Assembly: GCA_903862425.1 (NCBI GenBank)
Contig: CAIOYC010000009.1
Location: 1 to 64,000, forward strand
Length of the DNA: 64,000 nucleotides
From: an uncultured Caulobacterales bacterium
Lineage (GTDB): Bacteria; Pseudomonadota; Alphaproteobacteria; Caulobacterales; Caulobacteraceae
Reading direction: 5' to 3'
Shown here: positions 1-64,000 of the stretch, one piece after another
Position numbering within the stretch: position 1 is the first letter of the stretch
Layout of the letters: every line of letters starts with the position of its first letter
Program-made: the position numbers and the translations under genes
Notes under the pieces: model-generated
Told to the model about the DNA's origin: nothing
Seen by the model: only the letters and a program-made list of their open reading frames with translations
Databases searched by the model: none

Positions 1-568
1 GAGTTGAGGCGGCGGGGGGTGATCGAGCGGGATAATACGCTGCGCCTGCGACGCGCGTCATGCACGGCGGAGCGGCTGGGGCGTCGAGGGCGGGGTAAGA
101 CAACCCGCCTATCCGGGAGCGCGTGGATGCGTCCGGCCCGTCCGTGGGATGGTAGAGACGGGGTCGGAAAATGGCCCGCGATCACGCCCACGAAGCCGAA
201 GGGACCTGGGTCGCGCCAGGCGCCCCGGAAGCGCAACGGATCACGCGGAGCATCCCAGCTTCGTCGAAACACACAGCGCTCTACCCCACGGTCCCGGACG
301 GGGCCGGGATGCTCCGCACCCTCCCCACACCGGTTCACCGCCGTAGAATGCGGACGTGCGCCCGCGATGATCCGCTCATCCCGTCGCCTGTATCTCCCTT
401 CATGCCGGTTCAAGCTGACTATGGCGAAAGGTCGGACGCGGACGCTTAGCCAAAACATGGAAATTTTGAACAATGGGTATGGTTGCGCGAGCCGTGGTTG
501 TGCTATCTTATCGGCAGGAACAGGCGCGCTGGCTCAAGACGCGCTGACAACGGTCTCGGGAGGACAGT
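1..568. other. No supported gene; leader of the next gene
   Basis: Open frames in this stretch have no recognisable domain, no consistent ribosome binding site and a composition expected of stop-poor GC-rich DNA. The last 15 bases hold a good Shine-Dalgarno (gggaggac) for the gene that starts at 569. I see no RNA gene or repeat here. Confidence 0.5.
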
Positions 569-1639
569 ATGAAACGCGCGCTTTTGATCGGCTTGGCGGC
601 CACGGCCCTATGCGCCGGCGGCCACGTCGCGCAGGCGGCGGCTCCGTCCAAGGCTCCCGCAACGGCCTACAAGGCCCCCCGCACCCCCTTCGGTCAGCCC
701 GACCTGCAGGGCAGCTGGAGCAATGTGAGCATGACGCCGGAGACCCGTCCCGCCTCGTTCGGCGACCGGCTGGTCTATACCCCCGAAGAGGTCGCCAAGA
801 TCGAGGGCGCCGCGGCCAAGGAAGCGGTGGAGGGCGACAAGGCGGTCGATCCCAACAAGCCCGCCCCGGCCGTGGGCGGCGACAAGCCGGCGGCGGGCAC
901 GCGGCCCGAATTCGTCGCCGCCGGCGGTGCGGTGGGCGGCTATGACCGCGGCTGGCTCGATCCGGGCAACGCCATCATGCGGGTGAACGGCGAGCCGCGC
1001 ACCTCCATCATCACCTCTCCGGGCGGCAAGGCCCCCAAGTACAAGGCCGGCGTCCCCGCGCCGGACATGAAGGCCCTGTTCCGCGACGTCTACGACAACC
1101 CCGAGAACCGTTCGCTCGGCGAGCGCTGCATCATGGGTTTCGGCCGCAACGCCGGTCCGCCCATGCTGGCCAACGGCTTCTACAATAACGACTACCAGAT
1201 CGTGCAGACCCCGGACGCCGTGGCGATCCGGGTGGAGATGGTTCACGACGTTCGGATCATCCGCCTGAATTCGTCGCACCGCACCGACGGCGTGCGTCCG
1301 TGGATGGGCGATTCGGTGGGCCACTGGGACGGCGACACCCTGGTGGTCGAAACCACCAATATCCCCGAGAAGATGGCCTATCACGGCTCCTGGCGGAATC
1401 TGACGGTGAGCGAGCGCTTCACGCGCAAGGGGCCGAACCGGCTGCTCTATCAGTTCACCATCCACGATCCGACCATGTGGGATACGGACTGGGGCGGAGA
1501 GTACGAGTTCCACCCGCTGCAGGGCGAAATCTACGAATACGCCTGCCACGAGGGCAACTACGCCCTGCGCAACATCCTCGCCGGCGCCCGCGCCCAGGAG
1601 AAGAAGGGCGATGCCCCGGCCAAGGCCGGAACGCGCTAA
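569..1639 (+). CDS. Secreted protein of unknown function
   Basis: A 356-residue protein with a clear Sec signal peptide (charged MKR, hydrophobic stretch to about residue 18, likely cleavage after AQA at about 23). The mature part begins with a Pro/Ala-rich linker and then a TPFGQPDLQGSWSN segment, a pattern I associate with exported hypothetical proteins of Caulobacterales and sphingomonads. A Trp/Tyr/Asp-rich second half (VGHWDGDTLVVET, DTDWGGEYEFHPL) suggests a beta-rich periplasmic fold. The start is set by gggaggac 8 bases upstream. No catalytic motif is evident, so no function is given. It stands alone and is followed by about 300 bases without a gene. Confidence 0.85.
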   Translation: MKRALLIGLAATALCAGGHVAQAAAPSKAPATAYKAPRTPFGQPDLQGSWSNVSMTPETRPASFGDRLVYTPEEVAKIEGAAAKEAVEGDKAVDPNKPAPAVGGDKPAAGTRPEFVAAGGAVGGYDRGWLDPGNAIMRVNGEPRTSIITSPGGKAPKYKAGVPAPDMKALFRDVYDNPENRSLGERCIMGFGRNAGPPMLANGFYNNDYQIVQTPDAVAIRVEMVHDVRIIRLNSSHRTDGVRPWMGDSVGHWDGDTLVVETTNIPEKMAYHGSWRNLTVSERFTRKGPNRLLYQFTIHDPTMWDTDWGGEYEFHPLQGEIYEYACHEGNYALRNILAGARAQEKKGDAPAKAGTR

Positions 1640-1936
1640 CCGCCTGATCGACCGGCGCTGAGGGCTTGAAGGCGCCGGTTGGGTCGGCCCGCCAGGTCGC
1701 AAACGGCGCGGGTGACCTGCGTGGCCGCCTGTCGCTTTCGGGCGGCGTCGGGCTGAAGGTTCGTCGTCGGCGCTTTGGCGTCGCGGACAGCGGCGTCCCG
1801 CGTGACGGCCAGCGCCTCGGCCGAGGTGGCGAGCTGGCTGTCGCCATCTTCGCTGGCGGCGACCTGATTGCACCATGGCGCACGCCGACCTATCTGCTGG
1901 CCAAGCCGGGTTTCACCGGCGCAAGGGGAACGCCGC
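1640..1936. other. Intergenic, no gene seen
   Basis: About 300 bases between the secreted protein and the aldo/keto reductase. Frames are open on both strands but carry no recognisable motif; the reading into the reductase from 1868 lacks family similarity before Met at 1937. Confidence 0.4.
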
Positions 1937-2953
1937 ATGAAGACCAGACGCCTGGGCAAGAGCGCCATCCATGTGTCCGACATCTGCATGGGCACCATGA
2001 CCTTCGGCACGGGCGCGGACGAGGCGGCTTCCATTCGCATCCTCGACAAGTCTTTCGATGCGGGCATCAACTTCTTCGATACGGCCGAGAACTATCCCGT
2101 TCCGCCCGACGCCAAATATGCGGGCGTGACCGAGGAGATCGTCGGTCGCTGGCTGAAGACCAAGGACCGCGACTCCATCATCCTGGCCACCAAGGTGTGC
2201 GGGCCGAGCCACGGCTGGATCAAAGGGTCGATGCGCGCCGGCATGACCGCGCTGGATCGCCACAACATCGTGCGCGCCCTTGAAGGGTCCCTGAGGCGCC
2301 TCGGCACCGACTATGTGGACCTTTATCAGACCCACTGGCCCGATCATGGCGCGCGCTACGAGGAGGCGATGCGGGCGCTCGACGACCTGGTCCAGGCCGG
2401 CAAGGTGCGCGTGATCGGCTGCTCGAACGAGACGTCGTGGGGCTTGATGAAATCGCTGGCGGCCTCGGATGCCGGCGGTTGGGCGCGCTACGACACCATC
2501 CAGAACAATTTCAGCCTGAACAATCGCCGCTTCGAGGACGAACTGGCCCAGGTGTGCCGCCAGGAAGGGGTCAGCCTTATCCCCTATTCGCCCCTTGGCG
2601 GCGGCATGCTGTCCGGCAAATACCAGAACGGCGCGCGGCCGCAGGGCGCGCGTTTTTCGCGCTACCTGCAGATGGGCGGCCGGCAGGAGGCGATGGCCAA
2701 GCGCTTCGTCAATGACAAGACCCTGGCCTCCACCGAGCGGTTCATGGCGATCGCGGCGGAGGCGGGGATCGGCGTCGTCACCCTGGCCACAGCCTGGTCC
2801 AAGCAGCACGACTTCGTCGCCTCCACCATCGTCGGCGCGACCCATGAAGACCAGTTGCCGGACATCTTCGCCGCCGCCGACCTGACCTTGTCGCCCGAAG
2901 TGATGAAGGCCTGCAACGCCGTCACCAAGGATATCCTCTATCCGATGGGGTGA
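1937..2953 (+). CDS. Aldo/keto reductase
   Basis: A 338-residue cytoplasmic NADPH-dependent oxidoreductase of the aldo/keto reductase superfamily (TIM barrel). It opens with MKTRRLGKSAIHVSDICMGTMTFG, the usual family N-terminus, then FFDTAENY (catalytic Asp and Tyr), the Lys strand ILATKV and DYVDLYQTHWPD with the His. GCSNET and PYSPLGGGMLSGKY fit the cofactor side. Length and motifs match Tas/YghZ-type members that reduce aldehydes or ketones. I chose Met 1937 because family similarity starts there, although the frame is open 23 codons further upstream. The substrate cannot be told from sequence. Confidence 0.93.
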   Translation: MKTRRLGKSAIHVSDICMGTMTFGTGADEAASIRILDKSFDAGINFFDTAENYPVPPDAKYAGVTEEIVGRWLKTKDRDSIILATKVCGPSHGWIKGSMRAGMTALDRHNIVRALEGSLRRLGTDYVDLYQTHWPDHGARYEEAMRALDDLVQAGKVRVIGCSNETSWGLMKSLAASDAGGWARYDTIQNNFSLNNRRFEDELAQVCRQEGVSLIPYSPLGGGMLSGKYQNGARPQGARFSRYLQMGGRQEAMAKRFVNDKTLASTERFMAIAAEAGIGVVTLATAWSKQHDFVASTIVGATHEDQLPDIFAAADLTLSPEVMKACNAVTKDILYPMG

Positions 2954-2998
2954 GGCCGGCCCCTCGCCATCCGTCGCTGCAACGCCTAGATAGCGGCG

Positions 2999-4171
2999 AT
3001 GGACGCTTCCGTTCTCGATCGCAGCCCGGCGCTGGACGCCGCCGTCGCCGCCACCGGCCTGACCGTCGGCGCCCGCGTGGTCGCGGCCATGTCCGGCGGG
3101 GTGGATAGCACCGTCACCGCCGCCCTGCTGAGCCGCGCGGGTTATGACGTGGTGGGCGTGACGCTGCAGCTCTACGACCACGGTTCGGCGATCAAGCGGG
3201 CCGGGGCCTGCTGCGCCGGGCAGGATATCCGCGACGCGCGCATGGCGGCCGAGAAGCTCGGCATGCCCCACTATGTGCTCGACTATGAGAGTCGCTTTCG
3301 CCAGTCGGTGATCGACGAATTCGCCGACGCCTATGTGCGCGGCGAAACCCCGGTGCCGTGCATCCGCTGCAACCAGACGGTCAAGTTCCGCGACCTGCTC
3401 GACGTGGCGAAGGATCTCGGCGCGGAGGCGCTGGCCACCGGCCACTATGTGCGCCGGCTCGAGGGCGCGCACGGCCCCGAGTTGCACCGCGCCGTCGATC
3501 CGGCCCGCGACCAGAGCTACTTCCTGTTCGCCACGACGCGTGAGCAGCTGGAATACCTGCGCTTTCCGCTCGGGGGCCTGGAAAAGCCGGTGGTGCGGGC
3601 CGAGGCTGAGGCCTTTGGCCTCGCGGTGGCCCACAAGCCGGACAGCCAGGACATCTGCTTCGTACCCGAGGGCAAATATTCCACCCTCATCGACAAGCTG
3701 CGTCCGGATGCGGCGGGGGCGGGCGATATTGTCCACCTCAACGGCCGGGTGTTGGGCCGCCACGAAGGCGTCACCCGTTACACCGTCGGCCAGCGGCGGG
3801 GGCTGAACGTGGCGGTGGGCGATCCTCTGTTCGTGGTCAAGATCGTGCCCGAGCAGAAGCAGGTGATCGTCGGGCCGCGCGAAGCATTACTGACCGCTTC
3901 ACTTGTGCTGAAGGAGATCAACTGGCTCGGCGACGAGGCGGCGATCGAGGATGCGGCGGCGGTGGCCAGGCCGGTGCTCGCCCGCGTGCGCTCCACGCGC
4001 GACCCGGCCCCGGCGCGGCTGGCGCTGGTGGACGGCGGCGTCGGCGTGGCGTTCGACCGGCCGGAGGAGGGCGTCTCCCCCGGCCAGGCCTGCGTTCTCT
4101 ACGACCCGGACGTCCCCACCCGTGTCCTCGGCGGCGGCTTCATCGCTGCCACCGAGCGGGCAGAGGTCTAG
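2999..4171 (+). CDS. mnmA: tRNA-specific 2-thiouridylase MnmA
   Basis: A 390-residue enzyme that installs the 2-thio group on wobble uridine 34 of tRNA-Lys, -Glu and -Gln, using ATP and a persulfide relay. The PP-loop [10 protein letters not shown] lies near residue 30, and the two catalytic cysteines are Cys121 (PVPCIRCN) and Cys220 ([11 protein letters not shown]). [17 protein letters not shown] and a C-terminal beta-barrel ending in [12 protein letters not shown] complete the family layout. Length is typical. It converges on the lipoprotein gene with only 9 bases between stops. Confidence 0.96.
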
Positions 4172-4180
4172 CCTGCCGCC

Positions 4181-5869
4181 CTAGTGGTTATTCTGCCGGT
4201 CGGCCTTGCGCTCTTCCGGTGTGCGCGTGTCGCCGGGCTTTCCGCCACCTTGCGGCGCGGGCGGCTTGGCGGCCTGGGGCGCCGGACCCGGATGAGCCGC
4301 GGGCGGTGGGCCATGCGGTGCTGCGTGTTGGGCCTGCTCGGCGGCTTGCTGCTGAGCATGCTGCGCCTGTTGCGCCGCCTGCTGCTGCGCCCGTTGCTGC
4401 TCGGCGGCCTGACGCTGTTGCTGCTGCGCCTGCTGTTGGGCGGCGCGTTGCTGCTCGCCGGCCTGCCGCTGCTGGTCGGCCTGGGCGCGGCGCTGCTGTT
4501 CACCGGCCTGCCGCGCGGCGTCCTGTTGCTGGCGCTGCTGCTGTTGCTGCGCGGCCTGCTGTTGAGCCGCCTGTTGTTGAGCGCGCTGCTGGTCCTGCTG
4601 CCGACGACCGGTTTCAGCCGCCTGACGTTGCTGGTCGGCTTGCCGCGCGGCGTCCTGCTGCTGGCGTTGTTGATCGGCCTGCTGGCGCTGCTGATCGTTC
4701 AAACGCTGTTGCTCGGCCTGCTGCTGCTGGGCGCGCGGGTCGGGCCCCCCGGGGCCACGGCCACCGAAATCGCGGCCGGGACCTTGGGGACCAGCCGTCG
4801 GGCCGGGGCCGCCATTGGGGCCGACATTGGGGCGGGTATCAGGCCGATTGTCCGGCCGATTGTCAGGGCCGGGGCCGCCGCGGTCGAATTGGCCGCCCTG
4901 TTGCGGCGGGGGAGGCGGCAGGCCGCGATCTCGTCCACCGTCGTCGTGGTGACGACCGACCGTGTAGGCGGCGGCCGCTGCGGCGAGGGCGGCGGCCAAA
5001 GCCGCGCCATTGCCGCCATTGTCCTGCGCCCGCTGGTCGTAGCGGCCATCAGTATAGGCGCCGCTCAGGGCCTCGTTGTAGCGGGCGGCCTCGGCGGCGC
5101 GCCTGTCTTGCTCGCCTTGCCAATAGGCCTGTTGCTCGGCTTGGTGCTCGTCGTGATAGGCGCGCCAGTCGGCGTACTGGTTCTGCTGGGCTTCCCAGCG
5201 CGCGCGGTCCGCGTCGATGGCGGCGCGACGCTGCTGCCATCGGGCGGCGGCCACGGCCTGACGCTGGCTATTCAGTGACGCGTTGTAAAGTGCACGGGCG
5301 CGGTAGAGATAACGCCCGGCAAGGTCGGCGCGCTGGCGGATCAGACTCGGATCGAGCGTGCGGCCCTGAGCGTCGTAGACCACCACCAGCTGGCCGTTCG
5401 AATAGCCGTAGCTGTAGTCCGGGTCCTGCACGAGGTAGGGTGAGGACTGGCCAGGGTCGAAATAGTAGTAACGCTGTCCGGCGTCGGTCCGCTCGACCAC
5501 GCGGAAGGCGCGGTTGGAGCGCCACACCCACGGGCGGGTGCCTTCATAGTCGAAGGCGTAGTCCGGTGGGGCGTCGCCCAGGACGCGCGCCACCTGATAG
5601 GCGCGGTCGGCGTAGGCGTAGCGCTGGTTGGCGGCGACGGAGGCGATGGACGCGGCTGGCGCGGCGGGCAGGGCCGTGGCGATCGGCGCGGCGTTGGCCG
5701 TGGGCACGTCGGCGGTGGTCAGCGGCAACGGCGGCGGCTGATCGAGCACGGCGGTCTTCTGCGGAGAATTCTGATTGCAGCCGGCGAGCGTAAGCGCGGC
5801 GACGGCAGCGGTCAGGGCGAAAACCGACCCGGAACGCTTGAGAATCTGGGTGCGCTTTAGATTTTGCAT
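4181..5869 (-). CDS. Gln-rich lipoprotein with long low-complexity tail
   Basis: A 562-residue envelope protein. The start at 5869 has an AGGAGG 11 bases upstream; the frame is open 13 codons further. A lipoprotein signal (LTLAGC lipobox, Cys at about residue 30) predicts lipidation. Next come a conserved-looking region of about 170 residues (WVWRSNRAFRVVERTDAGQR, YYYFDPGQSSPYLVQDPDYSYG), an AxxRWQQRR coiled segment and a Gly/Pro/Asp-rich linker. The last 190 or so residues are mostly Gln, Ala and Arg in QQQ and RQQ(Q/D) repeats. The repeats may be length-variable. Function unknown; an envelope structural role is only a guess. Confidence 0.85.
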   Translation of the reverse strand: MQNLKRTQILKRSGSVFALTAAVAALTLAGCNQNSPQKTAVLDQPPPLPLTTADVPTANAAPIATALPAAPAASIASVAANQRYAYADRAYQVARVLGDAPPDYAFDYEGTRPWVWRSNRAFRVVERTDAGQRYYYFDPGQSSPYLVQDPDYSYGYSNGQLVVVYDAQGRTLDPSLIRQRADLAGRYLYRARALYNASLNSQRQAVAAARWQQRRAAIDADRARWEAQQNQYADWRAYHDEHQAEQQAYWQGEQDRRAAEAARYNEALSGAYTDGRYDQRAQDNGGNGAALAAALAAAAAAYTVGRHHDDGGRDRGLPPPPPQQGGQFDRGGPGPDNRPDNRPDTRPNVGPNGGPGPTAGPQGPGRDFGGRGPGGPDPRAQQQQAEQQRLNDQQRQQADQQRQQQDAARQADQQRQAAETGRRQQDQQRAQQQAAQQQAAQQQQQRQQQDAARQAGEQQRRAQADQQRQAGEQQRAAQQQAQQQQRQAAEQQRAQQQAAQQAQHAQQQAAEQAQHAAPHGPPPAAHPGPAPQAAKPPAPQGGGKPGDTRTPEERKADRQNNH

Positions 5870-6044
5870 GGCGAAGAAATCCTCCTGCGGCGAAGCTGTT
5901 CCCAGCAACGGGCAGCTTTATGTCATCGCGGACATGAACGCCGTGCGGCCAGACGCAGTCATCCAAGGTTCACGCGCTCGCGCCCGCTCGCCAAGGGACC
6001 CGCGCAGCCCTATATGACGAACCACATTTCATGGAGACCCCGCC

Positions 6045-7238
6045 ATGGCCGCCACGGCTTCCGATCCCGTCGTCATCTGCGCCTATGCCCGCACGCCCAT
6101 GGGCGGTTTCCAGGGCGCTCTGTCCGGGGTGAAGGCCACAGCGCTGGGTTCGGCGGCGGTGAAAGCGGCGGTCGAACGCTCCGGCGTGTCTCCGGCCGAT
6201 GTGGAACAGATCGTCATGGGCTGCGTCCTACCCGCCGGCCTCGGCCAGGCGCCGGCGCGCCAGGCGGCCCTTGGCGCCGGTCTGCCGCTCGGCGTCGAGG
6301 CGGTGACGGTCAACAAGATGTGCGGCTCAGGAATGCAGGCGGCGATCATGGCGCACGACATGCTGGCGGCGGGTAGCGTCGACATCGTCGTGGCGGGCGG
6401 CATGGAGAGCATGACCGGCGCGCCCTACATCATGGCCAAGCACCGCGGCGGCGCCCGCATCGGCCACGACGTGATCTCCGACAGCATGTATCTGGACGGC
6501 CTGGAGGACGCCTATGATCCCGGTAAGCTGATGGGCGCCTTCGCCGAGGAAACTGCCAAGACCTACCAGTTCACCCGCGAACAGCAGGACGCCTATGCCG
6601 TCGAGAGCCTGAGCCGAGCCAAGCGGGCGACCGAGGATGGATCCTTTGAGCGCGAGATCGTCGCCGTCGAGGTGAAGACCCGAAAGGGAACCGAGACCGT
6701 CAGTCAGGATGAGCAACCCTTGAAGGCCGATCCGGCGAAGATCCCGACCCTGAAGCCCGCCTTCGCCAAGGACGGCACGATAACGGCCGCCAACGCCTCG
6801 TCGATCAGCGACGGCGCGGCCGCCCTGGTGATGACCCGCGAGTCGGTGGCCAGAGCCAAGGGCCTGAAGATCATCGCCCGCGTCGTCTCCCACGCGGCGC
6901 ATGCGCATGAACCTGGCCTGTTCACCACCGCTCCTGTGCCTGCGATGCAAAAGGCGCTGAAGAAGGCGGGGTGGAGCGTGGCCGACGTGGATCTGTTCGA
7001 GGTCAATGAGGCCTTCGCGGTGGTGCCCATGATCGCCATGCAGGAGATGGGCATCCCGCACGAAAGGCTGAACGTGAACGGCGGCGCCTGCGCCCTCGGC
7101 CATCCCATCGGCGCGTCCGGCGCACGCGTGCTGGCCACCCTCCTTTCGGCCCTTGAGGCGCGCGGCAAGACCAAGGGGCTCGCCTCGTTGTGCATCGGCG
7201 GCGGCGAAGCCACGGCTATGGCGGTCGAACTGGTATGA
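6045..7238 (+). CDS. Acetyl-CoA C-acyltransferase (thiolase)
   Basis: A 397-residue thiolase catalysing reversible Claisen condensation of acyl-CoAs. The nucleophile is Cys93 in VNKMCGSGMQAA. The second active-site block is NVNGGACALGHPIGASGAR, and the C-terminal block CIGGGEATAMAVE carries the third catalytic Cys, so the enzyme looks fully active. EVNEAFAVVPM is also present. The sequence fits biosynthetic or degradative acetoacetyl-CoA thiolase (AtoB/PhaA type) and cannot separate the two. It stands alone with no beta-oxidation or PHB gene beside it. Confidence 0.94.
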   Translation: MAATASDPVVICAYARTPMGGFQGALSGVKATALGSAAVKAAVERSGVSPADVEQIVMGCVLPAGLGQAPARQAALGAGLPLGVEAVTVNKMCGSGMQAAIMAHDMLAAGSVDIVVAGGMESMTGAPYIMAKHRGGARIGHDVISDSMYLDGLEDAYDPGKLMGAFAEETAKTYQFTREQQDAYAVESLSRAKRATEDGSFEREIVAVEVKTRKGTETVSQDEQPLKADPAKIPTLKPAFAKDGTITAANASSISDGAAALVMTRESVARAKGLKIIARVVSHAAHAHEPGLFTTAPVPAMQKALKKAGWSVADVDLFEVNEAFAVVPMIAMQEMGIPHERLNVNGGACALGHPIGASGARVLATLLSALEARGKTKGLASLCIGGGEATAMAVELV

Positions 7239-7404
7239 GCGTGCCAATGTGGTGCGCCGGACACACATGTTGACGCTCGCCCCGGGGCTCAGGAACCAGA
7301 GGCCATTCATCGCCTTAAGCGATTCACGGTAAGGCGACGGTGTCGGCTTCCAGAGTTTGTCTTGGCCGAGTGGTTTCAATCGAAGCCTGGAGGGCCGAGG
7401 GGGC

Positions 7405-7812
7405 ATGACCATGGTTCCCAGTCCAGCCGCTCGCGAGAATGGCCCCAGCGTCCTTCTCGTGGAGGACGAGGTGCTGATCCGCTCGCTCTTCGCCGAGGCG
7501 TTGAGGGATGCGAGCTGTCAGGTCGTCGAGGCCGCGCGTGCTGATGAGGCCCTGGCCTATATCGACGCCGGAGGGGCGGTCGATGTGGTGTTTTCCGACG
7601 TGCGCATGCCCGGCTCGCTCGACGGGGTGGAACTCGCCCGGCAGCTTGGCCATTTAAGACCGTCTCTACCGGTCATCCTCACCTCCGGACATCTGAGGCT
7701 GGAAGACATCGGCGGTCTGCGTCTGTTCTTGCCGAAGCCCTATCGCATCGAGCGAGCCGTAGCCGCCGTGTTCGAAGTCCTCGGTCGGGAGCCTCCAAAG
7801 GGCTATCTATGA
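7405..7812 (+). CDS. Single-domain response regulator (receiver)
   Basis: A 135-residue stand-alone receiver domain. It has VLLVEDEVLIRSL (acidic pocket), the phospho-acceptor Asp in VVFSDVRMPGSLDG, Thr/Ser in VILTSGH and the conserved Lys in LPKPYRIE. There is no output domain, so it probably passes phosphate or acts by protein contact, like the receivers often found next to hybrid kinases. ATG 7405 follows gaggggg; a TTG at 7357 in the same frame is less likely. Its stop overlaps the next gene by 4 bases (ATGA), so the two are translationally coupled. Confidence 0.88.
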   Translation: MTMVPSPAARENGPSVLLVEDEVLIRSLFAEALRDASCQVVEAARADEALAYIDAGGAVDVVFSDVRMPGSLDGVELARQLGHLRPSLPVILTSGHLRLEDIGGLRLFLPKPYRIERAVAAVFEVLGREPPKGYL

Positions 7813-8213
7813 GCGAGTCTTGCATCCTGCTTGTGGAGGACGACATCGTCCTTCGTAACTCCCTGGCGGATTATCTGCGCGGATGCGGGTACGACGTCAT
7901 CCAGGCCATCGACGCGGCGGAAGCGCGCCAGTTGCTGGCCTCGCGCGGGAAGGCGGTCAGTTTCGTGCTGGCGGATGTCCAAGCCACTGGCGAGGGCGGG
8001 TTCGCCCTTGCCGGCTGGATTCGCGCCAACCACCCCGAGGTGGAGGTGATGCTGACCGGAACGCCGACCCGTGCGGCCGAAAAGGCCGGCGATCTTTGCC
8101 ACGACGGCCCCGCGCCGACCACGCCCTATGACCATGCCCTGCTGATGGAGCGCATCCGGCGGCTGGCCGCCTCGCGAACCAACCAGATGCGACGGGCGGG
8201 TGGCCGGAACTAG
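7809..8213 (+). CDS. Receiver-like protein lacking the conserved Lys
   Basis: A 134-residue second receiver-like protein coupled to the first by an ATGA overlap. The acidic pair (LLVEDDIVLRN) and a likely phospho-acceptor Asp (VLADVQAT) are present, and MLTGTP supplies the Thr. Where active receivers have K-P, this protein reads APTTPYDHALL, so the conserved Lys is replaced by Thr. The usual MPG after the Asp is also changed. It may be a pseudo-receiver or one with altered phosphorylation. The stop overlaps the convergent radC stop by 4 bases. Confidence 0.82.
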   Translation: MSESCILLVEDDIVLRNSLADYLRGCGYDVIQAIDAAEARQLLASRGKAVSFVLADVQATGEGGFALAGWIRANHPEVEVMLTGTPTRAAEKAGDLCHDGPAPTTPYDHALLMERIRRLAASRTNQMRRAGGRN

Positions 8214-8968
8214 AAAAGGCCTTTGGCCCTCAGACTGACCACGCCTTCGCGGCCGACGATCAGATGGTCATGCACGGCGATCTGAAGCGGCTTGCCGGCC
8301 TCCACCACCTGCTTCGTCATGTCGATGTCGGCGCGTGACGGGGAGGGGTCACCGGAAGGATGGTTATGCACGAGGATCACGGCCTTGGCCGATAGCTCAA
8401 GCGCCCGGCGGATCACTTCGCGCGGATAGACCGGGGCCTGGTCAACCGTGCCCTGGTTTGACAACTCGTCGGCGATCAACTGATTTTTGGTATCCAGATA
8501 AAGCACGCGAAACTGCTCGCGGGCCTCGTGCGCCAGACGCTGACGCACATAGGCGAGAAGTGCGGTCCAGGACGAAATCACCGTGCGTCCCATCACAGCC
8601 TCGCCGCTGACCCGCAGGCCGATCTCCCGCAGCGCCATCAGGTCGAGCGCGACCTCCGGACCTACCCGCATAAGCCTGCCACGTTGGTCGGTGGCGACGA
8701 CCGTGCGCAGATCTTCCTCCTTCGCGGCGAGCAGCGCCCCCATGGAGCCAAATTTGGCGAGAAGCGCCTTGGCTAGCGGTTTGACGTCGCGCTGCGGTAT
8801 GGAGCGGAACAGGAACAGCTCCAGCAACTCGTAGTCCGGCAAACCCTGAAAGGCCGACTGCCGGGCGCGATCTCTCAGCCGCTCACGATGGCCGCTATTG
8901 GCCGAGGCTGCGGTCGCTGGCGGCAGGAAGGGCAGGCTCTGGTCGCGCACCGTCCAAGGATGGTCCAA
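8210..8968 (-). CDS. radC: RadC-family JAB/MPN-domain protein
   Basis: A 252-residue RadC/YsxA-family protein. The N-terminus has a helix-hairpin-helix-like region (YELLELFLFRSIPQRDVKPLAKALL), and the C-terminal MPN+ metalloprotease-like domain carries the full motif LVHNHPSGDPSPSRADID, so the metal site is intact. The family is named after a DNA-repair mutant, but its actual biochemical role is unsettled. It is the last gene of an sfsA-map-radC series on the minus strand; 45 bases separate it from map. Confidence 0.94.
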   Translation of the reverse strand: MDHPWTVRDQSLPFLPPATAASANSGHRERLRDRARQSAFQGLPDYELLELFLFRSIPQRDVKPLAKALLAKFGSMGALLAAKEEDLRTVVATDQRGRLMRVGPEVALDLMALREIGLRVSGEAVMGRTVISSWTALLAYVRQRLAHEAREQFRVLYLDTKNQLIADELSNQGTVDQAPVYPREVIRRALELSAKAVILVHNHPSGDPSPSRADIDMTKQVVEAGKPLQIAVHDHLIVGREGVVSLRAKGLF

Positions 8969-9013
8969 GGCGCACGCTTCGCATAGATCAAAGGTTGATC
9001 GCGACGGCGAAAA

Positions 9014-9844
9014 TCAATTCGCGCCGGCCAGGATCGGCGGTTTGAACAGATCTTTCGGCGAGGCGGTAAAGATCTCCACGCCGGTCTCGGTCACGCCGAC
9101 CGAATGCTCGCACTGGGCGGACAGCGACTTGTCGCGCGTCACAGCGGTCCAGCCGTCGTTGAGCACCTTCACGCCCGGTTTGCCCAGGTTCACCATCGGC
9201 TCGACAGTGAAGAACATACCGGCCTTCAGCTCCATACCCTCGCCCTTGCGGCCGTAGTGCAGGATGTTGGGCGCGTCGTGGAAGATCTGGCCGACGCCAT
9301 GTCCGCAGAAGTCGCGCACGACCGAGCAGCGTTGGGCTTCCACATAGGCCTGGATCGCGTGACCGATGTCGCCGAGACGCGCGCCGGGCTTGATCACGGC
9401 AAGGCCACGGGCGAGGCCTTCATAGGTCACGTCCACAAGACGCCGAGCGCGGAAGGGCACCGCGCCGACGCCGTACATCCGGCTGTGATCGCCGTGCCAG
9501 CCGTCGACGATGACGGTGATGTCGATGTTGATGATGTCGCCCTCGCGCAGGGCCTTGGGGCTCGGGATACCATGGCAGACCACATGATTGGCGCTGATGC
9601 AGACCGTCTTCGTATAGCCCTTATAGAACAGGCAGGCGGGCAGGGCCCCGTGGTCCAGGGTGAACTCGCGGGCCAGATCGTCGAGATATTCGGTGGTCAC
9701 GCCGGGCTGCACATAGGGAGTCAGCATGTCCAGGCACTCGGCGGCGAGGCGGCCCGCGCGGCGCATGCCCTCAAAGCCGTCTGGGCCATGAAGCCTGATC
9801 GCGCCGGTACGGACCAGTGTATCGGTAGGCTCACCCATGTTCAT
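9014..9844 (-). CDS. map: Methionine aminopeptidase type I
   Basis: A 276-residue enzyme that removes the initiator Met from nascent proteins. Metal ligands are visible in INIDITVIVDGWHGDHSRM (two Asp), GHGVGQIFHDAPNI (His) and FTVEPMVN (Glu), with a last Glu near the C-terminus. CHGIPSPKALREGD is the substrate-pocket His segment. Only 6 bases separate its start from the sfsA stop, so the two are co-transcribed. Confidence 0.96.
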   Translation of the reverse strand: MNMGEPTDTLVRTGAIRLHGPDGFEGMRRAGRLAAECLDMLTPYVQPGVTTEYLDDLAREFTLDHGALPACLFYKGYTKTVCISANHVVCHGIPSPKALREGDIINIDITVIVDGWHGDHSRMYGVGAVPFRARRLVDVTYEGLARGLAVIKPGARLGDIGHAIQAYVEAQRCSVVRDFCGHGVGQIFHDAPNILHYGRKGEGMELKAGMFFTVEPMVNLGKPGVKVLNDGWTAVTRDKSLSAQCEHSVGVTETGVEIFTASPKDLFKPPILAGAN

Positions 9845-9850
9845 TCGACT

Positions 9851-10567
9851 TCACTCCGAACCATCAGCGCCGATCCAGGGGATGCGCTTGGAAAGCGTCA
9901 CGCCCGCTGGGTCGATGACGCACTCATAACATAGAACCTCGACGCCCGCGCGGAAGGCGTGACGCAAGGCGGCATGATAGACCTTGTCGATATCGCCCGC
10001 CGTGTCGAAGCGGTCGCAGTCGGCGCGCTGGATGACGAACAACTGCACCGCGCGATGGCCCTGCGCCGCCATGGTCTCAAGTTCGCGCAGATGCCTGGCC
10101 GAGCGCGCCGCGACGCAATCCGGGAACTCCGCCAGGCCCGGCGTGCGCATGAGGTGGCAGTTCTTCACCTCGAGCCAGCAGGGCGGACGGGTCTCGTCCT
10201 CCAGCAGGAAATCGATCCGACTGGCCTCGCCGTACTTCACCTCGGGCCTCACCGAGGCATAGCCCGTCAGTTCCGGGATGGCGCCGGCCTTCAATGCCTC
10301 GGCGACGATCTTGTTGGGGTTGTGAGTGTTGATCCCCACAAGCCCGTTATCGACCTCGGCCAGTTCCCATGTCAGGGGCAGCTTGCGCGTAGTGGAGCGG
10401 CTGTCGGAACACCAGACCGGCATGCCCGGCATGTTCAGCCCCAGCATGGCGCCGGGATTGGCCACATGGACCGTCGTCTCCGATCCGTCCTCGAACCGAA
10501 CGTCAGCCAGGAACCGCTTGTAGCGCCGTATCAGCACGCCGCGTCGCATGGGCTGGGGAAAGAGCAT
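9851..10567 (-). CDS. sfsA: Sugar fermentation stimulation protein SfsA
   Basis: A 238-residue SfsA-family protein of normal length. Conserved blocks are [40 protein letters not shown] and [10 protein letters not shown], then [15 protein letters not shown]; the last is typical of the family and, with the Asp/Glu-Lys residues, resembles a PDDEXK-type core. ATG 10567 is chosen because it starts the family N-terminus; the frame is open far upstream without similarity. It is the first gene of the minus-strand operon, divergent from the CinA-domain gene with 45 bases between. The molecular role is uncertain; DNA binding is reported for the E. coli protein. Confidence 0.94.
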
Positions 10568-10612
10568 GGCCTGTGCTAGCGCCTTCGGCTTGATGTGTTC
10601 AAGGAGCGGCTC

Positions 10613-11377
10613 ATGGCGGTAGGCGAGGGCGGAGTTCAGGCGGCGGTCCTGATCATCGGCGACGAGATCCTGTCCGGGCGCACCCAGGACACCAATCTGC
10701 GCGACATCGCCAAGTACTTCGGCGCCCACGGCGTGGATATCGCCGAGGCGCGGGTGGTCGGCGACATCAAGGAAGAGATCGTTTCCACCCTCAACCACCT
10801 GCGCGAACGCTACGCCTATGTGGTCACGACCGGCGGCATCGGCCCGACCCATGACGATATCACCGCCGACTGTGTGGCCGAGGCCTTTGGTGTGAAGCTG
10901 TACGAGCACCCCGAGATCATCGGCATGATGCAGACGCGCTGGGGCGGCGAGATCACCCCCGCCCGCCGCCGCATGGCCCGCGTGCCCGAGGGCGGAACGC
11001 TGGTGAAAAACCCCGTCAACGGCCCGCCCGGCTTCCAGATCGGCAACGTCTTCACCCTCGCCGGAGTGCCGCAGATCATGCGCGGCATGCTGGAGGATGT
11101 GGGCCACCGGCTGGTGGGCGGGACCGTGGTCATCTCCAAGACCATTCGCGTTGATGGCTCTGGCGAGGGCGTGATCGCCGCGCCGCTGGAAGCCGTGGCG
11201 AACGCCCACCCAGCCCTGTCGCTCGGCTCCTACCCCTTCTTCGGTCCGGACGGATACGGCTCCAGCCTGGTCGTGCGCGGACGCGACCAAGACGAGGTGG
11301 ACGCTACCCTGGTCGAGCTCGAAGCAGCTCTGCGGGCGGTCGGGATCGAGAAGATCAGCCCTGTCGAGACCTCGTAG
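10613..11377 (+). CDS. CinA N-terminal / molybdopterin-binding-domain protein
   Basis: A 254-residue protein with the MoCF-biosynthesis (MoaB/MogA-like) fold found at the N-terminus of CinA. It begins [19 protein letters not shown], followed by [24 protein letters not shown], the nucleotide or pterin-binding loop. It lacks the C-terminal CinA amidase domain, so it is the single-domain form. CinA-type proteins have ADP-ribose pyrophosphatase activity in some bacteria; that role is not shown here. AGGAG 8 bases before ATG 10613 supports this start over GTG 10595. Confidence 0.9.
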
Positions 11378-11520
11378 TTGCCGCCGGATGCATTCATGCA
11401 CAGGCCTGACGGTCAGATCAGCTCCAGCCTTGGGCGCACCAGCATGATGATCGATGGATCGACCCGCGTTATGGTCGCCGCGCTGGCCGGTAACGTGCTG
11501 GTAGCCATGTCTGACCGGCG

Positions 11521-12405
11521 TCAGGTCTTGGTGCGCAACCGCTCCAGCGCTGCCGGATAGCGGCGCGAGACCGGCGCCTCGACCCCGCCGTCGAGCACCA
11601 GCCGATAGTCACCCGATCCGGCGGGCTCCAGCAGGCGCAGGCGGTGGGCGTTGGCGAGCCAGGAGCGGTGGATGCGCACAAAACCGTGGGCGCCGAGCGC
11701 GCGCTCAATTTGCGCCAAGGTCGCCCGCATCATTCGCGCGGAGCCATCGGCGAGGCGAAATTCAACATAGTTGCCCGCCGCCTCCACCGCGACGATCTCG
11801 GCCACCGGCGTACGCAGGGTCCGACCGCCGTCGAGGATGTCGAAAGTGGCGGGAGCTTCGGCCGTCAGCGTCACTTCGGCAGGCTTGCGCCAAAACCCCT
11901 CCACCAGCCAGAACACCACGGCGATGGCGGCATAGGTCAGCACGTCCTTGCGATACTCGTAGATCAGGTCCGACCACGGCATGCGGTAGCCCACGCGTAG
12001 CGCGGCGAAGACGGCGAAGCGCACCGCCGCCATCACCACGATATGGCCTGCCGAAAACGCCAGACTTCCAACTGCATGGACAAGGGCGAAGCGCGGCCAG
12101 CGCCTGGGTTCGGGCGGAGCTATACGGGCGGCGAACAGGACGATGCCAGCCAACGCGATGATGGCCACGCCGCTGCTGCCCTCATAGACGGCCGGATAGA
12201 CCAGCGGGTCCCTGGGATGGTCGTGCAGCCAACTGAACACGTTGACCGTGATCACGGCGGCGGTGATGCCGACGATGCAGACATAGGTGCGAAGGATGCT
12301 GCTCGTCCCCCAGAACGCGCCGCTCGTCCCGCCCGCCTGCCGCTCATCCCCGCGGCTGACCCGGCGATCACCCTCATCTCGACCGCTCGCGGCGGGCTCG
12401 TTCAT
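11521..12405 (-). CDS. Membrane-bound LytTR-type transcriptional regulator
   Basis: A 294-residue regulator. The N-terminal half has about four hydrophobic spans ([64 protein letters not shown]). The C-terminal hundred residues are a LytTR DNA-binding domain ([32 protein letters not shown]). There is no receiver domain, so it may sense a membrane signal directly. It is divergent from the PQQ dehydrogenase at 12440 with 34 bases between starts, which suggests that it could control that gene; this is inference from position. Confidence 0.9.
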
Positions 12406-12439
12406 TCAGGCTCCATTACGCCGCGAGGAGGACAATACA

Positions 12440-14371
12440 ATGGCAAGGATGAAGCGCACCGACGGGATAGGCAATCGCTGGATAGGCTGCGCGCTGGCGG
12501 CCCTGGCTTTGGCGACGGCGACAGGCGCAAAAGCCGCGGACGATTGGGCCTATTACGGGCACGACGCGGGCGGGCAGCGCTTTTCGCCGCTCACCGAGGT
12601 GAACCGCGCCAATGTGGGTAAGCTGCAGGTGGCCTGGACCTTCCACACCGGCGATATCAACGATGGTAAGCGGGGCCAGCGCAGCGGGTTCGAGACCACG
12701 CCGCTCTATATCGACGGCAGGCTCTACCTCACCACGCCGTTCAACCGCGTGATCGCGCTGGAACCGACCACCGGCCATCAGCTCTGGGCCTACGACCCGA
12801 AGATCGACCTTGCGGGAGAGTATGGCGACGGGATGATCAGTCGCGGTGTCGCCGCGTGGCGCGATCCGCGCGGGGGGAAGGGTGGGGCATGCACCCTCAC
12901 CCTCTATGAGGCCACGCTAGATGCACGTCTCGTCGCGGTGGACGCCGCCACCGGCAAGCCCTGCGCCGGGTTCGGCGCCGCGGGTGAGGTGAGTCTGCGC
13001 GATGTGCCCAACTTCGAGGCCGGACCCTATCACATGACATCCCCGCCCGCGGTGGTGGACGACACGGTGATCGTCGGCTCGGCCATCAACGACAACACCC
13101 GCGTGGACATGGCCAGCGGCGTGGTGCGCGCCTTCGACGCCCGGAGCGGCAGGCTGAAATGGAGCTGGCAGCCGCTGGAGCCGCACCCTGGCGTGAAGAG
13201 CGGCGCGGCCAACGCCTGGTCGGTCATGACGGTCGATCCCAAGCGTCATTTGGTCTTCATCCCCACCGGCAGCGCCAGCCCGGACTATTATGGCGGCCTG
13301 CGACCCGGCGACAATCATTGGGCCAATTCGGTGGTGGCCATCGACGCGCGGACCGGCCGGCTCGCCTGGGGCTTCCAACTGGTCCATCACGACCTGTGGG
13401 ACTATGACGTGGCCTCGCCGCCGATGCTGACCACCATCGAGCACGCTGGGCGCAAGGTCGAGGTAGTGATCGCCGCCAACAAGTCCGGCTTCCTCTATGT
13501 GCTCGACCGCGACACGGGAAAGCCGGTCTTTCCGGTTGAGGAGCGCTCCGTGCCGCAGAGCACTGTGGACGGCGAGGTGACGTCGCCGACCCAGCCGTTC
13601 TCCGTCGGCCTGCCAACCCTCGCGCCGCAGTCCCTGGATGCCGGCCAGGTGTTCGCCACCAGCGCGGCGGACAAGGCGGCCTGCAAGGCGACGCTAGCCA
13701 AGCTGTCGGGTCTGTCGATCTTCTCCCCGCCCTCGGTGCAGGGTGTGCTGGCTGTGCCTGGCAATGTGGGAGGCCCTAACTGGTCCGGCTTCGCCTTCGA
13801 CCCGACGCGCGGGCTCCTGATCGCCAACACAAACAATTTTCCCTACGTGGTGAAGCTTATCCCGCGGGCGGACTTCAAATGGTCTCCGGGCGGTGATCTC
13901 GGCGCGGAATCCGGCACGCAGAAGGGCGCTCCCTACGCCATGTCGCGCGCGCCGTTCCTGTCGCCGTCGGGCGTGCCGTGTGCGCCGCCGCCGTGGGGAA
14001 TGATGACGGCGATCGACCTCAACAAGGGAACGCTGCGCTGGCGCACACCCTTCGGCGGGATGAGCGAAATCAACGCCAGCTTCGCTGGGTTCAAGCCAGG
14101 GGGGTCGGTCAATCTCGGCGGGGCGATCACGACGGCGGGCGGGCTGGTCTTTGTCGGCGCCAGCATCGATCGACGCTTTCACGCCCTGGACATCGACACC
14201 GGCAAGGAGCTGTGGACCGCCGAACTGCCCGCCAGCGCTCACGCCATGCCCATGACCTATTCGGCGGGCGGCACACAGTACGTGGTCATCGCCGCCGGCG
14301 GCTCGGCCAAGCTCGGACAGGAGAAACAGGGCGACGCCCTCGTGGCTTTCGCCTTGTCGAAGGGACCTTAG
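12440..14371 (+). CDS. Periplasmic PQQ-dependent dehydrogenase
   Basis: A 643-residue quinoprotein with an eight-bladed beta-propeller. A signal peptide ends near ATGAKA (about residue 32). The mature start, DDWAYYGHDAGGQRFSPLTEVN, is typical of PQQ alcohol and glucose dehydrogenases. Repeated propeller W-motifs include LYLTTPFNRVIALEPTTGHQLWAYD (N-terminal), LVHHDLWDYDVASPP (active-site Asp region) and WSGFAFDPTRGLLIANTNN. There are no extra transmembrane segments and no haem CxxCH motif, so it is soluble or peripheral and needs a separate electron acceptor. The substrate (sugar or alcohol) is not determinable. ATG 12440 follows GAGGAGGAC; the longer frame from 12287 is not used. Confidence 0.93.
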   Translation: MARMKRTDGIGNRWIGCALAALALATATGAKAADDWAYYGHDAGGQRFSPLTEVNRANVGKLQVAWTFHTGDINDGKRGQRSGFETTPLYIDGRLYLTTPFNRVIALEPTTGHQLWAYDPKIDLAGEYGDGMISRGVAAWRDPRGGKGGACTLTLYEATLDARLVAVDAATGKPCAGFGAAGEVSLRDVPNFEAGPYHMTSPPAVVDDTVIVGSAINDNTRVDMASGVVRAFDARSGRLKWSWQPLEPHPGVKSGAANAWSVMTVDPKRHLVFIPTGSASPDYYGGLRPGDNHWANSVVAIDARTGRLAWGFQLVHHDLWDYDVASPPMLTTIEHAGRKVEVVIAANKSGFLYVLDRDTGKPVFPVEERSVPQSTVDGEVTSPTQPFSVGLPTLAPQSLDAGQVFATSAADKAACKATLAKLSGLSIFSPPSVQGVLAVPGNVGGPNWSGFAFDPTRGLLIANTNNFPYVVKLIPRADFKWSPGGDLGAESGTQKGAPYAMSRAPFLSPSGVPCAPPPWGMMTAIDLNKGTLRWRTPFGGMSEINASFAGFKPGGSVNLGGAITTAGGLVFVGASIDRRFHALDIDTGKELWTAELPASAHAMPMTYSAGGTQYVVIAAGGSAKLGQEKQGDALVAFALSKGP

Positions 14372-16407
14372 GTCCGGCGCAGAGACACCACATTGCGGTC
14401 ATCGGCCGCGCCGTGATCGCGCAGGACGAAGTCGAGCTTTCTCGCCAGTTCGTTGTCGCGATAAGGCTTGGAGACGATCCGCTCTTCGCCCACCTCAGTG
14501 AGCGCGGCGAGGTCGGCATAGCCGGTGATGATGAGGAGCGGGATGCCAGGCTGGATGCGCCGGGCCTCCCGCGCCGTCTCCATCCCGTTCATGCCCGGCA
14601 TGGCGTAATCGGCCAGCAGCAGATCGAAGGGGCGGCTGCGCAGGATGTCGAGGGCCGCATGGCCGCTGCCGGCCTCCACCACCTGATAACCGAGGTCGCT
14701 CAACATCGATGCGGTGACCTCGCGCACCGAGCTGTCATCGTCCACGAGCAGGATGGTCAGGCCAGGCCGGGCCACGGGCGGGGCGTCCTGTTCATCCGCT
14801 TCCAGCACCGAGGACAGGGCGGCGGCGCGGGGGAGAAACACCTTCACTGAGGTGCCTTCGCCTACCCGCGTATCGATCGAGACGCCGCCGCCGGACTGCT
14901 TGGCGAAGCCGAAAACCTGGGCGAGGCCGAGCCCGGAGCCCTTGCCGACGCCCTTGGTGGTGAAGAAGGGCTCGAAGGCCTTTGCCAGAACCTCTTCGGG
15001 CATGCCGTGGCCCGTGTCGGAAACGATCAGCGCAACATAGTCGCCCGCCGGCGGCTCTTCGGGGCGCTTCGGCGCGCCGAGGGTGATGTTGGCGGTCTCC
15101 ACAGTCAGGCCACCGCCCACCTCCATCGCGTCGCGCGCATTGATGGCGAGGTTAAGGATGATCATCTCGATCTGGGTCGGATCGACCAGGGCGGGCCACA
15201 GCTTGGCTTTCAACACGGTCTCCAGCCGGATCGAGCCGCCCATGGTGCTCTGCAGCAGGCCGCGCATGCCTTCGACGGTGGCGTTCAAATCAACGGCCTT
15301 GGGTTCAAGGCGCTGGCGGCGCGAGAAGGCAAGGAGTTGGGCTGTGAGGGTAGCGCCCCGCTCCGCCGCCGATCGCATATTAGCGATGCGCCTGGCGAAC
15401 TTGGCGTCTACTTTCAGGTCCCGCTCGACGAAGCCGATATTGCCGAGAATGACGGTGAGCAGGTTGTTGAAGTCGTGCGCTACACCTGAGGTCAGCTGGC
15501 CCACAGCCTCCAGCCGCTGCAGTTGGTGCAACGTCGCCTCGACCTTCTTGCGCTCCTCGATCTCCTCCACGAGGCTGCGGTTGACCGAGGCCAGGGTGTC
15601 GACCGCCTGCTTCTCGGCGGTGATGTCACGTCCGACGGCGTAGAAGACATCCCCCTCCGCCGCGGCGGTCCAGGACATCCAGCGCCAGTCGCCGGCGGCG
15701 GCGCGCAGACGGCCCTCGAACCGCTCGTTCAGGCTGCCGGCCACCAGTTCGCCAATGGCGGCCATGATCTGTGGCACATCGTCGGGGTGGGCAAGGGCGG
15801 TAAAGCCCCCGGCCAGTACCTGATCCGCCGAATAGCCCAGCATCGTGCGCCAAGCCGGGTTGGCGGCATAGATGTGTCCGCCGCCATCGATCACAGCGAA
15901 CAGGTCAGGGCTGAGCTGCCAGATGCGGTCGCGCTCCTTGGTGCGCGCTTCGACCTGGGCCTCAAGGGTGACGTTCAAGGCCTGGAGCGCCGCTTCCGCG
16001 CGCTGGCGTTCGGCCTTCTGGCGCGCTTCGGCCAGGGCCCGTTCGATCGCGGCAGGCAGGCGAGAGAAGTTGCGCTTGACCACATAGTCGGTGGCCCCTC
16101 GCTTCAGGGCATTGGTAGCAAACTCCTCGCCGACAATACCCGAGACGAAAATGAACGGCAGGTCGCCGGCCTGCTCACGAGCGAGGGCCAGGGCGGACAG
16201 GCCGTCGAAATCGGGGAGGGAATAGTCGGCCAGGATGATGTCGAAGGTCTGCGTCGCCAGGGCCTGAACGAAGTCAGCGTGACGCCAAACCCGATGCATC
16301 TCGACCCGCATGTCGGTCTTGGCGAGGTGCCCCTCGAGCAACTCGACATCGATGTCGCTATCTTCAACCAGAAGGATGCGAACCGGCGGGCCGTAGCTAT
16401 CAAGCAC
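14368..16407 (-). CDS. Hybrid histidine kinase REC-PAS-HisKA-HATPase-REC
   Basis: A 679-residue cytoplasmic kinase. Order of domains: receiver (ILLVEDSDID, Asp in IILADYSLPDFDG), a coiled linker, one PAS domain (about 165-280, LFAVIDGGGHIYAANPAW), a second coiled linker, HisKA with H in GVAHDFNNLLTVI, HATPase (LNLAINARDAME; VSDTGHGM; KGSGLGLAQV) and a C-terminal receiver (ILLVDDDSSVREV, LLLADYAMPGMNG, Lys in IVSKPY). All phospho-transfer residues are present. It is the last gene of the bacteriophytochrome operon, overlapping the upstream regulator by 8 bases, and converges on the PQQ gene with a 4-base overlap. Probably a downstream or parallel partner of the light sensor. Confidence 0.93.
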   Translation of the reverse strand: MLDSYGPPVRILLVEDSDIDVELLEGHLAKTDMRVEMHRVWRHADFVQALATQTFDIILADYSLPDFDGLSALALAREQAGDLPFIFVSGIVGEEFATNALKRGATDYVVKRNFSRLPAAIERALAEARQKAERQRAEAALQALNVTLEAQVEARTKERDRIWQLSPDLFAVIDGGGHIYAANPAWRTMLGYSADQVLAGGFTALAHPDDVPQIMAAIGELVAGSLNERFEGRLRAAAGDWRWMSWTAAAEGDVFYAVGRDITAEKQAVDTLASVNRSLVEEIEERKKVEATLHQLQRLEAVGQLTSGVAHDFNNLLTVILGNIGFVERDLKVDAKFARRIANMRSAAERGATLTAQLLAFSRRQRLEPKAVDLNATVEGMRGLLQSTMGGSIRLETVLKAKLWPALVDPTQIEMIILNLAINARDAMEVGGGLTVETANITLGAPKRPEEPPAGDYVALIVSDTGHGMPEEVLAKAFEPFFTTKGVGKGSGLGLAQVFGFAKQSGGGVSIDTRVGEGTSVKVFLPRAAALSSVLEADEQDAPPVARPGLTILLVDDDSSVREVTASMLSDLGYQVVEAGSGHAALDILRSRPFDLLLADYAMPGMNGMETAREARRIQPGIPLLIITGYADLAALTEVGEERIVSKPYRDNELARKLDFVLRDHGAADDRNVVSLRRT

Positions 16408-16852
16408 GGTTGGCGCCCCGTGGCGGCGGCTCGTTCAGGATCGCCCAGAACATGCCGAGGTCCTGGATTGCCTCGAAGAAGGCATTGAAATCCACCGGCT
16501 TTATAACGAAGGCGTTGACCCCGAGCTCGTAGCTTTTCACCAGGTCTCGCTCTTCGCGTGATGAGGTCAGCATGACCACAGGAATTTGCCGGCGCGCCGC
16601 ATCAGTCTTGACGGTCTCAAGGACTTCGAGGCCATCTACCTTCGGCAGTTTGAGGTCGAGCAGTACAACGGCCGGATCGCCTTCGGCGCGATCTGCGTGG
16701 GGCCCGCGCTGGTACAGATAGTCGAGGGCTTCCGCCCCATCGCGCGCGATGACGATCTCATTGGCCAGTTGGCATTTCGAGAGTGCGGCAAGGGTCAGTT
16801 CAAGGTCGCGGGGATTATCCTCGACCAGCAGGATAGGGGCCAGATTAGCCAT
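16400..16852 (-). CDS. Rcp1-like response regulator
   Basis: A 150-residue single receiver domain of the phytochrome-partner (Rcp1) type: PILLVEDNPRDLELTL, the extra loop DYLYQRGPHADR typical of this subfamily, Asp in VVLLDLKLPKVDGLEVL, VVMLTSS and Lys in FVIKPVDF. It overlaps bphP by 8 bases upstream and the hybrid kinase by 8 bases downstream. The likely role is to accept phosphate from the bacteriophytochrome. Confidence 0.94.
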   Translation of the reverse strand: MANLAPILLVEDNPRDLELTLAALSKCQLANEIVIARDGAEALDYLYQRGPHADRAEGDPAVVLLDLKLPKVDGLEVLETVKTDAARRQIPVVMLTSSREERDLVKSYELGVNAFVIKPVDFNAFFEAIQDLGMFWAILNEPPPRGANRA

Positions 16853-19094
16853 GGCCTTGGCTCTGCGGTACGGATTTCGGCAAGCTGAACGTCACTACGG
16901 TTCCCTTGTTAAGCTCCGAGTCAAGGGACACAACGCCGTTGTGCCGGTCAACGATCCGTTTGACCAAGGCCAGGCCGATGCCGGTGCCCTCGAAATCCTC
17001 TGCCCGGTGCAGGCGCTGAAACACCCCGAACAGTTTTCCGGCATATTTCATGTCAAAGCCCACGCCGTTGTCGCGGATGGTGTAGGTGGTCCTGTCCGCG
17101 TCTTCGCGGCCCTCCACCTCGATCAGCGCTGGAGTGCGGCCCTTGGTGTATTTCACCGCATTATCAAGCAGGTTGAACATCACCTGCCGGATCATGGCCG
17201 GATCGCCGTAGGCTGGGGGTAGGTCGCCGACCTTCCATTCCATCTGACGTTCGAGCGTGTCCTGTTCGGTGGATCGACGCACCTCGGCCACCAGCTTCTT
17301 CATGTCGATGCGCGCCGGGCTGAGGCTGGTGCGGCCAAGCTGAGAAAAGTTCAGCAGATCGTCCACCAGTCGGCCGGCCGAGAGCGCCGCTTCGGAAATC
17401 GAGTCCAGATAGTGCTTAGACTTGTCGTCTATATCTTCGAGACGGTCGCGCAGCAGTTCAGAATAACCGACAACGTGGCGGAACGGCGCGCGCAAGTCGT
17501 GCGAGATCGAATAGGAGAAAGATTCCAGCTCCTGATTGGTCCTGCGTAATTGCTCGGTCAGGGCGGCGCGCTCCTCGGCCCGGCGCAGCACGAAGTTGAC
17601 TACGGCGTTGCGGAAGTCGCGCGCGCTGTCGATCTCCACGTCGGTCCAGGGCAGGGACCGTTGCCGCACCCGTTCCTTCCAAAGGGCGAAGGACTGCCGC
17701 GGTGTCAGCCGCTCTTGGTTGGTCATGGGCTTGGTGGGCGCGCCGGCCCAGTTCACGGTCCGCACCACCTCCTGGCGAAACCACATGATATAGCTGGGAT
17801 GAATCTGGGAGATGGAGATGGCCAGCAGACCGCTGGCGTCGGCGGCGAAGGCCTCGCTCTGTGGCCAGTGTTCTGCCAGGCTATCCGTTGCGAAGACCTC
17901 GCCTACCTCGCGCCTGCCCAGCCACAGAGCCAGTTCGGTAAGTTCCGGATGGGAGGGCGTGGACCCGAAGGTGATCAGGTGTTCTTCCGATACCAGGGCG
18001 GCGCCATCCGCGTCGACAAGGCCGAGCCAGGTCTCGCCATTGGCTACCAGTCCCTCCTGAAAGGCGGCCTCCTGGCTCAGGCTGGCGAGGAGCTCACTTT
18101 CCTTCTGTTTCAGGGCGATGCGGCGCGCGCCCCGGGCGGCGCGCTCGCGAGCCCCGATCTGCAACGAGACGATCTGGCCGAGGAAGTCGCAGGCGGTGCG
18201 CACCTGCGCGTTCAGCCGCTTGGGCTGCGCGTGATGCAGCGAGATCAGACCCCAAAGCGCGCCATCGACCAGGATCGACACAGACATGGAACTCAGGGTG
18301 CCCATGTTACGCATGTATTCGAGATGGATCGGCGAAACGCTGCGCAGGGCGGCAAAGGACATGTCCAGCGGCTGGCCGTCCACCGGGCTCATGGGCGGGA
18401 CCATAGGCGATGGGACGTAACTGGCGTTGGGGATCAACCTCAGCCGGTTAAGTCGATACAGTTCACGCGCTTGAGGGGGGATATCGGACGCGGGGAAACG
18501 CAGGTCGAGGTAAGAGGGCAGCGCTTCGTCCCGGTCCTCAGCCAGAACCGTGCCGGCGCCCTCTGCATCGAACGAATAGAGCATCACCCGGTTGAAGCCC
18601 GTCAGCGCCCGCATCTGGCGCACGGTGAGTTCGGCCACGGTCTTCACATCGCCCGCACTCTCCAGCCTATCGACGAAGCGGCGCAGGCGCGGGTAGAGCA
18701 CTTCCAGCGTCTCGTCCTCGCTGGCGGGCGGGTCTTCGAATTCGACGATCAGGCCTTGGCGAGCGCGATGGGCGGTGACCTGGAAGGTGAGGTCGCCGAT
18801 CTGCAAGGTACGCAGGAAAGACGGCTCGTCCCCGCCCGTCCACGCCGCCAGATCGGCAGCGAGCGGCGCCAGCGCCGTATCCGCCAACCGCGCGCCGGGG
18901 GTATTGGCAAGGCCCGTGAAGTCTTGCAGGTTCTCGCTAGCCTGCAGCATGTCAAGGCGATCGGGATCGACCACCATCAAGGCGCCGTGGGGCTGGATAC
19001 CGCCCGGGATCCGGATCGGCTCGCGCGCGCAGGCGTCGAGATCGACGTCAGTCTCCATCGGGATGGTCAAGGCGTCACCCTTGCCGGTAGCCAA
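16845..19094 (-). CDS. bphP: Bacteriophytochrome sensor histidine kinase
   Basis: A 749-residue red/far-red photoreceptor with PAS-GAF-PHY-HisKA-HATPase layout. The biliverdin-attaching Cys is Cys22 (DLDACAREPIRIPGG), at the N-terminal position used by bacteriophytochromes. The GAF domain has the signature DLRFPASDIPPQARELY. The PHY domain carries SEAFAADASGLLAI and WFRQEVVRTVNWAG. The kinase core has SYSISHDLRAPFRHV (phosphorylatable His), NLLDNAVKYTKG, IRDNGVGFD and GTGIGLALVK. All functional residues look intact. It overlaps the haem oxygenase gene by 28 bases, so pigment synthesis and apoprotein are translationally linked. Confidence 0.96.
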   Translation of the reverse strand: MATGKGDALTIPMETDVDLDACAREPIRIPGGIQPHGALMVVDPDRLDMLQASENLQDFTGLANTPGARLADTALAPLAADLAAWTGGDEPSFLRTLQIGDLTFQVTAHRARQGLIVEFEDPPASEDETLEVLYPRLRRFVDRLESAGDVKTVAELTVRQMRALTGFNRVMLYSFDAEGAGTVLAEDRDEALPSYLDLRFPASDIPPQARELYRLNRLRLIPNASYVPSPMVPPMSPVDGQPLDMSFAALRSVSPIHLEYMRNMGTLSSMSVSILVDGALWGLISLHHAQPKRLNAQVRTACDFLGQIVSLQIGARERAARGARRIALKQKESELLASLSQEAAFQEGLVANGETWLGLVDADGAALVSEEHLITFGSTPSHPELTELALWLGRREVGEVFATDSLAEHWPQSEAFAADASGLLAISISQIHPSYIMWFRQEVVRTVNWAGAPTKPMTNQERLTPRQSFALWKERVRQRSLPWTDVEIDSARDFRNAVVNFVLRRAEERAALTEQLRRTNQELESFSYSISHDLRAPFRHVVGYSELLRDRLEDIDDKSKHYLDSISEAALSAGRLVDDLLNFSQLGRTSLSPARIDMKKLVAEVRRSTEQDTLERQMEWKVGDLPPAYGDPAMIRQVMFNLLDNAVKYTKGRTPALIEVEGREDADRTTYTIRDNGVGFDMKYAGKLFGVFQRLHRAEDFEGTGIGLALVKRIVDRHNGVVSLDSELNKGTVVTFSLPKSVPQSQGHG

Positions 19095-19699
19095 TCGGTG
19101 AGGAGGGCGAAGCAGGCCCGCGCCCCTCGGATCACGCCTTCATGCTGCTCGGGCGATACCAGGGCCTCGGCTTCGGTCTTGAAGCGCCGCCACATCGACC
19201 CTGTCTCTCGGCCATAAGGGTTGAAATAGGTCAGGCCGCCCTCGGGCGCCCAATCCACGCCAGCTAGAGTGCGGCTGATAATCTGCCCCCCCAGGGTCGA
19301 GCCCTCCATCACATACAGCGAGCCCAGAGCGATTTCGGCGCTGTCGCCAAGCTGCCCAGCGGCACGGCAGTTCCGCGCGGCAGCGATTTCCGCCGATCCT
19401 TGGCCGAGCGCGGCAAGATCAGCTTCGAGCATGGCGATCCGGCTGCGATCCAAACGGAGCGGCGTCAGTTCCTCAATTTCGTCGAGGGCCGATTCCCAAA
19501 CCCTATGGAAGCCCAGGAAACGCTTCAGGATCGCGGCGAAACGCGTCCGCGAGAGGGGTGGGTCGAGCAGGCCCAGTGCATTCTCAAGCGTCCTATGCGC
19601 GTCGCCGGTCGAGGCCCTCAACCGGTCAAATAACCCAGCGTGGTGTGCGAAGGTTGGGTCCGGCCGTATCCCTATCGCGGCGGCGCCGGTGAGCTCCAT
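19067..19699 (-). CDS. bphO: Biliverdin-producing haem oxygenase
   Basis: A 210-residue haem oxygenase-like protein of the BphO/HemO type, which opens haem to biliverdin. The proximal His is expected in STGDAHRTLENALG, where the family begins. The distal Gly-rich helix is LGSLYVMEGSTLGGQII, a strong family signature. It is first in the operon; its end overlaps the bacteriophytochrome start by 28 bases and supplies the chromophore for it. Confidence 0.92.
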   Translation of the reverse strand: MELTGAAAIGIRPDPTFAHHAGLFDRLRASTGDAHRTLENALGLLDPPLSRTRFAAILKRFLGFHRVWESALDEIEELTPLRLDRSRIAMLEADLAALGQGSAEIAAARNCRAAGQLGDSAEIALGSLYVMEGSTLGGQIISRTLAGVDWAPEGGLTYFNPYGRETGSMWRRFKTEAEALVSPEQHEGVIRGARACFALLTDWLPARVTP

Positions 19700-20277
19700 C
19701 GGGCCCTCTTTGCTGTTCAGACCCAGCGATAACCGTCCGCGCCAAGTACGCCAAGGTTTTTCGGCACAACTGCCGCAGCAATGCCCATGACATTCCCCCT
19801 TAGCTTGGCGATAAAATGCTAAGCTTGGCTATTCATGGCTCTCGCCGGCCGACTGGACGTGTATAGATGCCTGGTCCGCGTCTTAGATATTGGCTCGCCG
19901 TCACGCCGCCTAATTGGCGCCATCTTCAGTTTTGGCAGACGATGAGCCTATGTTTGGAGCTTGGAAGAGTAAGGCGCTCTTCGCGCCGCCTGACGATTTG
20001 CCCTAATCCACGCCTTTTAGCCTAGCCTTGTGGCTTCTTGTCCTTTCCGTTTCCGATCCCAGCAGGCGGAGACGGCCGTGCAGTAATTGCAGTGGCGGGT
20101 GATCAGCGGCCAGTGCGGCGCACAATCTTCGGACTGTCCTACAAGAGCGCACGATTCCGCAGGGCGGTGGCCGGCTTCGAATTCCAGCGCGTTGAGCCCG
20201 TTTTTCCAGATAATTACCGCCGCGTGCAAGGGCTGAACGCTTGTCGCTGTTGACGGCGCATGTCGGTTAGTGCGATG
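19700..20277. other. Divergent promoter region, no gene
   Basis: About 580 bases between the light-sensing operon (minus) and the lyase operon (plus). Two direct copies of AGCTTGGC lie at 19802-19809 and 19822-19829, exactly 20 bases apart, in the presumed bphO promoter zone. Short open frames (20017-20229 minus, 20038-20253 plus) have no recognisable similarity. Confidence 0.45.
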
Positions 20278-20296
20278 CAGATTTTAATAAAATCTG
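20278..20296. promoter_or_regulatory. Operator palindrome CAGATTTT-AAT-AAAATCTG
   Basis: A perfect 19-base inverted repeat (8-base arms, 3-base centre) ending 9 bases before the ATG of the lyase gene at 20306. A 17-base copy with one mismatch lies at 29806-29822 upstream of the TonB receptor. Odd-length AT-rich palindromes are typical of GntR/FCD regulators, and one such gene lies at 24787, so it is the likely binder (inference). Confidence 0.7.
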
Positions 20297-20305
20297 GAAT
20301 CAAAG

Positions 20306-21184
20306 ATGACCGAGCTTTCTCCTGCACGCCGCCTGCGCGAACTTCTGTCGGCCAAGGCCCTGGTCGCGGCGCCCGGCGCTTACGACGCCATCACCGGACG
20401 GCTGATCGAACAGGCCGGGTTCTCTGCGGTCTACATGACCGGGGCTGGCACATCGGCGGCGCACGGCTATCCCGACTACGGCCTGCTGACCCTTTCGGAG
20501 ATGGCGGAAAACGCTGGCCGGATCGCCAGATCGATCAACGTGCCGCTGATCTCTGATGCCGATACCGGCTATGGCAACGAGCTCAACGTCACTCGCACCG
20601 TGCGCGAATTCGAGAGCCGCGGCGTGGCGGCGATCCACATCGAGGACCAGGTCTCTCCGAAGAAATGCGGACATCTGGATGGCAAGGAAGTCATCTCCCG
20701 CGAGGAGTTCGGCTCGAAGATACGGGCGGCCGTCGCGGCTCGGCGAGATCCAGATTTTATTATCATCGCCCGCACCGACGCTCGCGCCATGCTGGGTCTC
20801 GACGAAGCCATTGCGCGGGCCAACATCGCCGTGGATGCGGGGGCCGACATGGCCTTCGTTGAGGCGGTGCAGTCGTTGGAGGAGATGGCGGCGGTGCCCA
20901 AGGCGGTGAAGGGCCATTGCCTCCTGAACATCGTCCCGGGCGGCAAGACCCCGCTGGTCTCGCTACCGGACGCCGAGGCCATGGGCTACAGGCTGGCCAT
21001 CCTGCCGGGCATCCTGCTGCGCGAGGTGATCCCGGCCATCGACAGCGCGCTGGCCACCCTCAAGCAGACCCGGATCGCCGCCGCGGCCGCGCCGGGAGCG
21101 ACCGTGATGAGCACGTTCCGCCGCTTCGGCGCCGACGAATGGGACGCCCTTCGCCGCACCTACGCCGAGCCGGCCGCGCGCTGA
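20306..21184 (+). CDS. Isocitrate lyase/PEP mutase superfamily lyase
   Basis: A 292-residue C-C lyase of the PrpB / 2,3-dimethylmalate lyase / oxaloacetate decarboxylase group. Visible residues are PGAYDAITGRLIEQAGF, the metal Asp pair in LISDADTGYG, IHIEDQV and the active-site loop KKCGH with catalytic Cys121. The Cys loop favours a true lyase cleaving a 2-hydroxy-dicarboxylate such as 2-methylisocitrate or 2,3-dimethylmalate. It heads an operon with LeuC-like, LeuD-like and MmgE/PrpD genes (3-base gap to the next). The substrate is uncertain. Confidence 0.9.
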   Translation: MTELSPARRLRELLSAKALVAAPGAYDAITGRLIEQAGFSAVYMTGAGTSAAHGYPDYGLLTLSEMAENAGRIARSINVPLISDADTGYGNELNVTRTVREFESRGVAAIHIEDQVSPKKCGHLDGKEVISREEFGSKIRAAVAARRDPDFIIIARTDARAMLGLDEAIARANIAVDAGADMAFVEAVQSLEEMAAVPKAVKGHCLLNIVPGGKTPLVSLPDAEAMGYRLAILPGILLREVIPAIDSALATLKQTRIAAAAAPGATVMSTFRRFGADEWDALRRTYAEPAAR

Positions 21185-21187
21185 TCT

Positions 21188-22582
21188 ATGCCTTCCCTGT
21201 TCGACAAGATCTGGGACGCGCATGTGGTGCGCGACCTCGGCGATGGCTGGGCGCTCCTGCACATCGACCGGCACCTGCTGCACGACCTGTCGGGGCCGCC
21301 AGCGCTGCAGGCCGTCGCGGATCGGGGCCTGGCTCTGGCGAACAGCGACCTCGTCTTCGCCACTCCTGACCATGCGGTATCGAGCGCGCCGGGCCGGACG
21401 GGCATGACCTTCCCGACCGGCGGGCGGCTGTGGAGCGCGCTGCGGGATCTGACCGCGTCCATGGGTGTCAGGCTGTTCGATCTTGGGCAGAGTGGTCAGG
21501 GCATCGTGCACGTGATGGCGCCCGAGCTTGGCATCGTTCAACCGGGCGTGACTCTGATCTGCGGGGATAGCCACACCTGCACCAACGGCGCGATCGGCGC
21601 CCTCGCCTTCGGGGTCGGCACGACCGAAAGCAGCCACGCCCTCGCGACCTCCACTCTCAGGATGCAGAAGCCCAGGCAGATGCGGATCGTCATCGACGGC
21701 CCGATGGGTCAGGGCGTGACGGCCAAGGACGTGATCCTGCACGTGATCGGACATCTCGGCGCCTCAGCCGGCGTCGAGCACGCCATCGAATATGCCGGAT
21801 CGACTATCGAGGCGCTGGAGATCGAGGCGCGGCTCACCCTGTGCAACCTGTCGGTCGAACTCGGCGCGCGCTCGGGCGTGATCGCGCCGGACGAGAAGAC
21901 CGCCGCCTATCTCGAAGGGCGCAGGTTCTCCCCGAAGGGCGCGCAGTTCGACGCCGCCGTCGAATACTGGCGCACACTGCGCAGCGATGCGGACGCAGTT
22001 TTCGACCGCGAGGAACGGTTCGACGCCACCCAAATCTCTCCGACCGTCACCTGGGGCACCAGTCCCGAACACGCCATCTCGATCGAAGGCCGCACGCCCG
22101 ACCTCAGCGCCGTGCAGGACGCGGTCGAACGTCAGGCGCTGCAGACGGCGCTCGACTATATGGGCCTGGCGGCGGGAACGCCCATTGCCGGCGCACGGAT
22201 CGACCGGGTGTTCATCGGCTCCTGCGCCAACTCGCGCCTGTCGGACCTGCGTGCCGCCGCCGCCCTGGCCAAGGGCCGCAAGGTCGCGTCGAGCGTCACT
22301 GCCTGGGTGGTTCCGGGATCGCAGAGTGTGAAGCAGGACGCTGAGGCGGAGGGGCTGGACCGCATCTTCCTCGACGCGGGTTTCGAGTGGCGAGAGCCGG
22401 GCTGCAGCATGTGCGTCGCCGCCAATGGCGAACGCGCCGCGCCGGGCGAACGGGTCGTCTCGACGTCCAACCGCAACTTCGTCGGACGTCAGGGGCCAGG
22501 CGCCCGCACCCATCTGGCCAGCCCCGCCATGGCCGTGGCGGCCGCGGTAACAGGCGAGTTGTTCGACGTGAGGAAGCTCTAG
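21188..22582 (+). CDS. Aconitase-family hydratase, large subunit (LeuC-like)
   Basis: A 464-residue 4Fe-4S hydro-lyase subunit. Cluster ligands are Cys346 (IGSCANSRLSDLR), Cys406 and Cys409 (EPGCSMCVAANGE). The ICGDSHTCTNGAIGALAFGVGTTE block is the family active-site signature. It forms a heterodimer with the small subunit encoded one base downstream. The gene context (PrpB-like lyase, PrpD-like protein, no leuA or leuB) argues against leucine synthesis and for a catabolic C5-C6 di- or tricarboxylate, as in dimethylmaleate hydratase (inference). Confidence 0.93.
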   Translation: MPSLFDKIWDAHVVRDLGDGWALLHIDRHLLHDLSGPPALQAVADRGLALANSDLVFATPDHAVSSAPGRTGMTFPTGGRLWSALRDLTASMGVRLFDLGQSGQGIVHVMAPELGIVQPGVTLICGDSHTCTNGAIGALAFGVGTTESSHALATSTLRMQKPRQMRIVIDGPMGQGVTAKDVILHVIGHLGASAGVEHAIEYAGSTIEALEIEARLTLCNLSVELGARSGVIAPDEKTAAYLEGRRFSPKGAQFDAAVEYWRTLRSDADAVFDREERFDATQISPTVTWGTSPEHAISIEGRTPDLSAVQDAVERQALQTALDYMGLAAGTPIAGARIDRVFIGSCANSRLSDLRAAAALAKGRKVASSVTAWVVPGSQSVKQDAEAEGLDRIFLDAGFEWREPGCSMCVAANGERAAPGERVVSTSNRNFVGRQGPGARTHLASPAMAVAAAVTGELFDVRKL

Positions 22583-22583
22583 C

Positions 22584-23225
22584 ATGCAGCCCTTCACCGT
22601 CCTGACCGGGCCGGCCGCGCCGATGATGCTGCCCAATGTCGATACCGACGTCATCATTCGCATTGAGCGCTTGACCGCCGGCGATCGCGAGGCGCTTCGC
22701 CGCCACGCCTTCGAGGCCCTGCGCTACCGGCCGGACGGGTCCGACGAGCCGGGGTTCGTGTTCAACCAGCCGCCTTTCCGCGGCGCGCCGATCTTGCTGG
22801 CAGGGCCGAACTTCGGCTGCGGCTCTTCACGCGAAGGGGCGGTGTGGGCGCTCCAGGGCATGGGTGTGCGCTGCGTGATCGCAGACGGGTTCGGCGACAT
22901 CTTCTATTCCAACTGCTTTCAGAACGGCGTCCTGCCCATCCGCCTGCCAGAACCCGAGGTGGTGAAGCTGGCCGCGCTGGCGAAGGACGCCGCGCCGATG
23001 ACCGTCGACCTCAAGGCCCAGACTGTCACGCTATCCGGCGCTGTCGTCGCGTTCGACATCGATCCGCTCCGCAAAGAAGGGTTGCTGCAAGGCTTGGATG
23101 ATGTCGGCCTGAGCCTACTGCAGATGGACGCCGTGCGCGACTGGCAGGCGCGTGATCGCGTCGCGCGGCCCTGGGTTTGGGCGCCTGTGCAGCGTGCGCC
23201 AGCCGCTGATCCGATTCGATCCTGA
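22584..23225 (+). CDS. Aconitase-family hydratase, small subunit (LeuD-like)
   Basis: A 213-residue swivel-domain subunit. ANVDTDVIIRIERL near the start and NFGCGSSREGAVWALQGMGVRCVIADGFGDIFYSN are the LeuD core motifs. In LeuD the usual reading is SREHAPWAL; here it is SREGAVWAL, a substitution next to the substrate-binding loop that may mark a different substrate. It lies 1 base after the large subunit, so the two are coupled. Confidence 0.93.
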   Translation: MQPFTVLTGPAAPMMLPNVDTDVIIRIERLTAGDREALRRHAFEALRYRPDGSDEPGFVFNQPPFRGAPILLAGPNFGCGSSREGAVWALQGMGVRCVIADGFGDIFYSNCFQNGVLPIRLPEPEVVKLAALAKDAAPMTVDLKAQTVTLSGAVVAFDIDPLRKEGLLQGLDDVGLSLLQMDAVRDWQARDRVARPWVWAPVQRAPAADPIRS

Positions 23226-23269
23226 ACCATAAAGCCGTCGAATGGCGGGCGACCCTGGAGACGACCCTA

Positions 23270-24715
23270 ATGAGTACTTCCGTCTATGACTGGTCCGGCA
23301 CGCGTGAACCGGCCACCAACCCCAAGGCGCCGACGGGCGAGCTGTGCGCCTGGCTCGAGACCTTGACGCTCGCCGACATCCCCACGGATGTTCAAGAGCG
23401 GACCAAGGATATCTTCCTCGACGGCCTGGGCTGCGCCATCGTCGGTGCGCAACTGCCCTGGTCGCGCACGGCCGTGGAGGTCTCCACCCGGTTCGAGGGC
23501 AAGGGCGAGAGGACGCTGATTGGTTGGGGCCGCAAGGTTCCTGCGACAACCGCCACCCTGCTCAACGGAACCTTCATCCAAGGGTTCGAGCTTGACGATT
23601 TCCATCCCCGCGCGCCGCTGCACAGCGCCTCGCTAGTCATCCCCGCCCTGCTTGCCTGCGCTGAAGAACGAGGCGGCGCGACTGGCGCGGAGATCCTGCT
23701 GGCGACGGTGGCAGGCTTTGAGGTCGGCCCGCGTGTCGGTCTTGCCCTGCGCGGCGGTCAGATGTTGTCACGCGGCTGGCACTCAGGCGCGGTGTTCGGC
23801 ACCCACGCGGCGGCGTCCGCCGCCGGGGTGCTCCTCAAGCTGGACGCCGCGCGGTTTGAAGACGCCTTCGGTCTGGCCGGAACGCAGTCGGCCGGCCTGA
23901 TGTCGGCCCAGTACGAGGCCATGTGCAAGCGCATGCACCACGGCTTCTCGGCGCGTAACGGCCTGTTCTCCGCACTGATGGCGGCGGGCGGCTATACGGG
24001 CATCAAGCAGGTATTTGAGCGTGAGTACGGTGGCTTTCTGGCCATGTTCGGCGAAGGGCACGACCCCCTACCCGCGGAGATTTCCGCCGACCTCGGCACG
24101 CGATGGGAGACCCACAGCATCGTGCTGAAGCCCTACGCCGCCATGGGCGCCCTGCACGCCCCGCTCGACGGCATCTTCGAACTGATGGCGCAAAAGCCCA
24201 TCGCCGCCGACGAGGTGGAGCATATCGACATCGAGATGTCCCACGCCGCCTACCACCACGGTTGGTGGGAGCTGGAACGCCCGGTGACGACCATCGGCGC
24301 GCAGATGAATGTCGGCTACGCGGTAGCGGCGGCGATCCTGGACGGCCAGGCCATGGTCAAGCAGTTCGCGCCGGACCGGATCGACCGCGATGACATCTGG
24401 GCGCTCATTCCCCGGATCAAGGCGCACCACAATCCGGAATTCGACAAGGGCGGCTCTGCCGTGCGCAACACCCGCGTTACCGTGAAGATGAAGGATGGCG
24501 AGGTACGAACCGTGTTCATCCCCGTCGCCAAGACGATCTCCGAACCGCTCACACGCGAAGGCACGGTCGCCAAGTTCCGTACCCTCACTGACGGGCTGAT
24601 CACCGCCGAACGCCAGCAGGGAATCATTGACGCTACCCTCGGCATGGAAACGCTGGCCTCGATCGATACTCTGATCGCACTTCTCGCGCCGCCGGTCGCC
24701 AGTCCCTTCGACTGA
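23270..24715 (+). CDS. MmgE/PrpD family protein
   Basis: A 481-residue member of the MmgE/PrpD family, which includes 2-methylcitrate dehydratase, cis-aconitate decarboxylase and iminodisuccinate epimerase. Conserved features are DIFLDGLGCAIVGAQ, LLNGTFIQGFELDDFHPRAPLHSAS, GIKQVFEREYGGFL and WETHSIVLKPYAAMGALHAPLD. It sits 44 bases after the LeuD-like gene in the same operon. Working with a lyase and a hydratase, it probably dehydrates or isomerises a branched di- or tricarboxylate; exact chemistry is not determinable. Confidence 0.92.
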   Translation: MSTSVYDWSGTREPATNPKAPTGELCAWLETLTLADIPTDVQERTKDIFLDGLGCAIVGAQLPWSRTAVEVSTRFEGKGERTLIGWGRKVPATTATLLNGTFIQGFELDDFHPRAPLHSASLVIPALLACAEERGGATGAEILLATVAGFEVGPRVGLALRGGQMLSRGWHSGAVFGTHAAASAAGVLLKLDAARFEDAFGLAGTQSAGLMSAQYEAMCKRMHHGFSARNGLFSALMAAGGYTGIKQVFEREYGGFLAMFGEGHDPLPAEISADLGTRWETHSIVLKPYAAMGALHAPLDGIFELMAQKPIAADEVEHIDIEMSHAAYHHGWWELERPVTTIGAQMNVGYAVAAAILDGQAMVKQFAPDRIDRDDIWALIPRIKAHHNPEFDKGGSAVRNTRVTVKMKDGEVRTVFIPVAKTISEPLTREGTVAKFRTLTDGLITAERQQGIIDATLGMETLASIDTLIALLAPPVASPFD

Positions 24716-24742
24716 CCCGTTCACCAGCGAATATTTTGCGAG

Positions 24743-24781
24743 AATCCGATCTGAGGCTACGATACGGCCAAGGATCGGATT
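24743..24781. promoter_or_regulatory. 9-base inverted repeat before the GntR gene
   Basis: AATCCGATC (24743-24751) and GATCGGATT (24773-24781) form a perfect inverted repeat with a 21-base spacer, ending 5 bases before the ATG at 24787. It could be an autoregulatory site or the terminator hairpin of the preceding operon; no T-run follows, which favours a binding site. It does not resemble the AGATTTT palindrome. Confidence 0.5.
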
Positions 24782-24786
24782 GACGC

Positions 24787-25452
24787 ATGAGCGAGCAGGT
24801 AGAGACCGTCGTCGAACAGACGATTGCGGCGATCCGAGCCGCGATCCGCGACGGTCGCTATGCGCAAGGCCAGCGCCTCATCGTCGCCGATGTCACCCGC
24901 GAACTGGGCGTCAGCGCCGGCCCGGTGCGCGAGGCCATCCGTCGCCTGACCGGCGAGGGCCTGATCGAGATCGTACCGCACAAGGGCGCCTCAGTCCGCA
25001 GCTTCAAGAGCAAGGATCTTCGGGAGATTTCCCAGGTTCGCGAAGTGATCGAAGGCCTGGCGGCCCGACTCGCCGCTGAGCAGGTGGCGATCGGAGATAA
25101 CCGTCAGGATCTCAAGGCCAGTATCGAAGAAATGCGCAGCATCGTCCGCGACCGCGGCAACTTCATTCGCCACAACCAGAGCTTTCACGAGCTAATCTAT
25201 CGCATCGGCGGCAATGAGCGCGTGCGTGAGACGGCGGTGCAGCTCACCCTGCCGATCTATCAGCTACGTATGCATAACCTGATGGAGGCGGACTACACTC
25301 GTGTATCGGCGTCCGAACACGAGATGATCGCCGAAGCGATCCTCGACGGCGACGGCGCCCAGGCTGAGCGCATGATGCGCAACCATATTCGCAACTCCGC
25401 TATCGCCTTGCTCGACGCCATCGGCGCCAATGCACAGCGCCGGGCCTCCTGA
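24787..25452 (+). CDS. GntR-family regulator, FCD type
   Basis: A 221-residue repressor-type regulator. The N-terminal winged helix has RYAQGQRLIVADVTRELGVSAGPVREAIRRLTGEGL and PHKGASVRSF. The C-terminal all-helical FCD ligand domain starts near EISQVREVIEGLAARLAA and contains NQSFHELIYRIGGN, the usual metal-site helix. FCD regulators often bind carboxylates. Its place at the end of the lyase/hydratase operon suggests that it senses that substrate and binds the palindromes at 20278 and 29806. Confidence 0.92.
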   Translation: MSEQVETVVEQTIAAIRAAIRDGRYAQGQRLIVADVTRELGVSAGPVREAIRRLTGEGLIEIVPHKGASVRSFKSKDLREISQVREVIEGLAARLAAEQVAIGDNRQDLKASIEEMRSIVRDRGNFIRHNQSFHELIYRIGGNERVRETAVQLTLPIYQLRMHNLMEADYTRVSASEHEMIAEAILDGDGAQAERMMRNHIRNSAIALLDAIGANAQRRAS

Positions 25453-25455
25453 GTC

Positions 25456-26772
25456 CTAGCCCTCGGCCAATCGCTCACGATACTGCTTCATCCCAGCCGC
25501 CACCGCGACGACGCCACCCACGCCGGCAATGACGACGGTGAGGACCAGCGCATAGCGAAGCCCTCCCGGCCGGTGGAACAACGTGTCGCTGAACACACCG
25601 ACCAAGAACGGGCCGAGAGAGTTGGAGATCACGCCGTTGGCGAACGTGTGCAGCCCTGCCAAGCGGGCACGTACTGGAGATGGCAGCGCTTCGCCGAGCG
25701 CCGAGAAGCCGGCGACGGAAGGAACATAGGCCCAGAAGCTCCCCAGCGGAAACAAGCACAAAGCCAGGATCGGCGTCGGCGCCAAAAGGCCCAGAACAGC
25801 AAAGACGGCGTGCGCAACGCTTGCGACCAGGCACAGACGCAAAGGCGCGTCGGCATGGCCACGTCTACGCAAGTAACCAATCATGGGCCCCGCCAGAACG
25901 CAGCCGATAATTGTGGCCACGCCGCTCGTCAGCGACAGCCAAATGGCGGCCTGCGAGCCAGACCAGCCGTGCACTCGCTCGAAGAAGTTCACGTTCCAGG
26001 TCGTAACGGTGTAGGCGCCCATCTGGGCCAAAGACACGCCGCAGAACACCGCCCCGGCCAGCCATGGATAACGCCTGACGAAACCAAGGCCTGTGGGATG
26101 GGCGGAGTCGGCCTCCGCCACTGGAGCTCGTGGCGGCTCGCGCAGAACCATTAGGACGACCGCCGCCAGGATGAGACCGGGAACCGCGGCAGCCATGAAC
26201 AGCCCCTGCCAAGGCATGATCGGACCGATGCCGGGCAGGTGCAGGCCGTGGATCTTCGCCAGGTGCTGGACCAACAATCCACCGAACAGCAGCGCGACCA
26301 CCGATCCCACCGCGCCGGCGCTGAGATAGAGGCTGAATGCGCGTGGACGACGGTTCACCGGTACGGTGTCGGCGACGAGGGACACCGACAGAGGATGCAG
26401 CATCGACTCGCCCACCCCGACGCCGATCCGCGCCAAGGTCATGGCCAGGAACGAGCCAGCCAGCCCGGTGGCGAAGGTGGCCACACTCCAGAAAGCGATG
26501 GCGGCCGACATCATCAGCTTGCGCGGGCGCCGATCCACTAAATAGCCGCCCAACGGACTGAAGATAGCGTAGCTGAGCGCAAAGGCGACGCCGGACAACA
26601 GACCAAGCTGCGTGTCCGAGAGATGCAGCGTCGCCTTGATGGGCTTCAGCACGAGCCCGAAGATCACCCGATCGGCGAAGCTGAGTAGGTAGCCGAGGTA
26701 GAGCAGCAGCAGCACCACGCCGGGCGTCGAGGCGGCGACCGGCGTGCTTCGCTGAGTATCCCCTATCGTCAT
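25456..26772 (-). CDS. MFS transporter
   Basis: A 438-residue inner-membrane carrier with about 12 hydrophobic spans. LLSFADRVIFGLVLKPIKATLHLSDTQLGLLSG and the loop GGYLVDRRPRKLMM are typical of the Spinster-like organic anion/aromatic acid subgroup. Its start overlaps the TonB receptor stop by one base (TGATG), so outer- and inner-membrane uptake are coupled. It converges on the GntR gene with 3 bases between stops. Confidence 0.93.
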   Translation of the reverse strand: MTIGDTQRSTPVAASTPGVVLLLLYLGYLLSFADRVIFGLVLKPIKATLHLSDTQLGLLSGVAFALSYAIFSPLGGYLVDRRPRKLMMSAAIAFWSVATFATGLAGSFLAMTLARIGVGVGESMLHPLSVSLVADTVPVNRRPRAFSLYLSAGAVGSVVALLFGGLLVQHLAKIHGLHLPGIGPIMPWQGLFMAAAVPGLILAAVVLMVLREPPRAPVAEADSAHPTGLGFVRRYPWLAGAVFCGVSLAQMGAYTVTTWNVNFFERVHGWSGSQAAIWLSLTSGVATIIGCVLAGPMIGYLRRRGHADAPLRLCLVASVAHAVFAVLGLLAPTPILALCLFPLGSFWAYVPSVAGFSALGEALPSPVRARLAGLHTFANGVISNSLGPFLVGVFSDTLFHRPGGLRYALVLTVVIAGVGGVVAVAAGMKQYRERLAEG

Positions 26773-29726
26773 CAGAACTTGGCCTTCACGGCGAGATAGA
26801 AGCGCCGGCCGATCAGGTCATAGGTGTATAGGTCCGTCGCCTGGTTGCCGACCACGTTGTCGTAGAGCAGCGGCGGAGCCTTGTCGGCGAGGTTGAGGAT
26901 ACCGCCCCTCAGCTCCAGCGTCTTGTTGACCTTCCACACCGCGTCGAGGTCGAAGTAGCTGACGGACGGAACGCCGTGCGCCGTGCCTCCCGATCCGATA
27001 TTGGTCGCGTTGGCCATGGCGTCGAGGTAGCGCCAACGCACGCTGGTCTGCAACGGCCCCACCTGCCAGGCCGCCGAACTCGTCGCCTTCCACTTCGGGT
27101 GCGCGTCGGCGTACTGGTCGATCTGGGTGTTGCCGATGGTGCCCGCGTAGTCGAGCGTCGTCCCACCGGCCAGGGTCTGGATGTCGAAGCTGTCGAGATA
27201 GGTGGTGAGGAGGCTGAGGTTGACCCGCCCGAACTTGCTGTTCAGGCCGAGGGCGTCGAGGGGAATGGACCAGTCGACCTGGAAGTCCACGCCCGATGTG
27301 CTGTAGCCGCCGAGGTTCAATTCCGGGTTGGCGATGCTGTTGATCTGACCGGTGCCGGTGTCCCGCGTGATCAGGCTGCAATAATAGTTGCTATTGCTGA
27401 ATGTCGGGTTGGTCGCCGCGCTGAAGCACTGCGAAGCCGCCACGGTGTTGGTAACGAGGCCGATCGCGTGGTCGAGCTTGATCTTGTAGTAATCGATCGA
27501 GGCGGATAGGCGCGAGAACAGCGGGTTGCTGAACCGCGACTGCAGCACGATGCCGACGGAGTAGGTGTCGGAGGACTCCGGCTGCAGGTCGGGATTGCCC
27601 TTGGTGGCGAAGGGCGTGCGCGCCAGGATGTTGGTGAAGCTGTCGACGATATTGGTCGGTACGCCCTGCGCCAGACACAGCGCCCGAACCTGGCTGGCGA
27701 TTGACGAGCTCGCTGCACGATAGGCGCCCTTGATGTCGCAAGGATCACCCGAGCCGATCAGGCCGGCCGGGCCGAGGGCAAGCTGGCCTACGCCTGAGGC
27801 GGTATAGAGCTCACCGACGCTCGGAGCACGAGTGGCGCGGGCGTAACCGCCGCGCAAACCAAGGAAGTCGAGTACCTTCCAGTCGAAATCAGCTTTGTAG
27901 GTGCTGACCCCACCTACTGTGTTGTAGTCCGACCAGCGATAGCCGAGGTCCAGATTGATCGCCTTGGCGAAGGGCAGATCGCGCACGACGGGCACAAGCA
28001 GCTCGCCATAGAGTTCATAGGCGTCTTCCGCTCCCGACGAAGCTTGGACCGAGGCGTAGTTGGTCAGCTCTCCGGTTTGAATCAGCGAGTCGGGTGCGAA
28101 ATCATAGCTGTTGCGCCGATAGTCCGCGCCAGCGGCGAAGCGAAGGTCGCCGGCGGGCAAGGTGAGGAACTTGCCCTGTACATCCAGCTCGACAATGCGC
28201 TGTTCGAGGACCGTTTCGTTACGGGCCCGCCGATTTATGTAGTTGATACAGCTTTGCGACAGGGCGCGCACGCCGAACGGGTTGAAGCCACCGGTGCACA
28301 GGCTTGCTCCGCCGTCGGGAGCCTGTAACAGCCGGTTCACCGCATCGGCGCTTTCGTAGTTGATCTCAGTGGCGTCGTATTGGGTGCGACCGAAGGTGGC
28401 GTAGGCGTTCCAGCCGATATCCATGAAGTCGATCTTGCCGTTGGCGCCGGCGGTGATCTGATAAACATTGTAGTCATCCTGCTCGCCGCGATCGCCGACC
28501 ATGCCCATGACCTGGGAAGTGGCGAAATTCGCCGTTGGGTTAGGACGCGACGCCAACAGGGTCGCAAGGTCAGCCGGGATAAAGGGATTGGTCACCGGGA
28601 TGCTGAGCAGGCGACTGGGGGCGGTGCCCGTCACAGCTGGTAGCCCCTGCGTCGTAACGCGATAGTTGGTGTAAAGGCCGTCCAGATAGACGTTTATCTT
28701 ATTGGTCAGCGCATAGTCGGTGTGAGCAATGAGGCTGTAGCGCTGCAACGGCGTCTGAGCCAGAAACGCATCGGACGAGGACTCATAGACGCTGCCGTTG
28801 TAAATCTTGAACGGCGTTGCGGTGGAGCCTTTGTAGTTGATCGCCCCGGTCTGGGTGAACAGGGTGCCATCGGTGTTGAACGACAGGACCGCGGTATTCT
28901 TGACCGTCCCCGCCGCCACGCCGTATTTTGCGAAGATCGAATTGATGGCCGCCTGGCTGGGCAGGTTGCTGGCGTTGGCTGTGAGGTTCGAAGACCGCAA
29001 GGTCGCGGCCAAGGCCTGACCGGTGAGATAGGAACGATCGATGAAGGCGACCGAGTCGCGATTGGCGTAGTCAAGGGCGATATAGCCGTTCCCTCGGCCC
29101 TCGGCGAAGTCTGAGCCCAGGGTCAGGGTGACGCTCTGGGTCTGTCCGTCGCCCACATCGGTCGAGCCATACTGGGCATCGACTTCGGCGCCGGTGAAAT
29201 GTTTCTTCAGCTTGAGGTTCACCACCCCGGCGATGGCGTCCGACCCGTAAACCGAGGACGCACCGCCCGTGATTACCTCCACATTGTCGATGAGCGCGGT
29301 GGGGATGATGTTCAGATCGACCGAGCCGTCGGGATTGGAAGGCTGCACCCGGCGCCCATCGATGAGCACGAGCGTCCGCTGCTGACCGATGCCGCGCAGG
29401 TCCACGTTGGCCTGACCGCCGCGCGCGGTGAAGTTGGCGCTGGCGCCCGCCGAGGCCGTGACTTGAGGAAGTTGATTCAGGCTGTTCTCTAGGGTGGTGG
29501 ACCCGGACGCGGCCACGGCGGCTGCGCCGACCGTGACAATAGGCGTGTCAGACACGTAGTCGCGCCGCGTAATGCGCGAGCCGGTCACCACGATTTCCTG
29601 CGCGGCGGCCGGCGCTGGTACTGAAGCGGCCTCAGTCTGCGCAACAGCGGACGACGCCCAAGTCGTCGCAATAGCGGCGCCGCAGAACAACAGGGCGCGA
29701 CGTTGGCCAAGGCCATGCATTTTCAT
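26772..29726 (-). CDS. TonB-dependent outer-membrane receptor
   Basis: A 984-residue receptor. The signal peptide ends around SSAVAQ; the plug domain starts at EIVVTGSRITRRDYVSDTP and contains LVLIDGRRVQPSNPDG and VEVITGGASSVYGSDAIAGVVNL. The 22-strand barrel ends with an aromatic Phe (VKAKF), as expected for outer-membrane insertion. ATG 29726 follows GGAGG; the frame is open 16 codons upstream. Coupled to the MFS carrier downstream. The ligand is unknown; context points to the substrate of the 20-24 kb enzymes. Confidence 0.95.
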   Translation of the reverse strand: MKMHGLGQRRALLFCGAAIATTWASSAVAQTEAASVPAPAAAQEIVVTGSRITRRDYVSDTPIVTVGAAAVAASGSTTLENSLNQLPQVTASAGASANFTARGGQANVDLRGIGQQRTLVLIDGRRVQPSNPDGSVDLNIIPTALIDNVEVITGGASSVYGSDAIAGVVNLKLKKHFTGAEVDAQYGSTDVGDGQTQSVTLTLGSDFAEGRGNGYIALDYANRDSVAFIDRSYLTGQALAATLRSSNLTANASNLPSQAAINSIFAKYGVAAGTVKNTAVLSFNTDGTLFTQTGAINYKGSTATPFKIYNGSVYESSSDAFLAQTPLQRYSLIAHTDYALTNKINVYLDGLYTNYRVTTQGLPAVTGTAPSRLLSIPVTNPFIPADLATLLASRPNPTANFATSQVMGMVGDRGEQDDYNVYQITAGANGKIDFMDIGWNAYATFGRTQYDATEINYESADAVNRLLQAPDGGASLCTGGFNPFGVRALSQSCINYINRRARNETVLEQRIVELDVQGKFLTLPAGDLRFAAGADYRRNSYDFAPDSLIQTGELTNYASVQASSGAEDAYELYGELLVPVVRDLPFAKAINLDLGYRWSDYNTVGGVSTYKADFDWKVLDFLGLRGGYARATRAPSVGELYTASGVGQLALGPAGLIGSGDPCDIKGAYRAASSSIASQVRALCLAQGVPTNIVDSFTNILARTPFATKGNPDLQPESSDTYSVGIVLQSRFSNPLFSRLSASIDYYKIKLDHAIGLVTNTVAASQCFSAATNPTFSNSNYYCSLITRDTGTGQINSIANPELNLGGYSTSGVDFQVDWSIPLDALGLNSKFGRVNLSLLTTYLDSFDIQTLAGGTTLDYAGTIGNTQIDQYADAHPKWKATSSAAWQVGPLQTSVRWRYLDAMANATNIGSGGTAHGVPSVSYFDLDAVWKVNKTLELRGGILNLADKAPPLLYDNVVGNQATDLYTYDLIGRRFYLAVKAKF

Positions 29727-30487
29727 AAAACCTCCCCATGCGGATTGACCGCTCGTTAGCGGGCGAGCCCGCAAGCGCTCATCGCACGGGTCACATTTTA
29801 GGGCAAGATTTTATTATAATCTGTCTCATGCTGGCGGACCCGCGACGAGGGGAGCGCCGAAGTGGGTTGCATAGCGTTCGGCCCAGATGATGCGTCCGGC
29901 AACCTCCCGTTCGCCTTAAGGACGGCATTGACTTCTCCAGTGTTAGAGCGCCGACAGTTCTGCTCTACCGTGGACTCACGGAACTGCGGCTTTGATCGTC
30001 TCCCAAGCGCCGCACGCGGAACCAATTCAAAACCTGCTGAGGGACGTAAGCCGCCGGGAGTTCGGCCCTCGTTTGAGCGTCCAGCGACTCGGAGTTCGGA
30101 TAAGCTGATCGCAATCAGCCTCTGAGGCTCGCAAGGCACGCTAATCTGAATTGAATATCGCCATCGATATCAGCACGTTTCCTTGGAAGCCTTGCTGACC
30201 AGCCAGGCGGGAGAGCGCATGTCGCGGATCGCGCGCTGTCCGTTCTCGCCCATCGGGATAACCGGGACCGCAGTTTAGGACGAGGTGTGCGGAGCGGGTG
30301 AAACTGACTGGACGTCGCGGTAGAAGCGTGGCGATGCGACCGCCATGCGGTGGAAGCAGAGAAGGTGACCGAAGCCACCTTCACCTTCGTCGCTATTGGC
30401 GCGGATCTGCAGCCCCGCGCCCTGCCGACACTGTAGCCGGATAGCGCCCGCCCGAAAGGCGCGCGCCAATGCGCTCGCGGCTCGCCC
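29727..30487. other. Intergenic region, no supported gene
   Basis: About 760 bases upstream of the TonB receptor and downstream of the sulfatase-like gene. It holds the operator palindrome at 29806. Open frames at 29798-30139 and 30115-30384 (minus) show no known motif. Around 30354-30388 GAAGGTG and CACCTTC form a small inverted repeat that could help terminate the receptor-side or sulfatase-side transcript. Confidence 0.4.
29806..29822. promoter_or_regulatory. Operator palindrome, receptor copy
   Basis: AGATTTTATTATAATCT, an imperfect palindrome identical in 16 of 17 positions to the reverse reading of the core (20279-20295) of the site before the lyase operon. It lies 80 bases upstream of the receptor start codon, the expected place for an operator, and links receptor plus MFS carrier to the lyase operon. 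Confidence 0.68.
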
Positions 30488-32440
30488 TTATCGTGCCGTG
30501 ACGATCGGAAAGTTAGCTCGGGGTTTTTCCAGCAGAGTTAGGAACTTTACGAAGGCGCCGGGCTGGCCGCTAATTTTCGCCGCGCCGCTCGCGACCTTGG
30601 GCGCGAGCGATACCCCGCCCAGGAGGCTGGCCATGAAGTCGGCCCGATTGACGGTAAGGGTGGCGTCGACCGGCCCTGGGGCCGGGATCGGTCGATGGAT
30701 CAGTACCCCGTTCTTGATCGTCACATAGGTCTGCTCGCCCCGATCGGGGAAGACGAACTCGAGTTTTAGATCGACGTCCGCCGCCTTGACCCCGTCCAGT
30801 CGGACCGCCATCAGATCGAACAGCTCGGCGGTGGAAAGCGCCGCCGCGAGGCCCGAAGCGGACGCGCCCTTGGCCTGGAAGGGACCGCTTTCTAGCTCGC
30901 TGGCGGCCGACAGGTACATGTTCCGCCAGAGCGAATTTTCCGTCTGATAGCCAAGCTGGTCATAGCAGCGCGCCAAGAGCGCCGTGGCCGCTTTGTCTTC
31001 CGGCGCGGCGAACACGAGGCGGTTGAGGAGTTCGGCCGCCCAGGTGTAGTCGCCCTCGTCGAACGCCCGCTGCGCAAGGCTTAGAACCTTCACGCCGCCG
31101 CCCATCGCCGCCACATATTTGCGCCCGGCGTCCGCAGGGGGAAGCGGCGCGAGATGTACGGGATTGGCGTCGTACCAGCCCATATAATACTGGTAGACGG
31201 CGCGGCTGTTGAAGCTCAAGGACCCGTAATAGGGTCGGTCATACCATTCCTTGGCAAGGGCCGGCGGCAGGGTCAGGGCCGCGGCGATCTCATCGCCGTT
31301 CAGACCGTCGTTCATCAGCCGGACGGTCTGGTCGTGCAGATAGGCGTAGTAGTCGCGCTGCTTGCCGAGATATTCGCGGATATAGGCCGAGCCGAACCGC
31401 GGCCAGCCATGGCTGGTGATCAGGACAGTGCTGTCGCCAAAGCGGTCCAGCGCCTCGGTCAGATCGTCGGCCCAGGTCTTGGCGTCGCGCACCAGCGCGC
31501 CGCGGGGCGTCAGGATATTGTGCTGGGTGGCGTTGGCGTTCTCGGCCATGTCGACGATCCGCCAGTCGGGAAAGTCGATGTTCATCTCCACCGGCGCTTC
31601 GGTACCGCGTGTGAACTCGAACACCATGCGTACGCCGTCCACGACCAGGGTCTCGCCAGCCGGATCGATCTCGCGATTGGGCGCGATCAGCGACGCGGTG
31701 CCGGAGGCCAGGCCCGGCCCGATGCCGGAGTTCAACTGACCGAGGGCGCTCTTGGGCAGCGCCACCCCGAACTGGTAGACCGCGCGGCGCTGCATCGCCG
31801 GTCCGGCGATAATGTTCTCGCCGACCGCAGAGGCCATAAAGCCCTTGGGTGCGATTACCTGCACGCGCCCAGAAGCGGCGTCCTCGGCCGTAATCAGCCC
31901 GCCCGCCCCACCAAAATGATCGGCATGGGGATGGGTGTAGATCACCGCGTGGATCGGCCGCTTGCCGAGGGTTTCGTTGGCGAGATCTAAGGCGGCGCGC
32001 GCCGTTTCGGTCGAACCTAGGGTGTCGATGATGATCCAGCCGGTGTCGCCCTTCACAAAAGTGATGTTGGCCAGATCGAACCCGCGAACCTGCCAGATCC
32101 GATCGCTGACCTGGAACAGGCCCGACCTGGCCATCAGGCCAGCATGGCGCCAGAGGCTGGGATTGACCGTGCCCGGCGCCGGCCCCTTGAGGAAGTTGAA
32201 GGCGCCGAGATCCCAGACCGTGCGGCCATCGGCCGTTTTGATGAGCGGATCGCTCCGACCCGCGATAAAGCCATGAGCCGCAAAAGCCTCGTCCTGCGTA
32301 TCGCCCATCGGCGCCGCCGCCAAGGCGCGGGCCTGGCTGGTCAGGGTCTCGGGTGAGGGGGGCTCGCTCGCCTCTGTCGCCGTCGCCGTCGCCAGAGCGA
32401 AGGTCATGCCGAGCAGGGTCGCCAAGGTAGGGAGGTGCAT
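30488..32440 (-). CDS. Exported alkyl-sulfatase-like metallo-beta-lactamase-fold hydrolase
   Basis: A 650-residue SdsA1-type enzyme (Pseudomonas SdsA1 is of similar size). A signal peptide is at the N-terminus (FALATATATEASE). The zinc motif THPHADHFGG and the following MAENANATQHNILTPRGALV are the family metal ligands. After the catalytic domain come a helical dimerisation region (PADAGRKYVAAMGGGVKVLSLAQRAFDEGDYTWAAELLNRLVF) and a C-terminal SCP2-like domain (IKNGVLIHRP, LTVNRADFMASLLGG). It probably hydrolyses primary or secondary alkyl sulfates in the periplasm. ATG 32440 begins the signal peptide; the frame is open 138 codons upstream without similarity. Confidence 0.92.
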   Translation of the reverse strand: MHLPTLATLLGMTFALATATATEASEPPSPETLTSQARALAAAPMGDTQDEAFAAHGFIAGRSDPLIKTADGRTVWDLGAFNFLKGPAPGTVNPSLWRHAGLMARSGLFQVSDRIWQVRGFDLANITFVKGDTGWIIIDTLGSTETARAALDLANETLGKRPIHAVIYTHPHADHFGGAGGLITAEDAASGRVQVIAPKGFMASAVGENIIAGPAMQRRAVYQFGVALPKSALGQLNSGIGPGLASGTASLIAPNREIDPAGETLVVDGVRMVFEFTRGTEAPVEMNIDFPDWRIVDMAENANATQHNILTPRGALVRDAKTWADDLTEALDRFGDSTVLITSHGWPRFGSAYIREYLGKQRDYYAYLHDQTVRLMNDGLNGDEIAAALTLPPALAKEWYDRPYYGSLSFNSRAVYQYYMGWYDANPVHLAPLPPADAGRKYVAAMGGGVKVLSLAQRAFDEGDYTWAAELLNRLVFAAPEDKAATALLARCYDQLGYQTENSLWRNMYLSAASELESGPFQAKGASASGLAAALSTAELFDLMAVRLDGVKAADVDLKLEFVFPDRGEQTYVTIKNGVLIHRPIPAPGPVDATLTVNRADFMASLLGGVSLAPKVASGAAKISGQPGAFVKFLTLLEKPRANFPIVTAR

Positions 32441-32515
32441 TCGATCACTCCGTGTCGATGTCCGATCATAGGCGCGGGCGCGACAGCAGATTGGGACTTG
32501 AGTTACAGTTGATGC

Positions 32516-33202
32516 ATGAGCGTCCAACCCGCCTATGTCGCACTGCTCGAACGGTCCTTGTGGCTGGCGCCGGACGGAGCCGAACTCGCCCCGCGCCTGC
32601 TGCAAGCTGGGCGGCTGATCCATCGGGACGCCGGCGCCTGGGTCCACGGGGAGGGGGATCTCGCCGGCGGGTTGCTGGTCGTCCTTGAGGGAACGCTGGA
32701 TCTTTTCTGCCACGGAATAGGCGAGCGTCAGGTCCGGATCGGTCAACTCGGGGCCGGCGCGGCCATCGGTCAGAGCGTGCGTCTGGGAGGCGGCCCGCGC
32801 CTCGTCACCGCCGTCGCGGGCGCGCCCAGCGTGATCCTGGTGGTCCCCGACCAAGCGCTTTCACAGATCGCGCTCCACCAGCCCCAGATCTGGCGGGCGG
32901 TGGCGACCCTGCTCTATGGGCAGCTCCGTTATGCGCTGCAGGCCCAGGCCGACCTCTTAACGCTTCCTCCACTGCAGCGCATCGCCGCGCGGCTAGTGGA
33001 GGCGTCGCGGGTTCACCCGGTCGACGATTGGCTGCGGCTTAGCCAGCAGGCGCTCGGCGAGATGACCGGGCTGACCCGCAAGACCACAAACCGGGTGTTG
33101 AAACAGCTGACGGACCAAGGCGTCCTGGCCCTTGGCTATCGCCAGATCGTCGTGCGCGATGCGGACAAACTCTTGGATATCGCCCGGCGCCAAACAGGCT
33201 GA
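32516..33202 (+). CDS. Crp/Fnr-family transcriptional regulator
   Basis: A 228-residue regulator with an N-terminal cyclic-nucleotide-binding-like barrel (GAWVHGEGDLAGGLLVVLEGTLDLF) and a C-terminal helix-turn-helix (LGEMTGLTRKTTNRVLKQLTDQGVL). The Cys residues used by FNR for an iron-sulfur cluster are absent and the cAMP-pocket signature is poor, so the effector is unknown. It is divergent from the sulfatase-like gene with 75 bases between starts and probably controls it (inference). Confidence 0.91.
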   Translation: MSVQPAYVALLERSLWLAPDGAELAPRLLQAGRLIHRDAGAWVHGEGDLAGGLLVVLEGTLDLFCHGIGERQVRIGQLGAGAAIGQSVRLGGGPRLVTAVAGAPSVILVVPDQALSQIALHQPQIWRAVATLLYGQLRYALQAQADLLTLPPLQRIAARLVEASRVHPVDDWLRLSQQALGEMTGLTRKTTNRVLKQLTDQGVLALGYRQIVVRDADKLLDIARRQTG

Positions 33203-34238
33203 CGCCTGCCGGCGCCATCAGCGCCAGCGATGTTAGTATGTAGGTTAACGTCAATTCCTGTGACGGCTTTCAGATTGCTTCTCGGCTGGATCAGCATGGA
33301 TCGCTTGTGGTTGCAGACGACGGGGTCGGCGGCGATGTCGCTATGGTCTCGTGGCGCCGATGTTCGGGCCATGGCTCGATGGCTCCGAGACCTCGCTACA
33401 TCTCTTGAGCCAGTGCCATCATCAACCATCTACTGCACGAGAGGCCGCCCCGGCCGCGGTTGTCGCGAGAAAGGCCCGCGCTTCGTCGGCTTAGCTTGGG
33501 CTGCTTCAATCCGCTCCGCAATATCATCCAGCGACCACAACCTCCACCATGTTGAGGGACCCGAACTCGCGCTTCAGCATGGCGAGCGAGGCTTCGTTGG
33601 TTCAGCCGGGGGCCTTGCCCACTGCCTTCATGTCGCTGATATGGAGACTAAGGGCCTTCAGCTTGCCGACACGAGAATCCGTCGGCGTCTCGCCACGGCC
33701 AATCTGGCGCTCGGCGTCAACCGACCAGCGCTTCGCTTCCTCGTAGTGAGGGCGTAAACTGGCGTAACCACGATGCGCCTTAACGACCTGAGTTATGAGA
33801 GAAAAATTCTGAAAATTCAATCGCATAAATTCTCTATTGCGCCCATGATGGACTGGACGGAGCGTTGAATCTTTTCAAATAGTTAGCCGGGCACGTGTGC
33901 ACGGATTGCACACGGATGTTCGCGTTCTCTTTCGCTTTCGGTCCCACGAGCGGACCGCCAAGGGCACTCGCCGGCCGCCAAGATGAAGCCGTACCTACGT
34001 CGAGGTGGCAGGACTTTCGCCCTGAGGGCCGGACCTTCGCTGATCGCCAGGACGGGCCACGAAACAGCCGCAGACCGTGACCCGCGGCATAATTCCTGAG
34101 TGTTCTTTGAGCGTGCAGCATCGCCAGGTTGAAACCGAGCGGCGTTCGGACCACAAATGGCGCGGGGCAAAATGACGATCAGGACGACGACCGTTTCTGT
34201 CGTGGCTAGGCCTTAGGACAAGCCGCTCGCGGAAACTC
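33203..34238. other. Left border of the defence island, gene remnants
   Basis: About 1,040 bases with no intact gene. It includes the integrase remnant at 33524-33826 and, in another minus frame at about 33430-33530, a short piece WSLDDIAERIEAAQ...KRGP. That piece resembles the end of small DNA-binding proteins and stops at TAG. Around 33780-33845 the DNA is locally AT-rich. No tRNA gene or clear attachment repeat was found. Confidence 0.5.
33524..33826 (-). pseudogene. Tyrosine-recombinase (integrase) N-terminal remnant
   Basis: The minus-strand reading contains EEAKRWSVDAERQIGRGE and then LSLHISDMKAVGKAPG, an in-frame TGA at 33602-33604, and TNEASLAMLKREFGSLNMVEV, followed by another stop. 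The joined sequence matches my recollection of the core-binding (SAM-like) domain of phage-type integrases, where HI.DM..VGKAPGRTK.A.L.MLKRE.G is usual. No catalytic domain (Arg, His, Tyr) follows. I read it as a decayed integrase marking the left edge of the island. A database search would be needed to confirm the family. Confidence 0.55.
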
Positions 34239-35948
34239 ATGCCGACCGCCCTGGATATCTCGATTGTGGAAACCCTCGCGCTCCTTGACGGCGCATTCAG
34301 CGAGCTTGCGGACGGAGTTGCGGAAGACGCCTATGCCGTGTGGCTGGGCGCTGGCATTTCTTTTGGCAAACTCGCGGCCCTGGCCGATCTTGCGGAAGAG
34401 GTGGTGGATCACCTGCGGGTGCGAATTGACCCTGGCGACCCGACTTGCCGGTGGAAGAACAGCCTGGACCGGATTCTCGGTCTCATGGGGCTAACACCCG
34501 ATGACTGGGCGAAGATCGACTACGGTAGCCCGATGGCCGCCTGGCCGGATCGCCAATCCATTCGAGCTCGGCTCGTCGTGCAATACGCGCGGATGCTGGA
34601 CCAGAATCCGGCGGGCGAGCGCGAGGACTACCTAGTGTGGAACGGCTTCGATGTGGTCGCGAAGTACGCCGACCCCACGACAGATCCAGGGCCGGAGCAC
34701 CTGGGGCTCGCGGCCCTGATTCTTGAGGGTGTGGCCTCCGATACGGCCAGCGCGAACTGGGACGGCCTTGTGGAGAAGGCCGTTGGGATTCTGGCAGGGG
34801 CAACAGCGAACGTCTTACAGGCGCGGGTCGTGCCGGCGGACGTGCAGAATAACCTTGCCCGCGCTCGGCTCTACAAGTTCCACGGCTGCGCGATCCTGGC
34901 TGGCGCAGACGCTGCTGTCTATCGCGAGCGGCTGGTGGGCCGCGCTTCGCAAATCCATGGTTGGCCGGACAAGAACCCGGTGATGGCCGGCAAACTGCTG
35001 GACCTGGCCATCTCCAAGCCCACTTTGATGCTCGGGCTTTCGGCCCAAGATACCAATATCCAGGGAATCTTCGTCGCGGCCGCCAAGCAGCTGCCTGCGA
35101 CATTCCCCACTCATCCGCCCGCAGTGGTGCTGTCTGAGGACAAGGTCGGTGTGGACCAGCGTAGCCTTCTCCAAAACTTCTACGCCAATGACTACAACGC
35201 AAGGTCCGGCGAGATCGAGGCCTCAGCCCTATTGCGGGCTTACGCCCGGGCGCTGTTGCCGGCGCTCTGGCTGCATGTCGTCTGCACCAAGCTGTCTGCG
35301 TTCATGGCGCAGGCTGCGCCAGGGCTCCCCGCGGGTGAGTTAGCTGATCTGCGCATCGCCTTGCGGCGGCTGCGGGATACGGGTGCGGCCGCGGCGGCGC
35401 CCGAAGAACACGAGGCCTTCATCCTTCAGGCGCTGGCCGTGGCCGGCCGCGCGATGAGCCTTTTCAGGGATGGTCGCACGCCGTCGGCCGGTGCGGGTCT
35501 CTACAGCCCTCTCACGATCCTCTCGGTCACCAAGTCGCTCGGCGACCCTACTCTGCCGAGTTCTGGCCTGCCGCAGCTGGGTTTGGGCATCGCCTTGCTA
35601 GGCCGCGGCGGCGCAGAAGGTCTGTGGACCTGCGCCATTGCCGATCCGGCCGAACCCAAATCAGGAGCTGTGACTGTCACTGGCGCAGGCCGAACGGCGG
35701 AAGTGTTCTTCGCGGCCAGCGCCCAGGCGGCGGCGCGCCTGACGATGGCAGGCCACGCGAGCCAGGATGACGATGCGGTCATCGTACACAGTCATGAGGT
35801 GCCGCCGGCCGCAGCGCGCACCCCGTCGGTGGCCCCCGGCCGCACGGGAAGGATCGGACTTCGCGAATTTAGCTTATCCTCACTGGCGGACCCAGCGACG
35901 AGTCTCGATGAGCTCCTGCTGAGGTTCAAAGCGGAGATGGCCCTGTGA
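34239..35948 (+). CDS. lmuA: SIR2-domain effector of a Lamassu-type system (LmuA-like)
   Basis: A 569-residue protein with an N-terminal SIR2-like NAD-binding fold: GAGIS at 37-41, the catalytic-loop Asn at Asn173 (ANWDG) and KFHG at 213-216. SIR2 domains in phage defence deplete NAD to stop infected cells. The second half has no motif that I recognise; it probably senses the partner or a phage signal. It overlaps the next gene by 4 bases (GTGA), and that gene overlaps an SMC-like ATPase in the same way. Effector, small protein and SMC ATPase in this order is the Lamassu arrangement, and a Sir2 effector subtype is known. Confidence 0.82.
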   Translation: MPTALDISIVETLALLDGAFSELADGVAEDAYAVWLGAGISFGKLAALADLAEEVVDHLRVRIDPGDPTCRWKNSLDRILGLMGLTPDDWAKIDYGSPMAAWPDRQSIRARLVVQYARMLDQNPAGEREDYLVWNGFDVVAKYADPTTDPGPEHLGLAALILEGVASDTASANWDGLVEKAVGILAGATANVLQARVVPADVQNNLARARLYKFHGCAILAGADAAVYRERLVGRASQIHGWPDKNPVMAGKLLDLAISKPTLMLGLSAQDTNIQGIFVAAAKQLPATFPTHPPAVVLSEDKVGVDQRSLLQNFYANDYNARSGEIEASALLRAYARALLPALWLHVVCTKLSAFMAQAAPGLPAGELADLRIALRRLRDTGAAAAAPEEHEAFILQALAVAGRAMSLFRDGRTPSAGAGLYSPLTILSVTKSLGDPTLPSSGLPQLGLGIALLGRGGAEGLWTCAIADPAEPKSGAVTVTGAGRTAEVFFAASAQAAARLTMAGHASQDDDAVIVHSHEVPPAAARTPSVAPGRTGRIGLREFSLSSLADPATSLDELLLRFKAEMAL

Positions 35949-36520
35949 CGGCGACGACCCCAGTCGAGCGGGTAGCTGAAACCCTGGAGGCCGCAGGATT
36001 CCGCCGCATGCCCGTCCCGTTCGTGATCGGCGGGCTTCAGGTCGAGGCGTCAGGCGCCTTCGTCGGCGCGGAGCCTTCGCCGGATCTCGTGGTGATCGGC
36101 GACACCGTGGCGCAAAGCCCTCCGCGGTTGCAGCAGATCATCGAGGGCGTCGGCCGGGCACTCGACATGATGTCGTCCCGCCGTCCGCTCACGCTGGTAC
36201 TTGTTGGTCCAAGACCGGGTTCGGCCGCACTCAGCGCAATGTCTCGCTACGCCCGGGTTCTTCCGGTTGGTGAGGTGGCGGACGAGGCGAGCCTGCGAAA
36301 TTGGCTGGCGGTGCTTCTTCCCTTGCAACTGCCAGAACCCCATGAAGCTGGCGGCGATACGGCGACCCTTGAACTCCTGGCGCGCGTGGAGAGTCCACTG
36401 GCCCGCGACCTCGTATCCTTTGCGGCTACCGGCGAAGAAGCCGTGGCAGAGCGTTTCCATGCGCTTGTCGACGAGCCTTTCGAAGACGAAGATCTTGTCG
36501 ATGGGGAGGACGCCCTGTGA
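35945..36520 (+). CDS. lmuC: Small middle subunit of the Lamassu-type operon (LmuC-like)
   Basis: A 191-residue, acidic protein starting with GTG inside the stop of the SIR2 gene and ending in a 4-base overlap with the ATPase gene. No catalytic motif is visible. The first 115 residues look like a mixed alpha/beta fold (ADPDLVVIGDTVAQSPP-like strands, LTLVLVGPRPG); the C-terminus is very acidic (PFEDEDLVDGEDAL). The assignment rests on position and size, since Lamassu operons have a protein of this size between effector and SMC ATPase. Confidence 0.72.
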   Translation: MTATTPVERVAETLEAAGFRRMPVPFVIGGLQVEASGAFVGAEPSPDLVVIGDTVAQSPPRLQQIIEGVGRALDMMSSRRPLTLVLVGPRPGSAALSAMSRYARVLPVGEVADEASLRNWLAVLLPLQLPEPHEAGGDTATLELLARVESPLARDLVSFAATGEEAVAERFHALVDEPFEDEDLVDGEDAL

Positions 36521-38958
36521 CCCCGTGGCTCAAGACGCTCGCCGTCGAGGACTTCCGAAGCATCCGCGGATCGGTTTCCGTCTCCCTAGATGCGCCCGTG
36601 GTGCTTGTTCACGGCCCGAACGGCACCGGGAAGACCACCCTGCTGTCCGCGATCGAACTCGGGCTGACGGGCGCCGTCGGCGCGCTCGAACGGTTCGACC
36701 CGGCCTATGTCGAGCATCTGCCGCACAAGGACGCGGAGAACGGCGAAGGTCGGGTGATGCTGACGGCGGCTTATGCCGACGCCACGCCCGAGGCCAAGTT
36801 CATGGTCAACGGGACGCTTGTTGAAGGGGAGGGGCTGCTCACGTCGGAAGACACCCGGTTTTTCGTGGAGCGCTGCTACCTCGCCCAGGCCACCCTCGGC
36901 CGCCTGCTGGAAATCTACGAACACCAGGATACGCGGAAGACTGACTCGCCGCTGACCCGATTTGTAAAGGAACTCCTGGGTCTGGCGCCGCTCGATGCTT
37001 TGGTCGAAGGGCTTCGTGCGACGGGCAATGTGCAGCGATTCCGCGAGGTGGCGCCGCTGTTCTGGGCGGCGCGCAAAGATCTGCCAACCCTCGAGCAGGA
37101 CGTAGTCAGCGCCCGCGAGCAGGAGGTGCAAACGCGGGCAGTGGTTGTCGCCAACGAAGGGGCCTTCCGCGAGCTTGCCGGTGATCTCGTGCAAGGCGAC
37201 GCCGCGATCGACCCTGAGGCGTTGGACCCACGGCTGCTCGCGTTGGCGGATGAACACAGGTTACGCCTCGAGAAACTCGTGCTGCTGCGTCGGAATCTGG
37301 CAGGGGCGGCCGAGCAAGTCCGTCTGGCGGAAGCGACAGATGCGTCGGGTGAGCGTCGGGCGGCGGAGGGCGCCGCAGCAACGGCGCGCGTTGCGCTCGA
37401 CGCCTGGATCAACGAGGCCGGCACAAAGCTCGAAACGCTGATCTCGGCGATCCAGGCCTCATTCCCTGACGTTCCCCCAAGTGCGACGGACATTGCAACC
37501 GCACACAAGGCGGCGATGGCCGCCGTCAAGGACGAGCGAGAGCGTCTGCAACGGCTGGTGACGGCCGATGAGTCGGACGGCCGGGTCCTTGCCGAAGTTC
37601 AAACCTCGGTGACGCAGGGGCTCGCCCGCATTGCGGCGATTGACACCGAGCTGACGGACTCGAAGGAGGCGGACGAAGAACTCGCCGCCGCGTTGACCGC
37701 GATCACCGCCCATATCGCCGGCGAGGATTGTCCCGTCTGCGGCCGGGACTTCTCGGAAGTCTCTGACAAACCACTCGCGGTTCACATCTCCGCGGAGATC
37801 GCGAGACTGGTCGGCGCGGTGGGCCGCCTTCGCACTTTGGTCGGTGATCGCAGCACCACCTCAGCGGCGGTCACACGCGCGCAACGGCAGGAGAGTGAAA
37901 TCACTGCACGCCGGCTGAGCCAAGTTCGGCGCGATGAGCTCAAGGTGATCCTTGCGCGCCTCGCCGAGTGGTCAAACGACTTGGAAGCTCTGGCCCTCGC
38001 CGCGGAGGCTGGTGGTGCCCTGCACAGGGCCGCTGCCGCGGCGCAACAACGCTTGGCGGAACTCAACAGCCAGGACTCCGCCGTTGGCGGTTTGCGGGCT
38101 CAACTCGCCCAATACGCCGATGATCTGGATCGCCCTCCACCGGGCTCCGACACATCACTCAGCACTGTCGTCGCGGATCTGCTGAAGGATGTCGGGGAGC
38201 AGGAGGTTCGGGAGGCCGACCGGGTGGCGGCCCGGACCCGGGCACGGGAAATTCTGGAAACGATCGCCGCGACACGACGTCAGCTAACGGTCGCTGAGGG
38301 AACGCACGCCGCAGCAGTAGCGCTGAGGGACCGCACAGCGGCTCGCAAAACTGAAGCGGACGCCCGCATCGAGATCGGTAAGGACTTGGCTGCGAAGGCA
38401 CGTGCCCTTCGCACGGAGAAAGTCCGGCAGGTGTTCAACGACGAACTCAACGCGATATGGCGCGAACTCTTCATCCGGCTTGCGCCTGACGAGGCCTTTG
38501 TCCCGGCGTTCGCCCTGCCGCAGGCGGCCGGCGGGGCAGTCGAGGCGATTCTTGAGACCCATTACCGTTCGGGTGGCAAGGGCGGGAACCCACGATCCAT
38601 GCTGAGCGCTGGGAACCTGAACACGGCGGCTTTGACGCTGTTTCTTGCGCTCAACCTGTCTGTGAAACCGGTGCTGCCTTGGCTGATCATCGACGATCCG
38701 GTCCAGAGCATGGACGACGTCCACATTGCCCAGTTCGCGGCGTTGCTGCGCACACTCAAACAGACGAAGCGGCAATTGATCATTGCCGTCCACGATCGTC
38801 AGCTGTTCGAATATCTGGCGCTTGAACTAAGCCCAGCGTTCAACGGCGACAGGCTGATCACGATCGAGCTCGGCCGTGGCGCCGACGGGATGACAACCGC
38901 GCCGTGGGATCTCAAGACCTACGAACCAGACCGAGCCATTGAGGCGAAGGCGGCGTGA
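36517..38958 (+). CDS. lmuB: SMC/Rad50-like ATPase of the Lamassu-type system (LmuB-like)
   Basis: An 813-residue ABC-type ATPase. Walker A GPNGTGKTT spans residues 33-41. Two long coiled-coil arms flank a zinc-hook-type CPVC at Cys405 and Cys408, as in Rad50. The C-terminal lobe has the signature-like SAGNLNTAALTLFLAL and Walker B WLIIDDPVQSMDD near residue 727, followed by the switch His in IIAVHDRQLFEYL. It probably senses foreign DNA ends or structures and releases or activates the SIR2 effector. All ATPase residues look intact, so the operon should be functional. Confidence 0.85.
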   Translation: MTPWLKTLAVEDFRSIRGSVSVSLDAPVVLVHGPNGTGKTTLLSAIELGLTGAVGALERFDPAYVEHLPHKDAENGEGRVMLTAAYADATPEAKFMVNGTLVEGEGLLTSEDTRFFVERCYLAQATLGRLLEIYEHQDTRKTDSPLTRFVKELLGLAPLDALVEGLRATGNVQRFREVAPLFWAARKDLPTLEQDVVSAREQEVQTRAVVVANEGAFRELAGDLVQGDAAIDPEALDPRLLALADEHRLRLEKLVLLRRNLAGAAEQVRLAEATDASGERRAAEGAAATARVALDAWINEAGTKLETLISAIQASFPDVPPSATDIATAHKAAMAAVKDERERLQRLVTADESDGRVLAEVQTSVTQGLARIAAIDTELTDSKEADEELAAALTAITAHIAGEDCPVCGRDFSEVSDKPLAVHISAEIARLVGAVGRLRTLVGDRSTTSAAVTRAQRQESEITARRLSQVRRDELKVILARLAEWSNDLEALALAAEAGGALHRAAAAAQQRLAELNSQDSAVGGLRAQLAQYADDLDRPPPGSDTSLSTVVADLLKDVGEQEVREADRVAARTRAREILETIAATRRQLTVAEGTHAAAVALRDRTAARKTEADARIEIGKDLAAKARALRTEKVRQVFNDELNAIWRELFIRLAPDEAFVPAFALPQAAGGAVEAILETHYRSGGKGGNPRSMLSAGNLNTAALTLFLALNLSVKPVLPWLIIDDPVQSMDDVHIAQFAALLRTLKQTKRQLIIAVHDRQLFEYLALELSPAFNGDRLITIELGRGADGMTTAPWDLKTYEPDRAIEAKAA

Positions 38959-39027
38959 ACAGGTAGCCAGCTCGCGTCAGCGCTACTCAACGACCGAGGT
39001 TTCGATGCATCAATGCCGTCGCCGTGT

Positions 39028-41046
39028 TCAATCGGCGCTAAAGAAACTCCTTCCCGAGATGCCGGCTCGATCAAAGAACGCCTGGTTGCGATCGCGGGCG
39101 TCCTTAAGCAGATCGTCCCAGCCGATAAGTTCAATAGACCCTGAGAAGCCGCTTTCCGGGCGATAAATGCGACCGCGGCCATCTGCGGTGCGCCGCCACG
39201 TGTATGTCCAATCGTCGAGCTTCCCCACGATGTCGGCGACAACGAAGCAGTAGAAGATCGTATTTTGATCCAGCTTTATGGGCCGACCTTGTACATCGCG
39301 CAGCGCGCCCGACTGCAATTGCCGCACGTATCGTTCGACCTGGGACTGCGGGTGTTCGTCGTCCCCGTAGGAGGTGCGGCCAGGCTTCTTGAATTCGACG
39401 AGGAGCACCTTTGACGGTTGGTCGGTTTGGCGCAGCCCGTGGACATAGTCAAAGATCAGGACATCTGGCCGATCTCCGCTCGTGGTGGCGTCTGACAGCG
39501 TGGCAAAATCGACGTCCGAGCTGAAATATTGCGCGAATGCCAGACGCTCATCAATGATCCAGAGATCGTGCGAGCTCGCCGCCTCAACCTTGCGGCCCTG
39601 ACCTTGGACGGTGTTCACCCGCAGCGGACAGATGAAGGAGTGAAGCACGTCCTCGCGCTGGTAGGCGCCGTCACGCGCATCGTCGCGAACCTTCTGGAGC
39701 AGGATCTCGATAAAATCGAGGACCACCTTGCGCCGAACGATGTACTCCGTGAGGCTCCGCTGCTCGGCCTCCTCAATCGCCTTGCCGGCCTCGCTGACGG
39801 TCGCGGCGAATGTGTCGGCGCCCACCTGGTCCTCTTTCAGGCGCGTCAATACAGATCGGATTTTCTCCGCCTGGCGCTCGTCGCGACGGAACCGCTCGCG
39901 GGCTAGGTGCCCATAGATGGCGTCGCCCTTCAATTCGCCGGATGGAACGCGCTTTTGGAGTTCTTCGGTGTCGCCGAAGGCCACCGAAGGATAGGTCGCG
40001 GTGATCGCCTCGATCGTTTTCTTCTGCTCACCCTTCAGCTTGGCCAAAGGTTCCTCAAGGAACAGCTCGATGTGCGATGAGCAAACGTCGTTGATAATCC
40101 GGTCGAGAATCACGTCCTCAAACAGAAACTTCGTTCGTTCTTGATTGACGTTAGTGTCGAGAAACTCGCCCCTGACGATGCCATGGAACACGCTGTCGTC
40201 GTTCGCGCCGAAGTATTTGAGGCCAAGCTTCGCGTCGATGCTTTGCGAATGGACCGTCCGGTCGTGGGCGATGAAGTGGATGAAGTGCGAGCCCTTGAGG
40301 TCGGCGCTCGCTACCTTGTCACACTCCATCATCGTCAGCTTGAGCGTCCCGTATTCTTCGGTTTCCATTTGGATCTCAGGGGCGCGCCGTCGGACAATCT
40401 CGTTGATGGCCTCGGGGTAGGTCCGCGATTCATCGCCCACGTGGACCGAGATCGTCGGGCAGCGCCCCCCGATGAAGGTCGGCAAGAAGTGGGAGGTGAG
40501 ATGCTGGAAAACGAAGTTTCCCCGGCCGGGAAACTTTTCCAGGTAGCCGTTCGATCTCAGGCCATCGAACCTCACGTGAAACGACGGTTCCGTTGCGTCG
40601 ATCACCTCGGCGACGGTCACGTCCTTGATCTGGTCGTCGAGCTCAAGAACGAATTTGAAGCTACGCCGCTTCAGGCCGCCGCCGTCGTCGAAGACGCTGA
40701 TCACCGAGATCCGTTCGAAGCAGTCCAACCACAGCAGGCGGCCGACGCCTTTGCCGCCGATTGCGATCTTGTGGTCGGTGTCCGTGGTGATGAACGCCTC
40801 CCAGTTCTCTTCATCAAGGCCGCGCCCGTTGTCCTCGACACTCGCCCAGACACCTTCCTTCTTTCGGTCCGTCGACACCGTGACGACGACTCGGCCCTTG
40901 GTGGCCACATCGGTCGGAAAGCGGGCCTGTGTGGCGTGGATCGCGTTGCTGACCGCTTCGAACAACGGCTGCAGGGCGTCCGCGACGTTGGCGGGCTTGG
41001 GAAGCCTCGCGATCCGCTTCACGAGATTTGGTCGGAGGGAGGGCAA
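39028..41046 (-). CDS. GHKL-ATPase fused to a PDDEXK-like C-terminal domain
   Basis: A 672-residue protein with an Hsp90/MORC/MutL-like ATPase at the N-terminus: Glu30 and Asn34 in EAVSNAIHA, the Asp loop EDNGRG at 71-76 and GGKGVGRLLWL as lid. A helical middle part (about 330-470) precedes a C-terminal domain with DVLIFDYVHG...VLLVEFKKPGR near residue 550, a D-ExK pattern of restriction-type nucleases, and Tyr/Trp-rich strands after it. A TTG start is used because no ATG precedes the conserved N-terminus. It lies 122 bases downstream of the QueC-like gene and may belong to that operon or stand alone. A nucleotide-gated nuclease role in defence is inference. Confidence 0.78.
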   Translation of the reverse strand: MPSLRPNLVKRIARLPKPANVADALQPLFEAVSNAIHATQARFPTDVATKGRVVVTVSTDRKKEGVWASVEDNGRGLDEENWEAFITTDTDHKIAIGGKGVGRLLWLDCFERISVISVFDDGGGLKRRSFKFVLELDDQIKDVTVAEVIDATEPSFHVRFDGLRSNGYLEKFPGRGNFVFQHLTSHFLPTFIGGRCPTISVHVGDESRTYPEAINEIVRRRAPEIQMETEEYGTLKLTMMECDKVASADLKGSHFIHFIAHDRTVHSQSIDAKLGLKYFGANDDSVFHGIVRGEFLDTNVNQERTKFLFEDVILDRIINDVCSSHIELFLEEPLAKLKGEQKKTIEAITATYPSVAFGDTEELQKRVPSGELKGDAIYGHLARERFRRDERQAEKIRSVLTRLKEDQVGADTFAATVSEAGKAIEEAEQRSLTEYIVRRKVVLDFIEILLQKVRDDARDGAYQREDVLHSFICPLRVNTVQGQGRKVEAASSHDLWIIDERLAFAQYFSSDVDFATLSDATTSGDRPDVLIFDYVHGLRQTDQPSKVLLVEFKKPGRTSYGDDEHPQSQVERYVRQLQSGALRDVQGRPIKLDQNTIFYCFVVADIVGKLDDWTYTWRRTADGRGRIYRPESGFSGSIELIGWDDLLKDARDRNQAFFDRAGISGRSFFSAD

Positions 41047-41168
41047 AGAGGGTTCTCTTGCTGATGGACATTGGTGTCATTCTGGACTGTAGGCGGAAGA
41101 GGGGGCAGGGGCATCCCTCCGCATCGAGGCGCCTCAAGCCGGGGCCAGAACGCCCAGTGGATGCCCCT

Positions 41169-41768
41169 TCAAGGCGCGGCCTGTAGACCGCCCACGGCGC
41201 CAAGCACCAAGGCATGCTTCACGCAGCCCCGACATTGGCCGCAGGGGTATTCGCTGACATGACAGGAGAAGGTCCAGGGCAACCACGCTTCGATATCTGG
41301 CGCGCGCTGTACCAGTTGCTCTGAGGTCATGCGATGCGCTGGGGCCTGAACGCGCACGCCACCTTCCTGCAACGCTAACAAACGGCTTAGGGCGGTCACA
41401 AATGCTTGCCGTCCATCGGCATGGACGTCATCGCCTTTCACGGACCCGATCAGGATCTCGGACAGCCCCTCGTCAAGCAACCGCATCGCAGCAACGGTGA
41501 CCAGCAGCTGGTTGCGATAGGGCCACCATTCCGGCGCCCCGGCGAGACTCGAGGGCTTGCGGCCCGCCAAATGGCCAGAGCCGAGTTCGGCAGTCGATAG
41601 GCGAATGACCTCGTGACGCAACTGAAGCCGTCGCGCGATCTCCGCAGCCGCCCTGACCTCCGCAACCGCCACACGCTGCCCATAGTCGACCGTCACCAGT
41701 ACGTCAGGCCGCAACCACGCCGCCAACGCCGCCGAATCGATACCGCCGGAAAACAGGAGCGCCTTCAT
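41169..41768 (-). CDS. QueC-like ATP-dependent synthetase/ligase
   Basis: A 199-residue PP-loop enzyme related to 7-cyano-7-deazaguanine synthase. SGGIDS at 7-12 is the pyrophosphatase loop, VDYGQR at 27-32 is the QueC-specific segment, and PYRNQLLV then IGSVKGDD line the active site. Zinc ligands are Cys169, Cys176, Cys179 and Cys182. It is shorter than housekeeping QueC (about 220-230 residues), and no queD, queE or folE lies nearby. QueC relatives occur in the Qat system and in type IV CBASS, where they act in defence rather than queuosine synthesis. It overlaps the PfkB-fusion gene by 4 bases and is the fourth gene of the operon. Confidence 0.86.
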   Translation of the reverse strand: MKALLFSGGIDSAALAAWLRPDVLVTVDYGQRVAVAEVRAAAEIARRLQLRHEVIRLSTAELGSGHLAGRKPSSLAGAPEWWPYRNQLLVTVAAMRLLDEGLSEILIGSVKGDDVHADGRQAFVTALSRLLALQEGGVRVQAPAHRMTSEQLVQRAPDIEAWLPWTFSCHVSEYPCGQCRGCVKHALVLGAVGGLQAAP

Positions 41769-42943
41769 CGCATCGCCGCCCAGGCCGCACGGTAGACCGC
41801 GGTTGCGAAGTCATCAACGATCTCGCATCCCGTTCCCAACGGCATTGTGACGTCATGCTGCCGCACGTTCTCGGCCAGCCCGACGACCGGAATGCCCCGA
41901 AGGCGGGCGTGGCCGACCTCGAACAGCGTGCCGGGATCTCCGCCGTCCAAGATCGCCAGCACCGCCGTACAGGCGTCGAGCGCCGCCAGATCGCGAGGCG
42001 CAACCACCTCGGGATCACCAAAGCCGACGTCATGAAGCGGCGAGAACACATCGCAACCGAGGCCTATAAGCGCTGATCGGGCCTCCTCGACGACCCAGCG
42101 TTCGCCGAGGGCGAAGAAGGGAGACGCCAGATAGACGCGCCCCGGTGTCGTGGCTGCCGGCAAAGGCGCGCCATGCTGAAGATCGGCAGGAGACGGCAAT
42201 GGCAGTGCGCGGGAGGCGACATAGTGGGCAACCGCGCGTGAGGCCAAATCCGCCGCCGCCACCGGATCACGGCCTTCGACTGCCCAATAGAGGGCGAACG
42301 CCGCCGAGAACACATCACCGCTGCCAATCTTGAAAATACGAGCACTGCGGTACGCAGGTGCACGGCCGAGCCAGCCGCTTGGCGCATAGACCTCCGCGCC
42401 GTAGGCGCCGCGTTTCACGACGAGGATGTCGTCCTTGGCGCCCGCGAGCAGCAGTTGCGCCGCTTCGGCCAAATCGGCTGCCGGCGATATGGCGCGGAGT
42501 TCCTGTTCATTCAGGATCGTTGCCAGGCGGCCCGCCGTCGAACCGTTGGCGCGGTAACCCACGCCAGAAGACTGCGGATCGAAGATCGCGGTGCTGGCGT
42601 TCACCTGAGCATCACCCTCAAGAAGGCCGAAGCGCAGGATGGTCTCACCTTCGACCTCAAGGGGCGTTTCACGCTCGCCGCTCCAGTACATGTCCGGTCG
42701 GCTCAACGGATGGAAGTAGTGGAAGCTGGGAGTCTGGCGGCTTGAAGTCGTACGCAATCGGACGCCGCTGAGCCCCATGAGCTGTTCCGCCTGGCCACTA
42801 AAGCCTGGCTCGCAGTAGGTGACGAGTTCGACGTCCGGAATCTGGCGCGCCAGCGCCGCGGCCGCTCGGCCGCCCGAGCCATAGAGATGGTTCCACGCCG
42901 GAACGAGACAGCGTTCCTGATACAGACCGCCGGTGATAATCAT
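41765..42943 (-). CDS. PfkB-type sugar kinase fused to nucleoside 2-deoxyribosyltransferase
   Basis: A 392-residue two-domain protein. Residues 1 to about 260 resemble a ribokinase/PfkB fold with the signature IFKIGSGDVFSAAF (catalytic Asp after GSG), though the N-terminal Gly-rich motif is short. Residues from about 268 on are a nucleoside 2-deoxyribosyltransferase domain: VYLASPFFALGERWVVEEA, the Asp-rich DLAALDACTAVLAILDGGDPGTLFEVGHA (nucleophilic Glu in LFEVG). Such a fusion could move or phosphorylate a (deoxy)ribosyl group on a base. It overlaps its neighbours by 1 base (upstream) and 4 bases (downstream), so the products are made together. Confidence 0.85.
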   Translation of the reverse strand: MIITGGLYQERCLVPAWNHLYGSGGRAAAALARQIPDVELVTYCEPGFSGQAEQLMGLSGVRLRTTSSRQTPSFHYFHPLSRPDMYWSGERETPLEVEGETILRFGLLEGDAQVNASTAIFDPQSSGVGYRANGSTAGRLATILNEQELRAISPAADLAEAAQLLLAGAKDDILVVKRGAYGAEVYAPSGWLGRAPAYRSARIFKIGSGDVFSAAFALYWAVEGRDPVAAADLASRAVAHYVASRALPLPSPADLQHGAPLPAATTPGRVYLASPFFALGERWVVEEARSALIGLGCDVFSPLHDVGFGDPEVVAPRDLAALDACTAVLAILDGGDPGTLFEVGHARLRGIPVVGLAENVRQHDVTMPLGTGCEIVDDFATAVYRAAWAAMR

Positions 42944-43335
42944 CAGTGAGGTCGCTGGCTCCGGTAGACCCGGATCATCGGCGGTGTCTGAGTACCGACG
43001 ACCTCGCCCCTGTATCGGTGGCCTTCGGACCAGCAGGCGATAAGGTCGATGAGTTCGTTTGCAGCAGCGAGGGAGCCAGCGATCTGCCCTGTGCCAGGCA
43101 CCCGACAGACGACCCGGCTGAATGGGGTTCCCGGCTGAACCTCCACATCGAGCTGGGCGCCGGGCGTAAGGATCGCAACAACTGCAGGGTCGGGCCCCTG
43201 CAAAGGGGTGATGAAGTTGAGGTTGCAGTGATCCGTGTCCGGTCGACCGGGATCGCCCTCACCACCGCCGCCGCCCCCGCCGGAGCCGCCGCCATTTCCG
43301 CCGCCCGTGGGGCCTGTCCGGGTTCTGCCAGCCAT
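42943..43335 (-). CDS. Gly-rich small protein of the QueC/OGG operon
   Basis: A 130-residue protein of unknown function. The first 27 residues are low-complexity, mostly Gly with Thr/Arg (MAGRTRTGPTGGGNGG...), so a flexible tail. From residue 36 there is a compact beta-rich domain (CNLNFITPLQGPDPAVVAILTPGAQLDV, SRVVCRVPGTGQIAGSL, LIDLIACWSEGHRYRGEVVG). That pattern of strands resembles a small HIRAN-like barrel, but this is weak. GGGAG precedes the start. Its stop overlaps the kinase-fusion start by one base. A flexible N-terminal tail next to a QueC-like enzyme makes it a candidate target for base conjugation (inference). Confidence 0.72.
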   Translation of the reverse strand: MAGRTRTGPTGGGNGGGSGGGGGGGEGDPGRPDTDHCNLNFITPLQGPDPAVVAILTPGAQLDVEVQPGTPFSRVVCRVPGTGQIAGSLAAANELIDLIACWSEGHRYRGEVVGTQTPPMIRVYRSQRPH

Positions 43336-43382
43336 GATTCGCTCCCAGCCTTCAACTAGAGGCTACTGGAAGCGGGGCCGTC

Positions 43383-44129
43383 TCAACAGGGACGTGCGAT
43401 CGCCAGCGGCAGTCGGCGCATCTGCGACCACATAACCGCGTCGAGCACGGCGGCGTCGACCCCGATCCGACGCGCAAAGGTCAGGAACAGTTCCTCCAAT
43501 CGTGCGTAGTCCCGCGGTAGGCGGATATCGCGCCCGAACACCTGCATCAGCTGGCAGGCCCGCACGATGTGGATGTCGAGGATGGCGACGGCGTCGCTGC
43601 CGGTGTGGTTGCGAACGATCCAGGACGCGGTTTTGGGCCCAATGCCGGAAATCCTCATCAGATCATCTCGAAAGAGGTGCGGGTCGCTCGTTCGCACAGG
43701 GCGGTCGCAGAGCAGGGTCAGGGCCCGCACTATTCGAGCCGAACGCTGACGCGGGAATCGATAGCGGATTTGGCGCCGCTCCACCGTTAGCGGCCTGCGA
43801 AGCATCTCAAAAATCTGCTCTTCGCCGGGCGGCGGAGCGCCATCGAAGACGCCCTCGTCCGCCAGGCGTTCGTAGGCGGCGAGCGCTACCTCCGCTGAAA
43901 TGCCATGGCCGCCCAGCAGGCAGAAGCCGACCTCGGCCGCTAGATTCCCATCAAGGCAGACAAAGCCGTGAGCGGCCTCCGGAGCGGTGCGGGCGACGGC
44001 TGCCCAGTAGGCTGGGCTGAGCACGTCTGAGACCGAGCCCCAAGCAACCCCCGGCATCACCTCTTCCTCCGGCGCCGGCAGCGTCCAGCTGGCCATCCGC
44101 CCATCAACCATCGCGAACGCCGTTTGCAT
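43383..44129 (-). CDS. OGG-like HhH-GPD DNA glycosylase/lyase
   Basis: A 248-residue base-excision-type enzyme. The helix-hairpin-helix reads RISGIGPKTASWIV, with Lys166 at the place of the Schiff-base Lys of 8-oxoguanine glycosylase (hOGG1 K249 in GVGTKVADC). Asp185 in AILDIHI matches hOGG1 D268; the spacing between them is 19 in both. So the protein keeps the residues for a bifunctional glycosylase/lyase. The N-terminal half is not recognisable. It is first in the four-gene operon and 26 bases from an operator palindrome. OGG-like proteins accompany QueC-like ones in type IV CBASS. Confidence 0.84.
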   Translation of the reverse strand: MQTAFAMVDGRMASWTLPAPEEEVMPGVAWGSVSDVLSPAYWAAVARTAPEAAHGFVCLDGNLAAEVGFCLLGGHGISAEVALAAYERLADEGVFDGAPPPGEEQIFEMLRRPLTVERRQIRYRFPRQRSARIVRALTLLCDRPVRTSDPHLFRDDLMRISGIGPKTASWIVRNHTGSDAVAILDIHIVRACQLMQVFGRDIRLPRDYARLEELFLTFARRIGVDAAVLDAVMWSQMRRLPLAIARPC

Positions 44130-44154
44130 TGAGACTCCTTGACGAAAGCGTTTG

Positions 44155-44176
44155 ATGCATTTTTATGTAAATGCAT
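44155..44176. promoter_or_regulatory. Perfect operator palindrome ATGCATTT-N6-AAATGCAT
   Basis: Left arm 44155-44162, right arm 44169-44176, spacer TTATGT. It lies between the divergent glycosylase operon (start 44129) and the HTH gene (ATG 44175, inside the right arm). Placement over both promoters is what a self-regulating repressor would need. The HTH protein encoded next door is the obvious binder (inference). Confidence 0.75.
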
Positions 44177-44492
44177 GACGGATGGCAAGCCGAACCGCAC
44201 GGCCTTGGCGGATGATCTAGAGCAGGCTCGGCGTGTTGCAGGGGTGAGCCAGCGCGCCTTGGCTGACGACTTGGGGATTTCGCAAGGGCACTACTCGAAG
44301 CTCGTGGACGGGCTCGTGAATGACAAAAAGCGCTATGTTGAAAGGGGTTTGCGCCTGCTCTCCGCTGAAGAGCAGGCAGGTGAAGACCTCGACGGGCTCG
44401 TGCGGGCTGTCGCGCGCGAAATCCGGATGTCGCCAGCCTTCCGACGCCTAGTCGGTGCGGCCCTCACATATTCTCGTCGCGATGCATCGTGA
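44175..44492 (+). CDS. HTH (XRE-like) regulator divergent from the OGG/QueC operon
   Basis: A 105-residue DNA-binding protein. The HTH is LEQARRVAGVSQRALADDLGISQGHYSKLVDG (about residues 13-45), a Cro/C1-type fold; the C-terminal half is acidic, then basic (AVAREIRMSPAFRRLVG). No good Shine-Dalgarno precedes ATG 44175, which overlaps the operator, so the mRNA may be leaderless; an in-frame TTG at 44139 is the alternative. It is likely the repressor of the divergent four-gene operon and of itself. Confidence 0.78.
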   Translation: MTDGKPNRTALADDLEQARRVAGVSQRALADDLGISQGHYSKLVDGLVNDKKRYVERGLRLLSAEEQAGEDLDGLVRAVAREIRMSPAFRRLVGAALTYSRRDAS

Positions 44493-44509
44493 TGCATTCG
44501 CGATGCATC
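44481..44509. repeat. Three GATGCAT repeats, one helical turn apart
   Basis: GATGCAT occurs at 44481, 44491 and 44502 (10 and 11 bases apart), over the 3' end and stop of the HTH gene. The same GATGCAT forms part of the operator at 44154-44160. The helical-turn spacing suggests a second, cooperative binding array for the same protein. The last copy lies 12 bases before the end of the nuclease gene on the other strand. Confidence 0.5.
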
Positions 44510-44520
44510 CTTTGCTGATG

Positions 44521-45576
44521 TCAGTCGCGGTGTGTTACGTCGCGCTCAGCCGCAAGCGCTTCGCGTAGGTCTTGTGCGCTCTGACGGGCCGTCTCAGCAT
44601 GTGTGCGCCAGATTGCTAGATCGGTTTGGGGTGTGGCCAGGGCCAGGTAGGCGCCGTCGATCAGGCGTTCTCGGAGGTCCCGCACGCGGGCGAACAGGCG
44701 GCCCCGCAGATAGGGGCGAAGGCTTTCCGTCAGCGCCCCGATCCTGCGCATGGACTCGACGCACCGAACCAACCGCGGCTCGCGACGCGGGTCATCGTCT
44801 GAAACCGCAAAGGCGTCGCCACCCAGGCTTACGAGCGTGTCAATTTCACCGGTGAGTTGGTCCGCCTGCTCCAGAAGCTCGGTCCGCCGCACCTTTGCTA
44901 AGGCGTCCAGTCGCTCGGCGCGGTCCCTGATCTCTGCGGCGTCACGTTGTAGCGCCATCGCGAGATCGCGGGGCCGAATAAACAACTCGTCGCGGTCATG
45001 GAGCAGCCCAGATAGGCGTATGGGATAGCTGTCGATCAAGGCGTGACTGATCGCCAGGCCCATCTCCAAGCAAGCGCCGAGCAGAGTCGCGACATCATCG
45101 ATATCGGCCGCCATGACATTGGGCGGGTCGCCAGAGTCGTCATAGAGGTGTCCGCGGATCTGTCGTTCGAGCCGATCCTTTTCCACCAGCGTTTGATTGA
45201 AGACGTGACGGCAGATGTCATCCGCCGCGACCTCAGCCAGCTCCTCGAGATTCGTCAGGGTCACATTGGTGCTGCGCACGGCCATGAGCGCGCCAGCCTG
45301 AAAGCCGCTCTCTGAGAGAAGAATGGCTCGGTCGGCCCCGACGTCTTGCGCGATTTGCACAAGCGTCATGACCTGCTCCTTGCGAACCGAAGACTTCCAG
45401 AGCTTGCACTCGACGATCCACAGGACCGACACGCCGGCGATCGTCAGGCGTACGACCACATCCACGTCGTGTGAGGCGCGCGCACCGACCAAGGTCTCTT
45501 CAACGGTGGCGTCAAAGCCCATCTTTCGAAAAAGCGCCGCCGCGTCGTGTTGGTACTGCCTCCATTCAGTGGACAT
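44521..45576 (-). CDS. Mrr-type restriction-endonuclease-domain protein
   Basis: A 351-residue protein. The N-terminal 120 residues are a PDDEXK (Mrr-cat) domain: YQHDAAALFRKMGFDATVEET, then DVDVVVRL...LWIVECKLW (Asp, Glu-Cys-Lys), then QDVGADRAILLSESGFQAGA. The middle and C-terminal parts are helical with a coiled-coil around DRAERLDALAKVRRTELLEQADQLTGEIDTL. Start 45576 is the first Met of the conserved domain and is 22 bases after the stop of the upstream nuclease gene. Probably a DNA-cleaving defence factor; no specificity domain is recognised. Confidence 0.82.
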   Translation of the reverse strand: MSTEWRQYQHDAAALFRKMGFDATVEETLVGARASHDVDVVVRLTIAGVSVLWIVECKLWKSSVRKEQVMTLVQIAQDVGADRAILLSESGFQAGALMAVRSTNVTLTNLEELAEVAADDICRHVFNQTLVEKDRLERQIRGHLYDDSGDPPNVMAADIDDVATLLGACLEMGLAISHALIDSYPIRLSGLLHDRDELFIRPRDLAMALQRDAAEIRDRAERLDALAKVRRTELLEQADQLTGEIDTLVSLGGDAFAVSDDDPRREPRLVRCVESMRRIGALTESLRPYLRGRLFARVRDLRERLIDGAYLALATPQTDLAIWRTHAETARQSAQDLREALAAERDVTHRD

Positions 45577-45598
45577 GCTCGTTCCCCGCCAAGCAGGC

Positions 45599-46570
45599 CT
45601 AGAGGATTTTCTTGAGAGGCAACCGGTTGACGCGCGCGGCGGTGATCTTCTTGCGGATGAAGTCCTCCAGGTCGCCTTCTCGCTCAAGCAGCGCCACGAT
45701 CTCCTGGAGCGTGCAGAGCACCAGGGTGCGCTGATTGAGGAAATCCTCGGCCACCTTGATCGCGCTGGGCGTGAAGTCGGAGTTGGAGATAAAGAGACCG
45801 CTCACGCCGGCCCTGAGCATCAGCCGGCTGATGTGGGGCGAGATTTCAGCGTAGCCGATGCTCTCGGACCACCACTTGATCTCCACGAGCAGAAGTTCGT
45901 TGTCGATCTTGATGACGCCATCAATCTGCTCGACGACCCCGACGCCATCACCACCCTTCCGCCGGACATCTTCCTCGACAAGGATGCCGCAGGCGGCGAA
46001 CAGGGCGTTGAGCGCGACTTCGAGCTGCTTGCCGCGGCGCTGGGCGTCAGCCTCGGCGAATACGCCGAAAAGCTTCGTCTTGGCCTCCACGATAGCGGTC
46101 TTTCGTTTCTGGCGTTCCGCGCGCTGTGCCGTCTGCTCGCGCTCACGTTCGGCGCGAGCCGCGTCGGTCTGCTGCTTGTGGGCCAGATTGATGCGGGTGA
46201 TGGTGTCCTTCGCGTTGACCGTCTTCTGGATTTGCGCGACGCGGCCGACAGCTTCATTCTGCTTTTCGGGCCAGCAGACAGAGAAGTCGTCGAACTCCAC
46301 GACACGGCGTAGCAACTCCCGTCGCATCGACAGGGTCCGATCGCCTCCTTCGTTGAGCGCTGTGAGGAAGGTTCGCGCAATGTCGTACTTGTTGATCGCG
46401 CTCCTATCTGTCGCCAGCTGCTCGTCGGTGTCGACGGTCATGCTCGCCGGCATGCCTGCTCCGCGAAAGAACAGGACGACGTCCCGCTTTGAGCGACACA
46501 AGAGGGGGATGGTGTCGACAAGCTGGCCGAAGAGTTCGGGCGGAAAGTGGAAGGCTTCGCTCTCATTCAT
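45599..46570 (-). CDS. Restriction-endonuclease-like protein with coiled coil
   Basis: A 323-residue protein in three parts. The N-terminal 130 residues (FHFPPELFGQLVDTIPLLCRSKRDVVLFFRGAGM, YDIARTFLTALNEGG) resemble effector-associated alpha-helical domains. A charged helix of about 60 residues follows (AAREREREQTAQRAERQKRK type). The C-terminal nuclease domain has GKQLEVALNALF, the Asp in VEQIDGVIKID and ELLLVEIKWWSE (Glu-Ile-Lys), a PDDEXK core. It is upstream of the Mrr-type gene, with 22 bases between them, suggesting a two-nuclease operon. Confidence 0.8.
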   Translation of the reverse strand: MNESEAFHFPPELFGQLVDTIPLLCRSKRDVVLFFRGAGMPASMTVDTDEQLATDRSAINKYDIARTFLTALNEGGDRTLSMRRELLRRVVEFDDFSVCWPEKQNEAVGRVAQIQKTVNAKDTITRINLAHKQQTDAARAEREREQTAQRAERQKRKTAIVEAKTKLFGVFAEADAQRRGKQLEVALNALFAACGILVEEDVRRKGGDGVGVVEQIDGVIKIDNELLLVEIKWWSESIGYAEISPHISRLMLRAGVSGLFISNSDFTPSAIKVAEDFLNQRTLVLCTLQEIVALLEREGDLEDFIRKKITAARVNRLPLKKIL

Positions 46571-46706
46571 GTCGAGGATTCGGTGATTGAATTTCTTGTT
46601 GAGCGACTTCTCGCCTTCGCCCCCAAATTAGGAACGCGACGCCCACTTGGCGACCCCATTCGGCTCGCCTTCCACAGGCCCCGAAGCGTAGGCCGCCTCG
46701 ACCGTC

Positions 46707-47591
46707 TCACGAGGTGACCGGGCCGGCGTTTAGACCGCCGGCCCGCGCGGCGTGCGGCATCAGGAACGCTCGCAGGTCGGCGAGCACTTCTTCGAGCGCG
46801 GCCGGCGCAAGTTCCAGGTCCTCGATGAACGCACGCCATTGCGCCTGCTTGGCGCCGTCCGCTGCAAAGGCCGGGGTGAGGCCGTCAGGCGGCACGGCCG
46901 GAATCGCCGTCTCGCGCCGTGCGAAGGTGGCGGCGATGGCGCGGGCCAGCCGTTCGGGGTCGAAGTCGTACGTTCGGGCCAGTACCCAGACGTCATAGAA
47001 GTCTTTCATTCGGCTGTTGGCGCGGCCGAGCGCCACCATCGCCTGGAACTTCTCGGCCACGACGGTCTCGCGGGCGTAGGCGCGCAGCCGCGGCGGCGGC
47101 AAGTCGAGCAACACCGGATAGTCGATCAGCTCCGCGCCGGGCTCCAGCGCGTCGCCGAAGCCGATATCGATATTGATGGCGATCCGGGCGCCGTCGAGCG
47201 TGGCGCGCGTCCGCAGCCGGACGCCGCCGTACTCTACCTCTTCACGGATCGGCTCGGCGCGCAGCCCGTCCGTGTCGAAGATCAGGCCGTCGTCCGCGTC
47301 GGCCGCCATGATCTCCCGGAACACCTGGACCAGGGCCTCGGGATCAGGATCGCCGAAGCCTAGGAGGTCAAGATCGCGGGTCCCCCGGTGCGGCGCCTCG
47401 AACCAGGTCATCACCAGCATGGCGCCCTTGAGCACGAAACGGTGCGCGACCGGCGAACGGCTGAGCCGATAGAGCAGGCGTTCCAGGGCGTAGCGGGTCA
47501 GCACGAGGTCAAACGCTTGGCCCTGCGCCCGTGCGTGGTTGAGCAGCCGCGCGCGCACCGAGGCGGCAATGTTAAGCGGCGCCTTAGGCAT
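46707..47591 (-). CDS. abiEii: AbiEii-type nucleotidyltransferase toxin
   Basis: A 294-residue nucleotidyltransferase of the type IV AbiE toxin-antitoxin family. FVLKGAMLVMTWFEAPHRGTRDLDLLGFGD carries the GS/GxM and DxD-type active-site Asp pair; YARETVVAEKFQAMVALGRANSRMKDFYDVWVLA is the second conserved block with the invariant Lys and Asp. Such toxins block tRNA use by adding nucleotides to the 3' end. The start at 47591 overlaps the antitoxin stop by 8 bases. Length is typical. Confidence 0.92.
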   Translation of the reverse strand: MPKAPLNIAASVRARLLNHARAQGQAFDLVLTRYALERLLYRLSRSPVAHRFVLKGAMLVMTWFEAPHRGTRDLDLLGFGDPDPEALVQVFREIMAADADDGLIFDTDGLRAEPIREEVEYGGVRLRTRATLDGARIAINIDIGFGDALEPGAELIDYPVLLDLPPPRLRAYARETVVAEKFQAMVALGRANSRMKDFYDVWVLARTYDFDPERLARAIAATFARRETAIPAVPPDGLTPAFAADGAKQAQWRAFIEDLELAPAALEEVLADLRAFLMPHAARAGGLNAGPVTS

Positions 47592-48234
47592 CGGCGGTGA
47601 AGGCCTCAAGATAGGGGCGGACCTTGGCCCAGGCGCCCAGGCGCTGGGCAAGGTCGGCGAGCGCGGCAGGCGACGCCTTCCGCTGGCGCAGGATCTCGCG
47701 CAGCGCTTCGATGGCGAGGTTACGCCCGGCCGTACGCTCCTGGCGGAAGGCGTCGATCACGGAACGCGCGGCGCCGAACACCTTCACATCCACGCCGTCG
47801 ATGACGTGGTGTTCCACGTCCTGCTCCAGCAGGTTCCGTGAGAGCCTGACAATCCGCAGCGGCGGGCGATCGGCCGTGGGGCGCCAGTCCTTCAGGCCGA
47901 TGGCCATCCAAACGCGCCGTGGCAGCTGGTCGGTGAGTCCGTGGAAGGCAAGCGCCGAGGCCAGGCAGATGACCCCTTTGGGCACGCGCTTGGCCGCCTG
48001 CGCGAGATCATGCTGGCTATCGACGGCAACGTCGGCGAGCTGGTAGAGCCCGCGGCCGAGCCGCACCACCTCGCCGGCGGCGACCAGGCGGCTCAGGGTC
48101 GCCGGGGTCACGCCCTCGGCGCGAAGCTCGGACGCCCGCATGAGACCGCGGTTGTGGAGTAGCGTCGCGGCCCAGACGGCGAGCGTCTGGTCCGATGTGG
48201 ATGGTTCATTTCCTCGGCGTTCCGGGGTTTTCAT
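47584..48234 (-). CDS. abiEi: AbiEi-type antitoxin
   Basis: A 216-residue antitoxin and autorepressor with an N-terminal winged helix (LLHNRGLMRASELRAEGVTPATLSRLVAAGEVVRLGRGLYQLAD) and a C-terminal domain (CLASALAFHGLTDQLPRRVWMAI) that is conserved in AbiEi. It precedes and overlaps the toxin gene by 8 bases, the usual order. AbiEi proteins bind inverted repeats upstream of their operon; one such repeat lies about 100 bases upstream (48334-48363). Confidence 0.92.
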   Translation of the reverse strand: MKTPERRGNEPSTSDQTLAVWAATLLHNRGLMRASELRAEGVTPATLSRLVAAGEVVRLGRGLYQLADVAVDSQHDLAQAAKRVPKGVICLASALAFHGLTDQLPRRVWMAIGLKDWRPTADRPPLRIVRLSRNLLEQDVEHHVIDGVDVKVFGAARSVIDAFRQERTAGRNLAIEALREILRQRKASPAALADLAQRLGAWAKVRPYLEAFTADA

Positions 48235-48333
48235 CCGAGGTTTTGTACCATCTCCGTCGTGGGTGGGGAAGCGAAAGCCTCAGCGAACGCCCTCGATGTC
48301 GGCGCCGATGCGGCGGCCTCTTTCAAAGGGATT

Positions 48334-48363
48334 TGTCCGAAAAATGCATGCAAATTTCGGACA
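48334..48363. promoter_or_regulatory. Inverted repeat TGTCCGAAA-N12-TTTCGGACA (AbiEi operator candidate)
   Basis: Perfect 9-base arms, 48334-48342 and 48355-48363, with a 12-base AT-rich spacer that contains ATGCATG. It lies 100 bases upstream of the AbiEi start and 73 bases upstream of the start of the plus-strand gene at 48436, so it sits between divergent promoters and could serve both. Confidence 0.6.
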
Positions 48364-48435
48364 GAGGTGACACGGACGTTTCAGACGTCGGGCCCCCGCT
48401 GGTCGATCGATAAGACAACCCGCTAAACTGTGGCC

Positions 48436-49995
48436 ATGTCCTTGGTGCTGACATCGGATGAGTTGGGCGAGGCGGGGGAGACTCTGTTCGCCAACCTGTG
48501 CGTCCGAGGCGGCCTGACCTGCAACAAGAGCCACCGTGATCGGATGGGCTGGGACTTCGTGGTCGAGTTCCCCATGTCGCCGCTCGGTGCGGCGCTGGCG
48601 CTCGACCAACGCCTGCCGACGGCCTGCGCTGTCCAGCTGAAGTCCACCGCGGGCGCGGGCCCTGTCAGACTAAGCCTCTCGGCGGCGGACCGATTGGCGA
48701 AGGATCCGCGGCCAGCCTTCATTGTCATGCTGCGCCTGACTCCAGGCGGCGAACCGCGTGCCGGCTATTTGATTCATCTGCTGGGGCCGGCGCTGCACCG
48801 TGTGTTGCATCGCCTGCGCGCGGCGCACGCGCGGAAGCGCTTCGACACCAACAACATCATGATCACCTTCGATCACCGGAAGTTGGGGGTGAAGTTCGAT
48901 CCGACCCCCGACGGCCTGACTGGCGCGCTTCGCCACGCCTGCGGGGAGGACCGGGCCGCCTACGCAGTCGAGAAGCAGCGGCAGCTCGACGAGTTGGGCT
49001 ATGATGAAGGGGGCTTGCAGGCCGAAGCGTTGTTCTGGGTCGAGAGCGCCGATCACCTCAGCGACATTGTCCTCGGCCTGCTGCCCGTGCGGCCCGAGCG
49101 TCTCCGTGCATTCGACACGCGTTTCGGCATCCGCCTCCCCTACACCGGGTCGGTGTTCGAAGGGCTGGAGGAGCTTCGAATCGAACCACCGAGCGCGGGG
49201 TCCTGCACGGTTTCCATTCGGGGTGTTGGCTTGTCCCCGGCAGCTGTTTTTGAGGCGGAGATGTTCGCCGGCCTGCCGTCGGCGATGGAGGACGGCGCAT
49301 GGCTCCTCGTCTGTCATCGGGACTTCACCCTCAAGTTCAGCGCCGGCGCGGCCGCCTTCAACTCGACCGACGCCTTCGACACCACCTTGCGAACGCTTTT
49401 CGCATGGATCCATCTGGCTCGCGGTCTGGCTTACCTGGCGGCGGGCGGAGGCGCGATCACGCTGACGCCCGCGGCGATGGCGGACGCCAGCGTCACTCTG
49501 CCGATGACGTCCGACATGGACGGGCCATACCTCAAGCAGTTGCCAGAGTGGGTGCTCGTCCTAGAGGGCTGGGACCGGCTGCTGGGCTTGGCAGGTGTCC
49601 CACCCTCGGAGCCCTTCTCACTGCACGACCTCTGGGCGGCACGAGGCGCGGCCCTTGCCGTGGATCTGTTCGGGGATCGACCCAGCCGGGCCTGGTTCGC
49701 TTTTGATCGGGCTGACCTTGGCGATCCCGACGGCCGTCTGGACGGAGTCTACATCAACACGGCCAGCCTTGCCGGCGCCACGATCAGCTACGGCGTCAAG
49801 GTGACGCTTGAAGTCAGCGACGCCCATCCAGATGAATATCGCTCCACACGCTTCCAACCGTTGGACATTCGCCCGGCCGTGGCGGACCTCCAAGATTATG
49901 CCGAAGAACTCGCTGAGCAGCATGGCTTGAAGGTCGTGATCAATCCCGCCAACGTGACTGAGGTCGATGCGTCAGCGCCCGAGGCGACGATCTGA
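48436..49995 (+). CDS. DUF4365-like N-terminal domain protein (partner of OLD-like ATPase)
   Basis: A 519-residue protein. The N-terminal 140 residues look like a PDDEXK-type DUF4365 domain: DELGEAGETLFANLCVRGG, the Asp in MGWDFVVEF, AVQLKST (Gln-Leu-Lys) and AFIVMLRLT. The remaining 370 residues have no recognisable domain. An acidic tail (VTEVDASAPEATI) ends 15 bases before the OLD-like gene, so it is probably the first gene of a two-gene system. GTG 48430 in frame is an alternative start. Role inferred as the sensor or nuclease partner. Confidence 0.72.
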   Translation: MSLVLTSDELGEAGETLFANLCVRGGLTCNKSHRDRMGWDFVVEFPMSPLGAALALDQRLPTACAVQLKSTAGAGPVRLSLSAADRLAKDPRPAFIVMLRLTPGGEPRAGYLIHLLGPALHRVLHRLRAAHARKRFDTNNIMITFDHRKLGVKFDPTPDGLTGALRHACGEDRAAYAVEKQRQLDELGYDEGGLQAEALFWVESADHLSDIVLGLLPVRPERLRAFDTRFGIRLPYTGSVFEGLEELRIEPPSAGSCTVSIRGVGLSPAAVFEAEMFAGLPSAMEDGAWLLVCHRDFTLKFSAGAAAFNSTDAFDTTLRTLFAWIHLARGLAYLAAGGGAITLTPAAMADASVTLPMTSDMDGPYLKQLPEWVLVLEGWDRLLGLAGVPPSEPFSLHDLWAARGAALAVDLFGDRPSRAWFAFDRADLGDPDGRLDGVYINTASLAGATISYGVKVTLEVSDAHPDEYRSTRFQPLDIRPAVADLQDYAEELAEQHGLKVVINPANVTEVDASAPEATI

Positions 49996-50010
49996 CAGGC
50001 GGCTAGGGCC

Positions 50011-51648
50011 TTGGAGACTGTCGTGCCAGCTGCGGTTGCCCGCTTCCGCCTGCATGGCCTGAGAAAGCTGAACTGGGCGGAACGCGCCAGCCAGGCCTAT
50101 GAGGCGCACCTCGCGGCGCTCGGGCTGGACGTTTGGCTTGAGCCCGGTCCCATGGCCCTCATCGTCGGCCCGAATGCGGGCGGCAAGAGCACCCTGATCG
50201 ACCTCTTCCGCGCTTTGGGCGACCCCGCGCTGTGGCCCGGCCTCGCCCGTGAGAACTATCCGGGAGATGACTTTTCCGGCTTCGATGTCGCTGGAGCGGA
50301 CTTCGTCCTCTCGGTCCGGTTTTCCAAATACACGCCGGAAGCCAGCGACACGTTCGACAAGCTGACTATCCTCGCTGTGGCGGAGGGACCAGGCGGCCAG
50401 CGTCAGGCCCGCGTGGTGGCGCCGAAGTACGACCTGGACGGCGTCTGGCCGGATCCCCTCCAAGCGGTTCTAGAGGTCTGCGGCCTGCCGCCGGTCCGCT
50501 ACCTCGCGCCGTTCGGGGACTATCCGGCGTCCGACCTGACCGACGAGGTGCTGGTCGCCATCCTGAACGCGCTCAGCCCACATTTCCCGTCCGTGCTCTC
50601 CAATCCTCAGGTCGCGCCGTTCAAGCGCTTCAAGGGCCAAGCCGCCGGGGAAGGTCGCATCGGCGTGCTGTTCAAGGACGACCCTGGTCAGCATGCGTTC
50701 GTCCATCGCCGGGCGCTCCCGCTCGGTTGGCTGCAGCTTGCCTCGGTCTTAGCGTTCCTTCGGCGCTGCGAGCCCAACAACTTGATCGTCCTGGACGAGC
50801 CCGATCGGCACCTACATCCCAGCCTGCAACGGGTTATGCTGGACCTGGTCGCCGCGGAGCGGCAGCGATTGGACGCCCAGGTGATCCTGGCGACTCACTC
50901 TTCCGTCCTGACCAATCCCGAACTCACCGCCCGGATTGGCGCCAAGAGCTTCGTCGCCGCCCGCGGACGCTGCGAGCAACTGAGCGACGCACGCAGCGTC
51001 TTGGACGACCTGGGTGTCAGCTCCGGCGACCTCGTCCAGGCGAATGGCTTGATCTGGGTCGAAGGGCCGAGCGACCGGATATACATCAAGGCCTGGTTGG
51101 ACCGCCTGGCTATTGACCGAGGTGAAATCCCTCCGATTGAGCGGGTTCACTACGCCTTCGTGTCCTATGGCGGCGCGCTCCTTAAGCACCTGGCGCTGGG
51201 CGGCGACGAACCAGCCAAGGTCGATCTTCGCGCTATCAATCGCAACTTCGTGGTCGTGATCGATCGAGACCTGCAGCCCGATGATGACACTGCGTTGACC
51301 GGCGAAAAGGCCCGCTTCCTGGCCGAGGCAGCCGCGCTCGGCGCCGGGGGTCAAGTCTGGATCACCCAAGGCTACACCATTGAGTCCTACCTTCCCTCCG
51401 ACTGGCCGGCCGCGGCTCGGCACATCGTCCGAAGCGACGGTCGTGTCCGGGTACAGGGTATCTCGAAGGTCGAACTCGCCGACCGATTTGCCAGCGCGGC
51501 CAATCCTTGGACCGAGAGCTTTGCAGCGGAGAGCGACCTGCCCGATCGGATTGCACAGCTGCTCGATCGGGTCTCGGCTTGGCAGACCCCGCAGGAGCTG
51601 ATCGAGCCGCCCTATCTTCCGCCCTTCCTGCGCGTCCAAGACCCCTAA
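50011..51648 (+). CDS. OLD-family ATPase with TOPRIM domain
   Basis: A 545-residue ATP-dependent nuclease of the OLD type (related to GajA of Gabija). Walker A GPNAGGKST is at 53-61 and Walker B NNLIVLDEPDRHLHPS precedes the His-switch ILATHSSVLTNPE. The C-terminal TOPRIM domain has Glu351 in WVEGPSD and the Asp418-Arg-Asp420 metal motif (VVVIDRDLQ), so both activities look intact. TTG 50011 is used; GTG 50023 is also possible. No UvrD-like helicase (GajB) follows, so it differs from Gabija; its partner is probably the gene 15 bases upstream. Confidence 0.85.
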   Translation: METVVPAAVARFRLHGLRKLNWAERASQAYEAHLAALGLDVWLEPGPMALIVGPNAGGKSTLIDLFRALGDPALWPGLARENYPGDDFSGFDVAGADFVLSVRFSKYTPEASDTFDKLTILAVAEGPGGQRQARVVAPKYDLDGVWPDPLQAVLEVCGLPPVRYLAPFGDYPASDLTDEVLVAILNALSPHFPSVLSNPQVAPFKRFKGQAAGEGRIGVLFKDDPGQHAFVHRRALPLGWLQLASVLAFLRRCEPNNLIVLDEPDRHLHPSLQRVMLDLVAAERQRLDAQVILATHSSVLTNPELTARIGAKSFVAARGRCEQLSDARSVLDDLGVSSGDLVQANGLIWVEGPSDRIYIKAWLDRLAIDRGEIPPIERVHYAFVSYGGALLKHLALGGDEPAKVDLRAINRNFVVVIDRDLQPDDDTALTGEKARFLAEAAALGAGGQVWITQGYTIESYLPSDWPAAARHIVRSDGRVRVQGISKVELADRFASAANPWTESFAAESDLPDRIAQLLDRVSAWQTPQELIEPPYLPPFLRVQDP

Positions 51649-51683
51649 GCAGGTTCAAGACGACTTCGGCCTTCCGTCACCTC

Positions 51684-52103
51684 CTATGCAAAGGCGTCCT
51701 CGGCGACGCTCTTCGCCACCTCGATCACTTGGTCGGCTCGGCCGAGCTTCAGGTCATCCCGGGCGCTGGCTCCACCAAGCTCGGGATGGTGCTGGACCAG
51801 GAAGCGGTAGACAGTCCACGAGCTGTCGCCGAGGAGCTCGAACAGCGTAGGCAGGACCTCGACGGCTGGCCGCTCGCATCGACCTGCCAAGCAGGGAAGC
51901 GAAGGTCCGTTGGCGCCTTCCAGGGCCAGGATTTCATGCCTTTGGCTCTTGGCGTTCACGGTCGCGCGGGAGACCCCGAGGAGTTCGGCGAAGGCCTCGG
52001 CGCCTAGCATCTCCTCGCCGCTCAGAATCTCCGCCGCGCGATGCTCGCCTCGTTCGCGGGCCGCCTCAAGGGCGCGGTCGAGGCCATCATCATTGTCGGC
52101 CAT
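51684..52103 (-). CDS. Orphan antitoxin-like protein (MbcA/ParS/Xre type) with internal frame change
   Basis: A 139-residue protein. The N-terminal half has an HTH-like segment EAFAELLGVSRATVNAKSQRHEILALEGA, and the C-terminal half reads LPTLFELLGDSSWTVYRFLVQHHPELGG...RADQVIEVAKSVAED, similar to the toxin-binding domain of Xre/MbcA/ParS antitoxins. Between them the annotated frame gives PSLPCLAGRCERPAVE, but the next frame over the same bases reads TDLRFPAWQVDASGQP, which is what the family has. Two compensating indels therefore seem to have occurred around 51870-51915. No RES-type toxin gene is adjacent. Confidence 0.65.
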   Translation of the reverse strand: MADNDDGLDRALEAARERGEHRAAEILSGEEMLGAEAFAELLGVSRATVNAKSQRHEILALEGANGPSLPCLAGRCERPAVEVLPTLFELLGDSSWTVYRFLVQHHPELGGASARDDLKLGRADQVIEVAKSVAEDAFA

Positions 52104-52317
52104 GTTACACTGCACCCCCATCCTCTAGGCGCTGGACAGTGTTCTGAACCCCAGGCCTGGAAGCCTCACTGGCCGTCGCTGCCGCGAACCTCAGGTCACA
52201 ACGCTGCACTCTCTCGGAATAGAGGGGAAGGGGTTTCCCTACGGTTCTGGCCCTATCCGGAACGCGCCAGTATGAAGGTCCTTTCTAAGAGCGATTGGTG
52301 GCTGGCTCGTGCAGTTC

Positions 52318-53316
52318 ATGGGATTGAAGAAGAGCGAGCGGACGAAGCTCGAATCTGAGGTCGTTTCTAATGACGCGCGGCTGAAGCTGACTCGCATGAT
52401 CCGCAAGCGGTGTGACAGCAGCGACGTCAATGTCGGGCTGATCAATCGCAACCACTACATCAACATCGCCCGCACCGTGCAGGGGCTGCCGATCTATCGG
52501 CTCGAACCGGACGACATGGGGATGTATCAGAGCGAGGAGTTCGGCTGGCACATGGCCGAGACCGAGCTTGCCATGCGCAGGCCTTCCTCAGCAGAGCTAA
52601 TCGAGATTTTGGGCGACATGCTGCAGGAAGGCATGCTCGATCTCGGCGCCGTTAATGACATCCTCGCCGGCGACAATGTGTCGGTCCGCTTCGAGGCGAA
52701 GGGTTTCGACGACGACATCTTGGTGCGGCTTTTGTCCGACACGGAGATCGAAGAGGAGGAGGATGACGCCGAACATCCGAATATCCGTCTGCTGACAGCC
52801 CGAATGGAGGCGGCGTTTGCAGATAAGGATTTTGCGGCGGTGCTGCATGCGAGCGCCAGCATCTTCGAAACACTCGCCAAGCTCGTGTTCGACAATCCGA
52901 ATGTCGAAAACGAGACGCTTGGCGGGATGTTCGGCGGCTACCGCAAACGCTCCGAACTGCCGGAGCCTGTGCTCGACTACATCCTGGAGACCTATCAGCG
53001 GCGCAACCGCGAACCTCTGGCGGGCCACGGCGCGACCAAGCCGCCCACCGTGTCGCCGAAGGACGCTGCCGTGCTGATTGAGATGACCAAGATGTGCGTG
53101 CGGATTGAACGACGCCTTGCGACGCCGGAGCTCGATGCCAAGTCGGTTCGGGCCGCGCCGATGCCGCGGCCCGCGGTCGCAAAGGCGTCCCCTTCGCCGC
53201 CAGAGTCGCGCGTCAAGTCCAAGCCGATCAAGGTGGACAAGAAGGCCGGCAAGAAAATCAAGATAACGAAGGCAAAGGGCGCGAATTCATCCAAGCGACC
53301 CCGCGCGGCGCGCTAG
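52318..53316 (+). CDS. Abi-C-like (abortive infection) domain protein
   Basis: A 332-residue protein. The segment AVLHASASIFETLAKLVFDNPNV...ILETYQRRNREPLAGHGATKPP, followed by KDAAVLIEMTKMCVRIERRLA, matches the layout of abortive-infection C-terminal (Abi_C, HEPN-like) domains, with the AGHG as signature. The N-terminal 150 residues (GLKKSERTKLESEVVSNDARLKLTRMIRK; acidic EIEEEEDDAEH near 150) are not recognised. A long Lys/Pro/Ala-rich basic tail (last 70 residues) may bind nucleic acid. ATG 52318 is preferred over GTG 52309. It converges on the next gene with a 4-base overlap. Confidence 0.72.
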   Translation: MGLKKSERTKLESEVVSNDARLKLTRMIRKRCDSSDVNVGLINRNHYINIARTVQGLPIYRLEPDDMGMYQSEEFGWHMAETELAMRRPSSAELIEILGDMLQEGMLDLGAVNDILAGDNVSVRFEAKGFDDDILVRLLSDTEIEEEEDDAEHPNIRLLTARMEAAFADKDFAAVLHASASIFETLAKLVFDNPNVENETLGGMFGGYRKRSELPEPVLDYILETYQRRNREPLAGHGATKPPTVSPKDAAVLIEMTKMCVRIERRLATPELDAKSVRAAPMPRPAVAKASPSPPESRVKSKPIKVDKKAGKKIKITKAKGANSSKRPRAAR

Positions 53317-54122
53317 CTCGCGCCACGCGCCTGGTAGCGCACCAGATAGATGCTGACTGCGCAGGCCACGGTCACCACCAGCTCGGCTTCTTCGAAGCGA
53401 GGTTCGCCGCCTTCTTGGATGTGGCGGCCCTGTTCCGATGCAAAGCCCCAAAGCTTATGCAACGCGCTGTCCAATGGTGGCGGCAAGGTCAGCCGACCAA
53501 TGATCTTGCCAAGCGTGTCGCTGCTGCCATCGACCTGACGCGCGACGCATTCGAGCGCGGCCATGGCGTGCTGGATGGACCCGGTGACGTCGGGCGCCGG
53601 GCGCCGGGAGATATCGGTCAGCGCCTCGTGGATTTCGTTGGCGGCCGTTGGCGCGCCAGCCTGCAGCATTGTCTCAACCGCGTCGCGGGTGGCAAGCATG
53701 AACGCCTCCGACCCGCGGACCACAAGGACACCGTTTTCCAACGCCCAGCCGACGCCCAGCTCGCGAAAACTATGGTTGAGCCTGTCGGCGAACTGGCGCT
53801 GCTGCTCGCCTGAATAATCCCCCTTGCCAACTTCAGCATAGAGCCGCTCGGCGAGGTCGTAGATCTTGTACCAGGGCGCGTCGTCGACGAGCCTGGAGAC
53901 CTCGTGCTCAATATTGCCGGCCGACCAATTGTTCGGGTCGGGCCGCTTGAGAAGCACTTCGCAGACCACGTCGCGCATAGCGCTCGGGCCTAAGCCGCAG
54001 GCATAGCCCAACATTGTGATCGCATCCCGAACGCCCTCGGGCGCGTCTTCGCGAATGGTGATCTCCGCGTCAGGCGCCCTAAAGCCGAATCGCGCCGAGA
54101 AGGGGGAGTTGGGATCGTTCAT
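53313..54122 (-). CDS. AbiJ-like protein with HEPN-type C-terminus
   Basis: A 269-residue protein. The start FSARFGFRAPDAEITIREDAPEGVRDAITMLGY resembles the AbiJ N-terminal domain 4. The C-terminal part, SIQHAMAALECVARQVDGSSDTLGKIIGRL...LHKLWGFASEQGRHIQEGGEPRFEEAELVVTVACAVSIYLV, has the layout of HEPN-like abortive infection domains; the R-x4-6-H ribonuclease motif may be GRHIQEGG. It converges on the Abi-C-like gene, their stops overlapping by 4 bases. A guard or RNase role is inference. Confidence 0.72.
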   Translation of the reverse strand: MNDPNSPFSARFGFRAPDAEITIREDAPEGVRDAITMLGYACGLGPSAMRDVVCEVLLKRPDPNNWSAGNIEHEVSRLVDDAPWYKIYDLAERLYAEVGKGDYSGEQQRQFADRLNHSFRELGVGWALENGVLVVRGSEAFMLATRDAVETMLQAGAPTAANEIHEALTDISRRPAPDVTGSIQHAMAALECVARQVDGSSDTLGKIIGRLTLPPPLDSALHKLWGFASEQGRHIQEGGEPRFEEAELVVTVACAVSIYLVRYQARGAS

Positions 54123-54170
54123 GCCGTTGCCATAGCAGCGCCTCGGGCGCCTAAAAACAACCGACCCCAT

Positions 54171-54592
54171 CGAGGCGCGTCGGTAGGCCGGCCTTTCGCA
54201 GCAGCTTTCTCAGCAACAGCCCTGAAGACGGAGAGCGGCCGGCAGGCGTGCTCGGTCCCGCCGCGTGCCGCGGCTCCTACGGGTCCGCCCCTTCGGGCGC
54301 CTTAAGGCGCCGCCGGCCGCTCGACGGCGCGTCCCGCCGTGCAGCGACAGGTCAGGCCTGTCGCGCAGGCTCCTTGCAGCCTTCTCCCTTGCGCCGCGCT
54401 GGCGCGCGGCCGTGGCTTAGGGCGCCGACCTCGGCGCGCTTCGGAGCGGCTTCCGCCCAGCTTCGGTCCCCTCGCAGGACGCATCGGATCCAACCGCAGG
54501 GCAGGGGCCCTGCAGCCGGTTCCCCGCGAAGCCGCCCGCAGGGTATCGCGGCGGCTGAGGCAGTTCTTCGGGCTGCCGAGCAGGCGCGCGCC
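54171..54592. repeat. GC-rich palindrome-dense stretch, no gene
   Basis: Several short inverted repeats follow one another: GCGCCTTAAGGCGC (with one base offset) near 54298-54312, GACAGG...CCTGTC at about 54348-54364, CGCGC clusters at 54390-54410 and GCAGGG...CCCTGC near 54502-54516. The open frame across it has Arg/Ala/Ser-rich translation in all frames and no domain. It may be a structured non-coding or transfer-related sequence, replacing the missing front of the coiled-coil gene that follows. Confidence 0.5.
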
Positions 54593-55404
54593 ATGGCGAT
54601 GGCCGACGCAGCCGCAGTCACAGAATTGCGAGGCCGTTTGGCTGCCGGACTGCCCGATAGCGTTGGCGATTTGGTGGCCGCTGCTATCGAGGCGGAACGG
54701 CGCGCTGCCACGACGCTGGCAGCCGCTCAGGCTGCGGCGGCCGCAGACGAAGCGCGTCGTGCTGTTGCGAGCGCTGGCCGGGATTATCTACGAGAGGGAT
54801 TGCCTGCGCTAGAGGCGGAGCTGGCCGCGTTGGATGAACAGATCACCGCCCGGGAGGCTACGCAGCGATCCGCGGTCGAGCGGCTTGCGGCCACGGGCCA
54901 GGCGGATGCGAACGCCGCTGCGCTCGACACCCGGCTGGTCGAGGTTCGCGGCGTCCGGGCGACCGCCGAAACCGCGCGGTTGGACGCTGAGGAGGTGGTC
55001 CGTCAGGCCCTGGAGGCTGAGGCAACAGCACGGTCAAGTCTGGAGGTGGCGGATGCCGCGCTGCGCCGCCTAGCCGCCGAGCAGGAGGCGGCGGCCGCGG
55101 CTCTGGTCGCGCTGGAGACCCGTTGGCGGAATGCTGGTTTGGCTGGGACGCCGAGCGCGGCCACGCTAGAAGCGGCGCTTTCTGCCATCGCTGAAGCATC
55201 GCGCGAGATTGAACGGCTCGAGGATGAGCGAACGGTCCTCATCGCAGCTTATGAAGCGACCGTGCGCGACCAGGAGCTACGTGATCCCGCAACTGACATG
55301 GCTCGCGTGGGCGGCGAGGGGGCCGCGGACGATCCAGAGCGTCACGAGGTCGAGTTGACCGCGCGCCTCGAGGCCGCTGGGACCGGTCTGCGCCTATCGC
55401 GCTC
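54593..55404 (+). pseudogene. Truncated coiled-coil (SMC-like) gene fragment
   Basis: From about 54555 to 55390 the plus frame encodes a continuous Ala/Glu/Arg/Leu heptad coiled coil (LEAELAALDEQITAREATQ, LEVADAALRRLAAEQEAAAAAL, ASREIERLEDERTVLI). That is the arm of an SMC- or RecN-like ATPase. No Walker A precedes it and no signature or Walker B follows, and the frame breaks near 55395. I take it as a fragment cut off on both sides. Confidence 0.55.
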
Positions 55405-56158
55405 ATGTTCGGCGGGTTTTGGCACGCCGACAACATCAGCAGGATCGTCTCTAGCTACCTCTACGCCAACCGCATTGCGCTCTACGATCTGTTGGGCTCC
55501 GACGACCCGGTGGTGCGTGTCGGCGCCATCAGACTGCTCGGTCAGATGCCGTCACGACAGACCTTGACCAAGCTTGGCGAGGTCGTCGCTAGCCTTCGCG
55601 AACGGCCGCCGACTTGGACGTATGAAGAGTTGCCAAGGTGGGTAAAGGTCTCTGGGGGTGGCTATCTACTTGGCGACTTCAAGTATGATGCGCGCAACAA
55701 GGGACACTACGAAATCGAATCCGCCTTGAGTGTTATCCGCAACGTGGAAACGAATGTTGGGTGGAATGAACAGAGAGCGGCGCTCCATCAACTCATCGAC
55801 GAACTAATCGATGACCCCCGTCCGGACCGATTACGCGACGCGATTCCTACTCTCAACTACGACGAAGTGGGCGTCATCAAGCTGCTGCAGGCGGGCTTGG
55901 ACAGGCGGGATCCGGATCGCTGGACCGTGCGCAAGACGCACTGGAACATCCTGATTAGCCGAAACCGACGTCGGCGCATCGAACTGTCGGACGACGACCG
56001 TGGTGGTCTCGCGCAACCTCTGGGCCTTGGCGAGCGGGGGTATGGAAGGACGGCGCCCACGTCGGTGTCGGCGTGCGTGCTTACGACTATTGGAGAGAAT
56101 ACACCTATCGATGCTGGGGCTGGGAGCCGGCGATCAAGGGACACTACGACTCCGACTA
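55405..56158 (+). pseudogene. Frameshifted gene at the right edge of the island
   Basis: The frame from 55405 reads MFGGFWHADNISRIVSSYL, then DDPVVRVGAIRLLGQMPSRQTL (HEAT-like) and NILISRNRRRRIEL up to about 55985. After that the coding pattern moves to another frame (TVVVSRNLWALASGG, 55996-56040) and then to a third (KDGAHVGVGVRAYDYWREYT to the stop at 56156-56158). Together they look like one protein with two frameshifts. The C-terminal part is Tyr/Trp-rich and unlike an unselected frame. No family recognised. Confidence 0.5.
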
Positions 56159-56194
56159 GGGGTTCATTGGCTGCTGGGTTTCGCCCGGCGCGCT

Positions 56195-56962
56195 TCACGC
56201 CAACAGCTTGCGAGTCGCCGCCACGGCGTCGCGCGCGCCCTTGCCAATAAATACGCCATCGCTGGCGACAGTAATAAGTTGAAAGCCCATGGCCGCCATT
56301 CTCGCGCCGTAGGCGGGTGACATGTTCTGGATGCCGGCGACCTTGCCGCGGGCCTTAGTCAGGCGAATCAGCTCAGCATAGATCGCAAGCATATCTGGTT
56401 CTTCGCGGTCTAGGATCGGGGGAAGGCCATAGGAAAAGCCGAGATCAGACGGCCCCACATAGATCCCGCTGATTCCTTCTACATTCAAAATAGCTTCCGC
56501 GTTGGCCACAGCCTCACGGGTTTCGATTTGCGGCAGGATCATCACTTCGTCATTGGCGATGGACTGGTAGGGCGAAAGCACGCCGTAGGCCGCAGCCCTC
56601 ACCGGTCCGTTTGATCGCATGCCCAGGGGCGGATAATAGCAAGCCTTGACGAGCGCCTTCGCCTCTTCTTCTGTGTTGATCATGGGAATGATGACGCCCC
56701 AGGCGCCCGCGTCGAGCACCTTGCCGAGAATTCCCGGCTCACCCCAGGGCACGCGGACGAGCGGTGTAGTCGGATAAGCCTGACAGGCCTGTATGCACGC
56801 GACGGCGGAGGCATAGTCGTGCAGACCGTGCTGCATGTCGAAGGTGATGCTGTCCCAGCCCGCCTGGACCATGAATTCGGCGGTATAGGTCGATGGCAGA
56901 AGCGACCAAGCGTTAAGGGCGACCTTGCCCTCCTGCAAATGGGCTTTGAGCGCGTTGGGCAT
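56195..56962 (-). CDS. HpcH/HpaI-type class II pyruvate aldolase
   Basis: A 255-residue aldolase that splits 2-keto-3-deoxy or 4-hydroxy-2-keto acids into pyruvate and an aldehyde. Features are WDSITFDMQHGLHDY (catalytic His), LVRVPWGEPGILGKVLDAGAWGVIIPM (Arg for the carboxylate), ILPQIETREAVANA (metal Glu) and IYVGPSDLGFSYG (metal Asp). The exact substrate is open: aromatic (homoprotocatechuate) or sugar-acid pathways use the family. It is downstream of the PLP enzyme on the same strand, with 23 bases between. Confidence 0.93.
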   Translation of the reverse strand: MPNALKAHLQEGKVALNAWSLLPSTYTAEFMVQAGWDSITFDMQHGLHDYASAVACIQACQAYPTTPLVRVPWGEPGILGKVLDAGAWGVIIPMINTEEEAKALVKACYYPPLGMRSNGPVRAAAYGVLSPYQSIANDEVMILPQIETREAVANAEAILNVEGISGIYVGPSDLGFSYGLPPILDREEPDMLAIYAELIRLTKARGKVAGIQNMSPAYGARMAAMGFQLITVASDGVFIGKGARDAVAATRKLLA

Positions 56963-56985
56963 GACGTATCCTGGGTGCGGAGGGA

Positions 56986-58317
56986 TCAGAAATAGGTGCG
57001 GATCGATCCGATCACGCGGTAGTTGTCATCGACGAGGTGGATCACGCGCCACTTGTCGAAGGTGAGGCAGGGATGGGAAATCCCGAAGCCGAGCATGTCG
57101 CCGATCGCGAGCGGGGAGTCCTCAGGGGTCTCCATGATGCAATGCTGGTCGTTGAGCGTGACGACGCGATGGTCCCTAGGCGCCGCCATCGCTTGCTCGA
57201 GCCCCGATCCCGGCCGGTACCAGGCTAGCGGTGTTGGCATATGATCATAGGAGACGTCACGCTTGCCGAACGAGATGATCGCCCGGTCGGGCTCCGGCAT
57301 GGACTGCACATAGCCCCAAATCTCCAGAGCGGATCTCAACTCGCCAAGGCTGTCGGGAAGATCGGGGCGTCGCGCCTTCATCTGCTCGAAGAGATAGGTG
57401 TACATGACCGCGTCGTGGGTCAGGTAACAGCCGCTCCTGAGGAGGACACGATGCTGCTGGGCGAGCTCGACAGCGGTGAGTTTGCCGGCGACCAGGTCGA
57501 AAAAGGCTGACCCGCCCGCCGTGAGCAACACCTCGCCGGGCGCAAAAAGCTGCTCCTGTGCGCAAGCGTTGATCAGGTCGACCATCGTGTCGAGGAAGGC
57601 TTCGACCTTCACAAGGGTCTCGGGATAATCAGCGCCGCGGATAATCCCTTCGAAGCCCTCGACGCCAGAGAGCGCGATGACATCCTTGGCGTCCGCGCAA
57701 GCGCGCGCGACCTCCAGCGCTTGCGCCACGGTTCGGCAACCGGTGCGCCCCTCCGCGAATCCTATCTCCACAAGGACTTGAAGAGGACGCTTCAGGCCCC
57801 GGCGGCGCGCGATCGTCGCGAGTTGGTTGAGGTTCGCGATGGAATCGACCAAGCAATAGAATTCGAACTGCGGATCGGCGTTGAGTTCCTCCACCAGCCA
57901 TTCGATCGCCGAGCGGCCGACCAACTGATTGGCGAGGAGAATGCGCTGGTGTCCAAAGCTGCGGGCGACCTGCAGGTGATGGGGGGTCGACAAGGTGATG
58001 CCCCAAGCGCCGTCAGCGAGCTGGAGATCGAATAGGCTCGGACTGAGCGTGGTCTTGCCGTGTGGCGCAATGTCTGTTTGCGACAGCGCGGTGAATCCCT
58101 TCATCCAGGCGCTGTTGCCCCGAAGCGCGCTGAGCTTAATCACCGCCACTGGCAGCGGCAGATCTTCTGCCAGCAGGCTCCAATTTTGCTGCGCGACGTC
58201 GTCTAGTTCCACAACGCCGGCCCGGCCAGGCATGCCCTTTTCACGGGGACCAAGCGGCGCCTCGCTCGGGTGGCTTGGCAGCGTGATCGCGACCGCAGTG
58301 ATTTGTGCGATTGTCAT
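56986..58317 (-). CDS. PLP-dependent D-amino-acid deaminase/aldolase (DSD type)
   Basis: A 443-residue alanine-racemase-fold enzyme of the D-serine dehydratase-like/D-threonine aldolase group. The PLP Lys is in IAPHGKTTLSP, and the C-terminal metal site is NDQHCI...ISHPCLTFDKW (His, Cys), as in eukaryotic-type DSD. It should deaminate or cleave a D-3-hydroxy amino acid. ATG 58317 overlaps an operator and lacks a Shine-Dalgarno; the next Met (GMPGRAGVVELDD) is an alternative start. It is transcribed with the aldolase downstream. Confidence 0.85.
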   Translation of the reverse strand: MTIAQITAVAITLPSHPSEAPLGPREKGMPGRAGVVELDDVAQQNWSLLAEDLPLPVAVIKLSALRGNSAWMKGFTALSQTDIAPHGKTTLSPSLFDLQLADGAWGITLSTPHHLQVARSFGHQRILLANQLVGRSAIEWLVEELNADPQFEFYCLVDSIANLNQLATIARRRGLKRPLQVLVEIGFAEGRTGCRTVAQALEVARACADAKDVIALSGVEGFEGIIRGADYPETLVKVEAFLDTMVDLINACAQEQLFAPGEVLLTAGGSAFFDLVAGKLTAVELAQQHRVLLRSGCYLTHDAVMYTYLFEQMKARRPDLPDSLGELRSALEIWGYVQSMPEPDRAIISFGKRDVSYDHMPTPLAWYRPGSGLEQAMAAPRDHRVVTLNDQHCIMETPEDSPLAIGDMLGFGISHPCLTFDKWRVIHLVDDNYRVIGSIRTYF

Positions 58318-58333
58318 ATAGTCTTTACTAGAT
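58316..58333. promoter_or_regulatory. Regulon operator site 1 (ATATAG-N6-CTAGAT)
   Basis: ATATAG TCTTTA CTAGAT overlaps the start codon of the PLP enzyme (start at 58317). It is one of five copies of the consensus ATATAG-N6-CTATAT in 58-64 kb. Occupying this site would block start of transcription or translation. Confidence 0.7.
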
Positions 58334-58413
58334 ATCTTTTGGGAGGCTGGCAACCTCGGTAGAGCAGGCAAAGCGCATGACGCGCAAAAGCTTTGGGAAA
58401 TTTCTACAAACAG

Positions 58414-58431
58414 ACATAGTTTTTGCTAGAT
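58414..58431. promoter_or_regulatory. Regulon operator site 2 (ACATAG-N6-CTAGAT)
   Basis: ACATAG TTTTTG CTAGAT lies between the divergent PLP-enzyme operon and the SMP-30 gene, 64 bases upstream of ATG 58496. It shares the CTAGATATC end with site 1. Sites 1 and 2 are 98 bases apart, so a loop between them is possible. Confidence 0.7.
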
Positions 58432-58495
58432 ATCTGGATGAGGCGCGGCCATGGTTGTGGACCCTCAGCGAGCGCCAGGATGCGAAAGTCGAGCC

Positions 58496-59350
58496 ATGCG
58501 GTCCGTCCAAACCCTTCAAAAAAGTCTATCCTTCGGTGAAGCCCCAAGGTGGCGACCCGGAGAGGGGCTCTACTTCTCGGACATTCATGCTCAGCGCGTT
58601 CTCTTGCAGCGACTCGACGGCGAGCTTGAGGAGATCGCCGCGTTCGATGGTCCTGTGTCGGGGCTCGGCTGGCTCCCGGATGGCCGGCTGCTGGTGGTGT
58701 CCATGCATGATCGCCGGTTGCTGCGCCGCGACCGGGACGGGGTTTTTCGCACCCATGCCGATCTGAGCGAGGTGGCGGGCTGGCACGCCAACGACATGGT
58801 GGTTGACAGCAACGGTGTGGCCTATGTCGGAAACTTTGGGTTTTCGATCGCCCCCGTGCGCGAGGAACCTCGGCCGGCCAATTTGGCGCGTGTTATGCCC
58901 GACGGCGCCGTTAGCATCGCGGCTTCAGAACTCTGGTTCCCGAACGGCGCGGTCATCACCCCAGACGGTCGTACGTTCGTGATCGGCGAAAGCGCCGCGC
59001 GGCGGCTGACCGCGTTCACGATCACCAAGACCGGCCTCCTGACCGATCGCCGATCCTGGGCGACAATGCCCGACGGCGCCCTTCCCGACGGCATTTGTCT
59101 GGACGAGGAGGGAGCCATCTGGGTGGCTTCGCCGTCCTCTCGCGAACTGCTTCGTATTGCGGAAGGCGGCGCGGTCTTGGAGCGCATCAAGACCGAACAG
59201 ATGGCGGTCGCGGTCACGCTTGGTGGGCCGGACCGACGCACGCTGTTTGTTTGCACCGCCGAAAGCACCGATCCGGAGTTTTGCCGTTCGACGCACAGCG
59301 CACAGCTCCTTGCCATCAAGGTGGACATCGCTGGAGCCGGCCATCCATGA
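58496..59350 (+). CDS. SMP-30/gluconolactonase-family lactonase
   Basis: A 284-residue six-bladed propeller hydrolase. FGEAPRWRPGEGLYFSDIHAQRV carries the first metal Glu, ANDMVVDSNGVAYVGNFGF the Asn/Asp, LWFPNGAVITPDGRTFVIGES the central Asn, and LPDGICLDEEGAIWVAS the metal Asp. It probably opens a sugar or aromatic-derived lactone with Ca or Zn. ATG 58496 is used; ATG 58451 in frame is possible. Its stop overlaps the VOC gene by 4 bases. Confidence 0.9.
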   Translation: MRSVQTLQKSLSFGEAPRWRPGEGLYFSDIHAQRVLLQRLDGELEEIAAFDGPVSGLGWLPDGRLLVVSMHDRRLLRRDRDGVFRTHADLSEVAGWHANDMVVDSNGVAYVGNFGFSIAPVREEPRPANLARVMPDGAVSIAASELWFPNGAVITPDGRTFVIGESAARRLTAFTITKTGLLTDRRSWATMPDGALPDGICLDEEGAIWVASPSSRELLRIAEGGAVLERIKTEQMAVAVTLGGPDRRTLFVCTAESTDPEFCRSTHSAQLLAIKVDIAGAGHP

Positions 59351-59802
59351 AGCCGGCGCAGCTTAAACCCCTCGCCGAGGTAGAGGCGTTCTCGCACGTG
59401 GCGCTGGAGGTCAGCGACCTTGAGCGATCAATCAGTTTCTACCGCGAGGTGTTAGGCTTGGTTGTCTTTCACGACGATCGCGCCAACCCCTCTCAGCCCA
59501 ACATCAAGGGCATCGTCGCCGGGTTGGGCTTTGAGCTGGCGCAGTCGGCGCGCCCCGCAATCGTCAGCCAAAAATCGAGCCAACCGCGATTGACATCGCC
59601 GTGCCTGTCTTTCGCCGTGAAGAACTTGCAGACGGCATTCGCCAGCCTGACAGCGCGAGGCTGCGTCGCACAGCCCGAGCCTTCGGTAACCCGGGGTGTG
59701 CGATATTTTTTCTTTACAGACCCCGACGGACACCAGCTCGAACTCATAGAATTCCCTGCTCCTGTTAGGGTTCTTGCCGACCTGGCGGCCCGACTGAGCT
59801 AG
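59347..59802 (+). CDS. VOC-superfamily (glyoxalase/dioxygenase-like) protein
   Basis: A 151-residue protein with two beta-alpha-beta-beta-beta modules. FSHVALEVSDLERSISFYREVLGL is the first metal-His module and VRYFFFTDPDGHQLELIEF the second with His and Glu, so the metal triad looks complete. The family covers glyoxalase, ring-cleavage dioxygenase and isomerase activities; the reaction is not determinable. The start ATGA overlaps the lactonase stop, so it is coupled with it. Confidence 0.9.
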   Translation: MKPAQLKPLAEVEAFSHVALEVSDLERSISFYREVLGLVVFHDDRANPSQPNIKGIVAGLGFELAQSARPAIVSQKSSQPRLTSPCLSFAVKNLQTAFASLTARGCVAQPEPSVTRGVRYFFFTDPDGHQLELIEFPAPVRVLADLAARLS

Positions 59803-59824
59803 GGGCCGGGCCTGAAGCTGCCAA

Positions 59825-59857
59825 GGCGCGCCCCTAAGGTCGGCTCCAGGGCGCGCC
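59825..59857. terminator. Convergent-terminator hairpin
   Basis: GGCGCGCCC (59825-59833) and GGGCGCGCC (59849-59857) can pair as a 9-base stem with a 15-base loop. It sits between the VOC stop at 59802 (plus) and the SDR stop at 59878 (minus), so it could end both transcripts. No T-run follows, so it would not act as a strong intrinsic terminator. Confidence 0.45.
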
Positions 59858-59877
59858 GGTAGCGCAGATCATTCGGC

Positions 59878-60690
59878 TTATCCGGCCGCAGCTCTGCGCG
59901 CCTTCAGCCGCTCGGCGCCGACAGCTTCGCCTTGTTCAACCATCTTCTTCAATCGTCGCGGATTGGTGCCGAGCAGGCGCACCGTCCTTGCACGATCGGC
60001 TGGCATGAATACCTCGACGGTCTTGCGATCCATGGCCTGAAGCACGACGCCAGCCACATAGTCGGCGCTGACCGATGAGGAAGAGAAGCAGAGCGGCGCC
60101 TCGTCGCTCTGCGCTTCCTGCTCCAGCATCGGGGTTTCAGTCGAGGTCGGATGAATGATGGAGAAGGCGAAAGCGCTATCCCGCTGCTCGATCGCGAATC
60201 CATGGTGGAAGGCGCGAAGGGCATGTTTGGCCGCGGCGTAGCTTGCGAGACCTGGAAACGGCAGAAACGCGGTCATGCTGCAGACCGTAACGAACTGGCC
60301 AAAGCCCTGGCCCTGAAAGCGCGGCAGGATTGCCAACATACCGGTCAGGGGCCCCATGAAGTTGACGTTCAAGGTTTGCTGGTGCTGCGAGAGCGGTACG
60401 TTCTCGGCGTGGCCCACATGCACAATAGCTGCATTGTTAATCAAAGCGTCGACCCGGCCAAAGCGACGCCAGGCCTGATCAAGAGCCTGTTCCCAAGCCC
60501 CGGCCTGGGTGATGTCGAGACGGACGGCAAGCGCGTTCTCACCGAGTGGTTGCGCCACCGCTTCGGCCCCGCTGACATTGATATCCGCGAGGACCACCTG
60601 GTCGCCACGCGCTACCGCGAGGCGTGCTATCGCTGCGCCAATCCCCTGCGCAGCACCGGTGACAAACAGAACCTTAGATTTCTTCGCCAT
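59878..60690 (-). CDS. Short-chain dehydrogenase/reductase
   Basis: A 270-residue classical SDR. The cofactor motif is VTGAAQGIGAAIA, with NNAAIVHVGHA next. The catalytic Ser is in VCSMTAFLPFPGL, and Tyr-x3-Lys in SYAAAKHALRAFHHG. VVLADI after the cofactor strand favours NAD. Met 60690 is used because the frame upstream (to 60858) has no similarity. It has its own operator (60798) and presumably acts on an alcohol or ketone in the same pathway. Confidence 0.92.
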   Translation of the reverse strand: MAKKSKVLFVTGAAQGIGAAIARLAVARGDQVVLADINVSGAEAVAQPLGENALAVRLDITQAGAWEQALDQAWRRFGRVDALINNAAIVHVGHAENVPLSQHQQTLNVNFMGPLTGMLAILPRFQGQGFGQFVTVCSMTAFLPFPGLASYAAAKHALRAFHHGFAIEQRDSAFAFSIIHPTSTETPMLEQEAQSDEAPLCFSSSSVSADYVAGVVLQAMDRKTVEVFMPADRARTVRLLGTNPRRLKKMVEQGEAVGAERLKARRAAAG

Positions 60691-61044
60691 GCCAACTCTC
60701 GACAGATTTCGACCACCACACTGCGTCGTAAGAACCGTTTGAGGCTCACGGATCGGGATCGTCAACGCATGCTGCGCACTATGCAGCTCCGCAAAATGTA
60801 TAGCAATAACTATATCGTATCTGACCCTGCTTGGCCACTCAGTTATAAGTACTTTCAACGTGTTATGAGAATTTATAGTCAGCTAAATCATCTCGTGGTC
60901 CGGCATCGGAAATAATGCGTAAGGCCAAGCGCCTCTTACGGGCACGAAAAAAGCGCCGTCCTGCGGCACGCAGTTGGGGAACAATTGAGGCTCGGGACGG
61001 GCGGCGTGGCGTTACCATCTGGCTGCATGAAGCTCTGTGTCCAC
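60691..61044. other. Intergenic region with SDR promoter
   Basis: About 350 bases between the SDR start and the hairpin after the TonB receptor. It contains operator site 3 at 60798-60815 in the SDR promoter and an AT-rich segment at 60795-60890. Short frames in it have no similarity. Confidence 0.45.
60798..60815. promoter_or_regulatory. Regulon operator site 3 (GTATAG-N6-CTATAT)
   Basis: GTATAG CAATAA CTATAT is 108 bases upstream of the SDR start at 60690. The reverse reading is ATATAG TTATTG CTATAC, matching sites 2 and 4 in spacer pattern (T..TTG). Confidence 0.7.
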
Positions 61045-61071
61045 GCACCGACGGCGGGGAGCCGCCGGTGC
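61045..61071 (-). terminator. Hairpin after the TonB receptor gene
   Basis: GCACCGACGGC (61045-61055) and GCCGCCGGTGC (61061-61071) pair over 11 bases with one mismatch and a 5-base loop. It begins 12 bases after the receptor stop (minus strand). No T-run follows, so Rho or pausing may be needed. Confidence 0.5.
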
Positions 61072-61083
61072 GCAAAGTCGCCT

Positions 61084-63387
61084 CTAGAATTTGTAGTTGA
61101 CCTCTAAGCCGTACCAGCGCGGCGTGCCGACTACCGGCTGAATGAACCCAAAGGGCGATGTGGAGTCGAAAGCGTCGTTCCAGTACTTCTTGCCGCCAAG
61201 GTTCTTGATGTATCCAGCGATCTCAACGGGACCGCAATCATAGGCCACACGCAGATTCTCGATCCAGTAGGCTGGCTGAGCCAAGTATGGATCGCTGGTG
61301 CTGTCGTAGAACTGGTGCCCTTTGTAGCTCGCATTGAGCTGGAAGCTGAGACTGTTTTGTCCGATCGGCACCTTGTAGTCCGCCATCAGGAACCCCGAGA
61401 CGTGCGGAGAGAATGCGAGTTGCAGGCCCTGCAGCGAGGAGGTGCCTGGGACGAGTACGCTGAACTTGTCGATCTTGGTGTCAAGCAGGCCAAGATTGGC
61501 CGTCAGCGTAAGACTGTGGGTTGGCCTGCCAACAAGCTCGATATCGGCGCCGAAGTTGTGTGCGGCCTTGGCGCTGGTCAGCGAATTGAGCGGGCCATCC
61601 GGGCTCGGTACGAGGGAGAAGACCTGCAGGTCGTGATATTGCGTGTAGAAGATCGACGCATTCGCCACGAGGCGACGGTCGAACAGGCTCGATTTGATCC
61701 CAATCTCATAGGACGTGTCTGTTTCCGGCGGTACGGGCTGAATCTGCACCGCAGCCTGAGCCGGGTCCGTTGAGAGGAAGCCGCCGTTGAAATCGCCGCT
61801 TTTGAATCCGGTGGCGATGCTCGCATAGGCCATGATGTTGCGGTTGAAACTGTAGTTCACGCCCGCGCGCCAGGTGAATTCGCCATCGTCAAGGGCTGGA
61901 ATGGTGACGCCGGCCGGCAGAAGCGACGAGGGCGGTCCAAAATTGCCTTCGCCGCCGTCCTGATAGGCGACTGTACCTTGGTACTGGAACGTGCGCCGCT
62001 CGTGGGTGTAGCGACCGCCCAAGATAAGCTTGAGCTTGTCGGTGATATTATATTCGCCCTGGCCGAAGATGGCCTCTGCGTCCGTGACCTGGCGGCTACG
62101 ATCAGTTTGCTTCTGAGCAAGTCCGTCACCGGATCCGGGTCCAAAAAACTGGTCGAAATCCAGTAGCAGCTCAAGGGGCTGGTTCTGCTGCAGATTTTCG
62201 TGAAGGTAATAGACGCCGGCCGTCCAGTTGTACTTAGCTTCGCTATGGCTTGCCCGGAACTCTTGGGTGAAGGCGGTGCTGCGAACGCCCCAATTGATTT
62301 CGAGCTCTCGATAAGGCGAGGAATCGGTATCCTCAGGCTCGATCTTGTCGCTGTGCTCGATCGCGGAGATCGACGTTAGGTTCAGATAGCCCGGCGACCA
62401 GTCGACGCGCAGGCTGGCATTGATCTCGTTGACACGAAGATGAGCCTGCTTGTTGAAGGCTCCATCGTAGAACCCTTTACCCTGGCTGTAACCGAAGATG
62501 TCGACGCACTGGTCGGCGCGCACCTGTGACACCGAGCACAGGGTGGGGTTGAAGAAGAGGGTTCCCGGCTTGAAGTTTCCAAGGTGCCCGTATTCAGCTG
62601 GCCGCGTGTCGATCTGCCCGCCATTGACGTTCAGCAAGATTTTGAGGTCGTCCTTGGGCTTCCATTGGAGTTGGCCCCGCACAGCATAGTCGTTCGCTCC
62701 GTTTTCCATCTTGCCGGTGAGGCTGTTCTTCTCATAGCCCTCGGAATTATTTTTCACGAAGGCGATGCGACCATCCAGCCCTGGGGCGATCGGGCCGCCA
62801 ACGGCGCCTTCGATATTCCAGGTATTGAACGAGCTATATTCGACATGCAGGTTGCCAGTGACGTAATCGGTCGGCTTGGCGCTGACATAGTTTATGGCGC
62901 CGCCGGTGGTATTCATGCCGTACAGGGTGCCCTGAGGGCCCTTCAGCACCTCGATACGTTCAAGGTCGAAGATGGAGAAGGTCTGCGAAGCCGACGACGT
63001 TAGATAGACGTCGTCCACATAAACCGCGATCGGACCGGCGTTATTGGTATTCTCGTCGTTAAGGCCGATCCCGCGGATGGTGATGATGGGTTGATTTCCC
63101 GCGCCCTGGGACAAGGCGATGTTCACGTTGGGCGTCACCATGCCGATGTCGGTGGAAGTCTGAATTCCAAGCTTCTGGATGTCTTGCGCCGAGTAGGCGT
63201 TGATGGTGATCGGCACCTTCTGAACGTTTTCGCTGCGGTGCTGCGCGGTGACGGTGATCTCCTCAACCACGCCCGCCGGCGCGGTCGTCGACGGCCCGGC
63301 GACGGTCTGCGCCGCCGCGGCCGATACGAGCGCCATCGTCAAACTTACCGCGCTCGCCGAGAGCGCCAATCGAATCCGCAAAGACAT
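61084..63387 (-). CDS. TonB-dependent outer-membrane receptor
   Basis: A 767-residue receptor. A signal peptide is at about 1-27 (LVSAAAAQT). The plug starts with VEEITVTAQHRSENVQKVPITINAYS and contains PIITIRGIGLNDENTNNAGPIAVYVDDVYL and ERIEVLKGPQGTLYGMNTTGGAINYVSAKP, the type seen in receptors for plant-derived or aromatic compounds. The barrel ends in VNYKF with terminal Phe. Operator sites 4 and 5 precede it. Likely brings in the substrate for the 56-64 kb enzymes. Confidence 0.95.
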   Translation of the reverse strand: MSLRIRLALSASAVSLTMALVSAAAAQTVAGPSTTAPAGVVEEITVTAQHRSENVQKVPITINAYSAQDIQKLGIQTSTDIGMVTPNVNIALSQGAGNQPIITIRGIGLNDENTNNAGPIAVYVDDVYLTSSASQTFSIFDLERIEVLKGPQGTLYGMNTTGGAINYVSAKPTDYVTGNLHVEYSSFNTWNIEGAVGGPIAPGLDGRIAFVKNNSEGYEKNSLTGKMENGANDYAVRGQLQWKPKDDLKILLNVNGGQIDTRPAEYGHLGNFKPGTLFFNPTLCSVSQVRADQCVDIFGYSQGKGFYDGAFNKQAHLRVNEINASLRVDWSPGYLNLTSISAIEHSDKIEPEDTDSSPYRELEINWGVRSTAFTQEFRASHSEAKYNWTAGVYYLHENLQQNQPLELLLDFDQFFGPGSGDGLAQKQTDRSRQVTDAEAIFGQGEYNITDKLKLILGGRYTHERRTFQYQGTVAYQDGGEGNFGPPSSLLPAGVTIPALDDGEFTWRAGVNYSFNRNIMAYASIATGFKSGDFNGGFLSTDPAQAAVQIQPVPPETDTSYEIGIKSSLFDRRLVANASIFYTQYHDLQVFSLVPSPDGPLNSLTSAKAAHNFGADIELVGRPTHSLTLTANLGLLDTKIDKFSVLVPGTSSLQGLQLAFSPHVSGFLMADYKVPIGQNSLSFQLNASYKGHQFYDSTSDPYLAQPAYWIENLRVAYDCGPVEIAGYIKNLGGKKYWNDAFDSTSPFGFIQPVVGTPRWYGLEVNYKF

Positions 63388-63427
63388 CGGAGTTCCCCCT
63401 TTATCGCCATTTCACTGTGGCAACTCA

Positions 63428-63445
63428 ACATAGCAAAAACTATAT
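63428..63445. promoter_or_regulatory. Regulon operator site 4 (ACATAG-N6-CTATAT)
   Basis: ACATAG CAAAAA CTATAT, 41 bases upstream of the TonB receptor start. In reverse it is ATATAG TTTTTG CTATGT, with the same spacer as site 2. Confidence 0.7.
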
Positions 63446-63640
63446 CATTGGCAACAGTTCGATGACATGGCGCGGACGGGTGGGTCAGGCGCCTCGTTCC
63501 TGAACAAAATTATGGCCTATTCCGGCATAAGTGCCGGAATAATGACTCACTTTTATGGGGTGAGCCTGGAACTGGCCATCCACCCGCGGCGGAGCCTGCC
63601 CGCTGCCAATCGGGAGGACCGCAGGCGGGCCAGATCAACA

Positions 63641-63658
63641 ATCTAGCGTATACTATAT
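63641..63658. promoter_or_regulatory. Regulon operator site 5 (ATCTAG-N6-CTATAT)
   Basis: ATCTAG CGTATA CTATAT, further upstream of the TonB receptor. In reverse it is ATATAG TATACG CTAGAT. It may be an auxiliary site paired with site 4. Confidence 0.62.
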
Positions 63659-63747
63659 GTTTTGGCGTGTTGTGGCGGCGAGTGCGAAACCGCGAGCAAG
63701 GACCCAGCGCGGTGCGTATCGCGGGGTAAAATCAACGCCATCCGTTC

Positions 63748-64000
63748 TCAGGCGTCGAAACCGGGACTTTCGCGCTGGAGCCGCCGCAGGCACCCGCTCC
63801 AAGCTAGCTTGCCGATCGGCTCCATACTGGGGCCGCGGCTTGCAGTCTGCCGCGCGACCTCCAGAATCGAAGCTTTCGGTGCGAACAGAACACTATCGCG
63901 GCCACCCGACAGCGCCATCACCTGCTGCTTGCAGGCGCGCTCCAGATAGAACATGCCGACCCAGCACCCGGCCGCGCTCTGGCCCACCGACAGGGTGCCG
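63748..64000 (-). CDS. Class II aldolase/adducin-family protein, C-terminal part
   Basis: The gene runs off the right end of the window; only about 83 C-terminal residues are visible. The reading LSVGQSAAGCWVGMFYLERACKQQVMAL matches the C-terminal helix of class II aldolase/adducin proteins, where (F/L)LER(A/C)CQ.Q is usual. The metal-binding His residues would lie outside the window. It is on the same strand as the TonB receptor and may be part of the same regulon. Confidence 0.65.
   Translation of the reverse strand, partial: GTLSVGQSAAGCWVGMFYLERACKQQVMALSGGRDSVLFAPKASILEVARQTASRGPSMEPIGKLAWSGCLRRLQRESPGFDA

Follow-up and report, generated by a model that had tools for sequence, protein, structure and literature searches.

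A conserved gene set pairing a QueC-like ligase with a PfkB–deoxyribosyltransferase fusion as a candidate anti-phage system distinct from type IV CBASS and Qat

Immunity built on QueC-family enzymes has only just begun to emerge, with Cap9 described in 2025 and QatC in 2026. Type IV CBASS combines the QueC-family Cap9 with the TGT Cap10, an OGG enzyme and a CD-NTase, and the Qat system (QatABCD) places a QueC-family enzyme beside a small substrate-like protein. The CD-NTase of type IV CBASS starts with MGGS and QatB with MGTS, both with disordered tails (PMC13279940); the same paper treats the route from N-terminal nucleobase conjugation to defence as an open question. Within the QueC family, Cluster 4 has a PF00294–PF05014 neighbour in about 89% of its neighbourhoods, a pairing read as purine salvage (PMC13329287, July 2026).

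The locus described here comes from an uncultured Caulobacterales bacterium and lies in a stretch of 64,000 nt, referred to as the window. Four intact ORFs on the minus strand, with their catalytic residues kept, encode an OGG-like glycosylase, a small Gly-rich protein, a fusion of a PfkB-family kinase with a nucleoside 2-deoxyribosyltransferase (NDT), and a QueC-like enzyme. The coordinates confirm the tight coupling reported in the initial annotation, with a gap of 47 bases after the OGG-like gene, followed by overlaps of 1 and 4 bases between the next genes. The features are as follows.

43383-44129, minus strand: OGG-like glycosylase gene (248 aa)
42943-43335, minus strand: small Gly-rich protein gene (130 aa)
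43228..43335, minus strand: start and disordered Gly-rich tail of the small protein (residues 1-36, MAGR...), the proposed QueC acceptor end
42958..43227, minus strand: folded domain of the small protein (approximately residues 37-126), predicted HIRAN-like (AF2 and Foldseek)
41765-42943, minus strand: PfkB–NDT fusion gene (392 aa)
42158..42943, minus strand: PfkB-family kinase domain of the fusion (approximately residues 1-262; PF00294)
41765..42157, minus strand: NDT domain of the fusion (approximately residues 263-392; PF05014)
41169-41768, minus strand: QueC-like gene (199 aa)
44139..44492, plus strand: divergent XRE-type HTH gene, putative regulator (PF13560, 7e-7)
44521..45576, minus strand: Mrr-like restriction endonuclease gene, accessory (PF04471, 8e-15)

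The organization of the locus recalls type IV CBASS in that a minimal QueC, nearest to Cap9, has an OGG-like partner and a base-exchange enzyme is present, TGT in type IV CBASS and NDT here. The two differ in that type IV CBASS has a CD-NTase and a TGT, whereas here a HIRAN-like small protein and the PfkB–NDT fusion are present. The likeness to Qat lies in a small substrate-like protein with a long disordered tail and an N-terminal motif, encoded beside a QueC-family enzyme. However, QatC is approximately 400 aa long, with N- and C-terminal extensions that the 199 aa enzyme of the window lacks, and QatB is all-helical, unlike the folded domain of the small protein. No CBASS or Qat core gene lies next to the operon, and the absence of a CD-NTase and of the Qat ATPase, previously remarked upon for the operon, extends genome-wide: neither the SMODS CD-NTase (PF18144) nor the KAP NTPase (PF07693, QatA) had a match anywhere in the 99.89% complete source genome. 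A CBASS or Qat system with its core elsewhere can, therefore, be rejected for this genome. A Pfam scan of neighbouring genes in the window likewise showed no TatD (QatD), no QatC model matched the QueC-like protein in a PADLOC search, and PF18144 CD-NTases were present in only 6 of 28 carrier genomes.

The four families also stand together in other genomes, as the initial annotation had suggested should be checked. Among 102 loci picked solely by similarity to the PfkB–NDT fusion, the QueC-like enzyme and the small Gly-rich protein were each present in 98 and the OGG-like glycosylase in 92, in a fixed gene order and across at least five phyla (Pseudomonadota, Myxococcota, Acidobacteriota, Verrucomicrobiota and Balneolota). 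Because the gene set is conserved across these loci, a chance cluster is ruled out. A reverse search of 385 genomes of the class with a profile of the small protein hit only two of these genomes, in both beside an NDT. Presence is sporadic (1 of 60 relatives; 4 of 385 genomes of the class) and carriage of the set on plasmids was observed; the four genes are a conserved, horizontally mobile system. A scan of viral sequences with single sequences gave no match, a profile scan gave eight convincing loci, and none of the isolated phage genomes carried the loci.

The defence-island setting proposed for the operon is borne out by its relatives: 88 flanking proteins matched 211 PADLOC families, compared with 6 for 88 random proteins of the same genomes. 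A role in defence is very probable. The published interpretation of Cluster 4, in which the QueC-like enzyme and the PfkB–NDT fusion would recover or convert nucleosides in purine (7-deazapurine) salvage, draws on the facts that NDTs and nucleoside kinases are salvage enzymes and that the pair almost always occurs together (PMC13329287, and the 102 loci here), and Vut transporters near four loci would suit it. Salvage does not, however, account for the sporadic presence, plasmid carriage and defence-island flanks, has no need of partners as constant as the glycosylase and a HIRAN-like protein with its N-terminal motif, and sits poorly with the TIR/SLATT variants found among the loci; we regard it as very unlikely. 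A family filed under purine salvage thus becomes a testable defence hypothesis.

The QueC-like protein matches PF06508 in Pfam (E=3e-24) and the QueC model PDLC00911 in PADLOC (2e-18), but its score of 82.6 bits against TIGR00364 falls below the cut-off of 150.3 for the canonical QueC equivalog, which makes it a divergent paralogue; canonical QueC is encoded by two other genes in the source genome. The best match of the QueC-like protein in a PDB search was Cap9 (9nto, E=0.019). The SGGxDS motif is present in the window copy and nearly invariant in relatives, in which RN86, Asp118 (100%) and four Cys residues are also conserved. Asp118 is equivalent by motif to Asp117 of Cap9, which reads guanine N1/N2, and QatC has Thr at this position; His116, found in 95% of relatives, stands where Cap9 has Tyr115. 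The protein carries the Cluster 4 signature CH(x)5CxxCxGCxK (CHVSEYPCGQCRGCVK in the window), and C169, H170, C176, C179, G181, C182 and K184 are 96–100% kept in 97 relatives. With this signature and the PfkB–NDT neighbour it belongs to Cluster 4 (PMC13329287), and it is read as an ATP-dependent ligase of that type. The combination had looked new; the pairing of QueC with PfkB–NDT was in fact already in that paper. Its main text says nothing of the OGG glycosylase, of a small protein with its N-terminal motif, of a TIR/TGT variant or of the island context, and we found no report of these other parts in the open literature.

For the small protein, neither Pfam nor a PDB sequence search returned a match. 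The flexible, Gly-rich N-terminus noted previously is part of a Gly/Ser/Pro tail predicted to be disordered (AF2 pLDDT of approximately 54 over residues 1–30, from an alignment built without plasmid-record rows), but the protein is not merely flexible, since a folded domain follows (pLDDT 81–95) with two conserved Cys residues, C37 and C101. The top 16 PDB matches of this domain in Foldseek were all HIRAN-domain structures or lp_0118, with a probability of 0.99–1.0, E of 0.01–0.09 and TM of 0.43–0.47 against the HLTF HIRAN domain and TM of 0.54–0.56 against lp_0118. The predicted fold is, therefore, HIRAN-like, a modest and structural likeness, as none of 49 members matched the Pfam HIRAN model by sequence. 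The protein begins with M[SGAT]G in 71 of 80 independently chosen starts, compared with 0/80, 6/87, 3/102 and 2/55 in partner genes (0–7%). This start and the tail mirror those of QatB and the type IV CBASS CD-NTase, which are proven or proposed substrates of QueC-family enzymes, except that those systems expose Gly at residue 2, which is mostly Ser here (59 of 80) and Ala in the window copy. The suggestion that the Gly-rich protein is a target of conjugation gains from these observations, and it is probably the substrate of the QueC-like enzyme. A widespread third QueC-based system would come with a named candidate substrate.

The Gly-rich tail would also suit a microcin-like or RiPP-like product that a SagB-type nitroreductase and the QueC-like ligase modify, and a nitroreductase with a PSAG motif is indeed found in 59 loci. 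Such peptide maturation is extremely unlikely, given the conserved folded domain, the lack of a recurring cyclodehydratase, protease or exporter near the loci, and the absence of the nitroreductase from approximately 40% of loci, the window among them.

The fusion contains a PfkB domain (PF00294, E=5e-6) with an intact catalytic GSGD (Asp210, kept in 102 of 102 primary copies), the nearest fold of which is pseudouridine kinase 7vva (E=3.5e-11), in a comparison that did not separate nucleoside from sugar kinases. In its NDT domain (PF05014, E=9.5e-13) the nucleophile Glu342 is intact in the window and invariant in set A6. The OGG-like protein (Ogg-HhH, PF22175, E=1.7e-15; PDB relatives 3n0u and 9o00) has Lys166 and Asp185 with the 19-residue spacing reported earlier, both invariant in 91 relatives.

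Our data are consistent with a model of an anti-phage system of the QueC-conjugation class, separate from type IV CBASS and Qat, an explanation that as a whole we consider somewhat favoured. In the small protein, removal of Met would expose an N-terminal Ser/Gly/Ala-Gly, to which the QueC-like enzyme, with ATP, would join an activated carboxylated guanine-like base, probably a 7-deazaguanine; we infer this step from two published relatives and the conserved parts. The replacement of TGT by a nucleoside enzyme and a kinase allows the next fate of the conjugated base to be predicted. The NDT would add 2-deoxyribose to it, filling the role of TGT in variants resembling type IV CBASS. The PfkB domain would phosphorylate the sugar, giving a protein-linked deoxynucleotide; that NDT and PfkB act on the conjugate is a tentative proposal. 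More doubtfully, the HIRAN-like domain might take the conjugate to DNA ends, and the OGG-like glycosylase might free or proofread the base, which would keep the system silent or trigger it on phage DNA. It is rather unlikely, though conceivable, that the protein-linked deoxynucleotide acts on phage DNA synthesis or is attached to phage DNA in a covalent protein–nucleobase–DNA link, with the glycosylase as a releasing or safety enzyme; such a chemistry, if real, would be without known precedent. Conjugation to DNA, as floated in the initial annotation, is speculation.

The same enzymes might instead exchange bases in DNA as a means of telling self from non-self, inserting a modified, perhaps protein-borne, base that the glycosylase reads or erases, with Mrr-like or other nucleases cutting wrongly marked DNA. 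The invariant OGG active site, the HIRAN-like domain, the Mrr endonucleases (6 loci) and Dam-like methylases (15 loci), and a TGT variant suggestive of base exchange into a polymer all speak for this. Yet the substrates of NDTs are free nucleosides, not polymers, the nucleases and methylase are optional, and no DpdA-like enzyme was among the annotations of the loci that were read, which leaves DNA modification unlikely.

The source of the base bears on a further alternative, a sensor of phages with 7-deazaguanine DNA, in which the glycosylase would excise the modified base, and NDT, PfkB and the QueC-like enzyme would process it and attach it to the small protein as an alarm. All of the enzymes would then fit one base. 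Three of the 28 carrier genomes had neither a detectable canonical QueC nor QueE (by QueE models that score alphaproteobacterial QueE weakly), and such carriers would need an outside source; host-made 7-carboxy-7-deazaguanine cannot, therefore, be the sole substrate unless it is taken up, and all three have a Vut-type transporter. However, the other 25 have their own canonical QueC, so that the base would already be present, and 8-oxoguanine is the classical preference of OGG enzymes; a phage sensor is quite unlikely.

Accessory genes vary among the loci and include the nitroreductase, the Mrr nuclease, an FRG protein and the Dam-like methylase. The Mrr-like endonuclease gene just upstream of the operon, the true start of which is probably at 45576 (MSTEWRQYQ) by homology, is homologous to endonucleases that overlap or adjoin the operon in relatives (L008, L012, L014, L058 and L067), and an XRE-type HTH gene is found near 31 loci. 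An HATPase gene (39028-41046) and Lamassu-like genes were rejected as parts of the operon, as neither recurs in relatives.

Lastly, the statement that the operon has no TGT-like gene holds for the window but not for a sister variant (L011, L015, L107 and L108); of the 102 loci, all but 4 are without a TGT. This variant keeps QueC, OGG and the PfkB–NDT fusion, and TGT occurs precisely in those loci whose one NDT no longer has its nucleophile, an exchange observed in a single clade. The small protein is replaced by a QueC-adjacent TIR protein, similar to ThsB of Thoeris, that starts with MGGGSSGSW or MGGGGGG and is predicted to be the substrate in this further variant. The TGT is fused to a second TIR protein.

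The initial annotation had described four coupled genes in a defence island, and we found the operon with exactly the reported spacing (a 47-base gap, and 1- and 4-base overlaps) among the following features:

34239-38958, + strand: SIR2-like protein, 191-aa protein and SMC ATPase matching LmuB (Lamassu-like)
41169-44129, - strand: four-gene operon (OGG-like glycosylase, Gly-rich small protein, PfkB-NDT fusion, QueC-like protein)
44521-45576, - strand: Mrr_cat nuclease of the family found beside QueC in relatives
45599-46570, - strand: Mrr_cat nuclease, not of the QueC-adjacent family in relatives
46707-48234, - strand: AbiEi/AbiEii toxin-antitoxin pair (PADLOC, 1e-78 and 4e-127)

The island also contains an AAA ATPase, and its two adjoining Mrr_cat nucleases differ in kind. 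The OGG gene belongs to Pfam Ogg-HhH (1.7e-15), the fusion carries a deoxyribosyltransferase domain (NDT; Nuc_deoxyrib_tr, 9.5e-13) behind PfkB (5e-6), and the QueC-like gene belongs to Pfam QueC (3e-24); the small protein matched no Pfam family. At 82.6 bits, the QueC-like protein falls well short of the equivalog cut-off for canonical QueC (150.3), for which the genome has two further genes elsewhere. Two separate QueC/QueD/QueE-like clusters lie on contigs C5 (~24-25.6 kb) and C10 (~38.8-40.5 kb) of this genome, and one of them may have a role in a DNA 7-deazaguanine pathway.

Loci were picked by the PfkB-NDT gene alone, using a profile of the fusion run over one genome per species and over viral contigs. 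The four families, whose co-occurrence had been proposed as a check, do travel together: in the 102 loci, including that of the window, QueC and the small protein were each present in 98 and OGG in 92, although redundancy in the set (Methylobacteriaceae, for example, contribute several copies) means that locus counts are not independent events. Several of the missing genes are explained by contig ends; the true exception is a clade with TGT. Gene order is fixed as small protein, PfkB-NDT and QueC; OGG either precedes this trio or follows it on the opposite strand. Among the carriers are alpha-, beta- and gammaproteobacteria as well as members of Myxococcota, Acidobacteriota, Verrucomicrobiota and Balneolota. 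Archangium and an acidobacterium fall within proteobacterial branches, which shows that the genes have moved. A reverse search with the small-protein profile across 385 genomes of the class matched two, both of them carriers: the window's own, and another in which only 12 bases separate the small protein from NDT downstream. Among 60 relatives, the full-length fusion was found in the window's genome only.

The defence setting extends beyond the window. At 1e-10, 88 flank proteins from 30 loci matched 211 PADLOC families, including Gabija A and B, dGTPase, AriA, DRT and Old, whereas 88 proteins taken from arbitrary parts of carrier genomes matched 6; this is a contrast rather than a fold enrichment because PADLOC families are redundant. 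Plasmid carriage, searched with the window's own fusion protein rather than the profile, is common (37 records, 19 conjugative). Together, the island flanks and plasmid carriage strongly suggest that the operon is a defence system.

The small protein has a distinctive N-terminus. Starts were set by ribosome-binding site and start codon alone, blind to sequence, and those of the partner genes were handled similarly. Among 80 non-redundant, unambiguous proteins, residue 2 was Ser in 59, Gly in 13, Ala in 5 and Thr in 1, all of them residues that normally permit cleavage of the initiator Met, and residue 3 was Gly in 71. The resulting M[SGAT]G start occurred in 71/80 small proteins, compared with 0/80 for OGG, 6/87 for QueC, 3/102 for NDT and 2/55 for a neighbouring nitroreductase. 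The tail that follows spans 14-64 residues (median 27), of which 57% are Gly, Ser or Pro. A D[WY]xP-like motif is frequent at residues ~8-16 (W/Y near P in 29/77; L053, L061, L063, L067, L098 and similar loci), and recalls the conserved Pro16/Trp18 of QatB. The domain behind the tail is confidently predicted (pLDDT 81-95), and its 16 leading Foldseek matches in the PDB were without exception HLTF HIRAN structures or lp_0118 (prob 0.99-1.0, E 0.01-0.09, TM 0.43-0.56). Later matches were unrelated (prob <=0.5), except for Rad5, another HIRAN protein, and viral models named HIRAN likewise appeared. No HIRAN sequence match was found among family members. The HIRAN domain of HLTF binds DNA ends.

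The catalytic residues are retained. The OGG Lys166/Asp185 pair noted initially is invariant across 91 sequences; in 97 QueC sequences, SGG-x-D-S, Arg85-Asn86, Asp118 and four cysteines are 97-100% conserved. Among primary copies of the fusion, PfkB Asp210 is present in 102/102 and NDT Glu342 in 97/102, the five exceptions being three of the four TGT loci and two truncated contigs in which only a second, degenerate NDT copy is visible. The nearest solved QueC relative is Cap9 of type IV CBASS (9nto, E=0.019), with a common GSG-x-L-x-GR stretch; the PADLOC QueC model matched the window protein at 2e-18, and the QatC models did not match it. Cap9 reads the base through Tyr115 and Asp117 (PMC13279940); in an alignment by motif, the Asp is retained here whereas the Tyr is His in 95%.

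The operon is nevertheless neither of the known systems, having no CD-NTase or TGT as in type IV CBASS, and no KAP ATPase or QatC extensions as in Qat. The initial annotation had already noted the lack of CD-NTase, TGT and Qat ATPase here, and a whole-genome search found neither CD-NTase nor KAP ATPase. Cap9 attaches 7-carboxy-7-deazaguanine (CDG) to the N-terminal Gly of CD-NTase, and QatB has a tail of the same kind whose Gly2 is required for defence (PMC11996544, PMC13279940). By its anatomy, the small protein would be the equivalent QueC substrate and, on this evidence, we infer that the operon works like type IV CBASS and Qat.

NDT and PfkB, on one chain, would convert base to nucleoside to nucleotide, possibly yielding a deoxynucleotide linked to protein. 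By fold, the kinase is closest to pseudouridine kinase, closely followed by adenosine kinases in complex with the 7-deazapurine nucleosides sangivamycin and iodotubercidin, but ribokinase and inositol kinases score like the nucleoside kinases. In 12 loci a dGTPase, which would provide deoxyguanosine as the NDT sugar donor, is encoded no more than 4 kb from the system, though dGTPases are also common on their own. The neighbours named are in L012, L022, L038, L050, L058, L067, L074, L075, L080 and L085. OGG would free the base, or hold the system off. The parts are present and conserved; all of the reactions we infer. Canonical QueC occurs in 25/28 carriers, and in the other three (Azospirillum oleiclasticum, Microvirga flocculans and Stenotrophomonas sp. 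ISL-67) neither it nor a convincing QueE was found. All three encode Vut-type (queuosine-precursor) transporters, one of which, in Microvirga, lies directly upstream of L064, one of its two system copies. Either the base is imported, or it is not CDG.

Four loci of one clade (L011, L015, L107 and L108) carry a TGT variant, ordered PfkB-NDT, TIR-TGT fusion (TGT domain, PADLOC 1.8e-22), OGG, QueC and a ThsB-like TIR protein. A candidate SLATT membrane effector ends the variant in L015, for which the match was computed, and apparently in L107 and L108. The ThsB-like protein begins MGGGSSGSW or MGGGGGG, resembling the MGGS start of CD-NTase. The NDT active site is gone in all four, L011 retaining the aligned Glu within a lost motif. 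On the simplest reading, TGT and NDT do one same step, base exchange on the sugar, and the QueC-adjacent protein is the conjugation substrate; this is suggestive only, because the variant is one evolutionary event. The TIR-TGT, OGG, QueC and MGGG-TIR operon looks like a hybrid of Thoeris and type IV CBASS, with the TIR protein replacing the conjugated CD-NTase.

The combination of families had been thought new. This does not hold for QueC with PfkB-NDT, which is Cluster 4 of PMC13329287 (July 2026), taken there as purine salvage with HTH genes mentioned. In the main text of that paper and in the literature searched, we found no account of OGG, of the small M[SGAT]G protein with its HIRAN-like domain, of the TIR/TGT variant or of the island context.

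In a second variant (L027, L029-L032, L035-L037, L044, L047, L048, L050, L054, L062 and L099), a duplicated small protein and PfkB-NDT pair is placed after QueC, its NDT dead through loss of the nucleophile and its kinase Asp intact. An FRG-domain-like gene, recognised by eye rather than by profile, follows the pair in 13 loci. A SagB/ThcOx-like nitroreductase (PF00881), lacking in the window, overlaps the QueC end in 59/102 loci (e.g. L010:9786-10475), and in ~15 (L010, L013, L075-L097; Pseudomonas and relatives) OGG shares an overlap with the gene of a Dam-like D12 adenine methylase.

Follow-up and report, generated by a model that had tools for sequence, protein, structure and literature searches.

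A nine-site palindromic operator and a TetR-family regulator predicted to control an uptake-and-breakdown gene cluster in an uncultured Caulobacterales bacterium

Palindromes of the ATATAG-N6-CTATAT type recur near the right end of the window, the 64,000-nucleotide stretch of an uncultured Caulobacterales genome analysed here, and raise the question of which protein reads them and what the genes behind them accomplish. A sequence-only reading had described five such sites as the operator of a new catabolic regulon, placed a site before every transcription unit, expected the regulator close by on the right and matched the enzymes to no known pathway. We read the same contig (C9) to 94 kb, with positions beyond 64,000 sharing the window's numbering.

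Gene content and palindromic sites of the cluster

The cluster extends over 18 kb from an HpaI aldolase gene (56195) to an amidohydrolase gene (74156), and its 14 genes belong to uptake and breakdown families, from which the label "catabolic" is drawn. Their order is HpaI aldolase with PLP deaminase, SMP-30 with VOC, SDR, TonB receptor, class II aldolase with RidA, and TetR (TetR1), followed further right by MFS1, a DMFase-like acylase, MFS2, and a P450 with the amidohydrolase. The HpaI/HpcH-type pyruvate aldolase (56195..56962, minus strand; Pfam PF03328, E 7e-31) shares a unit with the deaminase (56986..58317, minus strand; PF14031, E 1.6e-17), a fold-type III PLP D-amino acid deaminase of D-serine deaminase-like and OngC-like type that matches structure 3gwq at E 7e-100. 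Against TIGR02311, the HpaI (4-hydroxy-2-oxoheptanedioate aldolase) equivalog family, the aldolase scores 178.8 bits, short of the 368.8 cut-off; only the broad family PF03328 recognises it, and its score lies far under the NCBI cut-off for any named aldolase. The SMP-30/gluconolactonase-family protein (58451..59350, plus strand; PF08450, E 2e-45) has its stop overlapped by the VOC/glyoxalase-family protein (59347..59802, plus strand; PF00903, E 6.5e-13), and the minus strand then carries the short-chain dehydrogenase/reductase (59878..60690; PF00106, E 1.7e-43), the TonB-dependent outer-membrane receptor (61084..63387; PF00593, E 9e-40, and PF07715) and the class II aldolase/adducin-family protein (63748-64536, with 63748..64000 inside the window; PF00596, E 2e-45). 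Outside the window, Pfam assigns on C9 RidA (64570-65073, minus), MFS1 (66128-67333, plus), the DMFase-like acylase (67377-about 69593, minus), MFS2 (69821-70996, plus), the P450 (71141-72364, plus) and the amidohydrolase (72411-74156, plus), the starts of MFS1 and the acylase being set by homology. A second TetR gene, TetR2 (C9 74275-74883), lies at the right edge, and just left of the cluster the minus strand encodes an AbiJ N-terminal domain protein (53313-54170; PF18863, E 2.9e-17), from a family linked to phage abortive infection.

The five palindromes of the sequence-only reading are all present, at 58316, 58414, 60798, 63428 and 63641; they are annotated without strand, and the TAG-N6-CTA core is invariant in 5/5, as had been claimed. 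Operator 1 (58316..58333; ATATAGTCTTTACTAGAT, ATATAG-TCTTTA-CTAGAT; 23.6 bits by the weight matrix described below) lies in the divergent deaminase/SMP-30 region and does overlap the ATG start codon of the PLP deaminase, its centre falling 8 bp upstream of the start. Operator 2 (58414..58431; ACATAGTTTTTGCTAGAT, ACATAG-TTTTTG-CTAGAT; 23.4 bits) is centred 28 bp upstream of the SMP-30 lactonase start, operator 3 (60798..60815; GTATAGCAATAACTATAT, GTATAG-CAATAA-CTATAT; 29.3 bits) 116 bp upstream of the SDR start, and operator 4 (63428..63445; ACATAGCAAAAACTATAT, ACATAG-CAAAAA-CTATAT; 28.6 bits) 50 bp upstream of the TonB receptor start. Operator 5 (63641..63658; ATCTAGCGTATACTATAT, ATCTAG-CGTATA-CTATAT; 24.6 bits) has the receptor start 262 bp downstream and the class II aldolase stop upstream, which makes it the receptor's second upstream site. 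Brought into a single orientation, the spacer reported as common to three of the five sites reads TTNTTG; two of the three lie on the other strand.

The count of five has to be raised to nine, with four more sites at C9 65171, 66071, 69754 and 71066, all outside the window: operator 6 (65168-65185; 29.1 bits), operator 7 (66068-66085; 23.1 bits), operator 8 (69751-69768; 32.2 bits) and operator 9 (71063-71080; 30.3 bits). Each of the cluster's eight promoter regions thus has one or two sites, centred 8-262 bp upstream of starts, so that the claim of a site before every unit stands for the promoter regions, with the amendment that the RidA/class II aldolase unit is served by 65171 and not by 63641.

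The clustering of these sites far exceeds expectation. When up to three mismatches to the 18-mer are allowed, the window holds nine matches (four of which are background) vs 2.05 expected, a count reached by 0/100 shuffles. The stricter pattern TAGYNNNNRCTA (TAGY-N4-RCTA) occurs at 26 places in the 3.69-Mb genome, nine of them within the 12.8 kb of the cluster where an even spread would predict 0.09; three of the other 17 are near two paralogous TetR genes, and the exact string ATAGN6CTATAT occurs five times genome-wide, always in the cluster. The pattern is therefore not equally frequent at unrelated promoters, the outcome that would have spoken against the sequence-only reading. A weight matrix trained exclusively on sites of other species, namely those of G136 and of two Novosphingobium clusters, gives the nine sites 23.1-32.2 bits, with the next best position in 94 kb at 6.6 and the best score on ten random 94-kb sequences at 12.1 bits.

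TetR1 and its operator across genomes

The regulator expected on the right is found at C9 65184-65858 (minus strand), 1.2 kb past the window's right edge. TetR1 has an N-terminal TetR_N helix-turn-helix (PF00440, E 7.1e-11, 42.2 bits vs a cut-off of 24), with no Pfam TetR_C family match in its C-terminal half and no NCBIfam match at E <= 1e-10. The model of an 82% identical orthologue from Caulobacteraceae MAG_BA202 (locus L094), the closest named relative, has the ordinary TetR fold with nine helices (pLDDT 93), and compares with EthR, FasR and DesT at Z 15-17.6 over about 180 residues; as these relatives share only 9-15% identity, the ligand cannot be read from the TetR1 fold. In the same locus the class II aldolase frame seemingly breaks off after about 30 residues (11161-11977) and the left half of the cluster was not found beyond it, in what appears to be a rearrangement or an assembly break.

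Across 80 TetR1-homologue loci of named genomes (1.45 Mb in total), TAG-N6-CTA occurs 147 times and in 72/80 loci, being absent from eight, vs 11-19 occurrences for each other spacer; spacers 3-5 and 7-9 are about 10-fold less frequent than spacer 6. In 131/147 matches TAG is followed by a pyrimidine and CTA preceded by a purine. Within 500 bp of the tetR frame there are 57 spacer-6 matches, in 41/80 loci, vs 0-5 for other spacers, and 29 loci from the same taxonomic order around TetR1 homologues have TAG-N6-CTA 22 times and other spacers 0-3 times. The association is kept down to about 33-40% identity, also at loci lacking catabolic genes, which supports the notion of a shared-operator regulon predicted from the window. 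Sites likewise persist in the reshuffled clusters of G136 (L064/L065), Novosphingobium (L095-L097) and the plasmid (L193) of N. capsulatum, in which the TetR1 orthologue is U0041_RS21125, and near the genome's own TetR1 paralogues on contigs C16 and C19.

The C16 paralogue (36043; 34% identical) belongs to a paralogous module (C16:31000-42000, locus L189) with class II aldolase-like and MFS genes, a TonB receptor 50% identical to that of the window, and tandem operators at 38247 and 38263, 16 bp apart. For the C19 paralogue (124038) the site is at a distance of about 1.8 kb and immediately precedes an aminotransferase-like reading frame. Tandem operators exactly 17 bp apart were seen in L133 (5552/5569), L137 (9803/9820), L154 (9846/9863) and L169 (9861/9878), a spacing that suggests two dimers bound side by side. 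Eight Sphingopyxis-type loci (L111, L116, L118-L120, L122, L125 and L128) share a nearly identical site, ATATAGTCTTGACTAACT, located upstream of tetR at a distance of about 2.5 kb, a placement from which we infer that the TetR1 homologue probably controls the gene block on the site's side.

The operator consensus reads TATAGY-N4-RCTATA in this lineage vs GATAGY-N4-RCTATC in the wider family, the first G of the latter being replaced by T. In lineages whose sites have T instead of G at the second base ahead of the TAG core, TetR1 position 77 is D, as against mostly N in the others; a few neighbouring positions differ too, and the correlation is confounded by ancestry.

Predicted control by TetR1

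These data support a model, to which we assign a probability of roughly 0.87, where the palindrome is the operator of TetR1 and where TetR1 runs the cluster as a regulon. Without substrate, a TetR1 dimer on the nine sites would block transcription from the eight promoter regions and perhaps also from its own promoter, through a site shared with MFS1; the nearest site is 218 bp from tetR1, which makes autoregulation uncertain. The substrate or an early intermediate, probably the inducer, would bind the C-terminal domain and release TetR1 from DNA, and release would jointly switch on uptake, by the TonB receptor and the two MFS permeases, and breakdown, by the acylases, P450, lactonase, deaminase with RidA, HpaI aldolase and SDR.

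Repression is the most likely mode of action, judged from six sites, of which one covers a start codon and the rest lie between 28 and 70 bp ahead of a start. That TetR1 might instead act as an activator or dual regulator would suit the three sites 104-262 bp upstream of starts, and the promoter and terminator scan is uninformative in this genome (5 promoter-like matches, 2.9 expected); we regard this reading as improbable in view of the six sites 8-70 bp from a start, a position of blocking type, and of the established fact that most characterised TetR proteins are repressors.

TetR2, as another TetR gene near the cluster, could in principle read the operators in place of TetR1, and the evidence makes this very improbable: TAG-N6-CTA is found in 0/14 TetR2-homologue loci, on which ground TetR2 was rejected as the regulator; TetR2 does not accompany the G136 and Novosphingobium clusters; and its promoter has no matching operator, the only TAG-N6-CTA being a weak one at 74850, inside its coding region. 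A second copy of TetR2 on contig C3 (47288-47862; loci L186 and L187) is split over two frames, in pieces 82% and 75% identical, and is apparently a broken paralogue. That the palindromes, instead of being operators, represent promoter elements rich in AT or fortuitous matches within AT-rich intergenic sequence, as their TATA flanks resembling -10 elements and their overlap with some promoter-like matches might suggest, can hardly be credited given the roughly 10-fold preference for spacer 6, the conservation of the dyad across genera, and the lack of sites both in the TetR2 loci and in 16 control loci with a PLP deaminase homologue but no TetR1.

A tentative pathway and its known counterparts

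Literature searches, which also used exact 12-mer operator strings, returned nothing on the operator, on the TetR subfamily or on this combination of enzymes; with most subscription journals outside their coverage, they give limited evidence for the novelty of all three. PheR of Sphingobium (PMC13273656), considered as a parallel, is unrelated, being an IclR-family protein with a GCAACG core.

As to what the regulon does, we suggest only tentatively, at somewhat less than even odds, a non-phosphorylative breakdown of an N-acylated 2-amino-3,4-dihydroxy (amino-sugar) acid, its steps ordered by homology and chemistry. The acylases would deacylate an N-acylated amino compound, the lactonase would open a lactone, the PLP enzyme, aided by RidA, would deaminate the 2-amino-3,4-dihydroxy acid to a 2-keto-3-deoxy acid, and the HpaI enzyme would cleave this by retro-aldol reaction to pyruvate and an aldehyde. 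A beta-hydroxy amino acid deaminase followed by an HpaI-type aldolase is chemically sensible for such an acid, and the lactonase and acylases appear to fit upstream. The P450, VOC protein and class II aldolase have no step in this scheme, and the acylases vary by cluster: none was found near the N. capsulatum cluster, and the amidohydrolase is absent from G136.

There is an even chance that the regulon is correctly drawn and its substrate is another, such as N-acyl-homoserine lactones, N-acyl beta-amino acids, phytosphingosine-like amino alcohols or a xenobiotic amide. The closest solved relative of the DMFase-like enzyme is the N-acetyl-(R)-beta-phenylalanine acylase 8huy; acylase homologues in Roseomonas and Palleronia adjoin aminotransferases of class III or of the aspartate-aminotransferase family, and a P450 with TonB uptake suits larger substrates. 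For the amino-sugar acid speak the combination of deaminase, RidA and D-aminoacylase, a logic tested in the ong pathway (PMC9537276), and the situation in Agrobacterium larrymoorei, where the counterparts of the deaminase, HpaI aldolase, SDR and RidA have glycoside hydrolases, an aldose epimerase and a gluconolactonase as neighbours.

More tentative again is the joint proposition that a single TetR subfamily, undescribed and distributed across Caulobacterales and Sphingomonadales as well as some Burkholderiales, Xanthomonadales and pseudomonads, might control a wide variety of TonB/MFS uptake-and-breakdown modules through the same conserved 12-bp operator core. In this proposition the module here would encode a likewise undescribed route for N-acylated 2-amino-3,4-dihydroxy acids, non-phosphorylative and with an HpaI-type aldolase in place of the ong kinase and phosphate aldolase. 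Searching for TAGY-N4-RCTA next to a TetR1 homologue points to genes under common control and aids the prediction of what the individual receptors take up, which gives access to dozens of TonB-receptor modules of Caulobacterales and sphingomonads that are still uncharacterised; the gene set so defined predicts a testable amino-sugar-acid-like pathway and gives a catabolic context to the DMFase-like acylases, a poorly understood family.

The statement that the enzymes match no known pathway needs qualification, as ong, the nearest experimentally tested counterpart, is a partial parallel. In this pathway, by which Pseudoalteromonas prydzensis ACAM 620 breaks down chitin oxidatively through GlcNAc1A, OngB deacetylates GlcNAc1A, the fold-type III PLP deaminase OngC converts GlcN1A to 2-keto-3-deoxygluconate, and growth requires the RidA protein OngD (PMC9537276). 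Both systems combine TonB uptake, a D-aminoacylase-type enzyme (the deacetylase OngB in ong), a fold-III PLP deaminase (OngC in ong, a candidate counterpart here), RidA (OngD) and repressor control, the last predicted here. The ong gene set is also present on a plasmid of Pseudoalteromonas sp. CF6-2, whose OngC-type deaminase is 38% identical to ours over 93% and whose D-aminoacylase resembles our amidohydrolase at about 33% over part of its length. A sugar kinase (KdgK), an RpiR-type OngR and a GH20 OngA were not found among the cluster genes, so that the cluster is not an ong cluster and membership of that pathway is not claimed: where ong has the RpiR repressor OngR and a KDG kinase, this cluster has a TetR protein and an HpaI-type aldolase, and it adds the DMFase-like acylase, SMP-30, SDR, VOC, class II aldolase, P450 and two MFS permeases.

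The deaminase is closer to that of A. larrymoorei plasmid pAlCFBP5477 (WP_234882991 region; 56%) than to the ong-cluster enzyme, and the HpaI aldolase (58%), SDR (54%), RidA (63%), DMFase-like (34%) and SMP-30 (30%) proteins also have counterparts there. That cluster differs in its GntR regulator, ABC transporters, aldose epimerase and aldehyde dehydrogenase, and no TAGY-N4-RCTA sites were found in it. Finally, TetR control of a neighbouring catabolic cluster is of a familiar kind: local regulons of the KstR, FadR, DesT and EthR types likewise pair one TetR protein with short palindromic operators in neighbouring promoters, and the present system differs from them in TetR1 itself, whose C-terminal domain matched no Pfam TetR_C family and which as a whole matched no NCBIfam family at E <= 1e-10, and in its operator, TAGY-N4-RCTA, present in nine copies in one cluster.
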